Under the pieces are notes generated by a model. That model was not told the origin of the DNA. It did no database searches and was given only the letters and a program-made list of their open reading frames with translations. Position numbers and translations under genes: made by a program. From Chloroflexota bacterium (lineage in GTDB: Bacteria; Chloroflexota; UBA6077; SHYK01), in assembly GCA_035652535.1 (NCBI GenBank), contig DASRDP010000011.1, forward strand, positions 1 to 41,634: a DNA stretch of 41,634 bases, written 5' to 3'. Positions 1 to 41,634 of this stretch are shown one piece after another. Each line of letters opens with the position of its first letter. The first letter of the stretch is position 1.

Positions 1-84
1 TACTTCAGCGTCGAATCGCTGGCCAAGCTGTCCGCCCTCTCGGAGGGCGGCGCGGAGCCGCCAGCGCTGGCGGCTCCGCGGTAG
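1..84 (+). CDS. 3' end of a gene cut by the window edge
   Basis: An open frame enters at base 1 and ends at a TAG at 82-84, giving 27 C-terminal residues beginning YFSVESLAKLSALSEGG. The composition looks like ordinary coding sequence: a short amphipathic stretch and then a Pro/Ala-rich tail. I cannot name the family from so little. The last ten codons are built on a perfect palindrome, so the very C-terminus may double as a transcript-end structure. Confidence 0.5.
   Translation, partial: YFSVESLAKLSALSEGGAEPPALAAPR
51..80. repeat. Perfect 30-bp palindrome, possible transcript end
   Basis: The arm CGCGGAGCCGCCAGC (51-65) is followed directly by its exact reverse complement (66-80). In RNA this would fold into a very stable hairpin just before the stop codon at 82-84. 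No T-run follows, so it is not a classical intrinsic terminator; it could act as a Rho-independent pause or an mRNA 3'-end stabiliser. Confidence 0.6.
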
Positions 85-222
85 GGCACGCGATCGACAA
101 GAACCACGTCAGGCGAATTTACACACTTGACGGGACGCAAGCTTCACACAGCTGCTCGTGCCTGGCTTGACATCGGTAAGATGCATAAAAAGAGTCGGCC
201 ACTGAATTGCAGTGACCGCCAA

Positions 223-297
223 TGGAGCCGGCGGGGGGATTCGAACCCTCGACCTGCTGTTTACGAAACAGCTGCTCTACCACTGAGCTACGCCGGC
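223..297 (-). tRNA. tRNA-Thr (anticodon CGU)
   Basis: Read on the minus strand the cloverleaf is complete. The 7-bp acceptor is GCCGGCG/CGCCGGC, the D stem is GCTC/GAGC, and the anticodon stem GCTGT/ACAGC encloses the loop TTCGTAA with anticodon CGT, which decodes ACG. The T arm is GAGGG-TTCGAAT-CCCCC (with one G-C/G-type wobble allowance), the discriminator is T, and CCA is encoded at 223-225. It lies a few hundred bases from the threonine-biosynthesis operon; I give that no functional weight. Confidence 0.96.
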
Positions 298-308
298 GGG
301 GGTCCAAA

Positions 309-314
309 AGTATA
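309..314 (-). promoter_or_regulatory. Putative -10 element TATACT for the tRNA gene
   Basis: TATACT on the minus strand sits 12 bp before the tRNA 5' end, the distance expected for a start a few bases upstream of the mature tRNA. No good -35 hexamer is visible 16-18 bp further upstream. The same hexamer appears before several other genes in this window. Confidence 0.4.
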
Positions 315-368
315 CCATCTCGGTCGGACCCGCCCCCCTGCACACCCAGCACCGTCGGAGGCACCTCG

Positions 369-623
369 GTGGCCAAGGCCTACGTCCTCATCAAGACGCG
401 CGTCGGTGAGATCGACCTCGTGCGCGCGGAGCTCGCCCGCAACGCGAACATCACGTCCGCTGATCCCATCATCGGTCCCTACGACATCATCGCCGTCGTG
501 GAGGCTTCCGACTACAACACCATCGGCTCGGTGGTGCTCCGATTCGTGCACGAGCTGCGCGGCGTAGAGAACACCGTCACCTGCATGGTGATCGAATCCC
601 CGACGGGCGCGGGTCACGGCTGA
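369..623 (+). CDS. Stand-alone Lrp/AsnC ligand-binding (RAM) domain protein
   Basis: This 84-residue protein consists only of the alpha-beta ligand-binding domain of the Lrp/AsnC family. Its strand VAKAYVLIKT is followed by a helix and then DPIIGPYDIIAVVE, the usual turn and strand. There is no DNA-binding helix-turn-helix. Such single-domain forms are known to assemble into rings and bind amino acids, but their targets are usually unknown. The start is GTG at 369, with CGGAGG at 356-361 seven bases upstream; the frame is open further left but runs into the tRNA. It lies next to, and facing, the threonine/lysine operon, so an amino-acid sensing role is a reasonable but untested guess. Confidence 0.85.
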   Translation: MAKAYVLIKTRVGEIDLVRAELARNANITSADPIIGPYDIIAVVEASDYNTIGSVVLRFVHELRGVENTVTCMVIESPTGAGHG

Positions 624-778
624 GCGCGCAGCCCATCCACCATCTGGATCACGCTGCTGCTTCCCATCGGGCTGGAGAGGGTGAGCACCGCCGCGTACGC
701 GCCGAACCCCAGGACCAGAATCACGATCACGAATACCATCACGTGGGTTGCCCGATAGAACACACCTGGCGCTCGCAT
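614..778 (-). CDS. Small single-pass membrane protein, unknown
   Basis: A 54-residue frame starts at ATG 778 with GAGGG at 786-790 seven bases upstream. An alternative ATG at 838 would add 20 residues (MGTCACGFFGEPVTPQEGWE) but has a weaker ribosome site. Residues 13-32 are strongly hydrophobic (VMVFVIVILVLGFGAYAAVL) and form one membrane segment. The gene follows lysC in the same direction after about 100 bases, and its stop overlaps the convergent AsnC-type gene by 10 bases. I do not recognise a family. The hydrophobic pattern and ribosome site support a real gene, but its size leaves doubt. Confidence 0.45.
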   Translation of the reverse strand: MRAPGVFYRATHVMVFVIVILVLGFGAYAAVLTLSSPMGSSSVIQMVDGLRAQP

Positions 779-881
779 TTCCCAACCCTCTTGCGGTGTC
801 ACCGGTTCGCCGAAGAAGCCGCACGCGCAGGTCCCCATTGTGCGCCATCCACGCGCCTCGTGCGGCGCAACCTCATCGCGT

Positions 882-2096
882 TCACTCTTTTTCCAGCTCG
901 AATGCGCTGTGCAGCGCCTGCACCGCGCCGGGCACCGCCGCCTCGTCGATCACGCACGTAATGCGGATGTCGGAGGTCGTGATCGTGTCGATGTTGATCC
1001 CCCGGTCCGCCAGCGTGCCGAACATCGTCGCCGCCTCGCCGGGCGAGCTCTGCAGCCCCGTACCCACGATCGAGACCTTGGCCAGACCGTTTTTACCCTC
1101 CACTTGGCCTTGCAGCTCGCGCCCAACGCGCTGGGTGATCTCCAGCGCCCGATTGAAGTCGCCCCGCGCCACCGTAAAGGAGATCTCGGCGAACCCCGCC
1201 TGGCTCGTCGCCTGAATGATCACGTCGACGTTGACGCCCGCGTCGGCCAGCGGCGCGAAGATCGCGCGCGCGATGCCGGGCCGATCCGGCACGCCGGCAA
1301 TCGTGATCTTCGCGACGTCCGTGTCGTGCGCGATGGCGCGCACCCGCTTCCGAATCTCCATGCTCGCTCCTCGGTGAATCAGGGTCCCCGACCGGTCGTG
1401 AAAGCTGGATCGCACCTCGATAGGAAGGGAATACAGCTCCCCCAGCTCCACCGCGCGCGGGTGCATCACGCGCGCGCCGCGCGTCGCCAGCTCCAGCATC
1501 TCCTCGTACGTGATCTCGGCCAGCAATCGCGCGTCGGGCACGACCCGCGGATCGGCGGTGAAGACGCCGTCCACGTCCGTGTAGATCTCGCATCGCGGCG
1601 CTCGGAGCGCGCACGCCATGGCGACCGCCGACGTGTCCGATCCGCCCCGACCCAGCGTGGTGACGTCCCCCTCCTCGGTGACGCCCTGAAAGCCCGTCAC
1701 GATCACGCAGCGCCCGCGCCCGAGCTCGGCGCGTACGCGGTCCGTCTCGACGTCGATGATCCGAGCGCGCGAATGGGCGCGATCGGTCTTGATCCCGAGC
1801 TGCGCGCCCGTCAACGACACGACCGGGCAGCTCAGCGCTTCCAGCGCCATCGCCACGAGCGTCGCGGAAACCGTCTCGCCCGTCGAGAGCAGCATGTCCA
1901 TCTCGCGCTCGTCGGGCCGGGCGCTCACGGAGTGCGCCAGCCTGATCAGCTCGTCCGTGGTGTCGCCCATGGCGCTCACCACGACAACCACGTCGTGCCC
2001 GGCCGCCCGCGTATCGCGGATACGCGCGGCCACGTGGCGGATGCGCCCCGCGTCCGCCAGGGAGCTGCCACCGAATTTTTGAACGACCAGCGGCAC
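882..2096 (-). CDS. lysC: Aspartate kinase
   Basis: This enzyme phosphorylates aspartate, the first step toward lysine, threonine and methionine. The 404-residue protein has the normal monofunctional length. The kinase signature KFGGSS is at residues 7-12, and the catalytic domain includes the STGE motif (LLSTGETVSA) and a nucleotide-binding FQGVTEEGDVTTLGRGGSD-type stretch. Two ACT domains follow from about residue 260: one reads KITIAGVPDRPGIARAIF and the other KVSIVGTGLQSSPGEAATMF. They are the site of feedback inhibition by lysine and/or threonine in this family. The start is GTG, with GGAGAGG seven bases upstream. It is the last gene of the hom-thrC-thrB-lysC operon. Confidence 0.95.
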   Translation of the reverse strand: MPLVVQKFGGSSLADAGRIRHVAARIRDTRAAGHDVVVVVSAMGDTTDELIRLAHSVSARPDEREMDMLLSTGETVSATLVAMALEALSCPVVSLTGAQLGIKTDRAHSRARIIDVETDRVRAELGRGRCVIVTGFQGVTEEGDVTTLGRGGSDTSAVAMACALRAPRCEIYTDVDGVFTADPRVVPDARLLAEITYEEMLELATRGARVMHPRAVELGELYSLPIEVRSSFHDRSGTLIHRGASMEIRKRVRAIAHDTDVAKITIAGVPDRPGIARAIFAPLADAGVNVDVIIQATSQAGFAEISFTVARGDFNRALEITQRVGRELQGQVEGKNGLAKVSIVGTGLQSSPGEAATMFGTLADRGINIDTITTSDIRITCVIDEAAVPGAVQALHSAFELEKE

Positions 2097-2131
2097 CTTT
2101 CGACCTCTCCGGCACCGACGAGCAGCGCCGA

Positions 2132-3034
2132 TCAGTCGGCGATCACCCGCGCGCCCGCGTCTCGAATCGTGGAGACGATGGACCGGCCCGCCATCCCATC
2201 ACGCATGGCTGCTCGGGCCATCGCATTGGCCACCGGCGTCGCATCCCCGTCCACCAACGCGATGACCGTCGATCCGGCCCCGCTCAGGTACACGCCCACG
2301 GCGCCGCCCTCGCGCGCCGCGTGGAAGAGCACCGGCATCCCCGGAAAGAGGCGCATCCGCGACGGTTGGTGCAGCATGTCCTCGGTGCCCACCCGGAGCG
2401 CGTCCAAGTCTCCGGAGGCGAGGGCCGCCACCAGCAAGCATGCTCGACTGATATTGTAAACAGCGTCGTGGATCTCGACGCGCCGCGGCAGCACCCGCCG
2501 CGCCTCGCGCGTGGGCATCGGCATATCCGGCACGAAGAGGGCCAGGCTCGGCGCCCGCGGGATCGGAACGCGCGCGTGCACCACTCGGCCCTGGGCGATG
2601 GCGCACGCCTGAACGCCGCCAAGGAGCGCCGGCGTCACGTTGTCCGGGTGCCCTTCGATCTCCGATGCGATCTGGAGCAGCTCGTCCTCCGACCGCGCGT
2701 CGCTGCAGAAGCGATTCGCGATCACCAGGGCGGCGACGATGGCCGCGCTGCTGCTGCCGAGCCCCCGAGAGAGCGGGATCGCATTCGTGCACGTGATCCG
2801 CATGGGTGCGAGGTCCACGTCCCACCGCCGCGCCGCCGTCATGAGCGAGCGATGGAGCAAGTTGCGCTCGCCGACCGGGAGCTGCGCCGCACCCTCGCCG
2901 GTCGTCGCCATCTCCCACCGATCCGCCGGCTCCACGCGTACCCTATTAACCAGATCCACGGCCAAGCCAAGGGAGTCGAAGCCGGGTCCGAGGTTCGCGC
3001 TCGTCGCCGGAACCTCGACGGTAAAGGGCTGCAC
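2132..3034 (-). CDS. thrB: Homoserine kinase (GHMP family)
   Basis: This enzyme makes O-phosphohomoserine from homoserine and ATP. At 300 residues it has the usual length. The N-terminus VEVPATSANLGPGFDSLGLA is the classic ThrB opening, and the GHMP ATP-binding loop PLSRGLGSSSAA is at residues 87-98. A C-terminal GHMP motif (VYLSGAGSTVIAL) is also present. The start is GTG, four bases after the thrC stop. The product matters twice here: it is the substrate of the neighbouring threonine synthase and, I infer, of the SAM-controlled threonine-synthase paralogue at 25025-26287. Confidence 0.95.
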   Translation of the reverse strand: MQPFTVEVPATSANLGPGFDSLGLAVDLVNRVRVEPADRWEMATTGEGAAQLPVGERNLLHRSLMTAARRWDVDLAPMRITCTNAIPLSRGLGSSSAAIVAALVIANRFCSDARSEDELLQIASEIEGHPDNVTPALLGGVQACAIAQGRVVHARVPIPRAPSLALFVPDMPMPTREARRVLPRRVEIHDAVYNISRACLLVAALASGDLDALRVGTEDMLHQPSRMRLFPGMPVLFHAAREGGAVGVYLSGAGSTVIALVDGDATPVANAMARAAMRDGMAGRSIVSTIRDAGARVIAD

Positions 3035-3038
3035 CGCC

Positions 3039-4157
3039 CTAGGCCCAGCCGAGCGCGCGCTCGACCGAGGCGAGATCGGGATCGACGCGCGCCGCGTCGC
3101 CGGAGAGCTGGACGGCTCGATCCGGATCCTTCAGCCCGTTGCCGGTCAGCACGCACACCACGGTCCGCCCGGCCACGTCGATCTGGCCGCTCCGAACCAG
3201 GCTGCGCAGCCCCGCCACCGAGGCCGCGGACGCCGGCTCGACGAAGAGGCCCTCCCGCTGCGCGAGCGAGCCATAGGCGTCGAGGATCTCCTCGTCGGTC
3301 ACACAGGCGATCATCCCGCCGGAGCTGTCGCGCGCTTCCACGGCCAGCTCCCAGCTCGCCGGGTTCCCGATGCGAATCGCGGTCGCGACGGTCTCCGGAT
3401 TGGGGATGACCTGGTTGCGCACGATCGGCGCCGCGCCGGCCGCCTCGAACCCCAGCATGCGCGGCCGCTTGGTCGCTCGCTTCGCTGACGCGTACTGGCA
3501 GAAGCCCGCCCAGTACGCGGTGATGTTGCCGGCATTGCCGACCGGGATCGCGAGGAAGTCGGGCGCGTCGCCCAGGCGGTCGCAGATCTCGAACGCCGCC
3601 GTCTTCTGGCCCTCGATCCGGTACCGGTTGATGGAGTTCACGATCGTCACGGGATGGGCCTCGCTCAGCTTGCGAACGAGGGCGAGCGCGTGGTCGAAGT
3701 TCCCCCGCACCATCACCACACGCGCACCGTAGATCATCGCCTGCGCCAGCTTGCCCAGGGCCACGTAGCCATCCGGCACGATGACGATGGCCTGCAGCCC
3801 CGCCCGCGCGGCGTAGGCCGCGGCAGCCGCCGACGTGTTCCCCGTCGAGGCACAGATGACGGCGCGGCTCCCCTCCTCCACGGCTTTCGCCATCGTGAGC
3901 ACCATGCCGCGATCCTTGAAGGAGCCGGTCGGGTTCGCCCCCTCCATTTTGAAGTAGAGGGCGCCGGCGCCAATCTCCCGCTCCAGCTTCATCGAGCGAA
4001 CGAGGGGTGTGTCGCCCTCTCCGAGGCTCAGCATGGGCGTGCGGTTGGTGATGGGGAGGTACGCGGCATAGCGGGCGAGGACGCCGGGGTGCGGGTCCGG
4101 CCGTGTGCCCGCGAGCGACGGCGACTCGCCCGGGTCCGTCGCGTCCGGCTCGCGCAT
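3039..4157 (-). CDS. thrC: Threonine synthase
   Basis: A PLP enzyme of fold type II that converts O-phosphohomoserine to threonine. The protein has 372 residues. The Schiff-base lysine is K81 in [10 protein letters not shown], and the phosphate-cup loop of PLP is in ASTGNTSAA and [11 protein letters not shown]. There is an N-terminal extension of about 35 residues but no zinc ribbon, unlike the second paralogue in the window. ATG 4157 lies two bases after the hom stop, so the two are translationally coupled. Neighbours hom and thrB make its substrate, which fixes the assignment as true threonine synthase. Confidence 0.95.
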
Positions 4158-4159
4158 GG

Positions 4160-5470
4160 TCAGCCTTCGACTCGGATCATGCTGCCAATGTCACGCACGA
4201 CGGCCAGCGCGCGAACGGATCGAAGCGCCCGCTGCATTGCCGCTTCCTTTGCCTCGTGCGTCATCAGCACGATCTCAGCATACTGGACGCGCGGCTCGCC
4301 CAGCTCCACGTTCTGCTTCTGGATCACGGAGGCGAGGCTGATGCCCGCCTCGCCCAGGGCGTGGGTGATTTGCGCGAACACGCCCGGTCGGTCGTGCGCG
4401 AGGAGACGCAGATAGTACCGCGTGCAGACCTCGTCCATCGGGCGAAAGCGCACCTGCTCATCATAGGTCGGGGCCGTCCGTCGCGACGAGCCACCCAGGC
4501 CGGCCAGCGAACGCTGCGCCACGTCGATGATGTCGGCCACGACCGCGCTCGACGTTGGCCCGGCGCCGGCGCCCCGGCCGTAGAACAGGATGCGACCGAC
4601 GAGATCGCCCTCGACAGCCACCGCGTTGAACACGCCGTCGATCTTCGCGAGCATCTCCGTCTCGGGCAGCAGCGTCGGGTGCACGCGAAGCTCCACGGCG
4701 CCACGCTCCGCGCGCGCGATGGCCAGCAGCTTGATGGCGTATCCCAGCTCGCGCGCGTAGCGGAAGTCCGTCGCGCTCAGCGACGCGATGCCCTCGTAGT
4801 ACACGTTCGATGGCCGTACGACAGTATGGAACGCGAGGCTTCCCAGGATGGCCAGCTTGTACGCGGCGTCGATCCCATCGACGTCGTTCCGGGGATCGGC
4901 CTCGGCGTAGCCGAGTTGCTGCGCCTCCGCCAGCGCGTCGGCGAACTCGATCCCATCCGCCGCCATTCGCGTCAAGATGAAGTTCGTCGTGCCGTTGATG
5001 ATGGCGCGGATCTCGCGGATCTCGTTGGCGATGAGATCCAGCTTGAACGGCCCGATGACGGGGATCCCGCCCCCGACGCTCGCCTCGAAGGAGATATCCA
5101 CACCGTGCTCGGCAGCGAGCGTCAGGATCTCGGGCCCGTGCTTGGCCATGACCTCCTTGTTGGCCGTCACGACGTGCTTTCCCGCCCGAAGCGCCCGCAA
5201 GATGTAGGCGTGCGCCGGATCCTCCCCGCCCATCACTTCGACGACCACGTCGATAGCTGGATCGTCGAGGATGTCGTCCGCGTTCAGGGTGATCAGGGAC
5301 GGGTCAATGGGGCGCGAGCGGTCAGGATCGCGAACGAGCGCTCGCCGAAGCTCGATGGGGCAGCCGATCCGTCGCTCAAGCACACCGCGCTTCTGGACCA
5401 GCGCGTGCGCCACGGCGGTCCCGACCACTCCCAGCCCGAGCAGCCCGATCCGGAATGGCTTCTCCATCAT
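4160..5470 (-). CDS. hom: Homoserine dehydrogenase with ACT domain
   Basis: This enzyme reduces aspartate semialdehyde to homoserine. The NAD(P)-binding motif GLGVVG is at residues 12-17, and the catalytic core has [13 protein letters not shown] and [12 protein letters not shown], both diagnostic. A C-terminal ACT domain ([20 protein letters not shown]) is the threonine-sensing region in this family. I start at ATG 5470, which has GAGG 11 bases upstream. A GTG at 5491 would add seven residues but lacks a ribosome site and falls within the 3' flank of the leader hairpin. This is the first gene of the operon, behind a recognisable promoter. Confidence 0.95.
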
Positions 5471-5497
5471 GCGACCGTCGACCTCTGACACTCAAAA

Positions 5498-5541
5498 TCC
5501 CAAGCCGCATCGTCGCCAGAGCGCACAAGGACGGCTTGGGA
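5498..5541 (-). promoter_or_regulatory. Leader hairpin of the hom operon, attenuator-like
   Basis: The arms TCCCAAGCCG and CGGCTTGGGA pair perfectly over 10 bp across a 24-base interval. On the minus strand the 3' arm is followed directly by TTTTGAG. With the promoter at 5552-5581 the transcript would begin within a few bases of the hairpin. It could be an intrinsic attenuator or a 5' stabilising stem. I looked for a leader peptide rich in Thr/Ile/Met codons and for T-box motifs and saw neither. Confidence 0.5.
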
Positions 5542-5551
5542 CTTCGCCGCG

Positions 5552-5581
5552 ATTATAGGTTGCGTCCGCGACGCGGCACAA
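5552..5581 (-). promoter_or_regulatory. Promoter of the hom-thrC-thrB-lysC operon
   Basis: On the minus strand there is a perfect -10 TATAAT (5552-5557). It is preceded at 18 bp by TTGTGC (5576-5581), which shares TTG with the -35 consensus. The predicted start is near 5545, giving an untranslated leader of about 75 bases. This is one of the two best sigma-70-type promoters in the window. Confidence 0.6.
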
Positions 5582-5633
5582 TCCAGCTGCGCCTCGTCGA
5601 GGCTCTTGTCCGGGAGGGAAGCGGGCGGCGCGA

Positions 5634-7133
5634 CTACCCGAACCCGAGATCCGCCAGCGAATCGACGGCCGTGTCCGTGTCGCTCCAGGGCTCCGCGCCC
5701 TCGCCGACCAGCATGCGCCGCTCGTGGCCCTTGCCCGCCAGCAACACGGCGTCGCCGGGTCGTGCGCGGCGGAAGAGCTGGCGGATCGCCTCGCGCCGGT
5801 CCAGCTCGATGGCGAAGCTTACGCCGTCCTCGGCGCCGGTCTGGCGCGCGCCCGCCGCCACCGCGTCGGCGATCTCCCGGGGGTCCTCGCGCATCGGATC
5901 ATCCGTGGAGATGATGAAGAAATCGGCGTAGCGCGCGGCGATGGCGCCCATCGTCGGGCGGTTCCCCGCGTCGCGACCGCCGGCCATGCCGAACACGAGG
6001 AAGATTCTCCCATCGACCATCTCTCGAAGCGTGGCGAGGGTCGTCTCCAGTGCGCGCGGCGTATGGGCGAAGTCCACCACGACCTCGAACGGTTGGCCCC
6101 GCTGGACGCGCTGGAAGCGGCCGGGAGGCGCCGCAGTTGTCGCCGCGGCGTCCGCAACGGCAGTCAGGTCGATGCCCCACCCCAGGGCGATGGCTGCCGC
6201 AGCCAGCCAGTTGGACACGTTGTGCCGCCCGACGAGCTGCGTCTCGACGTCAATCTCTCCGACCGGCGTGCGGATCCGGAAGCGGCTCCCGCCGATCCCG
6301 AGCCGTACGTGCTCGGCCGTCACGTCGGCGGGGACCTCGAGGCCGTAGCTGACGATGCCGGCCGGACTCGCTCCAACCATCGTCGGGCTCGCCGGATCGT
6401 CCGCGTTGACGACGCCCATTCGGCTCCACCGCTTCGCCGTCGGCGAGTCCAGCATCGCGAACAGCGTCGCCTTGGCCGCCGCGTAGGCCTCCATGGACCC
6501 GTGAAAGTTCAGGTGCTCCGGCGAAAGGTTCGTAAACACGGCCGCGTCGAACGAGCAGCCCCGCACCCGATCGAGCGCCAGCGCGTGGGAGCTGACCTCG
6601 ACCACCGCGTCCTCCACGCCGGCGTCCGCCATGTCCGCGAGGGTCCGCTGGATCTCTGTCGCCTCGGGCGTTGTCAGCCCAAAGACGCTCGGTCGGACGT
6701 CATCGCCCACGCGCACGTCGGCTGTGGTCATCCACCCCACTCGGCGACCGGCGGCCGCGAGCACCGAGCCGATAAGGTGGCAGGTCGTGGTTTTCCCATC
6801 TGTGCCCGTCACCCCCACGAGCCGCAGATGCTCGGACGGGCGGCCCGCGAGCACGCTGGCGATCTCACCCAGCGCCGCGCGCGCGTCCGGTACGAGGAGG
6901 AGGCCCACGCCGGGGGGAACCTCGACCGGCGTCTGCGCCGCGACGGCTGTGGCGCCGCGGGCGACGGCGTCCCCGACGAACCGAAGGCCGTAGGTCGTGG
7001 CTCCGGGCCGGGCGACGAAGAGGTCTCCGTGTTCGACGCGGCGCGAATCGTGGGCGGCTCGACGCACTTCGACGTCGTGACCCGCCACGACGCGCGCCCC
7101 CGGGACCGTCGCGGCGAGATCAACGAGGCGCAC
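5634..7133 (-). CDS. murE: UDP-N-acetylmuramyl tripeptide synthetase (MurE)
   Basis: A cytoplasmic Mur ligase that adds the third amino acid to UDP-MurNAc-L-Ala-D-Glu in peptidoglycan synthesis. The 499 residues carry the three Mur domains. The ATP P-loop GTDGKTTT is at 110-117, EVSSHAL and NLSPEHLNFHG lie in the central domain, and the C-terminal domain has DFAHTPRALE and VFGMAGGRDAGNRP. The amino-acid selectivity loop reads STDDPMREDP, close to the DNPR/DDPR form of diaminopimelate-adding enzymes, so I lean toward DAP. The start is GTG, 15 bases after the previous stop, with only a weak ribosome site. No other mur genes are near, so this is a single copy away from the dcw cluster, at least in this window. 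Confidence 0.92.
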   Translation of the reverse strand: MRLVDLAATVPGARVVAGHDVEVRRAAHDSRRVEHGDLFVARPGATTYGLRFVGDAVARGATAVAAQTPVEVPPGVGLLLVPDARAALGEIASVLAGRPSEHLRLVGVTGTDGKTTTCHLIGSVLAAAGRRVGWMTTADVRVGDDVRPSVFGLTTPEATEIQRTLADMADAGVEDAVVEVSSHALALDRVRGCSFDAAVFTNLSPEHLNFHGSMEAYAAAKATLFAMLDSPTAKRWSRMGVVNADDPASPTMVGASPAGIVSYGLEVPADVTAEHVRLGIGGSRFRIRTPVGEIDVETQLVGRHNVSNWLAAAAIALGWGIDLTAVADAAATTAAPPGRFQRVQRGQPFEVVVDFAHTPRALETTLATLREMVDGRIFLVFGMAGGRDAGNRPTMGAIAARYADFFIISTDDPMREDPREIADAVAAGARQTGAEDGVSFAIELDRREAIRQLFRRARPGDAVLLAGKGHERRMLVGEGAEPWSDTDTAVDSLADLGFG

Positions 7134-7148
7134 GTCTTTGTGGGAGGG

Positions 7149-7949
7149 CTAGAGAGTCGCGAGGGCGCGCTGAAAGTAGCGATCGTCGGCGAAGCGGTGC
7201 GCGTCTACCGGCCCGCGAAGAAGCCCAACGTCGCGCCGCATCTGCATCATCTCCTGCAGCCCATCCCAACCGAAGCGCGGCGTCGCCTGGCCCGGCTTCC
7301 CATCCTCGGCCGCCTGGCCGCGCAGATAGGCGCGCAGGTACCGCAGCAGCAGGTCCTCGCGCTTCTCAGCCCACTCGCGCCGAACAGCGGTACCCCCCGC
7401 GTAGTTGGTGTAGAGGTGGTTGATGGAGTCGAGCACGTGAAATCCCTCGCGCTCCAGGGCGGCCGCCTGGTCGGACCCCACCATTGCTCCGAAGGTGTCG
7501 CCTGCACGCATGGAATCGATGCGCTGCTGGGTCGCCCCCACCTCGAGGAAGGTGAAGTCCCGCCCCTCCTCGGCCAGTCCCGCCTTTTTCAGCAGGATGC
7601 GCAGCGGCGTGACGTAGCCGCTTTCCGATGCGTCGACGGCGATCGGCTTGCCCCGGAGCTCCGCGCACGAGTGGATCTCGGGCCGAACGACGAGGCTCTG
7701 GTTTGGCCTCCCCGGAGTTGCCAGCACGATCAGGAAGTCGGCGCCGTTGTCTTCGTTCCACCAGTAGACGTTGTCCGCGTTCGTGTGGACGACGTCCCAA
7801 ACGCCGTCGCGGAGGCGGCCCATCTGCGCCTTCGAGGACTGCGTCACATCCAGCTCCACGTCGATGTTCTCGGCCGTGTAGATCCCGTCGTTCACGCAGC
7901 GCTCGTGCACGCGCGACCGGCCGAACGTACTGACGCGGAGCGTGTCCAT
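7149..7949 (-). CDS. SsuA/THI5-like solute-binding-fold protein, no signal peptide
   Basis: A 266-residue NMT1/SsuA-type periplasmic-binding-fold protein. It begins directly with the first strand (MDTLRVSTFGRS), then shows the family's ENIDVELDVT, the DVVHTNADNVYWW pocket region, and the lobe-2 entry ELRGKPIAVDASESGYVTPL. I start at ATG 7949; the frame extends to a GTG at 7994 but adds no signal peptide. Without an export signal or a transporter partner, it may be a cytosolic enzyme or sensor of the same fold (as THI5 and 4,5-dihydroxyphthalate decarboxylase are) rather than a transporter component. It lies between murE and a LigB-type dioxygenase on the same strand, so aromatic metabolism is possible. 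Confidence 0.75.
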   Translation of the reverse strand: MDTLRVSTFGRSRVHERCVNDGIYTAENIDVELDVTQSSKAQMGRLRDGVWDVVHTNADNVYWWNEDNGADFLIVLATPGRPNQSLVVRPEIHSCAELRGKPIAVDASESGYVTPLRILLKKAGLAEEGRDFTFLEVGATQQRIDSMRAGDTFGAMVGSDQAAALEREGFHVLDSINHLYTNYAGGTAVRREWAEKREDLLLRYLRAYLRGQAAEDGKPGQATPRFGWDGLQEMMQMRRDVGLLRGPVDAHRFADDRYFQRALATL

Positions 7950-8003
7950 GCGCGCTATATTCGCCCGCTCATCGGTTCGCCCCACGAGCCGCACCGCCGT
8001 ACG

Positions 8004-9017
8004 CTAGAGCCACTGCGCGAACCCCATGGCGTTACCGGACCCTGCCTCCGATCGGTAGCAGGGGACGTAGTCGATCATCTCCATCTCGAGGCCGATGCCG
8101 TTCATCACCGCGGAGGTCGTGATCCAGTTCCGAATCTCCGACGTGCCGGCGTTGAAGCGCTCGGCCGGCAGGTTCGTCAGCTTCTTCACGTCCTTCGCCT
8201 TCATGGAGGCGATGACGTCCTCGTCGAGATCCTCCTCCACGACGAAGTGCGTCAGCCCGCCAGACGCGATCACGGCCACCGTAAGGTCGCTCTCCCACGA
8301 CTCGATGGCGCGACGGAGCGACTCACCGAACTCGTAGCAGCGCAGCAGCGTCGGCTGATTGGGCGGATAAAAGGTGTTGATGAAAATGGGGACATTGGGG
8401 ATGACCTCGTCGTTCATGATCCGCCGATAGATGAAGCCGTAGGCGTGGGGAATGCTGTGGTTTCCGTGCCGTCCCGCCGGGATGCGCCGCGAATGGGCGA
8501 CGTCGAAGCCATCGTTCATGAAGTTATGGATGATGTGGAGCGCGAGCTCTGGCTGCCCCGGGTAGGTGGCCGGCTCGGGCGGGAAATGTCCCCAGTCCGC
8601 CACGGCCAGGCCGGGCGGCCGCTTCGCGGAAACCTCCGGCGAGAGCCCGACATTGTCCATCGTATCGCCCCAGTACACCGCGAAGGCCGGCATGTTGTCG
8701 TCGAGGAAGATCTCCTCCTGGTCGTCGCCGATGATGACCGCGACGTCAGGGGACACGCGCTCGAAGGTCTCGGCGAGCTTCGCGATGGCCTTCTGGCACG
8801 CGGCATGGCGCTTCTGCATCTTCTCCGGAGTGATCTGTTTCTCGAGATGCTCGTCGGCGCGCACTTCGACCAGCTCGGCATAGCTGTACTGCTTGCCCTT
8901 GAACCAGAGGTCGGTTCTTCCGGTCCGGTCCGCCTCTGCGCGCTGCCACCACTGATCAGGCGGCGTGCTCAGCATTGGCCCGTGAGAGGTCGCCATGCCC
9001 ATTATGATCCTGGCCAT
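8004..9017 (-). CDS. Class III extradiol ring-cleavage dioxygenase (LigB family)
   Basis: A predicted non-heme Fe(II) enzyme that opens catechol-type rings. The 337 residues start at ATG 9017 behind GGGGAG. The opening ARIIMGMATSHGPML places the first iron-ligand histidine at residue 12. Further family motifs are VSPDVAVIIGDDQEE, the catalytic-histidine segment GNHSIPHAYGF, IFINTFYPPN and the C-terminal ASGGLTHF. The alpha (LigA-like) subunit is absent, so it is a LigB-only form such as those acting on dihydroxyphenylpropionate or gallate. The substrate cannot be told from sequence. The frame stays open far upstream, but that part is antisense to the divergent gene. Confidence 0.87.
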   Translation of the reverse strand: MARIIMGMATSHGPMLSTPPDQWWQRAEADRTGRTDLWFKGKQYSYAELVEVRADEHLEKQITPEKMQKRHAACQKAIAKLAETFERVSPDVAVIIGDDQEEIFLDDNMPAFAVYWGDTMDNVGLSPEVSAKRPPGLAVADWGHFPPEPATYPGQPELALHIIHNFMNDGFDVAHSRRIPAGRHGNHSIPHAYGFIYRRIMNDEVIPNVPIFINTFYPPNQPTLLRCYEFGESLRRAIESWESDLTVAVIASGGLTHFVVEEDLDEDVIASMKAKDVKKLTNLPAERFNAGTSEIRNWITTSAVMNGIGLEMEMIDYVPCYRSEAGSGNAMGFAQWL

Positions 9018-9121
9018 CGTCGTCTCTCTCCCCTCGGTGGCTGGGCCTGCGATATAGTCCGCATACCACGTCGGCGTAACGCGCCGTGGCGCAAATTCAG
9101 GCCCCGTGTCATCGTGACCAG

Positions 9122-9127
9122 TATACT
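9122..9127 (+). promoter_or_regulatory. Putative -10 element TATACT before the aspartate-dehydrogenase-like gene
   Basis: TATACT lies 35 bases upstream of the ATG at 9163, within the 145-bp divergent spacer. No matching -35 hexamer is seen at 16-18 bp. Confidence 0.35.
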
Positions 9128-9162
9128 GCGGGCGAATTCTGACCGCGATGGAGCGCCGACCT

Positions 9163-9966
9163 ATGGCGCACACAATGCAGTTGGGCTTAATCGGATACGG
9201 CACGTCGGGCCGACAGGTGGCGCGCGGGATAGCGGACGGCAAGGCCGGCGAGGCGCGCATATCGGCCGTGCTCGTGCGTCGAGCGGACGCCGAAGGGCCC
9301 AGTGGGGCGCTGGTTACCGCCGACCGCGACCGATTCCTCGCGGAGCCCTTGGATCTCGTGATCGAGCTGGCTGGCCAGGAGGCCGTGCGCCAACACGGCG
9401 AGGCGATGCTTCGCGCGGGGCGCGACCTCATGATCATCAGCATCGGCGTGCTTTCGGACGACGCGCTGTTCGGTCGGCTCCGCGACGCGGCCATTGCGGG
9501 AGGCGGACGTTTGCTGCTCCCCTCAGGGGCGATCGGCTCCCTCGACGCCATCTCGTCCGCGGCGATCGGCGGGCTGGACGAGGTGACCATTACCACGCGC
9601 AAGCCGCCGGATGCCCTCGCCACCGGCACCGATCGCGACGCCGCGCTCGGGGAGGCTGAATCCCAGCCGGTGCTCCTCTACGAGGGAGCGACGCGCGACG
9701 CCGTTCGTCTGTTTCCCGCGAACGTCAACGTCGCGGCCGCCGTGAGCCTCGCCGGCATCGGCTTCGACCGCACGCAGATCCGGATCTTCGCCGATCCCGC
9801 CGTCACGCGAAACACGCACGAGATCCACGCGAAGGGATGGTTCGGGGAGCTGCGCTTCACCATCATGAACGTTCCGACGGAGAATCCCAAAACAGGGCGG
9901 ATTACTGCGCTCAGCGTCATCAAGGCCATTCGCAATCTGCGCGCGCCCGTCGCGCTGGTTGGCTAA
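9163..9966 (+). CDS. L-aspartate dehydrogenase-like protein (NadX family)
   Basis: A 267-residue dehydrogenase with an N-terminal Rossmann motif GLIGYGTSG (glycines at 11, 13 and 16). Its C-terminal domain is typical of NadX/DUF108 proteins: LLPSGAIGSLDAISSA, TRKPPDAL, LFPANVNVAAAVSLAGIGFD and TRNTHEIHAKGWFGELRF. Family members oxidise aspartate to iminoaspartate, feeding NAD synthesis, or act on related amino acids. No nadA or nadC is near, so an NAD role is not supported by context. The start at 9163 has GGAG nine bases upstream; an in-frame ATG at 9148 is a weaker choice. It is divergent from the LigB-type gene. Confidence 0.85.
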   Translation: MAHTMQLGLIGYGTSGRQVARGIADGKAGEARISAVLVRRADAEGPSGALVTADRDRFLAEPLDLVIELAGQEAVRQHGEAMLRAGRDLMIISIGVLSDDALFGRLRDAAIAGGGRLLLPSGAIGSLDAISSAAIGGLDEVTITTRKPPDALATGTDRDAALGEAESQPVLLYEGATRDAVRLFPANVNVAAAVSLAGIGFDRTQIRIFADPAVTRNTHEIHAKGWFGELRFTIMNVPTENPKTGRITALSVIKAIRNLRAPVALVG

Positions 9967-10113
9967 GGCGATCGGGCGACGACGGGTTTGCAGAGAGGTT
10001 CGCGAGCGCTTTCCCGGTGAGCAAACGGCATCGAAACAGCGGCGGTTTTTCGTTACAACGTAGTGAGAGCACCCGGAGAGGGCGGCTATAACGAAAGCGA
10101 GGCAAGACAAAAG

Positions 10114-10620
10114 ATGTTAAAGCTCGATAAAGCGCGCCGGCTGATCGCCGCAGTGGTCGTGGGCGCCGGTTTGTTGAGTTTCGGCGCCGTGATGGCGCCG
10201 CAAGCAAGCGCGGACTCCTGCGACTCCACGACGTCCATTGTCCCGGCGGACAATTCCTTCACCTGGGCGATCACGCCCATCTGCTTCGACGATTCCGGCA
10301 CCGACGTCGTCGTAACGGTGCCCGATGGTCTCGGAGGCTCCATCACGATCGTGTCCAACTCCAACAACGCGGTTGTGCGAAGCGGCGTGTCCGGCGTGGC
10401 CTACACGACGCCGGGGAATACCGCGTACGTGAACGGCCAGCCGGAGCTTGGACCGTACACCAATATCAGCACCTACACGCCGAGCCAGGCTGCGGCTGCG
10501 CGCGCGGCTGGTAACCCATCAGCAACGGCCAACGCCTACAGTCAGTACGGAGGATTCACTCCGCCGGGTGACACCGCCACGCGCATCCAGTCGTCCGGCA
10601 CGGTCATGAACGGCCACTAG
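10114..10620 (+). CDS. Secreted protein of unknown function
   Basis: A 168-residue protein with a clear signal peptide: KLDKARR, a hydrophobic core (LIAAVVVGAGLLSFGAVMA), and a likely cut after PQASA before DSC. The mature part is rich in Ser, Thr, Asn, Gly and Tyr, with predicted beta strands (TDVVVTVPDGLGGSITIVS) and only two cysteines early in the chain. No known domain is evident. The ATG at 10114 has GAGG 11 bases upstream; the frame to the left is non-coding in character. The next gene begins six bases after the stop, so the two may be transcribed together. A TATAAC at 10087-10092 could be a -10. Confidence 0.65.
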   Translation: MLKLDKARRLIAAVVVGAGLLSFGAVMAPQASADSCDSTTSIVPADNSFTWAITPICFDDSGTDVVVTVPDGLGGSITIVSNSNNAVVRSGVSGVAYTTPGNTAYVNGQPELGPYTNISTYTPSQAAAARAAGNPSATANAYSQYGGFTPPGDTATRIQSSGTVMNGH

Positions 10621-10626
10621 GCAGCA

Positions 10627-11694
10627 TTGGTCCTCCTGCTCACCAATGAGGATATGGAACGGATCGCGGGGGTGGACGCGCCCGCGGTCATCGACGTCGT
10701 CGAGCGCGCCTACTTCGGCCTCGGAAAGGGTGAGGCCGTCAATCCGCCGCGGAGGCGCCTGACCGCGCCACTCCGCCAGGAAGGCGCGACCTACTGGTTC
10801 AACAACATCATGGGCGCGGTGCCGTCGATCAACACCCTGGCGCTCCGCATTGATTCGACCTCCTTCCGTCTCGCCACCGTGGACGGAATGACGCGGAAGG
10901 TGCGGGCGGGCGATTTCGTCGGCCTCGTCCTGCTCTTCGACATGGCCACCGGCGCGCTCGAAGCCATCTTGCACGACCACTTCCTATCGACGCGTCGCGT
11001 GGCCGCGACCGGCGCCATCGCGGCGAAGCGCCTCGCGCGCTCCGATTCGGAGGTGATGGGGCTTTTCGGGAGCGGCCAGCAGGCGACGGCGCAGGTCCAC
11101 GCGATGGCGGCGGTTCGCCCGCTCCGGCTCGTCAAGGTCTACAGTCCGAACCCCGAGCACCGAGTGTCGTTCGCGGCGCGCATGTCCGATGAGACCGGTG
11201 TGGAGGTCCGCGCCGTCGACACGCCGGACGCGGTCGTCGACGGGTCCGACATCGTGGTCACCGCGACGAACTCCCGCTCACCGGTCTTCGACGGTCGCGC
11301 GCTCCGGCCGGGCACGCACGTCGAGACGATCGTGGGGACGGACCAGTCGGCCGCCGGCTCTGAGATCGACCGCGACGCGGTTCGACGCGCCGATGTGATC
11401 GTCACGAACCTGAAGGAGCAGATCCAGGTCGACCGCCAGCCGAAGCTCCTCTGGGCCATCGAGGAGGGGGTGATCGCCTGGGACCAGATCCACGACCTTG
11501 GCGAAGTCGTCGCCGGCATCGCACCCGGGCGGACGGCCGACGACCAGGTCACCCTCCATGACAACAACACGGGAATGGGGATCCAATTCGCCGCGCTGGG
11601 ATCGCTGATCCTTCAGCTCGCGCGCGAGCAGGACCTCGGCACGCCGCTGCCCGACGACCTGTTCGTCACTCGCGGCGGCGAATACGCCCCATAG
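10627..11694 (+). CDS. Ornithine cyclodeaminase / mu-crystallin family protein
   Basis: A 355-residue NAD(P)-dependent enzyme of the OCD/mu-crystallin family, which includes ornithine cyclodeaminase, alanine dehydrogenase, ketimine reductases and opine-type enzymes. The pattern is standard: LLLTNEDMERI at the start, STRRVAATGAIAAKRLAR, the Rossmann motif GLFGSGQQATAQ, and DIVVTATNSRSPVFDG. The metal-free active-site region VKVYSPNPEH is also recognisable. The start appears to be TTG at 10627, because family members begin a few residues before LTNED; an ATG at 10654 would cut this off. Substrate is not determinable. Confidence 0.85.
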   Translation: MVLLLTNEDMERIAGVDAPAVIDVVERAYFGLGKGEAVNPPRRRLTAPLRQEGATYWFNNIMGAVPSINTLALRIDSTSFRLATVDGMTRKVRAGDFVGLVLLFDMATGALEAILHDHFLSTRRVAATGAIAAKRLARSDSEVMGLFGSGQQATAQVHAMAAVRPLRLVKVYSPNPEHRVSFAARMSDETGVEVRAVDTPDAVVDGSDIVVTATNSRSPVFDGRALRPGTHVETIVGTDQSAAGSEIDRDAVRRADVIVTNLKEQIQVDRQPKLLWAIEEGVIAWDQIHDLGEVVAGIAPGRTADDQVTLHDNNTGMGIQFAALGSLILQLAREQDLGTPLPDDLFVTRGGEYAP

Positions 11695-11760
11695 CGCCGG
11701 TCGCGGATCCCGATCGATCCACAGCTCGCTGATTCGTCCACGTCCATCCTGGATCGGCGC

Positions 11761-13458
11761 CTACCGCACGTCCCACTCGTAGGCGTTCCAGGCGTGGTTC
11801 GAGTCCTCGCCCCGCGCGTGGACGTTCACCAGCCGGTTGGAGATGAGGGCCGGTTCCGTGTCGAAGAACAAGGTCATCCAGATCGCCTCGTCGGTGATTC
11901 GATGCTCGATCTGCGCGATCACGGCGACCCGGTCCGTGATGGGAATCGTCGTCACGTAGCGGTCGATGAGGGCGTCCATATCCGGGTCCATGTAGCGGGC
12001 GACGTTTAGCCCTGTGTAGTTCCGTTCGGGGATGCGCGCCTGTGAGCTGCGCAGATTCGGGAGGAACCGGTGGCTCCCCGTCTGGCGTTGCAGCGCGAAG
12101 GCGGGGAAGGTCGCCGTCCATTCCGGGTCGGCGGCGAGCTGGGTTGGCCGAATCTCGGGCGTCGTGGGCACGCCGAGCTGCTTCCAGTAATCCGCGACGG
12201 CGTAGATCGACTTCGGCAGAATGTCGAGCACCGTGGAGCCGCGCAGCTCCAGGGCCAGCGGCTGGCCGCCGGCGTCGCGGAACGCGCCATCCGCCCCGCG
12301 CGCGTACCCCAAGTCCTGCAGGATGGCCGCGGACTGGCGTGGATCATAGCCGTAGTGCACCACGCTGGGCTCGATCTGTTTGTAGTAGGGATGGTGTGGA
12401 CTGATATTGCCGTCCGCGACGGGCGTCTGCCCGTGCTGGATCGTGTCCACGATCTCCTGCCTATCGATGGCCTGGACCAGGGCCCGACGGAACTGCGCAT
12501 TGGCAACGACCTGCGGACTCGGATTCACGAACTGCGGGTAGAGGGTCACCCAGCTATCGAGCGCTTTGAACTCGACCGACCCACCCGTCCACTGGTCCCG
12601 CACCATGAGCGCCTGCTCGAGAGATGAACCCCGACCGAGGGTGAAGTCGACCGCACCGGACAGAAGGTTCGCGATGAAGGCGTTGTCGTCGGTGATGAAC
12701 CGCACCTCGATCTCGTCCACCCGCGGGCGACCCGGCGCGAATTCCGTGTTGGCTCGAAGGTTCAGGAAGCTCCCACGGACGTACTCGTGGACCTTGAATG
12801 GCCCGGTCCCGATGAACTCGTCGCCCCAGAATGGCAGCTCCAAGAAGGTGTCCTTACTCTCGGTGTACGGATCCTGGAGGAGGTGCGCGGGGAGCGGCAG
12901 GGTGAATCGCGTACTGAAGAGCGCGTCCGCTTCGATGTATGGACGCTTCCAGTGGACGAGCACCGTGCGCGGGTCCACGATCTCCAGCCGCTCGATCGAG
13001 TCGAACCCGACGTGGTGAAAGACCGCCAGCTCGCGGTCCTGCGCGAGCGCGGCGGTGAAGACGAGATCGTCGGCGGTGAGGGGCGCGCCATCGTGCCACA
13101 CTGCGCGCGGGCGAATCTTCAACGTCGTCTGCATCGATCCGTCGGGGAACACCTGCCAGAGTCCGTTGTCGAGGGACGGCACGGCCTCGCCGAGGAGCGG
13201 TCGAAGGAGCCCGCTGTCGTCGGTGATGACGAGGCCGGAGTCCAGCAGGTCGCCGATCTCCTCGGCGCCCGCGGTCGGACCGGGATGCAGCTTGTAGTAC
13301 AGGAACGAGGGCACGTTCTTGGTCGCCGCGACGATCCGCTTCGGCGCGGCTGCCGAAGCGGACTGGCTGGGCTCCGCCGGCGACGCTGGCGTCGGACCCG
13401 CTCGGGCACAGCCCACGCACAGGAGGGTCGCCAGCAGCGCAACGCGGACTCGTCGCAT
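11761..13458 (-). CDS. ABC transporter substrate-binding lipoprotein, family 5 (peptide/nickel type)
   Basis: A 565-residue SBP_bac_5 protein that would capture oligopeptides or other solutes at the membrane surface. The N-terminus MRRVRVALLATLLCVGCARA is a lipoprotein-type signal with the acylation cysteine at about residue 17. Family motifs include IRPRAVWHDGAPLTADDLVF, GTGPFKVHEY and ALVQAIDRQEIVDTI. ATG 13458 has GGGAG ten bases upstream; the frame further left is antisense to the divergent SDR gene. A TACACT at 13488-13493 could be its -10. No permease or ATPase genes are adjacent. Confidence 0.9.
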   Translation of the reverse strand: MRRVRVALLATLLCVGCARAGPTPASPAEPSQSASAAAPKRIVAATKNVPSFLYYKLHPGPTAGAEEIGDLLDSGLVITDDSGLLRPLLGEAVPSLDNGLWQVFPDGSMQTTLKIRPRAVWHDGAPLTADDLVFTAALAQDRELAVFHHVGFDSIERLEIVDPRTVLVHWKRPYIEADALFSTRFTLPLPAHLLQDPYTESKDTFLELPFWGDEFIGTGPFKVHEYVRGSFLNLRANTEFAPGRPRVDEIEVRFITDDNAFIANLLSGAVDFTLGRGSSLEQALMVRDQWTGGSVEFKALDSWVTLYPQFVNPSPQVVANAQFRRALVQAIDRQEIVDTIQHGQTPVADGNISPHHPYYKQIEPSVVHYGYDPRQSAAILQDLGYARGADGAFRDAGGQPLALELRGSTVLDILPKSIYAVADYWKQLGVPTTPEIRPTQLAADPEWTATFPAFALQRQTGSHRFLPNLRSSQARIPERNYTGLNVARYMDPDMDALIDRYVTTIPITDRVAVIAQIEHRITDEAIWMTLFFDTEPALISNRLVNVHARGEDSNHAWNAYEWDVR

Positions 13459-13550
13459 GGGTTCGCGCTCCCGTTGGGAATCACGGAAGTGTACGCTGCG
13501 CGTCCATTCCGGCGCAGCGGATCCAGATCGGTCCGCGCGCAGCGTTCTCG

Positions 13551-13556
13551 TATACT
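13551..13556 (+). promoter_or_regulatory. Putative -10 element TATACT before the SDR gene
   Basis: TATACT ends 32 bases before the ATG at 13589. That leaves room for a transcript start near 13563 and the purine-rich ribosome site at 13576-13582. No convincing -35 hexamer is seen. Confidence 0.35.
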
Positions 13557-13588
13557 GGCCCACGGAGCAATCGAGCGGGGGGACGCGG

Positions 13589-14539
13589 ATGATCCTGATC
13601 ACCGGCGGCATGGGGTTCATTGGCCTGCACACAGCGCGGCGGTTTCTCGACGCCGGGGAGAACGTCGTCATCACGCAATACCACGCGCGGCGAGAGCCGG
13701 ACTTCATCAAGGACGAGATCGGGAAGCGGGTCGTGGTCGAGCAGCTCGACGTGACCAACAGCCTCGCCGTGTTGGACATCGTCCATCGCCACAAGGTCAC
13801 CGGCATCGTGCACCTGGCTGTGCCGGGCCTCGCCGCCCTGACCCCCGGGGAAGACTACCGGGTGAACATGCTCGGCTTGCTCAACGTGCTCGAAGCGGCC
13901 CGGATGTTCGAGGTGCCCCGCGTGACGTACGCCAGCTCCGTCACCGTGTACGCGAGCCTCCCCGCCGGCCCGTACCGGGAGGACGCGCCCCTTCCGCTGG
14001 CGTCCGGCAACCCCACCGAGACCTTCAAGAAGGCGTGGGATGTGCTGGCGCCCCACTTTGCGGGCCGGGCCGGCATCGAGACCGTCGGCGTGCGGGCATC
14101 GACGATCTGGGGGCCGCTGTACCACACGATGATGAACCTCCCCAGCCGCGTTTGCCACGCGGCCGCGCGTGGCGTGCCCGCCAACTTCGCCGGGTCGCGG
14201 ACAGGAGTCCCGTACGCCGATGACCTCGGCGACTTCTGTTACGTGAAGGACTGCGCGCTGGGCATCTTCCTCCTGCAGACCGCGAATAAGAAGCTGCCGC
14301 ACAGCGTCTACAACATCGGCGCGGGAATTGGACGCACCAATCGCGACCTCGTGGAGGCGGCGAAGAAGGTCGCGCCCGACCTCCAAGTGGAGCTGCAACC
14401 GGGTACGAACCCGCGTGGGAAGCCCAACCCCTACATGGACATTACCCAGGCGAAGGAGGACGTCGGCTACGCGCCCCAACACGACCTCGAATACTGGGTC
14501 GCCGACTACATCGCCTGGCTGCGGAACAACCCGGAGTAG
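13589..14539 (+). CDS. Extended SDR (NAD-dependent epimerase/dehydratase fold) with altered active site
   Basis: A 316-residue extended short-chain dehydrogenase. The nucleotide-binding TGGMGFIG is at 5-12, the conserved NxLG..N helix is seen as VNMLGLLNVLEAAR, and SSVTVYA at 116-122 gives the usual serine. At the catalytic YxxxK position the protein reads TETFK, so the tyrosine is replaced by Thr143 while Lys147 is kept. It may therefore bind NAD and a sugar-like ligand without normal redox chemistry, or use another base. ATG 13589 sits behind GGGGGGA. The neighbours are divergent or convergent binding-protein genes, so the pathway is unknown. Confidence 0.85.
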   Translation: MILITGGMGFIGLHTARRFLDAGENVVITQYHARREPDFIKDEIGKRVVVEQLDVTNSLAVLDIVHRHKVTGIVHLAVPGLAALTPGEDYRVNMLGLLNVLEAARMFEVPRVTYASSVTVYASLPAGPYREDAPLPLASGNPTETFKKAWDVLAPHFAGRAGIETVGVRASTIWGPLYHTMMNLPSRVCHAAARGVPANFAGSRTGVPYADDLGDFCYVKDCALGIFLLQTANKKLPHSVYNIGAGIGRTNRDLVEAAKKVAPDLQVELQPGTNPRGKPNPYMDITQAKEDVGYAPQHDLEYWVADYIAWLRNNPE

Positions 14540-14543
14540 CGCG

Positions 14544-15512
14544 CTACTTCAGGAAGCCGTGCTCCCGGTACCAGCGCTCGGCGCCGGGATGGAGCGGCAC
14601 GTCGATGGGCGTCGCCTCCGTGTCGGTGCCGAGCTGGCCGGTCCCGCCGAAGTTCTCCTCCCACGGGATTTCGTCGGTCCGCGCGTGAAGCGCGCCCACC
14701 ACGTCGTATGCCACGTCGTCCGGCAGGGAAGCTCGGGTGTACAGCGGCCAGCCGCTGTAGTCGATGCACGTGTAATCGTGGGTGAGGTGGGGATAGCGGC
14801 CGGCCGGTATGGTCACGATCCGCCATCCCATCGCGGCCATCCCGTCGCGAATCTCGGGCTCCAGCTCGATGGCCCGCATGCCGTGCTCCAGGCCTACGTC
14901 AAACCAGTTGTTGTTCCGGATGCCCTCATCGATGACGAGGTCGATCTCCTCCGCCTTCAACGCGTTGACCCGACGCATGTCGCCCGGCGGCCCCACCTCC
15001 TGGAAGGTAGCGCCCCATGATTCCAGGTCCTTGAGGCTGATCCCATAGAGCGCCAGGAGCTGGTCGGTGAGGACGCGCGTGGAGTGGGCCTTCTCCTCGC
15101 GGATCGAGATTCGGAGCGCGGGCTTGCGTTCGGCGATCTGCCCTAGGGCCGTGATGCCCGTCCGGGGGTGGACGAGAAAGACGCAGCGGTCCCACGACGG
15201 GTACGATGCCACGACGCGCACCGGAAGGGGCTCGGAGAACACGCCGGTCCCACGGTAGGCCTGGGTGAGAAGCCCCGATGGGTTCACAAACGCCATCTCG
15301 ATCTCACCCTTCGCGACGGCGTGAGCGAGGAGCGGTGACCCGGTGGCCATGCGGAGCCAGGGCCGGAATTCCTCGCCGGATCCCGTCCCCACGACGATGC
15401 ACATGTCGCGGTTGCCGCCGTATGGTGTCGCCGGGTTTCCGGCAATGTGCAGTCCGATTTCCCAGAGGGTCTTCGAGCGGATGAAGTTGGCTCCGCTCGG
15501 CAGTGGCTCCAT
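14544..15512 (-). CDS. TAXI-type TRAP solute-binding family protein, no signal peptide
   Basis: A 322-residue protein of the TAXI (TRAP-associated extracytoplasmic immunogenic) binding fold. It shows VVGTGSGEEFRPWLRMATGS near the start, a pocket segment EMAFVNPSGLLTQAY, and the lobe-2 region of the family. The N-terminus (MEPLPSGANFIRSKTLWEIG) has no signal peptide. No TRAP permease genes are near. It is followed upstream on the same strand by a cupin gene, so the pair may act together on a cytosolic ligand. Its 3' end lies four bases from the convergent SDR stop. Confidence 0.7.
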   Translation of the reverse strand: MEPLPSGANFIRSKTLWEIGLHIAGNPATPYGGNRDMCIVVGTGSGEEFRPWLRMATGSPLLAHAVAKGEIEMAFVNPSGLLTQAYRGTGVFSEPLPVRVVASYPSWDRCVFLVHPRTGITALGQIAERKPALRISIREEKAHSTRVLTDQLLALYGISLKDLESWGATFQEVGPPGDMRRVNALKAEEIDLVIDEGIRNNNWFDVGLEHGMRAIELEPEIRDGMAAMGWRIVTIPAGRYPHLTHDYTCIDYSGWPLYTRASLPDDVAYDVVGALHARTDEIPWEENFGGTGQLGTDTEATPIDVPLHPGAERWYREHGFLK

Positions 15513-15526
15513 TGCCTCGTCCTCCC

Positions 15527-16036
15527 CTACCTACGTTTCAGATGGTCGTACTTTTCCCGCTCGTAGCGTTCCTCGACGTAGCTGGGCACGTCGGGCCGCG
15601 GGCGGCCCAGCATGATCTGCACGTAGACGTCCTCATCGGTCGCATTGTGGTACCCATGGGCCACGTCCGCGGGATTGAAGACCATGTCCCAGGGCCCAAG
15701 GACCTGCTCGACGCGAGCGTCACCCGCGCACCAGAAGCAGGTGAGCTGACCCTTCAGGACGAAGAAGACCTCCTCCACCTCGTGGGTGTGGGGCGGGTTC
15801 CCCTGCCCCGGCGGGACCAGCATCACGCTCACGGTGAAGCTGCCCGGTGGAATGGCGTTCGGGTCGTCGTACTTCCCCGAGGCGCCGGCGCCCACGTAGC
15901 GGTGCTGCGCGCGGTGAAAGCCCGGGATCTTCGCCTCCTCGAACGCCTCCCAGTCGGGCACACGGTCGGCGAACCGCGCGACGTGCCGACGCAGCCGCGC
16001 CGCCAGGTCCTGGGGTTCGGGTGTGGTCTGGGTCAT
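15527..16036 (-). CDS. Cupin-domain protein
   Basis: A 169-residue single-domain cupin. Cupin motif 1 is PPHTHEVEEVFFVLKGQ, with metal ligands H83, H85 and E89. Motif 2 is WDMVFNPADVAHGYHN, supplying the last histidine (H127 or H130). The protein is therefore likely to hold a divalent metal and could be a small dioxygenase, isomerase or binding protein. It is about 15 bases upstream of the TAXI-type gene on the same strand, which suggests co-transcription. The N-terminal 60 residues are a helical extension without a clear family. Confidence 0.82.
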   Translation of the reverse strand: MTQTTPEPQDLAARLRRHVARFADRVPDWEAFEEAKIPGFHRAQHRYVGAGASGKYDDPNAIPPGSFTVSVMLVPPGQGNPPHTHEVEEVFFVLKGQLTCFWCAGDARVEQVLGPWDMVFNPADVAHGYHNATDEDVYVQIMLGRPRPDVPSYVEERYEREKYDHLKRR

Positions 16037-16472
16037 GGGTCTCTCCTGGTGGCGCCTGGCGTCCCTGCCGCAGTGTAGGCGGGCGTGGTCGCGAGCGTCA
16101 ACGAGCGGCTGTGCGGGGCAGCTGTGCCGGGGCGCGGTTGCCGCAGCTACGCCGGGGCCACCGTGCGACGAGCTGGTGACACGGGAGGCTCAGGCCGCGC
16201 CGATCTCAAAAATGCGCCTGTGACCGCAACGTATCACATGCGTAGCACGTGTTGCGCTGGTGCGAGGGCGGGATCTTATGCTGTCAAATTATGACAACAC
16301 GATGCTACCTCTCGTTTTACCCGCACGGCACGGACACAGAGCCGCCCGCACGGTGGCCTTTCCCACGGAGAACGAAGGGTAAAAGTGACCAACTATCGAA
16401 CCGCCCCGTTGGTTGTGTTCGTCATCGCAGGCCACATGGCGCACGTCGTTCCGGAGTAGGAGGCAGCAGACA
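16037..16472. other. Gene-poor stretch with an inverted repeat
   Basis: This part of the long spacer between the cupin and kelch genes is less GC-biased than its surroundings and has no convincing coding frame. Frames on both strands lack domain-like composition. The only clear structure is the inverted repeat at 16282-16296. It may be remnant sequence left by gene decay. Confidence 0.4.
16282..16296. promoter_or_regulatory. Operator-like inverted repeat TGTCA-N5-TGACA
   Basis: The half-sites TGTCA and TGACA flank AATTA in an AT-rich patch. This is the shape of a binding site for a small dimeric regulator. No regulator gene and no convincing promoter hexamer pair is adjacent, so its target is unclear. 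Confidence 0.3.
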
Positions 16473-16817
16473 ATGTCGAGATGGGCCCACAAGCTCCGTG
16501 CATCAATAGCGACTCGAGGAGCCATGCTGGCCGTCCAGGTGGCGGTAACTTCCCAGTGGCCAGGCCAAGTGAATTTGGCCGGGGCTACAAGCGGCGGAGC
16601 GTTTCCTGATGCGCCCATGCCGCCCTCCCGATTCACACCGGGTAGCGCTCTGCGAGCAATGATCTCCGCGCCGGGCGCCTCCGACTCCACGAGGCTCCTC
16701 CCACCAGGCTGCCCGCTGGAGATTGGCATGTTATCCAAGGCTCCGGCTCTCGCTCGAGCGCCGGCGGCTTTGGCCGGTCTTCCCTCGTCCCTCCGTCATT
16801 GCACGTCCAGCGCCTGA
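16473..16817 (+). CDS. Doubtful small ORF with a strong ribosome site
   Basis: An ATG at 16473 has GGAGG at 16459-16463 nine bases upstream, and the frame runs 114 residues. The start MSRWAHKLRASIATRGAMLA resembles a signal peptide, but the rest is low-complexity and has no recognisable fold. The frame overlaps the convergent kelch gene by 22 bases. It may be a decayed secreted-protein gene, or chance. I list it because the ribosome site is among the best in the window. Confidence 0.22.
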   Translation: MSRWAHKLRASIATRGAMLAVQVAVTSQWPGQVNLAGATSGGAFPDAPMPPSRFTPGSALRAMISAPGASDSTRLLPPGCPLEIGMLSKAPALARAPAALAGLPSSLRHCTSSA

Positions 16818-17836
16818 TTGACGGGCGTCACCCCGAAGCCCTCGACGCTGGCGCCTCCTGGGATGTAGATTCGGTTCTCGAGGGCCGCCGCCCCGATGCC
16901 GTGGCGGGGCGCACCCATCGGTGCGAGCCTCAGCCAGCTATCGGTGGCCGGGTCGTACGCCTCGACCTCATCGAACACCCCAGTCGGGTTGTTCCGGTTG
17001 CCCTCGCCGCCGAAGACGTACAGCGATCCTCCCACGACGGCGGCGGCGATCCCGCCGCGCGCAGTCGGCATCGGGGCCTTCGCCGTCCACGCGCGGGCCC
17101 CGGGGTCGTACTCCTCGAGGGCGGCCGTGATGCCGCCAATGTCGCCGCTACGCCCGCCCACGGCGTAGATCTTCCCGTTCAGCGCACCGGCCGCCAGGTG
17201 GTTTCGGGGCGTCGGCATGGCGGGTAGCGGCGTCCAGGCGTCCGCGTCCGGATCGTACACGGCGAAATCGCGCTCGCGCCGGTCCGGCGAGCCGCCCATG
17301 GCGTAGATCTTGCCGTCGGCAACCGCGACGGCGAGCGCCCCGCGCGCGGTCGGCATGCGCGCCCTCGGCACCCACCGATCCGCTCCAGCGTCGTACGCAT
17401 AGACGGTATCGACCGCCTCGGCGCCCTGGTCCGGATGACCGCCGATAACGTACACGTGGTCGCCAACCGTCGCCGCGGCCGGGTGGTTGAGCGCGATGGG
17501 GAGCGGCGCGACGGTCGCCCAGCTATCGGTCGCCGGGTCGTACGCCTCCACCGTGTTGGCGCTGCTCCCGTCCGGGTTGAACCCGCCGATGGCGTAGATC
17601 CGGCCACCCAGCTCCGCGACCGCCATCTCCTGGCGCGGCACGCGCTGTTGCGCCAGATCGACCCAGAGCGCGCTGGTCGGCGCCTGAACGACTTCGGGCT
17701 GCCGGCCAACCGCCGTGAGGGGATTGCGCGCCCCGCCCGAGTCCTCCGGCGCGTGAGCCAGCCGCGCTCCGAACAGCAGAGAGCTCGCGGCTCCGACGAC
17801 GGCCGCGAGCACGATCCCGACGGTCACAGCCCGCAT
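16796..17836 (-). CDS. Exported kelch-repeat beta-propeller protein
   Basis: A 346-residue protein with an N-terminal hydrophobic signal or anchor (RAVTVGIVLAAVVGAASSLL). Six kelch units follow, each marked by a double glycine: YAIGGFNPDG, YVIGGHPDQG, YAMGGSPDRR, YAVGGRSGDI, YVFGGEGNRN and YIPGGASVEG. The linkers read TDSW or similar, with MPTARG-like turns. Six repeats are enough for one closed propeller. Members are extracytoplasmic binding scaffolds, and some are galactose-oxidase-like or sialate mutarotase-like enzymes; no catalytic site is evident here. ATG 17836 has GAGG six bases upstream; the frame to its left is antisense to uvrC. Confidence 0.87.
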   Translation of the reverse strand: MRAVTVGIVLAAVVGAASSLLFGARLAHAPEDSGGARNPLTAVGRQPEVVQAPTSALWVDLAQQRVPRQEMAVAELGGRIYAIGGFNPDGSSANTVEAYDPATDSWATVAPLPIALNHPAAATVGDHVYVIGGHPDQGAEAVDTVYAYDAGADRWVPRARMPTARGALAVAVADGKIYAMGGSPDRRERDFAVYDPDADAWTPLPAMPTPRNHLAAGALNGKIYAVGGRSGDIGGITAALEEYDPGARAWTAKAPMPTARGGIAAAVVGGSLYVFGGEGNRNNPTGVFDEVEAYDPATDSWLRLAPMGAPRHGIGAAALENRIYIPGGASVEGFGVTPVNQALDVQ

Positions 17837-17923
17837 CGCGCACCTCGTTTCGGGCTCCAGCATAACCCATCCAGCCGGGACCCCTGTGCAATAATTTTGC
17901 GTTTCAAGAGCCCGGAGGCAGGA

Positions 17924-19765
17924 GTGAAGCTCGCGAACGAAGCGCTGGCCGAGAAGGTCCGGAACCTTCCACGACAGCCCGGCATCTATAAGTTCAAGGA
18001 TGCCGAGGGGAAGACCATCTACGTTGGTAAGGCGACGTCGCTTCGGTCGCGAGTCAGCTCCTACTTCCAGGCGCCCGACGCGCGCGGCGGCAAAATCGTC
18101 GCCCTCGTGGCCCAGATCGCGGACGTCGAGTACATCCTCACCGGATCCCCGCTCCAGGCCCTCCAGTGGGAGTCCGACCTCATCAAGACGGAGCGGCCCA
18201 AGTACAACGTCGTGCTTCGAGACGACAAGCATTATCCGTACGTCCGCGTCACGGTGCAGGAGGATTGGCCGCGAGTCGAGATCGCGCGGCGCATCGCGCC
18301 CGACGGCGCCAAGTACTTCGGCCCATTCAGCGATACGGGCTCGGTCCGCCGAACGATGAACACCCTGAACCGGATGTTCCCCTACATCCTCTGCAGCAAG
18401 GAGATCACCGGCACCGACCCCCGCCCCTGCCTGTACGCCTACATCAACCGATGCCTCGCCCCATGCATCGGCGCCGTGACGAAGGAGCAGTACCGCGTCC
18501 TCATCGACCAGGTCGTGCGCTTCATGGAGGGCAAGACCGAGGGGGTGCTGAAGGAGCTGCGCCGCGACATGGAGGAGGCCGCCGATCGGCTCGACTTCGA
18601 GCAGGCCGCCGTCCTCCGCGACCGCCTCCGCGAGGCGGAGCGCGTCGTCGAGCAGCAGGCCGTCACGACAACCGTGCGGGAGGAGCTGGACGTCATCGGC
18701 ATCGCCCGAAACGAGACGCACGCATGCGCCCAGGTGTTCTTCATGCGCGACGGGCGCATGGTGGGGCGCGAGCACTTCATCCTCCAGAATGCGCTGGACG
18801 AGACGGAGGCCGCGCTCACGAAATCTTTCCTGCTCCTCTTCTATGCTGAGGCGACCCACGTTCCCCGGCGCATTCTGCTTTCGCACGCGGTGGACGACCA
18901 GCCGACCGTGAAGGAGTGGCTGGCCAGCACGGCGCGCCACGCCGTGAACCTCCAGGCCCCCAAACGGGGTGAGCCCGCGCGGCTCGTCGGGCTCGCGCTG
19001 CGCAACGCGACGGAGACGCTGGAACGCCTGGCGCTCGAGCGGATTCAGGAGATCGAGCGCACCTCCGGCGCGATGTTGGAGCTGCAGGAGGCGCTGGGCC
19101 TGCCCAACGTCCCGGAGCGGATCGAGTGCTTCGACATCTCCCATGTCCAGGGCGCGTACACCGTGGCCAGCATGGCCGTCCTGGAAGGCGCGCGCCCCAA
19201 GCCCTCCGAGTATCGGCGCTTCCGGATTCGCACCGTCGACCACAATGACGACTTCGCGTCGATGCGGGAGGTGATCCGCCGGCGATTCGGCCACCTGGTG
19301 GAGCAGAGCAAGGCGCCGACCGCCGAAGGCCAGAAGTGGGGGGTGATCCCGGATCTCGTGGTGATCGACGGCGGGAAGGGCCAGCTCAGCTCGGCCCAGG
19401 ACGTCATGGGAGAGCTGGAGCTCGAGATCCCGATGGTGGGGCTCGCCAAGCAGTACGAAGAGGTCTTCGTGCCAAACCGCTCGGATCCCATCCCGTTCCC
19501 CGCCGACAGCGCCGGTCGGTTCCTCCTCCAGCGCGTTCGCGACGAAGCGCACCGATTCGCCATCACGTACCACCGGGCGAGCCGCGGCAAAGGCGCGCTG
19601 AAATCGTCCCTCGATGAGATCCCCGGCGTTGGGCCGAAGCGGCGCAAGGCCCTGCTCCAACGCTTCGGCTCGGTGGACGCCATCCGCAAAGCCGTGGTCG
19701 ACGACATCGCTTCGGTGCCGGGGATGACGCGGCGGACCGCGACCGCGTTGAAGGAGCGGCTGTAG
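17924..19765 (+). CDS. uvrC: Excinuclease ABC subunit C (UvrC)
   Basis: The dual-incision nuclease of nucleotide excision repair. The 613 residues have the normal UvrC order. The GIY-YIG nuclease has GIY at 20-22, YVG at 33-35, Arg41 and Arg43, and the metal-binding Glu84 in ALQWESDLIK. A Cys-rich stretch PCLYAYINRCLAPC follows, then a UVR motif, then the RNase-H-like domain (ECFDISHVQGAYTVASMAV, VVIDGGKGQLSSA), and last the C-terminal helix-hairpin-helix pair (IPGVGPKRRKALLQRFGS). The start is GTG at 17924 with GGAGG five bases upstream; the frame extends left only as antisense of the kelch gene. Single gene, no uvrA/B nearby. Confidence 0.96.
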   Translation: MKLANEALAEKVRNLPRQPGIYKFKDAEGKTIYVGKATSLRSRVSSYFQAPDARGGKIVALVAQIADVEYILTGSPLQALQWESDLIKTERPKYNVVLRDDKHYPYVRVTVQEDWPRVEIARRIAPDGAKYFGPFSDTGSVRRTMNTLNRMFPYILCSKEITGTDPRPCLYAYINRCLAPCIGAVTKEQYRVLIDQVVRFMEGKTEGVLKELRRDMEEAADRLDFEQAAVLRDRLREAERVVEQQAVTTTVREELDVIGIARNETHACAQVFFMRDGRMVGREHFILQNALDETEAALTKSFLLLFYAEATHVPRRILLSHAVDDQPTVKEWLASTARHAVNLQAPKRGEPARLVGLALRNATETLERLALERIQEIERTSGAMLELQEALGLPNVPERIECFDISHVQGAYTVASMAVLEGARPKPSEYRRFRIRTVDHNDDFASMREVIRRRFGHLVEQSKAPTAEGQKWGVIPDLVVIDGGKGQLSSAQDVMGELELEIPMVGLAKQYEEVFVPNRSDPIPFPADSAGRFLLQRVRDEAHRFAITYHRASRGKGALKSSLDEIPGVGPKRRKALLQRFGSVDAIRKAVVDDIASVPGMTRRTATALKERL

Positions 19766-19768
19766 CCG

Positions 19769-19957
19769 CTAGTCTAGGTGATTACGCTCAAGATAGGAGC
19801 AGATTCGCCAAAACAGCTCGCCCGCTGCGGACTGGTGAGCGGGTACGGGCGGTGGTGACACGTACAGCTCCCCGTCGATGACCTCGTACCGTTTGCCGTC
19901 GTCGGGCGTGTCCCACATGTCGGTTGCCAGAAATCGAACCTTACTGCGCGCTGCCAT
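19769..19957 (-). pseudogene. Truncated Uma2-family (PD-(D/E)XK-like) gene
   Basis: The 62-residue product begins normally (ATG 19957, GGAGG six bases upstream) and matches the N-terminal part of Uma2 proteins: PDDGKRYEVIDGELYVSPPP, then a conserved HQ (AHQSAAGELFW). It then stops at a TAG three bases from the convergent uvrC stop. The catalytic C-terminal two thirds of the usual ~190-residue protein are missing. The gene looks like a remnant left when sequence was deleted up to the end of uvrC. Confidence 0.7.
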
Positions 19958-19985
19958 CGCGGCCTCCGCGCTAATGTACCGGCGG

Positions 19986-21308
19986 TCAGTCCAGCGCGGT
20001 CTCGACGCGCAGAAGGTCATCGTACGTCTCTCGGCGGCGGATGAGGCGCGCGTGGCCGTCGGCCACCATGACGGCCGCCGGACGCAGCGCCATGTTGTAG
20101 TTGCTGCTCATCGCCAAGTTGTAGGCGCCGGACGCGGGAAGCGCGATGAGATCGCCCGAACCCACGCGGGGGAGATGCGCGTCTTTCACCAGGATGTCGC
20201 CCGATTCGCAGTAGCGGCCCGCGAGCGTGACCGTCGCGGTGGCCGCCTCGTCCATTCGGTTCGCCACCAGCGCGTCGTAGATCGACCCATACAGCGCGGG
20301 GCGGATGTTGTCGGCCATCCCGCCGTCCAGAGCCACGTACCGCCGCACGCCGGGGATGTCTTTGATAGCGCCGACCGTATAGATCGCCACGCCCGCCTGC
20401 CCGACGATCGACCGTCCAGGTTCGATGATGACCCTCGGGTTGGCGAGGCCGTGCTCCGCAGCCGATTTCCACACAGCGCCGCCGATCGTACGGGCCACCT
20501 CCTCGGCGGGCATTGGGTCGTCGTCCTCCGTGTAGGAGATGCCCCAACCGCCACCCGGGCTGAACTCCCGAAGGTCGAGCCCGTAGCGGTCGCGCATGAG
20601 GGCGGCGAACTCCAGCACGATGTGGATCGTCTCCAGGTATGGCGCGATCTCGAAGATCTGCGAACCGATGTGGGCATGAAGTCCGATCAGGTGAACACCG
20701 CGGGCTCGCGTGGCCTGGAACACGGCGGTTTCGGCCTGACCCGTCGAGATGGGGATCCCGAATTTCGAGTCCAGCGTGCCCGTCTTGCGATACTCGTGCG
20801 TGTGGGCTTCGACGCCGGGGCCGACCCGGAGGAGCGCGGGGATGCGCACGCCGAGTTGTTGACCGAGCGCATCCAGCCGCCCCAGCTCGTGAAAATTGTC
20901 GACCACGAAGCGCCCTACCCCCAGCTCAGCCGCGAGCGCCATCTCCTCAGCGGACTTATTGTTCCCATGGAAGTAGACGCGCTCCATCGGGAAGCCGCTT
21001 CGGTGCGCCAGCACCATCTCCCCACCGGACACGACGTCGAGGCCAAGCCCCTCCTCGGCAAGGACCTGGAAGATCGCGGCATTCGCGAAGGCTTTGCTGG
21101 CAAAGATCACGAGCGAGTCCGAGACAGCGGCATGGAGTCCGCCGACGTATCCCCTCGCCTGCTCCCGGATCGTCGCCTCGTCGTACACGTAGAGGGGGCT
21201 TCCGAACTGGGCGACCAGATCCACGACGTCGCACCCGCCGATCACGAGGTGATGCTCGTCGTTCGTACTCGCCGTGATCGGAAGGACCTCAGCTTTTTCG
21301 CTCTTCAT
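19986..21308 (-). CDS. lysA: Diaminopimelate decarboxylase
   Basis: A PLP fold-type III enzyme that makes lysine from meso-diaminopimelate. The protein has 440 residues. The PLP lysine is in VIFASKAFANAAI. Other family marks are GLGLDVVSGGEM, FHGNNKSAEEM, the glycine-rich phosphate site FSPGGGWGI, VIIEPGRSIVG (the EPGR motif), the active-site CESGDI and the C-terminal GAYNLAMSSNYN. The start is ATG 21308 with GAGG ten bases upstream; a TTG three codons earlier is less likely. It is the downstream member of a minus-strand gene run but is separated by 80 bases from the hypothetical gene before it. With lysC and murE also here, a DAP pathway is supported. Confidence 0.95.
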   Translation of the reverse strand: MKSEKAEVLPITASTNDEHHLVIGGCDVVDLVAQFGSPLYVYDEATIREQARGYVGGLHAAVSDSLVIFASKAFANAAIFQVLAEEGLGLDVVSGGEMVLAHRSGFPMERVYFHGNNKSAEEMALAAELGVGRFVVDNFHELGRLDALGQQLGVRIPALLRVGPGVEAHTHEYRKTGTLDSKFGIPISTGQAETAVFQATRARGVHLIGLHAHIGSQIFEIAPYLETIHIVLEFAALMRDRYGLDLREFSPGGGWGISYTEDDDPMPAEEVARTIGGAVWKSAAEHGLANPRVIIEPGRSIVGQAGVAIYTVGAIKDIPGVRRYVALDGGMADNIRPALYGSIYDALVANRMDEAATATVTLAGRYCESGDILVKDAHLPRVGSGDLIALPASGAYNLAMSSNYNMALRPAAVMVADGHARLIRRRETYDDLLRVETALD

Positions 21309-21389
21309 CGCTGTCAAACCTCGCTGGCGGCGCGCAGCCTGGGAGAACGACGAACCGCCACGTCGTGCGCCTGCGTTCGATCGATCGTG

Positions 21390-21896
21390 CTAATCGACCC
21401 CGGGAACGAGCGACCAGTCCGCCGGCAGCTCGTACCGGTGGATTCGGGGCGGGCGCGCGTTGGCGCCCTCAAGCGGTGGGACGCGAATGCGCCCTGAGCG
21501 CTTGATCTCCGCGTAGGTGTTGTGGATCTGCACGATCCGTTTGCTCTTCAAATTGAAAACGATGACGCCCGCGCGCGCTGGCTGCAGGCTCGCCTGTCGC
21601 GTCCGGTCGTCCAGCACGCGAAAGACGGGCAGGTCCGCCGGACGCAGAAGATCGAGCGCGCTGTGAATCGATTCCAGGCGCCCGGGAACGTTGTGCTCAT
21701 CGAAGACCGCAAGGCCGCTGAGGACGTGGTCGCGAACCTCGGGCGCAAACTGCGACGCGGTATTCAGAAGCTGGAGCAGAGAGCCGGGCTCGCTCGCGCA
21801 CGCGGCGACGAGCGCCTCCATGGTGCGGCACGGTGCAACGAAGCTCACCGCGCCCTCACCATCGATCACGGTGAAGCGCATGACGTCATTCAGCAT
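21390..21896 (-). CDS. Hypothetical protein downstream of the DUF2342 gene
   Basis: A 168-residue cytosolic protein beginning four bases after the stop of the DUF2342 gene, so almost certainly co-expressed with it. The sequence has an N-terminal strand-rich part (MRFTVIDGEGAVSFVAPC), a helical middle, and a C-terminal strand pair (GVIVFNLKSKRIVQIHN). No signal peptide, membrane segment or metal motif is visible. I do not recognise the family. Confidence 0.7.
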   Translation of the reverse strand: MLNDVMRFTVIDGEGAVSFVAPCRTMEALVAACASEPGSLLQLLNTASQFAPEVRDHVLSGLAVFDEHNVPGRLESIHSALDLLRPADLPVFRVLDDRTRQASLQPARAGVIVFNLKSKRIVQIHNTYAEIKRSGRIRVPPLEGANARPPRIHRYELPADWSLVPGVD

Positions 21897-21900
21897 CGGT

Positions 21901-23082
21901 TCAAGCGGCCGCCGTGACGCGATCGATCCAGCGGGCGGGCTCGCGGATCTCCTGCTCCGATGGGAGCATCTCCGCCGAATGCCAGACCTGATTCAGGAAT
22001 GCGATTCCCCGGTCTTGCACCACGCGGTCCACGAACTCCGCGCCCAGGCGGTACTGATCGAACTTCATCTGCAGCCCGGTGACGCGAAGGAAGAGCTGCT
22101 CTGCCCCACTTCGGCGCTTGGAGCGCTCCTCGACGCGCGCCTCAATCTGGACATAGTGTGGCAACAGATCGCGCCCGAGCGCGTTCATCACGTGGTTGCT
22201 GTAGCCCTCGAGCAGGCACATGACGGCCTGCAGGCGTGACACCATCCCCCGTTGGGTTGGGGTCATCATCGCCTCGAGGAGGCTCCCGCCGATGGACAGG
22301 TGGTCCATCGCCCGTCCCACCAGCCCTTTGATCGAGCCACCCCCATCGCGCAGGTGGTCCACCATACTCTCGATGTATCGCTGGATCGTCTGATTGAGGT
22401 AATCCCGCACCCAGGGATGCCCCTCGAACTCGTGCACGTGCGTCGCCTCGTGGAGGGCGAGCCACATGCGGAACTCGCGCTGTGGAAGGCCGAGCTGGAG
22501 CTGGATGGAGCGAATATTCGGCTCCACGAAGTACAGCGCGCCGGGCTCGCGCGCGCGGGTGCCGAGCAGGCTGATGTCGTACTGCCCGAGAACGCGGCGT
22601 CCAAGATAGCCGAGCAGGACGCCAACTTCCGCCGAGAGCACCAGCCGTCCGGCGGCGGTGATTCCGGGCAGCTGAACGCGGGCGGGGTCGACCTTCTCTC
22701 GGTACAGCTCTTCGAACGGGCGGAGGAGGTCGCGAAAGTTCGCCATATTCGCGGAGATCCATTCGGGACGATCGAGCGCGCGCACTCCACTTCGGGCGAT
22801 GTCGAATTCGCTCCCCGTGTAGCGCTGGAGAGGTCCCGCGACTTCGCGCAGCATGTCGACGTAGTCCGCTTCGGCCGCCGCTCGCTCACCGGAATCGAGC
22901 CATGGCGTCGCCTGCGCCGTTCTCAAGGCGACGCTGCGAGCCTGGTCCCAATCGATGATCTCCCCGGCTCGGTCCCGGCCGTAGTGGCGAGCGGCGAACC
23001 ACAGAAGCCCCGCCGCGGCGCCGGCGATCACGCCGGCTCCCATTGATCGCGATACGCCGCGCGCGAATGCTGCCGTCGCCAC
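21901..23082 (-). CDS. Zinc-dependent metalloprotease-like protein (DUF2342, F420-associated family)
   Basis: The protein has 393 residues with the zincin motif HEATHVHEFEG; the zinc histidines and catalytic glutamate are H211, E212 and H215. An N-terminal hydrophobic stretch (MGAGVIAGAAAGLLWFAA) is typical of this family, which is annotated as coenzyme-F420-biosynthesis associated in Actinobacteria and Chloroflexi. No protease activity has been established for it, to my knowledge. I start at GTG 23082, which has AGGGAG nine bases upstream; a TTG at 23118 is possible. No F420 synthesis gene (cofC/D/E/G/H) is in the window. Confidence 0.85.
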   Translation of the reverse strand: MATAAFARGVSRSMGAGVIAGAAAGLLWFAARHYGRDRAGEIIDWDQARSVALRTAQATPWLDSGERAAAEADYVDMLREVAGPLQRYTGSEFDIARSGVRALDRPEWISANMANFRDLLRPFEELYREKVDPARVQLPGITAAGRLVLSAEVGVLLGYLGRRVLGQYDISLLGTRAREPGALYFVEPNIRSIQLQLGLPQREFRMWLALHEATHVHEFEGHPWVRDYLNQTIQRYIESMVDHLRDGGGSIKGLVGRAMDHLSIGGSLLEAMMTPTQRGMVSRLQAVMCLLEGYSNHVMNALGRDLLPHYVQIEARVEERSKRRSGAEQLFLRVTGLQMKFDQYRLGAEFVDRVVQDRGIAFLNQVWHSAEMLPSEQEIREPARWIDRVTAAA

Positions 23083-23139
23083 CAGTCCGTACTCCCTGTG
23101 CGCCGGGATAGCCCCCAAGCTTGCTCTATTCTCCGCTTA

Positions 23140-24060
23140 TTACCGAATGAGGCGCAACGCGCCGGGGAGGACGTCCACCCGGGCGGGAAGCCTGCCGACG
23201 ACCTCGCCGTCCGCCTGTACCAGCGCGTCGTCCCCTGACTCGAGGCTGAGGCCGCGAACGCGGTACGTGGTGACCTTCTCGTGCGCGACGTGCGTGCCCG
23301 CCAAAACCCGGGGCAGGTTGAGGAGTAGCTCGATCTTCGCGACGTCCCCGACGAGCACCACGTCGAGGCGACCGTCATCGAGCGTGGCGCCCGGCGCGAA
23401 ATTCATCACCCCGGCGTAGGACGGTCCGTTCGCAGCGATGACCGCGTTGCAGCGTAGGCGCGCGGCTGAACCCGGCTGATCTTCGAACGTGAGGGAGATC
23501 TCCTTGTTTTGATACGCGGCGAGGGCCGAGGCGAACCCGAGAACGTGCGCCGGTATCGAGGTGATGGCGCCGCCACGGACGTCGGCGGCGCGACCGGCCA
23601 CTTCGGCGTCAAAGCCCGCGCCGACCACGTTGACGAAGACGTGGACGCGCCCGTCCGCGAACCGAATTCGCCCCACGTCGATCGCTGATTCGCGGCCGTC
23701 CAGAAGGCGCGCGAGCGCGGCGTCGCGTCCGACGGGGAGACTGGCCCCTCGCGCAAAGTCCTGCATCGTGCCACTTGGGATGACGCCCAGCACGGCGCGG
23801 CGGTCGACCAATCCCTCGGGCGTGACGAAGCCGTTGACGACTTCGTTGACGGTTCCGTCGCCGCCAACACAGACAATGGCGCGAAAGCCGTGCCCGAGGG
23901 CGAGCTTGCTGAGCGTGCGGGCATCACCGGGTTTCGTGGTCGCGGCAGCCGCGTAGGACACGCCAAGGGCCCGCATCCGCGCGGCGATGCCTGCGAACTT
24001 CCGCCCGCCGGCCCCGGCGCGGGGATTGACGATGAAGAAGAACGGCGCATCGTTCGCCAT
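23140..24060 (-). CDS. Diacylglycerol kinase family lipid kinase
   Basis: A 306-residue soluble lipid kinase of the DagK/YegS/BmrU family. FFFIVNPRAGAGG opens the chain, and the nucleotide-binding GGDGTVNE is at 66-73. The family then shows VIPSGTMQDFARG and the C-terminal beta-sandwich with LVQADGEVVG. Members phosphorylate diacylglycerol or related lipids at the membrane face. I start at ATG 24060, just before the FFFIVNP strand; ATG 24117 would add 19 residues and start nine bases after the GerMN stop, so coupling favours it, whereas the family length favours the shorter form. The DUF2342 gene follows after about 57 bases. Confidence 0.87.
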   Translation of the reverse strand: MANDAPFFFIVNPRAGAGGRKFAGIAARMRALGVSYAAAATTKPGDARTLSKLALGHGFRAIVCVGGDGTVNEVVNGFVTPEGLVDRRAVLGVIPSGTMQDFARGASLPVGRDAALARLLDGRESAIDVGRIRFADGRVHVFVNVVGAGFDAEVAGRAADVRGGAITSIPAHVLGFASALAAYQNKEISLTFEDQPGSAARLRCNAVIAANGPSYAGVMNFAPGATLDDGRLDVVLVGDVAKIELLLNLPRVLAGTHVAHEKVTTYRVRGLSLESGDDALVQADGEVVGRLPARVDVLPGALRLIR

Positions 24061-24126
24061 CCGACGCTCAATCCCAGCTCGCGAGCTGTCCAGAGCGTAC
24101 CGGAGCGGCCAGGCCATGTCGACCGG

Positions 24127-24696
24127 TCATCGAGGCAGCGCCCAATCGGGAGCTCCGTCGCGCGTTCCGAGCTGGGGAAGGGCAAAAGGCGGGTCGCCGA
24201 GGGCCGCCATGGGTTGCCCGTCGTGCCGAAGCGCAACTGCATCTACCCCTGGCGCCTCGGTCAGCGTGTAAACGATGGACCAGTACACCAGCTCGGAGTA
24301 GGGGCGACCGTGGACCCGCTCGATCCCTTCCCCGAAATCGACGACCGCGACGCGGTCTTCCACGGCGACGGAGTGGACCCGGGTGCGTCGGTCGAGCGGA
24401 TATTCGAAGTCAGCGGCCCGCTCGTCTCCCGTAGGCCCGTCGATGAGCGCGCGCAGCGCCGCCGTGGCCGGCGGGTCGCCAGCCGGTACGTGCCGTCCGA
24501 CGGCTGCGAGGCGCAGGGTGTCGTCCTCCTGCAAGCGAGGCAGAAAGATCGTGATGTACCGCGGCGAGGGGGGAACGTCGACGCTGCCCCTCGTTCCGCG
24601 GCTCGATGGCGTGGCCGGCGCCGGCGGCGGTGCGATGGCGCCGCATCCGACGAAAACGACGAAGCACGCGATCGCCAGGATGCGCCGGCTCCTCAG
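24127..24696 (-). CDS. GerMN-domain lipoprotein, apparent CUG start
   Basis: A 189-residue lipoprotein with a C-terminal GerMN domain (sporulation/germination-type fold, also widespread in non-spore-formers). The domain has TAALRALIDGPTGDE, VAVVDFGEGI and SELVYWSIVYTLTEAPGVDAV. The first conventional start in frame is TTG 24534, which would remove the signal peptide. Upstream the frame stays open to a TAG at 24700-24702. Starting at CTG 24696 gives RSRRILAIACFVVFVGC, a textbook lipoprotein signal with Cys18. GAGGG (24703-24707) is exactly six bases upstream. Known relatives are membrane-anchored. It heads the lipid-kinase/DUF2342 run. Confidence 0.7.
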   Translation of the reverse strand: MRSRRILAIACFVVFVGCGAIAPPPAPATPSSRGTRGSVDVPPSPRYITIFLPRLQEDDTLRLAAVGRHVPAGDPPATAALRALIDGPTGDERAADFEYPLDRRTRVHSVAVEDRVAVVDFGEGIERVHGRPYSELVYWSIVYTLTEAPGVDAVALRHDGQPMAALGDPPFALPQLGTRDGAPDWALPR

Positions 24697-24718
24697 CTTC
24701 TACCCTCAATCGGCGACT

Positions 24719-24734
24719 ATCGCCGGCCGGCGAT
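24719..24734. promoter_or_regulatory. 16-bp perfect palindrome, operator candidate
   Basis: ATCGCCGG followed by its reverse complement CCGGCGAT lies between the GerMN gene and the SAM-riboswitch promoter. Its position in the divergent spacer suits a dimeric repressor; in such GC-rich DNA chance is also possible. Confidence 0.25.
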
Positions 24735-24757
24735 CCTTCAACCCGCACATCCGCCGC

Positions 24758-24787
24758 TTGACGCACCGCCGCCACCGCTGGTAGAGT
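24758..24787 (+). promoter_or_regulatory. Promoter of the SAM-riboswitch transcript
   Basis: TTGACG (24758-24763) and TAGAGT (24782-24787) are separated by 18 bp. They match sigma-70-type -35 and -10 boxes at five and four of six positions. The predicted start near 24794 lies about 22 bases before the P1 stem of the riboswitch. Confidence 0.55.
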
Positions 24788-24815
24788 CTAGCCCAACAAC
24801 TGGATATACCGTCTG

Positions 24816-24938
24816 CCCTTATCAGGAGCGGTGGAGGGAACCGGCCCACTGAAGCCCGGCAACCTCCGGGCCGTCCTGCAGCAAGGACGGCCCGGAACGG
24901 TGCCAATTCCGCTCCGACAATGTCGGAGAAGATAAGGG
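24816..24938 (+). promoter_or_regulatory. SAM-I (S-box) riboswitch aptamer
   Basis: All SAM-I hallmarks are present. P1 is an 8-bp perfect stem (CCCTTATC at 24816-24823 with GATAAGGG at 24931-24938). The conserved GGTGGAGGGA, the CTGAAGCCCGGCAACCT block and GGTGCCAATTCC (24899-24910) follow in order. P3 is a 12-bp perfect hairpin (24866-24877/24884-24895) with loop GCAGCA, and P4 is CTCCGA/TCGGAG (24912-24917/24923-24928). Binding of S-adenosylmethionine stabilises P1 and, in this class, switches the downstream genes off. It controls the threonine-synthase-like/NIL/MoaD cluster. Confidence 0.95.
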
Positions 24939-24960
24939 AAGGTGGACAGGTTCTATGTGC

Positions 24961-24994
24961 CCCCTTCCCTGTTTATTCGGGGAAGGGGTCTTTT
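24961..24994 (+). terminator. Intrinsic terminator of the riboswitch expression platform
   Basis: CCCCTTCCC (24961-24969) pairs with GGGAAGGGG (24980-24988) over a 10-base loop and is followed by TCTTTT. The left arm can instead pair with AAGGGAAGG at 24934-24942, which overlaps the 3' strand of P1. That is the antiterminator. When SAM is bound P1 forms, the antiterminator cannot, and transcription stops here. Confidence 0.9.
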
Positions 24995-25024
24995 CGTGTG
25001 GTCCGGCCCGGCGGAGAGGATCGC

Positions 25025-26287
25025 GTGGCATTTACCAAAGGGTTAGTCTGTCGAGAGTGCGGCGAGCTGTACGACCTCGCCCCTCTGCACGTCTGCGAGC
25101 TGTGTTTCGGCCCGCTCGAAGTCGCGTACGACTACGCTGCAATCCGCGCGGACATCTCCCGCGAAGAGATCGAGCGCGGGCCGCAGACCATCTGGCGATA
25201 TCGCAAGCTCTTCCCCGTTGACGGGCAGCCCCTCGTCGACATCCAGACGGGATGCACGCCGCTACTGCGCGCGGACAATCTTGGCCGCGCCCTCGGCCTC
25301 CGCAACCTGTACGTCAAGAACGACACCGTCAATCCGACCTTCTCCTTCAAAGACCGACCGGTCACCGTGGCCGCCACCATGGCCCGAGGCTTCGGATTCG
25401 ACACGATCGCCTGCGCCTCGACCGGCAACCTCGCCGCTTCCGTCGCCGCGCACGGGGCCCGGGCACAGATGCGGTGTGTCGTCTTCATCCCGTCCGACCT
25501 CGAGACGAGCAAGATCACGAACATCGCCGTCTACGGCCCGACCCTCGTCGCCATCCGCGGGAACTACGACGACGTGAACCGACTCTGCGCGGAGATCGCG
25601 GACCGGTACGGCTGGGCCTTCGTCAACATCAACCTGCGCCCGTACTACGCCGAAGGGAGCAAGAGCCTCGCCTTCGAAGTTGCCGAGCAGCTCGGATGGC
25701 GCGCGCCGGATACCGTGATCGTTCCCACGGCGAGCGGCGCCCTATTCACCAAAATCGCCCGCGGGTTCGAGGAGCTGGCCGAAGTCGGGTTGATCTCCCC
25801 GGCCACCCCGCGGATGGGGCTCGCGCAGGCAGCGGGCTGCGCACCCATCGTCTCCGCCCACGAGGCGAATACGATGACCATTCGGCCGGTCAAGCCTTCG
25901 ACGATTGCGAAGTCGTTGGCCATCGGGAATCCGGCCGACGGCTACTACTGCTTGAAGGTCATCAAGGAGACGAACGGCCTGGCCGGGTCCGTGACCGACG
26001 AGGAGATCGTCGCGGGGATGCGTCTGCTCGCCCAAACCGAGGGCGTGTTCGGCGAGACAGCGGGCGGGGTCAGTGTCGGCGTGCTGAAAAAGATGGCCGA
26101 GGCAGGGCTGCTCGATCCGGACGAGACGATCGTCGTCTACGTTACGGGAAATGGCCTGAAGACGCCCGAGGCCGTCGCGAGCGCGCTTCCGGAGCCCATC
26201 ACGATCGGCGCGAGCATGACCGAGTTCGACACCGCACTGGCCAAACGGGATCCGTCGTTCGAGCCCGTGATGGTCGAAGCTGGCTGA
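25025..26287 (+). CDS. Threonine-synthase-like PLP enzyme under SAM control
   Basis: A 420-residue fold-type II PLP enzyme of the zinc-ribbon threonine-synthase group (COG0498). An N-terminal four-cysteine zinc ribbon has C9, C12, C24 and C27. The PLP lysine is K109 in NPTFSFKDRP, and the phosphate site follows in ASTGNLAAS. The start is GTG 25025 with GGAGAGG five bases upstream; the frame extends left to an ATG at 24920, but that lies inside the riboswitch. It differs from the genuine thrC in this window ([10 protein letters not shown], no zinc ribbon). SAM control and the NIL and MoaD neighbours argue for homocysteine or methionine synthesis, probably from O-phosphohomoserine. Activity as a second threonine synthase is the alternative. 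Confidence 0.9.
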   Translation: MAFTKGLVCRECGELYDLAPLHVCELCFGPLEVAYDYAAIRADISREEIERGPQTIWRYRKLFPVDGQPLVDIQTGCTPLLRADNLGRALGLRNLYVKNDTVNPTFSFKDRPVTVAATMARGFGFDTIACASTGNLAASVAAHGARAQMRCVVFIPSDLETSKITNIAVYGPTLVAIRGNYDDVNRLCAEIADRYGWAFVNINLRPYYAEGSKSLAFEVAEQLGWRAPDTVIVPTASGALFTKIARGFEELAEVGLISPATPRMGLAQAAGCAPIVSAHEANTMTIRPVKPSTIAKSLAIGNPADGYYCLKVIKETNGLAGSVTDEEIVAGMRLLAQTEGVFGETAGGVSVGVLKKMAEAGLLDPDETIVVYVTGNGLKTPEAVASALPEPITIGASMTEFDTALAKRDPSFEPVMVEAG

Positions 26288-26303
26288 GGCGGCGGTCCCA
26301 GCG

Positions 26304-26546
26304 ATGGCGAAGCGGCGGATCAGGCTATTCTTCCCCGCGAACCTCATCACCGAGCCGGTCGTCTACACGATGGGCAAACGATTCGAGGTCGTGACGAACA
26401 TTCGCGGCGGCGAGATCTCCGCGGATTCCGGCTGGCTCTATCTCGAGGTGTCCGGGGATGATGCGGAGATCGATCGCGCCATCGCCTGGGCCATCGAGAC
26501 CGGCGTCCGCGTCGATCCGGTCGAGGGCGACATCATCGCAGGGTGA
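26304..26546 (+). CDS. NIL-domain protein
   Basis: An 80-residue protein made only of a NIL domain (ACT-like, alpha/beta). RIRLFFPANLITEPVVYTMG begins the domain, and FEVVTNIRGGEI and SGWLYLEVSG are the other two strands. NIL domains occur at the C-terminus of the methionine importer ATPase MetN and in archaeal homocysteine-forming proteins, where they are linked to methionine or sulfur amino acids. It starts 16 bases after the PLP enzyme gene and precedes the MoaD-like gene by 14 bases, so all three share the SAM-controlled transcript. Here it may sense methionine or assist sulfur transfer. Confidence 0.9.
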   Translation: MAKRRIRLFFPANLITEPVVYTMGKRFEVVTNIRGGEISADSGWLYLEVSGDDAEIDRAIAWAIETGVRVDPVEGDIIAG

Positions 26547-26560
26547 CCTGGAGGCAGAGC

Positions 26561-26836
26561 ATGAGTATTCGCGTACGAATCCCCACGCCGCTGCGGACCC
26601 TCACCGGCGGGCAGGCCGACGTGGCCGCGGACGGCGCGGACGTGGCATCGTGCCTCACGGATCTCGATGCGCACTTCCCCGGCATCGCCAAGCGGATTCT
26701 CGACGACGGCGGCGAGGTGCGTCGATTCGTCAACCTGTTCGTCAATGGAGAGGACATCCGATTTCTGCACGGGACCGAGACGAAGCTAAAGGCGGGCGAC
26801 GAGCTCTCGATCGTCCCGGCCATGGCCGGCGGCTAG
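26561..26836 (+). CDS. MoaD/ThiS-family sulfur-carrier protein
   Basis: A 91-residue ubiquitin-fold protein with the terminal Gly-Gly (PAMAGG at the end) required for thiocarboxylate formation. The fold pattern is clear: IRVRIPTPLRTLTGG, a helix, NLFVNGEDIRFL, and GDELSIVPA before the tail. ATG 26561 has GGAGG six bases upstream. In CysO/CysM-type systems such a protein, activated by an E1-like enzyme, hands sulfide to a PLP enzyme. No MoeB/ThiF-like activator is visible here, and no molybdopterin or thiamine gene is adjacent, so the PLP enzyme two genes upstream is the likely partner. Confidence 0.93.
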   Translation: MSIRVRIPTPLRTLTGGQADVAADGADVASCLTDLDAHFPGIAKRILDDGGEVRRFVNLFVNGEDIRFLHGTETKLKAGDELSIVPAMAGG

Positions 26837-26845
26837 CTCGGCCCC

Positions 26846-27601
26846 TTAGTACATCGCCTCGCCCCCGGCAACGACGATCATCTGGCCCGTCACGAAGGCG
26901 CTGAGGTCCGACAGGAGATATAGTGCCGTCCCGACCAGATCGCCCGGCAGCTCGACGCGCGCCAGCGCGCGAATGCCCACATTCCGCTGCCGCATCTTCA
27001 GCGTCTCCTCGTCCGGGTTGGCCTCGCTGAGCGTCGATCCGGGCGCGATCGTGTTCACGCGGATGTTATCCGGACCCAGCTCCCGCGCCAGGACCCGGCT
27101 GAACCCGATGACCGCCGCCTTCGACGCCACATAGTGGATCCGTGTCGCGCTTCCGCTCAGTACCGTGCTCGATGAGATGTTGACGATGCTTCCGTGCTTA
27201 CGCTCCTGCATCGCCGGAGCCACCGCGCGGCAGCAGAGCCACATCCCCTTGACGTTCACCTCCATCGTCCGATCCCATTCGTCCTCGCTGATCTCCTGGA
27301 AGCCGACGCGCGAGATCGGGACCGTGGCGAAGATCGCGGCATTGTTGATGAGTCCGTCGATCCTGCCGAAGCGATCGACGGCCGCCTTCGCCATCTCCTG
27401 ACAGCTCGACAAACGGGAAACGTCCGCCTGCACGGCGATCGCCCGATGGTCGCCAATCTCCTCGGCCACGCTGTCGGCGGCGGCGCCGTCGATGTCCGCG
27501 ACGACGACCCTACCGCCCTCTTGCGCGACGCCGAGGCAGTAGGCCCGGCCGATTCCGTGTCCACCTCCGGTAACGATGACGACGCGGTCTTCCAGCAGCA
27601 T
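26846..27601 (-). CDS. Short-chain dehydrogenase/reductase
   Basis: A 251-residue classical SDR. The coenzyme motif TGGGHGIG is at 11-18, NNAAIFA replaces the usual NNAG, the serine lies in NISSS (about residue 143), and the catalytic pair is Y157 and K161 in HYVASK. An aspartate at the end of strand 2 (VVADID) favours NAD(H). I start at ATG 27601, where GAGGAG lies six bases upstream; an earlier start would add MIGFETEESE. The substrate is not evident. It converges with the MoaD-like gene after 10 bases and follows lhgO on the same strand. Confidence 0.9.
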   Translation of the reverse strand: MLLEDRVVIVTGGGHGIGRAYCLGVAQEGGRVVVADIDGAAADSVAEEIGDHRAIAVQADVSRLSSCQEMAKAAVDRFGRIDGLINNAAIFATVPISRVGFQEISEDEWDRTMEVNVKGMWLCCRAVAPAMQERKHGSIVNISSSTVLSGSATRIHYVASKAAVIGFSRVLARELGPDNIRVNTIAPGSTLSEANPDEETLKMRQRNVGIRALARVELPGDLVGTALYLLSDLSAFVTGQMIVVAGGEAMY

Positions 27602-27635
27602 CTCCGACTCCTCTGTCTCGAACCCGATCACGCGA

Positions 27636-28832
27636 TTATTGAGTAACGGCGTCGAGGGCGTCCGCGATCATGGCCCCGATGGCGAGCGACGCCGTCGCCG
27701 CCGGCGAGGGCGCATTGCGGACGTGGAGCACGCCGGCCGCCGTGTTCACGACAAAATCGTCCACGAGCTTCCCGTCGCTCGAGAGCGCCTGCGCGCGCAC
27801 GCCCGAGGGGCCTGGCTGGAGATCCACTTCCTTGAGCTCCGGAACGTACGCGCGCAGCGACGCGAGAAAGGCCGCCTTGTTGTAATCGCGCCACATCTCC
27901 GCGAGCCCGGTGCGCCAGTAGCGCACGGCAAGCTTGCGAAAACCCGGGAACCCGAGCGCCTCGGCGAGGTCGCCGGGCGCGAAATCGGTGCGCCGATACC
28001 CTTCGCGCGCGAAGGCGAGGACGGCGTTCGGGCCGAGCCACACGTCGCCGTCGATGCGACGGGTGAAGTGCACGCCGAGGAACGGGAAGGCCGGGTCCGG
28101 AACCGGATAGATCAGGCTGCGCACCAGTTGCCGCCGCTCGGGCGGCAGCACGTAGTAATCGCCGCGGAAGGGAACGATGCGGGGGTCCTTCGGCGCGCCG
28201 GTGAGGGCCGCGATCCGATCGGCGTACAGGCCCGCGCACGCCACGACCCGGCTCGCCTCAACATCGCCGCTCGTCGTCCGGACAACCACGCTCCTGGCGG
28301 TACGCTGAAACCCCAGCACCTCGTGGCGCGTCGCGATCGTGCCGCCCGCCGCCCGCACGTCGTCGGCATAGGCTGCGGCCACCCGGCCGAAATCGATGAT
28401 GCCCGTCCTGGGCGACCACAGCCCCTGGATCCCCACGACGTGGGGCTCCAGCTCGCGAATACGCTCCGGGCCGATTCGCTCCAGCCCAGGCACGCCATTC
28501 TCGATGCCCCGTCGATGCAGCTCCTCAAGGCGGGGAATCTCATCCTCGTTCCGAGCGACGATGACCTTGCCGCACTCCTCGAACGGGATCCCGCGGTCGA
28601 GGCAATACCGCTTGAGGGCAGCCGCCCCCGCAACGCAGGCGCGCGCTTTGACCGAGCCCGGCGCGTAATAAATGCCGGAGTGGATGACGCCGCTATTATG
28701 GCCTGTCTGGTGGCGGCCGAGCTCCGGCTCCTTCTCCAGCACCGTGAGCGACGTCTCGGGATGCCGGAGCAGAACCTCCCGAGCGGCGGCCAGCCCGATG
28801 ATGCCCGCCCCGATGATCGCAACGTCGAACAC
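27636..28832 (-). CDS. lhgO: L-2-hydroxyglutarate oxidase-type FAD oxidoreductase
   Basis: A 398-residue FAD enzyme of the DAO fold. The Rossmann motif GAGIIGLAAA is at residues 8-17. The LhgO signature is present in full: GRHQTGHNSGVIHSGIYYAP, then GSVKARACVAGAAAL. The core GLWSPRTGIIDFGRVA and the C-terminal motifs HFTRRIDGDVWLGPNA fit the family. Homologues oxidise L-2-hydroxyglutarate to 2-oxoglutarate, passing electrons to the membrane quinone pool. The SDR follows after about 34 bases, so the two may form a small operon for a hydroxyacid. Confidence 0.92.
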   Translation of the reverse strand: MFDVAIIGAGIIGLAAAREVLLRHPETSLTVLEKEPELGRHQTGHNSGVIHSGIYYAPGSVKARACVAGAAALKRYCLDRGIPFEECGKVIVARNEDEIPRLEELHRRGIENGVPGLERIGPERIRELEPHVVGIQGLWSPRTGIIDFGRVAAAYADDVRAAGGTIATRHEVLGFQRTARSVVVRTTSGDVEASRVVACAGLYADRIAALTGAPKDPRIVPFRGDYYVLPPERRQLVRSLIYPVPDPAFPFLGVHFTRRIDGDVWLGPNAVLAFAREGYRRTDFAPGDLAEALGFPGFRKLAVRYWRTGLAEMWRDYNKAAFLASLRAYVPELKEVDLQPGPSGVRAQALSSDGKLVDDFVVNTAAGVLHVRNAPSPAATASLAIGAMIADALDAVTQ

Positions 28833-28900
28833 GAAACCTCCCGGCGCACGCGCGCGATGGCGCGCGGCTGACGCTCGGAATCGTCAACGGCCTGTTGGGC

Positions 28901-30625
28901 CTATTCTGCCCAGGACCAGGTGTGAATGTCCCACCCCATCACGGCGCCCGGGACAACGAGCTGCGGCCCTTTGAGCGCAGATACCGCCGCCATCGGCTGG
29001 GTGGCGAAGAAGAGGCTGATCGACGGCGCATCATCCGTGTAGATCTTCAGCATCTGCGCGATCTGTCGAATCCGCTCCCCTCGATCAAGCGTGCTGTTGA
29101 ATTGCTCCACGAGGCGATCGTAGTCAGGATTGGAATAGCCGCCCCGGTTACCGCCGCTCCAGCGATTTGCCGGGCCGGGGATATGGCTGGTGACCTGGTC
29201 GATGAGGGCGGGCTCGCCAAGACCGGTGCTGTGGGTGAACATGGATGGAAAGGTCGCGCGCATCTGCGGGTCCTGCGCCTGGGCCGCCGGGAGCACAGCC
29301 TCGGCCATGTCGAAGCCCGCCTGCCGCCACTGAGCCGCGAGGGCGGACATCTCAGACTCGAACTCGGCGGACGCGTTCGTCTTGATCTCGAGCGTCAGCC
29401 GCCCTTCGGGGCCCGCGAAGGATTCTCCCGCCGTCTTGCGGAAGCCTGCCTCGCCCATGAGCTGATCGCTCTGGCGGAGGTCGAAGGGATACTTCGTCAC
29501 GGAGGGCTCGATCTGCGGATAGTAGTCGACCATGGGCGGGATCATGGACTCGGCGACGATTCCCTCGCCGTCGTAGATCGCATCGTTGATGGCGCGCTTG
29601 TCCAGGGCAAAGCTCAGGGCGCGTCGTACGCGCGCGTCGAGGATGGCGCGCGGGTTCGCCAGATCGGGGCGAAGCTGGAACTTGGTCGCACGCCACTGAT
29701 TCGGATGAAGCAGCACGGTCCCGCCCTGGGTCGGCTCCCACTGGTGCTTGAGGGTCACCGCCTGGGTGAACCCAAGGGAGAGATCCGCGGAAAGTTGGAC
29801 CTCGCCGGCCAGGATGCTGGCGAGCGTGGTATTCGCGTCGCCGATGAACAGGAGCTTGAGCCGCGAGATCTTTGGCGCCCCGAGGGCGTGGCCGTCGAAC
29901 GCCGATGCCTCGATGAAGGCCCCGGGCTCCCAGCGCTCCAATCGAAATGGACCGAGACCCACGAACTCGCGCGTCCAGTACGCGGACGCCACAAACGCGT
30001 CCAGCGTCTGCTGCTGAAACTGCGCCTCCAGGATGCGGCGTGGAAGGGGTGGGAACGCGTCCTCGACGAGCAGGTTGGCGTCTGGATACGGACGGAGCCA
30101 GCGAACCACGACCGTCGAGGCGTCTGGAGCGAGTACGTCCTCCATCTGGTTGAGAGGCGCTGAGTTCGCGAACCCGAGATCTGGCGTGCGATACACCTGC
30201 CACGCGAACAGGAAGTCGTCGGACGTCAACGGGCTTCCGTCGTGCCAGCGGAGATTTGGGCGAAGGTGGTACGTCGTCTCCATGTGGCCGTCCGGCTCCA
30301 CTGTCCAGCTTTCGGTGTTGAGCTGCGGCACCGCATCCGCCAGGTAGGGGATCGGCGTCCCCTGCTGGTTCTCAATGGAAAGCTCGGCATTGAAGAGCCG
30401 CTTGACGAAGTGCAGGGAAACACCGACCTGGCGCGGGCCCTTGGCGGCGATGCTCTCCGGCTCGACCCGGACGGCCGCGACGAGGGTCCGCGTTGACGCC
30501 GTGCTGGTCCCGGGCACCGCTGAGGCGGCGGGCGGTTGAGTGGCGGCTGGTCCGGCGCACGCGGCAGCGACGATTACCGAGATGGCTGCCAAGAGGAAAC
30601 GGGGGCGGGAAGCGTCAGGTCGCAC
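28901..30625 (-). CDS. ABC transporter substrate-binding lipoprotein, family 5
   Basis: A 574-residue SBP_bac_5 protein. The GTG start at 30625 has AAAGG seven bases upstream and gives a lipoprotein signal (RFLLAAISVIVAAACAG, acylated Cys at about residue 23). Family features are LRPNLRWHDGSPLTSDDFLF, GLGPFRLERWEPG and RALSFALDKRAINDAIYDGE. The mature chain starts with a Ser/Thr/Pro/Ala linker typical of surface lipoproteins. Again no permease or ATPase genes are adjacent. The frame further left is antisense noise. Confidence 0.9.
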   Translation of the reverse strand: MRPDASRPRFLLAAISVIVAAACAGPAATQPPAASAVPGTSTASTRTLVAAVRVEPESIAAKGPRQVGVSLHFVKRLFNAELSIENQQGTPIPYLADAVPQLNTESWTVEPDGHMETTYHLRPNLRWHDGSPLTSDDFLFAWQVYRTPDLGFANSAPLNQMEDVLAPDASTVVVRWLRPYPDANLLVEDAFPPLPRRILEAQFQQQTLDAFVASAYWTREFVGLGPFRLERWEPGAFIEASAFDGHALGAPKISRLKLLFIGDANTTLASILAGEVQLSADLSLGFTQAVTLKHQWEPTQGGTVLLHPNQWRATKFQLRPDLANPRAILDARVRRALSFALDKRAINDAIYDGEGIVAESMIPPMVDYYPQIEPSVTKYPFDLRQSDQLMGEAGFRKTAGESFAGPEGRLTLEIKTNASAEFESEMSALAAQWRQAGFDMAEAVLPAAQAQDPQMRATFPSMFTHSTGLGEPALIDQVTSHIPGPANRWSGGNRGGYSNPDYDRLVEQFNSTLDRGERIRQIAQMLKIYTDDAPSISLFFATQPMAAVSALKGPQLVVPGAVMGWDIHTWSWAE

Positions 30626-30959
30626 AGTTCTACCTTTCGGGAGGGTCGCCTTCGCGGGCTCGGTCGCGGATAGATGGGTACGCGACGAGCCGTCCACGCA
30701 TGATGGATTATCGACGAAACGCGGCCGCGCAATCAGGCAGCCCGGCGCCGGTCGAAGCGAGCGCATCCCTTTTGGCTCAAGCCGCGGTCCCGAAGCAGAA
30801 ACCTGCGAAATCCGGACACCGTTTCCCCCCTTGCGCTCAGTTTTGCGGAGCGCGACCGCAGCACGGCCCGAACAATGGCTGATGGCATCAGACTCGCCCG
30901 CTATTTGCCCGTAGCCTCGCGCGGGCGCAACAATGGCCCAGCAGCAAACGGAGCGTGGC
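30626..30959. other. Divergent spacer between the binding protein and the molybdenum hydroxylase
   Basis: This 334-bp region separates two divergently read genes and should hold both promoters. I find no good -35/-10 pair. A GATAAT-like box at 30704-30709 on the minus strand is the best candidate, lacking a -35. Nothing else is recognisable. Confidence 0.35.
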
Positions 30960-33251
30960 ATGGCGGCAACAACGGCGTTTCAGGTCATCGGCAAGCCCAT
31001 CCCTCGCGTCGAGGGGCCGGCGAAGGTCAGCGGCGCGGCGACCTATCCGGCTGACATAACCCTCGCGGACATGCTGTGGGCAGCCAACGTGCGCAGCCCG
31101 TACCCACACGCGCACATCGTGTCCATTGACGTCGCGCCCGCACGCGCCATTCCCGGCGTCCGCGTTGTGCTCACCGCACGCGATGTGCTGAATCGACGCA
31201 CCGGCCGCGTGCTGAAGGACCTGCCACTCCTGTGCGAGGACGTGGCCCGTTTCGTCGGCGACAAGGTGGCGGTCGTCGCCGCCGAGACACCGGACGCCGC
31301 AGAAGAGGCGGCGCTCGCAGTCCAGGTCCAGTACGAGGAGCTGCCAGCCGTCTTCGACCCCCTGCAGGCGATGCTCCCGGGCGCGCCCCTCGTTCACCCT
31401 GATGCGCGATCGTACGCGGGCTTCCCGGCGACGCCCGATATTCCGAACGTCTGTGGTTACCGCACTCACCGCCGCGGTGATCCGGACGCAGCGTTCGCAT
31501 CGGCGGATGTCGTCCTCGAGCACACCTTCACGACGCCGCTCACGCATCAGGGGTACCTCGAGCCCCACGCCTGCGTGGTCCGCGTCGGCCCGTCTGCGGA
31601 CGGCGCCGAGCGCGTCGACGTCTGGCCCTCCCACAAGCTGCCGTACACGCTCCGCGAGCAGCTCGCCGAGCTGACCGATCGCCCCGAGCACGACTTCGTC
31701 ATCCATCCCATTACGGTCGGCGCCGACTTCGGGGGGAAGGGGAGCCCGGCCGACGTCCCCATGGCCTACCACCTGTCCCGCATGACGGGCCGGCCCGTCA
31801 AGTTCGTCGCGCGCTCGACTGCTGACCTGGCTTCGGCCACCCATCGGCATCCCTCCATCGTCCGAGTACGGACCGGGTTGACGCGCGAAGGCGCCATCGT
31901 CGCGCGCGACGTGCGGATCGTCTACAACACCGGCGCCTACGGCGCGCTCAAGCCCAGCGAGGATGGAATGCTGACGGGCGCCGACTACGCCGCCGGCCCG
32001 TACGCGGTTCCGAACCTTCGGATCGAGGCCTTTTGCGTCTACACCAACCTGCCACCCTCCGGATACATGCGCGCGCCCGGCCACCCGCAGGTCGCGTTCG
32101 CCGTCGAGGCCCACACGGACCTCCTGGCGCGCGCGTTTGGGATGGATCCTCTCGAATTCCGAATTCGAAATGCGGCGCGGACGACGGGGGAGGGCGCCGC
32201 GTCCCTCGTGCCCACGGTCCTCGACGCGGCCGTGCGCGCTCTCGACCTCCAGCCCTCGAGCCCACGGGTTGGGCTCGGAGCCTCATCCCCGGCGAATTCG
32301 GGCGTCCTCCGTGGCCGCGGCATCGCGCTGTGCGAGCGCGGCGTGGGCTTCGGTGAGGGCAGCTCCGACGTGACGCTGAACCCCAACGGGACCATCACCG
32401 TCGTGACCGGCCTCCCGGACAACGGCACCGGCGCTCTGACGGTGGTGGCCCAGGTCGTCGCTGAGGAGTTCGGTGTGCTGGCCGACCGAGTCCTCCTCGT
32501 TCGCGGAACGACGGACGCGCTGCCCATCGACGTCGGCTCCGCGGCCGACCGCATGACGAACGTCGCCGGCCACGCCGCGATCGCCGCGTCGTCCGCCGTG
32601 AAGGAGAAGCTTGCGCCGCTGGCCGCGGCGATGCTCGGCGCGGAGTCGGCGGCCTGGGCGCCGGCGACGGCTGAGCGGTCCAGCGGCTGGACGAGCCCCG
32701 ACGGCGGGTTCGTCTCGCTGGAGGAGCTGGCCGCGGAGATGCTCCCCGGCGACGGGGGAGCCGGCCATGCACAGGTGACGATCAAGCGGCCCAAGACCAC
32801 CGACCGACATTGCTGCGCGCAGATCGCCGAGGTGGAGGTGGACTCCGAGACGGGCCAGGTGCGTATCGCCCGAATGACGACCGTCCAGGACACGGGAACC
32901 ATCGTCAACCCCATCGGCCATCAGGGGCAGATCGAGGGCGGGCTGGTTCAGGGCCTCGGGTATGCCACGATGGAAGAGATGTCGGCGGAGAGCGGGCGCA
33001 TCACCAACGCCCACCTGGGCGACTACAAGCTCCCCACGATGCGCGACGTGCCTCAGCTCGTCACGGTCAACGTCCCCTCCGAGGGGCCTGGGCCTTTCCA
33101 CGCCGGGAGCATCGGAGAAATGCCCTGCGTGCCCACGGCGGGCGCCATCGCAAACGCGGTGGCGGACGCCATCGGCGCACCGATCTTCGATCTCCCACTC
33201 ACGCCCGAGCGCGTGCTGGAGGCGATCGAGACCCGAGGACGCCCGTCGTGA
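30960..33251 (+). CDS. Molybdopterin-binding subunit of a xanthine-dehydrogenase-family hydroxylase, lone
   Basis: The 763-residue protein is the large molybdenum subunit of the XDH/CoxL family. The first domain (VIGKPIPRVEGPAKVSGAAT) is the aldehyde-oxidase a/b-hammerhead. VGADFGGKG is the Mo-site loop, and SGYMRAPGHPQ corresponds to the family's YRGAG/PE region. The catalytic glutamate is in GSIGEMPCVP at about residue 720. No FAD or 2Fe-2S subunit gene is next to it, so it either pairs with subunits elsewhere or is an orphan. I start at ATG 30960 because GGAG lies six bases upstream; ATG 30933 has no ribosome site. It overlaps the next gene by four bases. Confidence 0.9.
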   Translation: MAATTAFQVIGKPIPRVEGPAKVSGAATYPADITLADMLWAANVRSPYPHAHIVSIDVAPARAIPGVRVVLTARDVLNRRTGRVLKDLPLLCEDVARFVGDKVAVVAAETPDAAEEAALAVQVQYEELPAVFDPLQAMLPGAPLVHPDARSYAGFPATPDIPNVCGYRTHRRGDPDAAFASADVVLEHTFTTPLTHQGYLEPHACVVRVGPSADGAERVDVWPSHKLPYTLREQLAELTDRPEHDFVIHPITVGADFGGKGSPADVPMAYHLSRMTGRPVKFVARSTADLASATHRHPSIVRVRTGLTREGAIVARDVRIVYNTGAYGALKPSEDGMLTGADYAAGPYAVPNLRIEAFCVYTNLPPSGYMRAPGHPQVAFAVEAHTDLLARAFGMDPLEFRIRNAARTTGEGAASLVPTVLDAAVRALDLQPSSPRVGLGASSPANSGVLRGRGIALCERGVGFGEGSSDVTLNPNGTITVVTGLPDNGTGALTVVAQVVAEEFGVLADRVLLVRGTTDALPIDVGSAADRMTNVAGHAAIAASSAVKEKLAPLAAAMLGAESAAWAPATAERSSGWTSPDGGFVSLEELAAEMLPGDGGAGHAQVTIKRPKTTDRHCCAQIAEVEVDSETGQVRIARMTTVQDTGTIVNPIGHQGQIEGGLVQGLGYATMEEMSAESGRITNAHLGDYKLPTMRDVPQLVTVNVPSEGPGPFHAGSIGEMPCVPTAGAIANAVADAIGAPIFDLPLTPERVLEAIETRGRPS

Positions 33252-34276
33252 TCGTCGACTTCCAGGCGCATGTCTTCCCGCCGGCGTATCTCGACGCGCT
33301 CTGCCGCCTTGATAGCAGCGTCTCGCTGGAGGAGCCCGATCCCGCGAGCGGGATGACCTACCTCTTCGACCGAACGCTGGGCCGGCGGATCAACACCGTA
33401 ACCTTCGCGGGCCAGGACCCCGAGATCCGGATCGCCCACATGGACGAGCTGGGGGTCGACGTTCAGGTGGTCAGTGTGCCGCCGCCCGGGGCTGACCGCT
33501 TCGCTCCGGACGCGGCGATGGAATTGGCCCGGGCCGCGAACGACGCCATCGGCCGGTGGTGCCACGACTACCCGGGGCGCTTCGTCGGCCTCTGCACGCT
33601 GCCGACGTCGTCCGTCCCGCTGGCGCTGGACGAGCTGGAGCGCTGCGTCGAGGCCCTCGAGATGCGCGGCTTCGGCTGCTACTCGAACCTGAACGGCCGC
33701 CCCCTCGACGACGAGGCCCTCCTTCCCCTGTACGAACGGATCGCGCGCTATGGGGTGCCGGTCTACATCCATCCCACCGCTCCCCTGGCCACGGAGGCCA
33801 CGGACCTCGACATCCATCCGACCCTCATCTTCGGCTGGGCCTTCGACGCGACGGTCGCGATGACCCGCCTCGTCTACGGGCGGGTCACCGAGCGATTTCC
33901 GGAGATCCCGTTCATCGTAGCGGACGTCGGCGGGGTGCTCGCCTTCTTCGCGCAGCGTGCCGTGAACATCTACACGGGCCGGACCGAGGAGATCCGCCAG
34001 CGCTACGGCCTCCGGGAGAACCCGATCGACCTCTTCCGCCGCTTCTACGTCGACACCGCCGACCATCCAGCCAACACCCTTCGCATCGCCCGCGACTTCT
34101 TCGGGGCGGAGCATCTCGTCTTCGGCACGAACTACCCGTATGGACCAGAGGATGGGCGGCGCTTTGTCCGAAACAGCCTCGAGGCCGTCGCCGCGCTGGA
34201 CCTCGCCGACGACGAGCGCGCCTGCATTCTGGGCAACACCGCTGCCCGCCTGCTCGGAATCAAGCAGCCCGCCTAA
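33248..34276 (+). CDS. Amidohydrolase-2 (ACMSD-like) family protein with altered metal ligands
   Basis: A 342-residue TIM-barrel protein of the amidohydrolase-2 family, whose members are metal-dependent decarboxylases and hydrolases. It begins at GTG 33248 in a GTGA overlap with the stop of the molybdenum hydroxylase, so the two are translationally coupled. The canonical metal motif DxHxH reads D4-F-Q-A-H8, with Gln at position 6. H175 (VYIHPT) is kept. The usual histidine of the AHGGG motif is D226 (VADVGG), and the metal aspartate of FGTDYP is N295 (FGTNYP). The fold is intact, but three of the usual ligands are replaced. Confidence 0.88.
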   Translation: MIVDFQAHVFPPAYLDALCRLDSSVSLEEPDPASGMTYLFDRTLGRRINTVTFAGQDPEIRIAHMDELGVDVQVVSVPPPGADRFAPDAAMELARAANDAIGRWCHDYPGRFVGLCTLPTSSVPLALDELERCVEALEMRGFGCYSNLNGRPLDDEALLPLYERIARYGVPVYIHPTAPLATEATDLDIHPTLIFGWAFDATVAMTRLVYGRVTERFPEIPFIVADVGGVLAFFAQRAVNIYTGRTEEIRQRYGLRENPIDLFRRFYVDTADHPANTLRIARDFFGAEHLVFGTNYPYGPEDGRRFVRNSLEAVAALDLADDERACILGNTAARLLGIKQPA

Positions 34277-34352
34277 CGATCAGCGCGAAGGGGCGCCCGC
34301 CCTCCATGCCCGAGGTCGTCTCGCCAGCGTCGACTTTCGGTACGATTGCCCC

Positions 34353-34748
34353 ATGGCGGAGCGGAGCAAGGATTGGCTGGACCAGGCGAAGCGAGACCTC
34401 GACCACGCGCGCCACGATCTCGACGACGCGTTCTATGAGTGGGCCTGCTTTTCGGCTCAACAGGCAGCCGACAAGGCGGTCAAGGCCGTGTTCCAGCGGC
34501 TGGGGGCGGAGGCGTGGGGCCATTCCATCAGCGATCTTCTGCTGGCGCTCGACGAGCGCGAGCATGTTCCGAGCGATATCGCCATCGCCGCGGCCGAGCT
34601 GGACAAAGCGTACGTCGCGACGCGATATCCGGACGCGCACCCGTCCGGCTCTCCCGGCAGCCGTTACGTCGAAACCGAAGCCGACCGCATGGTGGAGTAT
34701 GCCGACCGAATCCTTCGGTTCTGTACGGATCTTCTGGCCGCCCTATAG
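34353..34748 (+). CDS. HEPN-domain protein
   Basis: A 131-residue HEPN protein: KDWLDQAKRDLDHARHDL, then the helix FYEWACFSAQQAADKAVKA containing the family's W-A-C-F-x-x-Q-Q-A pattern, and a C-terminal helix with RYVETEADRMVEYADRIL. It lies directly before a nucleotidyltransferase gene with which it overlaps, which is the classic HEPN/MNT arrangement. There is no ribosome site before the ATG; a TACGAT at 34341-34346 could be a -10 for a nearly leaderless message. The pair may be a toxin-antitoxin module or a nucleotide-modifying complex. The R-x4-6-H RNase motif is not evident. Confidence 0.87.
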   Translation: MAERSKDWLDQAKRDLDHARHDLDDAFYEWACFSAQQAADKAVKAVFQRLGAEAWGHSISDLLLALDEREHVPSDIAIAAAELDKAYVATRYPDAHPSGSPGSRYVETEADRMVEYADRILRFCTDLLAAL

Positions 34749-35187
34749 CCGAGAGGAGCTGATCGCCAGGCTGCGCCAGCGCGTGCCGGGGCTTGCCGCC
34801 GCGCTCCCGCTTCGCCGAGTGGTCCTCTTCGGCTCATGGGCAAGAGGTCGCGCGACGGTGCGCAGCGACGTCGATCTTCTCGTCGTCTACACCGGCGAGC
34901 CGCGCGACGACGCGTTCACGACGGTACGGCGGTGTATGGACACACGAGGGGTCGAGCCGCACGTCTACACGGCGGACGAAGCCGAGGCTCTGCGCGACAC
35001 CATCGATCGCATGACCGAGGGCGGCGTGGAGCTATTTCCCGAGGGCCGGTCCACCGCCAGTCCCCTCTCCCCCGACGACGGGGGACAGGGCGAGCGTGAG
35101 GGGGTTGGGGGCGAAAAACCACGCAATAGCGGCAATGCCGTCTTTAGTAGGCCACCGCCGGGAGGTGCGCGTCGTACTCGGGCGTGA
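34699..35187 (+). CDS. Minimal nucleotidyltransferase (MNT) with repeat-derived tail
   Basis: A 162-residue nucleotidyltransferase partner of the HEPN gene, which it overlaps by 50 bases. The core motif is LFGSWARGRATVRSDVDLLV (GSxARG...DVDL), with two catalytic aspartates and a downstream Arg/Asp region. The ATG at 34699 lies in a GGAG-TATG context; a GTG at 34787 would remove the conserved N-terminus. Related proteins end near GGVELFPE. Here the frame runs on for about 45 residues through a GC-rich inverted-repeat element and beyond, so the natural stop seems lost. The tail is of low complexity and overlaps the 3' end of the convergent gene by 44 bases. Confidence 0.8.
   Translation: MPTESFGSVRIFWPPYSREELIARLRQRVPGLAAALPLRRVVLFGSWARGRATVRSDVDLLVVYTGEPRDDAFTTVRRCMDTRGVEPHVYTADEAEALRDTIDRMTEGGVELFPEGRSTASPLSPDDGGQGEREGVGGEKPRNSGNAVFSRPPPGGARRTRA
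35061..35112. repeat. REP-like GC-rich palindromic element
   Basis: The element contains CCCCCG-ACGA-CGGGGG (35069-35084), a perfect 6-bp stem with a four-base loop, flanked by CCCCTCTC and by GGGGGTTGGGGG. This CCCCTCTCC / GGGTTGGGG form resembles dispersed intergenic repeats common in GC-rich environmental genomes. It lies where the nucleotidyltransferase gene should end and is translated as its tail. Confidence 0.6.
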
Positions 35188-36421
35188 CCGGCCGCTGGTG
35201 GGTCAGCATGATCTCCCGTCGCTCCCGCGCGGACTGCATCATGGCGAGGCAGACCTCGAGGGTCGCCATGCCCCACCGACCGTCGTGGAAGAGCGGGCGG
35301 TCGTTCACGACCCCATCGTACAACTCCTCCAGCTCGGCGCGGCGCTGGCCCACGCCCATCACGCGATTGGGCGTCAGGTCGATGTCGTGGATGCCCTCGT
35401 CGTCGTACACGTACAGGCCGAACTTCGAGTGGCGGATGTCCCCCCGGTCGCAGCTCACGATGAGGAGGCCCATGTCCTCGGGCACCCACGGGCGCCGCTC
35501 CGGCTCCCGGAAGGTGGCCTCTTCGGCCGCGCCGCCGATCCGCAGATCCTGCTTGTCCTGCGCCTCGTTCCGGGTACCGGTCCGCATCTGGCGGCGCACC
35601 TCGACGCGCTGCTCGGCGGTGTACCGCTGACTGGAGTCGCCCCACGGCACCAGCTCAGCTCCGAGGAAATAGCCGTAGCCGTTGTGGACGATGGTGGAGG
35701 GCGTGCCGTCCTCGAACTCGAGATACGCCGAGTAGTAGCCGGGGATGGGGCGCTCGGGCATCCACTGCCCGGTCATCGCGCGGACACTGCGGAGCATGCC
35801 GCCGCCCAGCACGCGCACCGTATCGATCTGGTGCGGACCCTGGCGGTACGGAATGCCGCCGCCCTGGTTGATGTCCAGCTCGTCCGCGGTGCGTGGTCGG
35901 AGCATCCAGTCCGAGTAGGCGAGGAGGTGGATCGCACGGACTTTGCCCAGCTTACCCGACGTGATGATCCGCCGCATCGCCTGAATCGGCAGCGTGTAGC
36001 TCCGGGTGTGGCCGGCGAGCAGCTTCACCTTGTTCTTCTCGGCCGCCTCGACCATCCGCTCGGCCTCCTCGATGTTGAGGGCCATCGGCTTTTCGACGAC
36101 GACGTGCTTGCCGTGCTCGGCCGCGAGGATCGTGTGCGGGCCGTGGAGGCGATTCGGCGTCGCGATCCAGACCGCCTCGACATCTGGATCCTCGACCAGG
36201 GCCTCGGCGCTCTCATACACGCGCGCGTTGGGGTATCGGGCCTTGAATCGCTGGCGCGTCTCGGGCACGACGTCCGCGGCGGCGAAGAGGTCGATCTCGT
36301 CCATCGCTTCCATCGCCGGAAGCATCTCTGCCGCGCCGACGCCGACGCCAATCAGGCCGAGCTTGAGCGCGCGGACGGGCCGGGCCGATGCTCCGGAACC
36401 CTGCTCCTGAACCTTCGCCAT
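35144..36421 (-). CDS. Gfo/Idh/MocA-family oxidoreductase
   Basis: A 425-residue NAD(P)-dependent dehydrogenase. An N-terminal Rossmann domain (LKLGLIGVGVGAAEMLPAME) ends at the substrate-binding EKP motif (VVVEKPMALNIEEAERM). The C-terminal domain has INQGGGIPYRQGPHQIDTVR, the family's catalytic region. ATG 36421 has GGAGG seven bases upstream. The region around NRLHGPHTILAAEHGKH resembles dihydrodiol dehydrogenases such as those in phthalate breakdown; that is a similarity, not an assignment. It is on the same strand as the DUF35, thiolase and CoA-transferase genes upstream, with gaps of about 50 bases, so it may belong to that catabolic set. Confidence 0.9.
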   Translation of the reverse strand: MAKVQEQGSGASARPVRALKLGLIGVGVGAAEMLPAMEAMDEIDLFAAADVVPETRQRFKARYPNARVYESAEALVEDPDVEAVWIATPNRLHGPHTILAAEHGKHVVVEKPMALNIEEAERMVEAAEKNKVKLLAGHTRSYTLPIQAMRRIITSGKLGKVRAIHLLAYSDWMLRPRTADELDINQGGGIPYRQGPHQIDTVRVLGGGMLRSVRAMTGQWMPERPIPGYYSAYLEFEDGTPSTIVHNGYGYFLGAELVPWGDSSQRYTAEQRVEVRRQMRTGTRNEAQDKQDLRIGGAAEEATFREPERRPWVPEDMGLLIVSCDRGDIRHSKFGLYVYDDEGIHDIDLTPNRVMGVGQRRAELEELYDGVVNDRPLFHDGRWGMATLEVCLAMMQSARERREIMLTHQRPVTPEYDAHLPAVAY

Positions 36422-36473
36422 CGTTCATCCTCCAGTGCTGGTGCCCAGACCTTAAGCAGGCACAACATCGATG

Positions 36474-36965
36474 TCAAGGTTCATTTGGACCGCTCGGCTC
36501 CACCGGAACCGCGCGGACCAGCCCCCTGACGACCGCTTCGAGGAGGCCGACGGGCCGGAATTGGGGAAGCGAGATCTCGTCCGTCACGTCCTCGAACACG
36601 ACCTCCAGCGGCATCCCGATGCGAATCGCCGCCGGGTCAGGCTCGACGCCCACCAGGTTCGTCGGCATGCGCGGTCCCTCCTCAAGCTCGACGATGGCGG
36701 CGACGTACGGGGTCGTGAAGCCTGGGGCTGGCGCGCGATGGACGATGCTGAAGGCATGGAGCGTGGCGCGGCCCGACGCCTGGAGCCAGCGTGTGTCGCG
36801 CGAGAAGCAAAGCGGACAGATCGTGCGCGGGTAGAAGTAGGCGTTGCCGCACGCCTCGCAACGCATGATCCACAGCTCGTGCTCGCGCGCCCGCTGCCAG
36901 TAATACTCCGTCTCGGGTTGAGGAATCGGGAGCGGCCGGGACGGACCTTCCGAGCCTTCACTCAT
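36474..36965 (-). CDS. DUF35 OB-fold/zinc-ribbon protein, thiolase partner
   Basis: A 163-residue protein of the DUF35 type. A zinc ribbon has C36, C39, C50 and C53 (CEACG...CPLC), and an OB-fold follows (GRATLHAFSIVHRAPAPGFT, then AAIVELEEGPRM). In the known steroid side-chain system the DUF35 domain of ChsH2 binds the thiolase-like aldolase Ltp2 and is required for its activity. Here the DUF35 gene lies directly after a thiolase-like gene that lacks both cysteines, the same pairing as in that complex. ATG 36965 is 43 bases after the thiolase stop. Confidence 0.92.
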   Translation of the reverse strand: MSEGSEGPSRPLPIPQPETEYYWQRAREHELWIMRCEACGNAYFYPRTICPLCFSRDTRWLQASGRATLHAFSIVHRAPAPGFTTPYVAAIVELEEGPRMPTNLVGVEPDPAAIRIGMPLEVVFEDVTDEISLPQFRPVGLLEAVVRGLVRAVPVEPSGPNEP

Positions 36966-37008
36966 CGCCCGTGTGACCCCATGGTCCTGCTCCTTTCACC
37001 GACCGTCC

Positions 37009-38202
37009 TCAGTCCGCCGCCAGCACCACGGTTCCGGTGGACGACAGGTAGCCGCCCGTGCCATTCACGAGCGCGATCCGACAGTCGGAGACCTGGCGCG
37101 GGCCGCACTCACCCCGGAGCTGGCGCACCGCCTCGACGATGAGAAAGATCCCGTACATCCCCGGGTGCGTGTACGAAAGGCCGCCCCCGTTGGTGTTGAG
37201 CGGGAAGGCGCCGCCCGGCGCCGTGCGCTGATCCGCGACGAGATCGGGTCCTTCACCGGGGCCACAAAAGCCGAGGCTCTCCAGCGTCGCGAGCACGGTG
37301 TACGTAAATGAATCGTAGACCATCGTGAGGTCCACATCTTGCGGCGCCACCCCGGCCATCGCGAGGGCACGCGGCCCGCTATCCCGGGCAGGAGTGACGG
37401 TGAGGTCCGGCATCTGGCTGATGGCGTAGTGGTCGTGGTACTCCGCAGCCCCCAACACCCAGACGGGCGGCTTGGCGCAGTCTAGCGCTCGATCGGCGCG
37501 CGTAATCACGGCGGCGGCGCCGGCGTCTGTCACGAGGCAGCAGTCGAGCAAGTGGAAGGGCCATGCGATCCAGCGCGATGCGTGGTAATCCTGGAAGCTC
37601 ATGGGATCGCGCATGAGCGCCCGTGGATTGAGCTGTGCCCACTTTCGGGTCGCGACCGCGATCTCCGCCAGCGCCTGGCGCGTGCGGTCCTCACCATACC
37701 GGTGCATGTAGCGGCTGCAGGCCATGCCATAAGAGACGGGCGGCCCGATGATTCCGTACGGCGCTTGAAACTCGCCGATCGGCGCCCCGACGTTGTCGAG
37801 ACGGATCGTCTGGAGGCCAGGTGGACGTGCGCTGCGGCCGGTTTGGCCGTGCGTGATGAGGGCCACGTCGCAGAAGCCGGCTTGAATGGCAGCCAGGGCG
37901 TGGGCCACCTCGATGACGAACGACGAGCCCCCGACCGAGGTGCTGTCGGTGTACCTCGGCCGGATGCCCATATATTCCGCCGTCGTCAGCGTGCTGAAGC
38001 CTGCCGTGAACAGTCCATCGACGTCCCGAGCATTCAGTCCGGCGTCGGCAAGCGCGTTGAAGGCAGCTTCGGCGTGGTGCTGCAGGGAGGACTTTCCGGG
38101 CACGAGCCCGATCTCGTCCGATTCGGCCACGCCGACGATGGCGACGCGCTGCGCCCGCTCGCTCATCGCGGAGATCGCCCCGCGGAGGTCGGCTCGATCC
38201 AT
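37009..38202 (-). CDS. Thiolase-like protein lacking the catalytic cysteines; candidate retro-aldolase
   Basis: A 397-residue SCP2/Ltp-type thiolase-fold protein. The nucleophilic cysteine is absent: the loop reads TSVGGSSFVIEVAHA around residue 90. The C-terminal general-acid cysteine is also missing (VNGTGGYLSS). The histidine of the GHP-type loop is kept (NGGGLSYTHPGMYG), and tyrosines stand in that loop and in VYDSFTYTV. Proteins of this kind with a DUF35 partner act as aldolases, splitting beta-hydroxyacyl-CoA side chains, rather than as thiolases. ATG 38202 lies ten bases after the CoA-transferase B stop; ATG 38166 is possible. Confidence 0.9.
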   Translation of the reverse strand: MDRADLRGAISAMSERAQRVAIVGVAESDEIGLVPGKSSLQHHAEAAFNALADAGLNARDVDGLFTAGFSTLTTAEYMGIRPRYTDSTSVGGSSFVIEVAHALAAIQAGFCDVALITHGQTGRSARPPGLQTIRLDNVGAPIGEFQAPYGIIGPPVSYGMACSRYMHRYGEDRTRQALAEIAVATRKWAQLNPRALMRDPMSFQDYHASRWIAWPFHLLDCCLVTDAGAAAVITRADRALDCAKPPVWVLGAAEYHDHYAISQMPDLTVTPARDSGPRALAMAGVAPQDVDLTMVYDSFTYTVLATLESLGFCGPGEGPDLVADQRTAPGGAFPLNTNGGGLSYTHPGMYGIFLIVEAVRQLRGECGPRQVSDCRIALVNGTGGYLSSTGTVVLAAD

Positions 38203-38212
38203 GGCGCGGATG

Positions 38213-38875
38213 TCAAAGCGCGATCTCGCACAACGTCGGACTCACCTGTAGGCGCGCCTCAGTGACCGCCTGTACGTCGGCCGCCCTCCAGCCGGGAGCG
38301 ACCTCTTCCAGCACCAGGCCGTCGTCTGCCACGGCGATGACGGCGACGTCGGTGAAGATCTTGTTCACGACGCGGCAGCCCGTCAGAGGGTAGGTGCAGG
38401 ACCGGACGATCTTGGGCTGGCCGTCGCGCGTCGTGTGCTCCATCATGACAAAGAGGCGCTTCGCCCCAGCCGCGATGTCGGCCGCGCCTCCGATGCTGCC
38501 GACGCGTCGATCGACCCGGCGCCAATTGGCCAGGTCGCCTCGCTCCGAGACCTGGAGGCCGCCCAGCACGGCGACGTCCAGGTGGCGGCCGCGGACGATG
38601 GCGAACGACTCAGCCGAGTCCATGAAGGCCGCCCCGGGTATGAGGGTGGTGAACTGGCCGCCCGCGTTGATGAGGTCCGGGATCTCGCTCCCCGGCTCGG
38701 GGAATGGGCCCGTCCCCAGAACGCCATTCTCGGCATGGAAGACGATACGCTTCTCGGAGAGCACGTAATCGGCCACCAAGGTCGGCATGCCGATGCCGAG
38801 GTTGACGTAGGCCTCATCGGGAATCTCCGCCGCCACCCGCATGGCGATGACGTCGCGAGTCAGGCGATCAGGCAA
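38213..38875 (-). CDS. 3-oxoacid CoA-transferase subunit B
   Basis: A 220-residue beta subunit of the acetate/3-oxoacid CoA-transferase family. The active-site glutamate E49 lies in the ENG motif (FHAENGVLGTG), and GLQVSERGDLANW is the conserved CoA-site segment. It overlaps the A-subunit gene by eight bases and is therefore made with it. Such enzymes move CoA between a dicarboxylic or oxo acid and an acyl donor, activating substrates such as 3-oxoadipate. Which acid is used here is not shown by sequence. Confidence 0.93.
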   Translation of the reverse strand: MPDRLTRDVIAMRVAAEIPDEAYVNLGIGMPTLVADYVLSEKRIVFHAENGVLGTGPFPEPGSEIPDLINAGGQFTTLIPGAAFMDSAESFAIVRGRHLDVAVLGGLQVSERGDLANWRRVDRRVGSIGGAADIAAGAKRLFVMMEHTTRDGQPKIVRSCTYPLTGCRVVNKIFTDVAVIAVADDGLVLEEVAPGWRAADVQAVTEARLQVSPTLCEIAL

Positions 38876-39557
38876 CGCGCTCGCGCTCCGCGACCACGAT
38901 CCGATCCACGAAGATGCCCGGGGTCACGACGTGCTCCGGGTCGAGCGTTCCGGGCTCCACGACCGCGTCGACCTCCGCGATGGAGACGTCCGCAGCCATC
39001 GCCATGATGGGATTGAAGTTGCGCCCCGCGTTGCGATACGTGAGGTTGCCGAGCCGGTCGGCTGTGTGGGCGCGAATCAGCGCGAAGTCCGCGCGCAGGG
39101 CGTGCTCCAGAACACAGAGGCGACCGTTGATCTCCCGCACCTCCTTGCCATCCGCGAACGGCGTGCCGACACCCGTGGGCGTGTAGAAAGCCGGAATGCC
39201 CGCGCCCCCGGCGCGAATGCGCTCGGCCAGCGTTCCCTGGGGCACGATCTCCAGACCAATGGCGCCGCGCTCGTAGCCCTGTTCGTAGGGATTTTCGGGC
39301 TGGGGTGAGGCCCCAACCGGAAACGAGAGGATTGCCCGGGCGATCATCGAGGCCGGCACCATGGCCGCCTGATTCGCGGGATCGCGCCGATGCGGCGTGC
39401 CGTTCGCGATGATGGTCAGGTCGCGCACCCCGCGCTGCGCGAGGGCGCGCAGGAGGAGAACGGGCACGCCAACTCCGGCAAACCCACCGACCATGATGGA
39501 CGCGCCGTCGGGAATGTCGCTGACGGCGGCGGCGGGATCAACCAGGACTGGCTTCAC
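38868..39557 (-). CDS. 3-oxoacid CoA-transferase subunit A
   Basis: A 229-residue alpha subunit. The oxyanion-hole and CoA-binding region GASIMVGGFAGVGVPVLLLR is at the N-terminus, and a second conserved stretch is GGAGIPAFYTPTGVGTPFAD. ATG 39557 starts the gene set A, B, thiolase, DUF35 and then the dehydrogenase, all on the minus strand with short gaps. A TATACT box stands about 29 bases upstream of the start, so the CoA-transferase probably heads an operon. Confidence 0.93.
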   Translation of the reverse strand: MKPVLVDPAAAVSDIPDGASIMVGGFAGVGVPVLLLRALAQRGVRDLTIIANGTPHRRDPANQAAMVPASMIARAILSFPVGASPQPENPYEQGYERGAIGLEIVPQGTLAERIRAGGAGIPAFYTPTGVGTPFADGKEVREINGRLCVLEHALRADFALIRAHTADRLGNLTYRNAGRNFNPIMAMAADVSIAEVDAVVEPGTLDPEHVVTPGIFVDRIVVAERERVA

Positions 39558-39585
39558 GGGGTGCCACCTGCAGCGGAAGTGCCGG

Positions 39586-39591
39586 AGTATA
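39586..39591 (-). promoter_or_regulatory. Putative -10 element TATACT of the CoA-transferase operon
   Basis: TATACT on the minus strand lies about 29 bases before the ATG at 39557. Upstream it abuts the end of the small membrane protein gene. No clear -35 hexamer is seen. Confidence 0.35.
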
Positions 39592-39599
39592 CCGCGGCG

Positions 39600-39788
39600 C
39601 TACTCGGGCGACGCATCCCCATCGCTGTCATCCTCCCCGCCCCTTCGCAGGATGAGCCAGACGAGCCCGGCGAAGACGATGCCCAGCACAACCGCGACGA
39701 TCTCGTCGGTCGGGTTCCCCCCGTTTAGCGCAAGCCCGCCGGTGCCCGCGCGAAGGACGGCGCGCGCTCGAAGTATGAGCCTGAAAAT
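39600..39788 (-). CDS. Small membrane protein with an apparent AUU start
   Basis: A 62-residue frame follows the cytochrome c gene. The only start-like codon in a good place is ATT 39788, four bases after the upstream TAG, with GGGGAGG seven bases before it. There is no ATG, GTG or TTG before the membrane segment. The product has a basic start (FRLILRARAVLR), one hydrophobic helix (EIVAVVLGIVFAGLVWLIL), then an acidic tail (GEDDSDGDASPE). This looks like a real small membrane protein linked to the cytochrome gene, but the start is unusual and unproven. Confidence 0.45.
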   Translation of the reverse strand: MFRLILRARAVLRAGTGGLALNGGNPTDEIVAVVLGIVFAGLVWLILRRGGEDDSDGDASPE

Positions 39789-39792
39789 CTGG

Positions 39793-41634
39793 CTACCTCC
39801 CCGAAGTCACGTTCGGTCCGAACGTCTGCTGCAGGTAATTCAGCACGTTCCATCGGTCCTCTTCGTTCAGGCGATCCTTCCAGGCCGGCATGGCGGAGCC
39901 AGGGAACCCGTTGGAGATCCAGTCGAAGAGCTGGCCATCGGTGTGCCCGGCCGCGAGGTGAACCCGGAAGTCCGCCGGACGCGGGACGAGCGCGAGCCCG
40001 GCCGGCCCGTCGCCCCTGCCGCTTATTCCATGGCACATGGCGCAGTCAGCGCGGTAAATCTCCTCCCCCCGGGCGATGGACTGCTGGGTTGGCGGAATGG
40101 GATTGCGAACCGCGCTCACGGACAGCGTCGACGCTCCCTGAAGGGCCAGCACGGCCCCGGTAACGAGCCCAAACGCGGCGAGCGGCGCCGCCCAGCGAAG
40201 GCTCCGCCGCCGTCGAGCCAGCACCCCGGCTGCCAATGCGATCAGCCCCGTCGCCAGAAGCTGGGCGCCGAGGACGACGTTCGCCTCGCCCGGCTTCGGC
40301 GCCGCCGGCGCGCTGTTGGGAGCAGGCGCGGGCCCGACGTCCGTTCGCATCGTGGCGCGCACGTCGTCTCGTCCAGCCCGCCGCACCAACACGGTGATGT
40401 CCCACGGACCAGCCATGGCGAGCGCTCCGCCCTGGGTCACGTAGTGACCGTCTCCGTGCGGGATGGCCACCAGCTCGCTCTCGCCCATGTCCATCGTCTG
40501 CATGTCGAACCGCAGCTCCACCCGCTGAACGTCTTCGACCGGCCTGCCGGTGCGATCGGCCAGGAAGACGTCGAATCGATTGAGCGTCGCGAGTCCGGGC
40601 TGGACCCGAAGCGTCACGCGGAGGTCTTCCGCGTCTTTCTCCAGCGTGGCCCCCTGCGCGGCGAGGGCCTGGCGCGCAGGCTGGAGATTGGTCATCACCG
40701 CGACCGCTACCAGGGCGCCCAGGGCGAATACGACCTCGCCAGCCACGGACTGTCGGAGCCTCCGGGCGAGGTCGTGGCGGAGGGGGTCACGCTCGGATGC
40801 CCAACGAAGCCGCGGCGACAGCACAAGCCGGTTGATGGCGGCGATCCCGAGAAGGGGAGCAACGCAGGCCAGCTTCGCCAAGAGCGCACGGCCGTATGGG
40901 GTCGCGAGGAGCGCCGACGTGCTTCCAACGTTCAGCCATGTCGCATAGATCCCGGAAAAGAGCACGATGCCCACGCAGACGGCCGCCATCGTGGAAAACC
41001 GTGGCACCAAGTGCGCGATGACGCGCGCAGCCTCGTTCCCGTCGGTCGACCGCACGAGCGTCCAGATCGTCAGCGTCAGGTACGCGAGCCCACCGATCCA
41101 GCAGGACACGGCGACAACGTGCGCCCAGTCGAGGGCGACCGAGGCGGGCGTCGCATCTGGCACGGCGGCGGCGTGGGTGCCCAGGGCGTAGTCGAGGAGG
41201 AGGGCCAGTCCGAAGAGCGCTCCGACGCGGAGCGCCGTTCGCGACGGTGGTCCGGTCCTCTCCAGGACGACGAGGAGCGTGATCGTGGCGAGGAGGGCGA
41301 GGCGAAACCACCAGAGAAGTCCGAAGCGCGTCCCCAGCGCGACGGCGACCGCCTGATCCCCGATGGCCTCGAAGAACGGGACGCTCGAGGCCGTCGCGGT
41401 TTCCGCGACGAGGGACCCGAGAGCGCCAATGATGGCAAGTCCGGCGCCGACGAGCGCGACGTTCCCCACGCGTCTCGTCACGACCTCGGCGATATCCATC
41501 CGTGCGACGCCGGATCGGAGGGCGTGGGGCAGCACCCAGAGCAGGAAGGGAAACGCGCCGAGGAGGAGAGCCAGGCCGACGTAGTTCAGCACCCGAACGG
41601 CGACCTGGTCGGCCGTCGCCGTCGACCCTTCGGC
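39793..41634 (-). CDS. CopD-type membrane protein fused to a YtkA-like domain and cytochrome c (5' end cut)
   Basis: The frame is open to the right edge, so the N-terminus is missing; the ATG-like start within the ORF at 41592 lies inside coding sequence. About eight membrane helices form a CopD-like domain (FLLWVLPHALRSGVA, then FSTMAAVCVGIVLFSGIYA and DWAHVVAVSCWIGGLAYL). A soluble beta domain with YtkA/FixH-like character follows (ELRFDMQTMDMGESEL). One more helix comes next, and a C-terminal class I cytochrome c with the heme site CAMCH and a distal methionine in GSAMPAW. The missing N-terminus is likely a CopC-like domain. A role in copper handling or respiratory electron transfer is inferred. 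Confidence 0.88.
   Translation of the reverse strand, partial: AEGSTATADQVAVRVLNYVGLALLLGAFPFLLWVLPHALRSGVARMDIAEVVTRRVGNVALVGAGLAIIGALGSLVAETATASSVPFFEAIGDQAVAVALGTRFGLLWWFRLALLATITLLVVLERTGPPSRTALRVGALFGLALLLDYALGTHAAAVPDATPASVALDWAHVVAVSCWIGGLAYLTLTIWTLVRSTDGNEAARVIAHLVPRFSTMAAVCVGIVLFSGIYATWLNVGSTSALLATPYGRALLAKLACVAPLLGIAAINRLVLSPRLRWASERDPLRHDLARRLRQSVAGEVVFALGALVAVAVMTNLQPARQALAAQGATLEKDAEDLRVTLRVQPGLATLNRFDVFLADRTGRPVEDVQRVELRFDMQTMDMGESELVAIPHGDGHYVTQGGALAMAGPWDITVLVRRAGRDDVRATMRTDVGPAPAPNSAPAAPKPGEANVVLGAQLLATGLIALAAGVLARRRRSLRWAAPLAAFGLVTGAVLALQGASTLSVSAVRNPIPPTQQSIARGEEIYRADCAMCHGISGRGDGPAGLALVPRPADFRVHLAAGHTDGQLFDWISNGFPGSAMPAWKDRLNEEDRWNVLNYLQQTFGPNVTSGR

Follow-up and report, generated by a model that had tools for sequence, protein, structure and literature searches.

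A candidate retro-aldolase of the thiolase fold, encoded beside a DUF35 protein in a Chloroflexota genome

A thiolase-like protein of 397 aa (THL; 37009..38202, minus strand), assigned to the thiolase superfamily and to NCBIfam PRK06158, is encoded next to a DUF35 protein in a Chloroflexota genome. Judged from its sequence, THL is nearly certainly not a cysteine-type thiolase. By analogy with characterised side-chain aldolases, THL and the DUF35 protein are proposed, with a probability of roughly 0.6, to form a retro-aldolase acting on a beta-hydroxyacyl-CoA, in which THL would be the catalytic subunit, Tyr296 the base and His346 the probable acid. Aldolase chemistry was taken as the best reading because THL is nearest, after the orphan structure 4U4E, to the aldolases Sal and Ltp2 in both sequence and fold. 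A sequence-only reading of the same DNA had proposed retro-aldol cleavage of a beta-hydroxyacyl-CoA by a pair of the Ltp2 type; the cleavage was retained on the strength of this relationship and the strict Ltp2 type was not. THL is a real, well-conserved protein that probably carries the wrong family label.

The window, the whole stretch of 41,634 nucleotides that was analysed, is contig C11 (1-41634), one of 168 contigs in a genome of 4.45 Mb. Five minus-strand genes lie in series, encoding CoA-transferase subunits A and B, THL, the DUF35 protein and a Gfo/Idh/MocA dehydrogenase. The class I CoA-transferase genes (A, 38868..39557, minus strand, pcaI/scoA family by Pfam and NCBIfam; B, 38213..38875, minus strand, pcaJ/scoB family by NCBIfam) overlap by 8 bp and are probably co-transcribed with THL; the claim that a CoA-transferase stands beside the pair was borne out by scores above the TIGR02428 and TIGR02429 cut-offs (277 vs 244 and 267 vs 129 bits). 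Subunit B looks like a working transferase, as it retains E49 of the ENG motif, a glutamate that we take to be the catalytic residue. The true start of THL may be Met13 (38166, minus strand), most of residues 1-16 having pLDDT <50 in the model. The DUF35 protein (163 aa; 36474..36965, minus strand), the proposed partner subunit, has a ChsH2-type zinc ribbon and an OB fold; zf-ChsH2 and OB_ChsH2_C exceeded their cut-offs and no other Pfam domain was found in it. Its gene begins 43 bp past the THL stop on the same strand, and the zinc ribbon C-x2-C-x10-C-x2-C (residues 36-53; 36807..36860, minus strand) is intact, both as had been read from the letters. The last gene of the putative operon encodes the Gfo/Idh/MocA protein (GFO; 35144..36421, minus strand), described earlier as dihydrodiol-dehydrogenase-like, and 4,5-dihydroxyphthalate dehydrogenase 7wzd is indeed its nearest PDB match (266 bits).

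Active-site residues were compared in an alignment of 107 sequences: the window protein, 102 proteins from the loci and four PDB chains. L006 among the locus proteins duplicates the window THL. Conservation was assessed in 85 proteins, 54-72% identical to the window THL, from the best 80 of the genome loci listed (L016-L095), five of which contribute two proteins each. The nucleophile loop reads TSVGGSSF (residues 88-95; 37918..37941, minus strand), without cysteine as first noted, and G92 falls where the cysteine thiolase 7yvy (IEAACASG) has its nucleophilic Cys. No cysteine was restored to this column by alignment (Gly 85/85, Cys 0/85), and YDSF and H346 were likewise found in 85/85 proteins. 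In YDSF (residues 296-299; 37306..37317, minus strand), Y296 shares a column with Ltp2 Y294 and Sal Y302 and replaces the histidine of the thiolase HD[C/A]F motif, and S298 occupies the column of Ltp2 His296 and Sal Cys304. In LSYTHPGM (residues 342-349; 37156..37179, minus strand), H346 (37167-37165) is the aligned counterpart of Ltp2 Y344, of Sal Q352 and of the thiolase GHP histidine. The GHP-type histidine is thus kept, in YTHPGM, as had been stated; of the catalytic tyrosines said to remain, the first is present (Y296 = Y294) and the second is gone (Y344 to H346). Since H346 stands at the Ltp2 Y344 position, it is a difference from Ltp2 and not a common feature. The C-terminal thiolase Cys motif, GTGG (residues 381-384; 37051..37062, minus strand), reads NGTGG in context and contains no cysteine, in agreement with the first reading; this loss was dropped as a diagnostic and counts as weak evidence because the cysteine thiolase 7yvy, with QNIGG there, is also without that Cys.

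In a wider set of 125 homologues, picked by similarity to the window and biased to this family, Gly was combined with YD in 115 and Cys with HD in 7, the three exceptions being L129 (Gly/HD), L132 (Gly/QD) and L138 (Pro/HD). Loss of the nucleophile therefore accompanies the His-to-Tyr change, which is present in Ltp2 and Sal as well. In the 115 Gly/YD proteins, residue 346 varies between His, Tyr and Gln, and residue 298 between Ser, Ala, Cys, His, Asn and Pro. Throughout the Cys-less branch, Gly in place of Cys and the Tyr of YDx[FY] would be all but invariant and the acid position exchangeable, being Tyr in Ltp2 and IpfD, Gln plus Cys in Sal and His in THL. Ser298 is not invariant within the THL clade, where L012, L013 and L098, outside the best 80 loci, have YDAF with the His kept. 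If the proposal is true, a simple sequence rule would hold in the superfamily, Cys with HD marking a thiolase and Gly with YD an aldolase.

PDB sequence matches of THL were 4U4E (478 bits), Sal (194) and Ltp2 (179), with thiolases at ≤113. The AlphaFold2 monomer model of THL (mean pLDDT 78.8, pTM 0.85; low confidence in segment 339-349, which holds His346) matched 4U4E (Z 48.8), 9MYR (46.3) and 6OK1 (45.6, tied with 9MYR) before thiolases (≤43.6). 4U4E, a putative thiolase of Sphaerobacter thermophilus, is the closest solved relative (61% identity); its YDSF and THP are identical to those of THL, its loop reads TAVGGSSF and it falls in the same clade. A full-text search of open-licence PMC papers returned no reported function for 4U4E, and among the matches listed from that literature no member of the PRK06158/4U4E group with a measured activity was found; the orphan structure would gain a testable function if the proposal is true. 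A tree of 60 rows was built by IQ-TREE quick search with SH-aLRT support only and without bootstrap, and contains long-branch rows of uncertain placement, IpfD among them. The seven Cys/HD thiolases and L138 (8 rows) were split from the other 52 rows (SH-aLRT 100), and the window THL, 4U4E and relatives formed a clade of 34 of the 60 rows (SH-aLRT 100), apart from Ltp2, Sal and the thiolases. Sal clustered with L134 and with C23, a paralogue from the window's own genome (SH-aLRT 100), and Ltp2 with a second pair of plasmid pIBU218 (SH-aLRT 99).

Two characterised systems guide the interpretation. The cholesterol side-chain aldolase TcLtp2-ChsH2 (6OK1) resembles the THL pair in fold, Gly, first Tyr and a C4 zinc-ribbon DUF35 protein; it differs in having YDHF and Tyr344 where THL has YDSF and His346. 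The bile acid side-chain aldolase Sal-Shy (CtSal, 9MYR) likewise has Gly at the Cys position, a catalytic Tyr within YDx[FY] and a DUF35 partner. Unlike THL, Sal has YDCY and Gln352, its catalytic Cys304 corresponds to Ser298, and it belongs to a separate clade; the DUF35 domain of Shy, which has a C3H1 zinc site, resides in a protein that also contains MaoC, whereas the partner of THL is a stand-alone protein. According to the available part of PMC12329534, the catalytic tyrosines of Ltp2 are Y294 and Y344, with His296 as oxyanion residue; in Ltp2 and Sal the first Tyr is the catalytic base that deprotonates the beta-hydroxyl, and the enolate is protonated by Tyr344 (Ltp2) or Cys304 (Sal). 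In the same part, a backbone Gly (Gly89 in Sal) is proposed to hold the beta-hydroxyl, and the old Cys position is occupied by a Gly.

By analogy with the crystallised complexes of Ltp2 with ChsH2 and of Sal with Shy, THL and its DUF35 partner would form a heteromeric carbon-carbon lyase that converts a beta-hydroxyacyl-CoA to a carbonyl compound and a shorter acyl-CoA by retro-aldol reaction. Tyr296 would accept the beta-hydroxyl proton, and with Gly92 in place of the nucleophilic Cys no acyl-enzyme would be formed. His346 would probably reprotonate the enolate, as Tyr344 does in Ltp2 and Cys304 in Sal, in an active site predicted to be lined by Ser298 and the GTGG loop. A Tyr-His pair is proposed because THL combines the Tyr and the Gly with His346 at the Ltp2 acid position. 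Against His346 as the acid, this role falls to Tyr in one of the characterised aldolases and to Cys in the other, and the C304H variant of Sal, at the neighbouring position, is dead (PMC12329534, available part). The CoA-transferase could load CoA onto an acid or rescue a 3-oxo acid product. In the favoured order, the transferase would first load CoA and retro-aldol cleavage would follow, with the hydroxyl coming from an unlinked enzyme; alternatively, the aldolase would release a 3-oxo acid that is then activated by the CoA-transferase. The Gfo/Idh/MocA enzyme might act on a non-CoA product or on an upstream diol.

The best 80 loci comprise 62 from Chloroflexota/Thermomicrobiota and 18 from Bacillota, several of them ending at contig edges, and their neighbouring genes were counted by tblastn as lower bounds. 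The best-scoring named relatives of THL are Chloroflexota, mostly labelled Dehalococcoidia or SAR202, and the group occurs in genomes of Chloroflexota, Thermomicrobiota and Bacillota and on proteobacterial plasmids. A DUF35 gene was found on the same strand within 600 bp in at least 73/80 loci, the seven exceptions being L018, L019, L020, L023, L032, L037 and L039. L018, L019, L020 and L023 are four of the eight best-scoring relatives and gave no DUF35 match in the locus stretch; L019 and L020 retain CoA-transferase genes. In 24 of the 73 THL-adjacent DUF35 proteins, all from Chloroflexota loci between L025 and L071 (e.g. L044:11173-11616), the aligned stretch is without the complete C4 zinc pattern, with pair and aldolase residues intact; by this sequence pattern, zinc may be dispensable in several lineages. 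A small-ORF cluster recurs in 20/80 loci (e.g. L065:9627-9953); the small ORF of L065, directly upstream of the thiolase-like gene, encodes a NIPSNAP protein (Pfam).

Steroid side-chain removal operons combine a dehydrogenase, a hydratase and an aldolase. In Bacillota, an acyl-CoA dehydrogenase gene was found on the same strand within 5 kb in at least 17/18 loci, and also within 5 kb two MaoC-like genes in at least 4/18 (MaoC was counted with L079 and other queries) and an L079-like binding protein in at least 6/18. A 3-hydroxyacyl-CoA dehydrogenase and a Cys-thiolase, each tested with one tblastn query, were nearby in only 2/18 loci; L082 and L086 have ordinary beta-oxidation genes nearby as well. 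In the Cytobacillus locus L079 the pair is preceded, by Pfam, by an SDR, a FAS1-type dehydratase region, a MaoC protein and two acyl-CoA-dehydrogenase-type proteins, the second of which is a C-terminal domain only, and is followed by an NMT1-like binding protein, a DctM transporter, an ADP-forming CoA-ligase-type protein, a thioesterase and a citrate-synthase-type protein; no steroid gene was recognised among the 11 neighbours scanned. This gene order matches what would be expected of dehydrogenation, hydration and retro-aldol cleavage. Among six plasmid loci examined (Shinella, Antarctobacter, Achromobacter, Sulfitobacter, Polaromonas and Martelella), record labels gave an acyl-CoA dehydrogenase in 3/6 and MaoC in 5/6 stretches.

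Besides the four best-scoring relatives without a DUF35 neighbour, the YDAF members of the clade and the beta-oxidation genes near L082 and L086, evidence against the retro-aldolase comes from the window operon, which is without an acyl-CoA dehydrogenase and a hydratase, and from the rarity of this linkage in the 62 Chloroflexota/Thermomicrobiota loci: as lower bounds, acyl-CoA dehydrogenase within 5 kb in 1/62 and over whole loci in 3/62, MaoC within 5 kb in 5/62, a Rieske oxygenase match in the stretch in 8/62 and CoA-transferase genes in the stretch in 3/62. Over all 80 loci, CoA-transferase genes were found in three (L016, L019 and L020; in L016 the A subunit is ~5 kb and four ORFs away) and a GFO homologue in none. 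A conserved five-gene operon was rejected on these two counts; the exact operon was therefore seen only in the window.

This scarcity of tested degradative genes near most of the 62 loci fits an alternative in which THL forms C-C bonds or transfers acyl groups in the same Cys-less site, by aldol or Claisen addition, by Friedel-Crafts acylation like PhlABC, or by malonyl-CoA-like decarboxylation. Bond formation in the reverse sense is possible. PhlC, BbsB and archaeal acetoacetyl-CoA thiolase also have DUF35-type subunits and match THL in sequence and fold, and TbSLP, which has the Tyr motif, decarboxylates malonyl-CoA slowly (PMC12329534, available part). Benzoylsuccinyl-CoA thiolase BbsAB (7PXP) is composed, like the THL pair, of DUF35-type and thiolase-fold subunits; the pair falls far under the BbsAB family cut-offs (107 of 750 and 31 of 250 bits). 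Against this alternative, an acyl-enzyme route depends on the Cys that is missing throughout the conservation set, the Bacillota loci and some of those on plasmids have a degradative look, with transporter, CoA ligase, acyl-CoA dehydrogenase and hydratase genes, and Sal, the closest characterised relative, is described in the available part of PMC12329534 as having no malonyl-CoA decarboxylase activity. This alternative was judged rather unlikely.

A dead thiolase fold, serving as a CoA-ester binder or as a scaffold for the DUF35 protein, would explain why both thiolase cysteines are missing. Over the 85 proteins, 111 positions are ≥97% conserved, pocket residues included (G92, Y296, D297, S298 and H346), and conservation of the pocket at 54-72% identity therefore makes a dead fold improbable.

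A true steroid side-chain aldolase of the Ltp2/ChsH2 type shares with THL the fold, the DUF35 pairing and the first catalytic Tyr, and the description of an Ltp2/ChsH2-like pair held for the Cys-less thiolase fold with its DUF35 partner. It did not hold further: THL scored 242 bits against a cut-off of 469 with NCBIfam NF005892 (PRK07855, 'lipid-transfer protein'), a model which we take to represent the Ltp2 family, Ltp2 His296 and Tyr344 are missing, and THL lies in its own clade, so that strict Ltp2 identity was rejected. A search of the whole genome with the same profile gave no gene above the cut-off and hence no sign of a steroid role for the pair, which suits the earlier remark that the route is not obviously steroidal and leaves this alternative very improbable. 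Least credible of all is a thiolase with another nucleophile, as the annotation would have it, in spite of the kept GHP histidine and the NCBIfam name, since the nucleophile column contains no Cys and HD is now YD. THL is a member of PRK06158 (NF004811; 466.6 bits, cut-off 421), named acetyl-CoA acetyltransferase, and this model scored above its cut-off in 16/151 genomes drawn from the phylum and 0/14 control genomes. If the retro-aldolase reading is true, a widespread 'acetyl-CoA acetyltransferase'/thiolase group is misannotated and pathway reconstructions in which its members count as thiolases are wrong.

The nearest non-steroid analogue of the THL pair is IpfDE of ibuprofen degradation, whose genes were located on pIBU218 (the IpfD accession agrees with that in the available part of PMC11347016). 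The proposed route, as given in the accessible parts of PMC6063337 and PMC9195938, proceeds by CoA ligation, dioxygenation to a 1,2-cis-diol and acyl-CoA removal by IpfD and IpfE; propionyl-CoA and isobutylcatechol are the products reported there and in the available part of PMC11347016. IpfDE, like the THL pair, combines a thiolase-fold protein of the Gly/YD type with an OB-fold protein, and it acts on a CoA ester outside steroid metabolism. IpfD differs from THL (34% identity, YDAF, an acid-position Tyr like that of Ltp2), IpfE is without the zinc cysteines of the window DUF35 protein, and a linked ring dioxygenase and CoA ligase-like gene accompany IpfDE, neither of which is among the five window operon genes. 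The second pair on pIBU218 (L123:939-2503; pIBU218 50938-52502) is of the Ltp2 type (YDHF with Tyr) and adjoins an enoyl-CoA hydratase gene and a CaiB transferase gene. By a more tentative extension of the retro-aldolase reading, which we regard as somewhat doubtful, PRK06158 and its clade might be a third class of thiolase-fold retro-aldolases, non-steroidal and relying on a Tyr-His pair, working here with a CoA-transferase to remove side chains from aromatic or alicyclic acids. If true, DUF35-coupled retro-aldol cleavage would reach beyond steroids and ibuprofen.

When the genome was searched for partner enzymes, as had been suggested, three MaoC and four acyl-CoA dehydrogenase middle domain matches were found; contig C112 carries one of each, separated by ~0.5 kb, and the window contig has none of either. 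Three paralogues with the Cys-less thiolase fold are encoded elsewhere in the genome: C54 (YDCF/His; L118:8016-9589), C29 (YDPF/His; L119:3808-5406) and C23 (YDSF/Gln; L120:173-1366), the one that clusters with Sal. Both C54 and C29 have a DUF35 gene as neighbour. Their other neighbours, read by eye, are a CaiB-like ORF and three ORFs with the start of the Pfam-identified L019 Rieske protein for C54, and two CaiB-like ORFs for C29. Within the window, two further regions were noted by eye. At ~34340-35090 (plus strand) a HEPN-domain-like protein is followed by a minimal nucleotidyltransferase, resembling HEPN/MNT toxin-antitoxin pairs. The region 7149-11694, possibly a second catabolic cluster, has an ornithine cyclodeaminase family gene (Pfam) accompanied by an NMT1-like binding protein, an aspartate-dehydrogenase-like ORF and, at the end of ORF 8004-9629, a LigB-type dioxygenase-like stretch.
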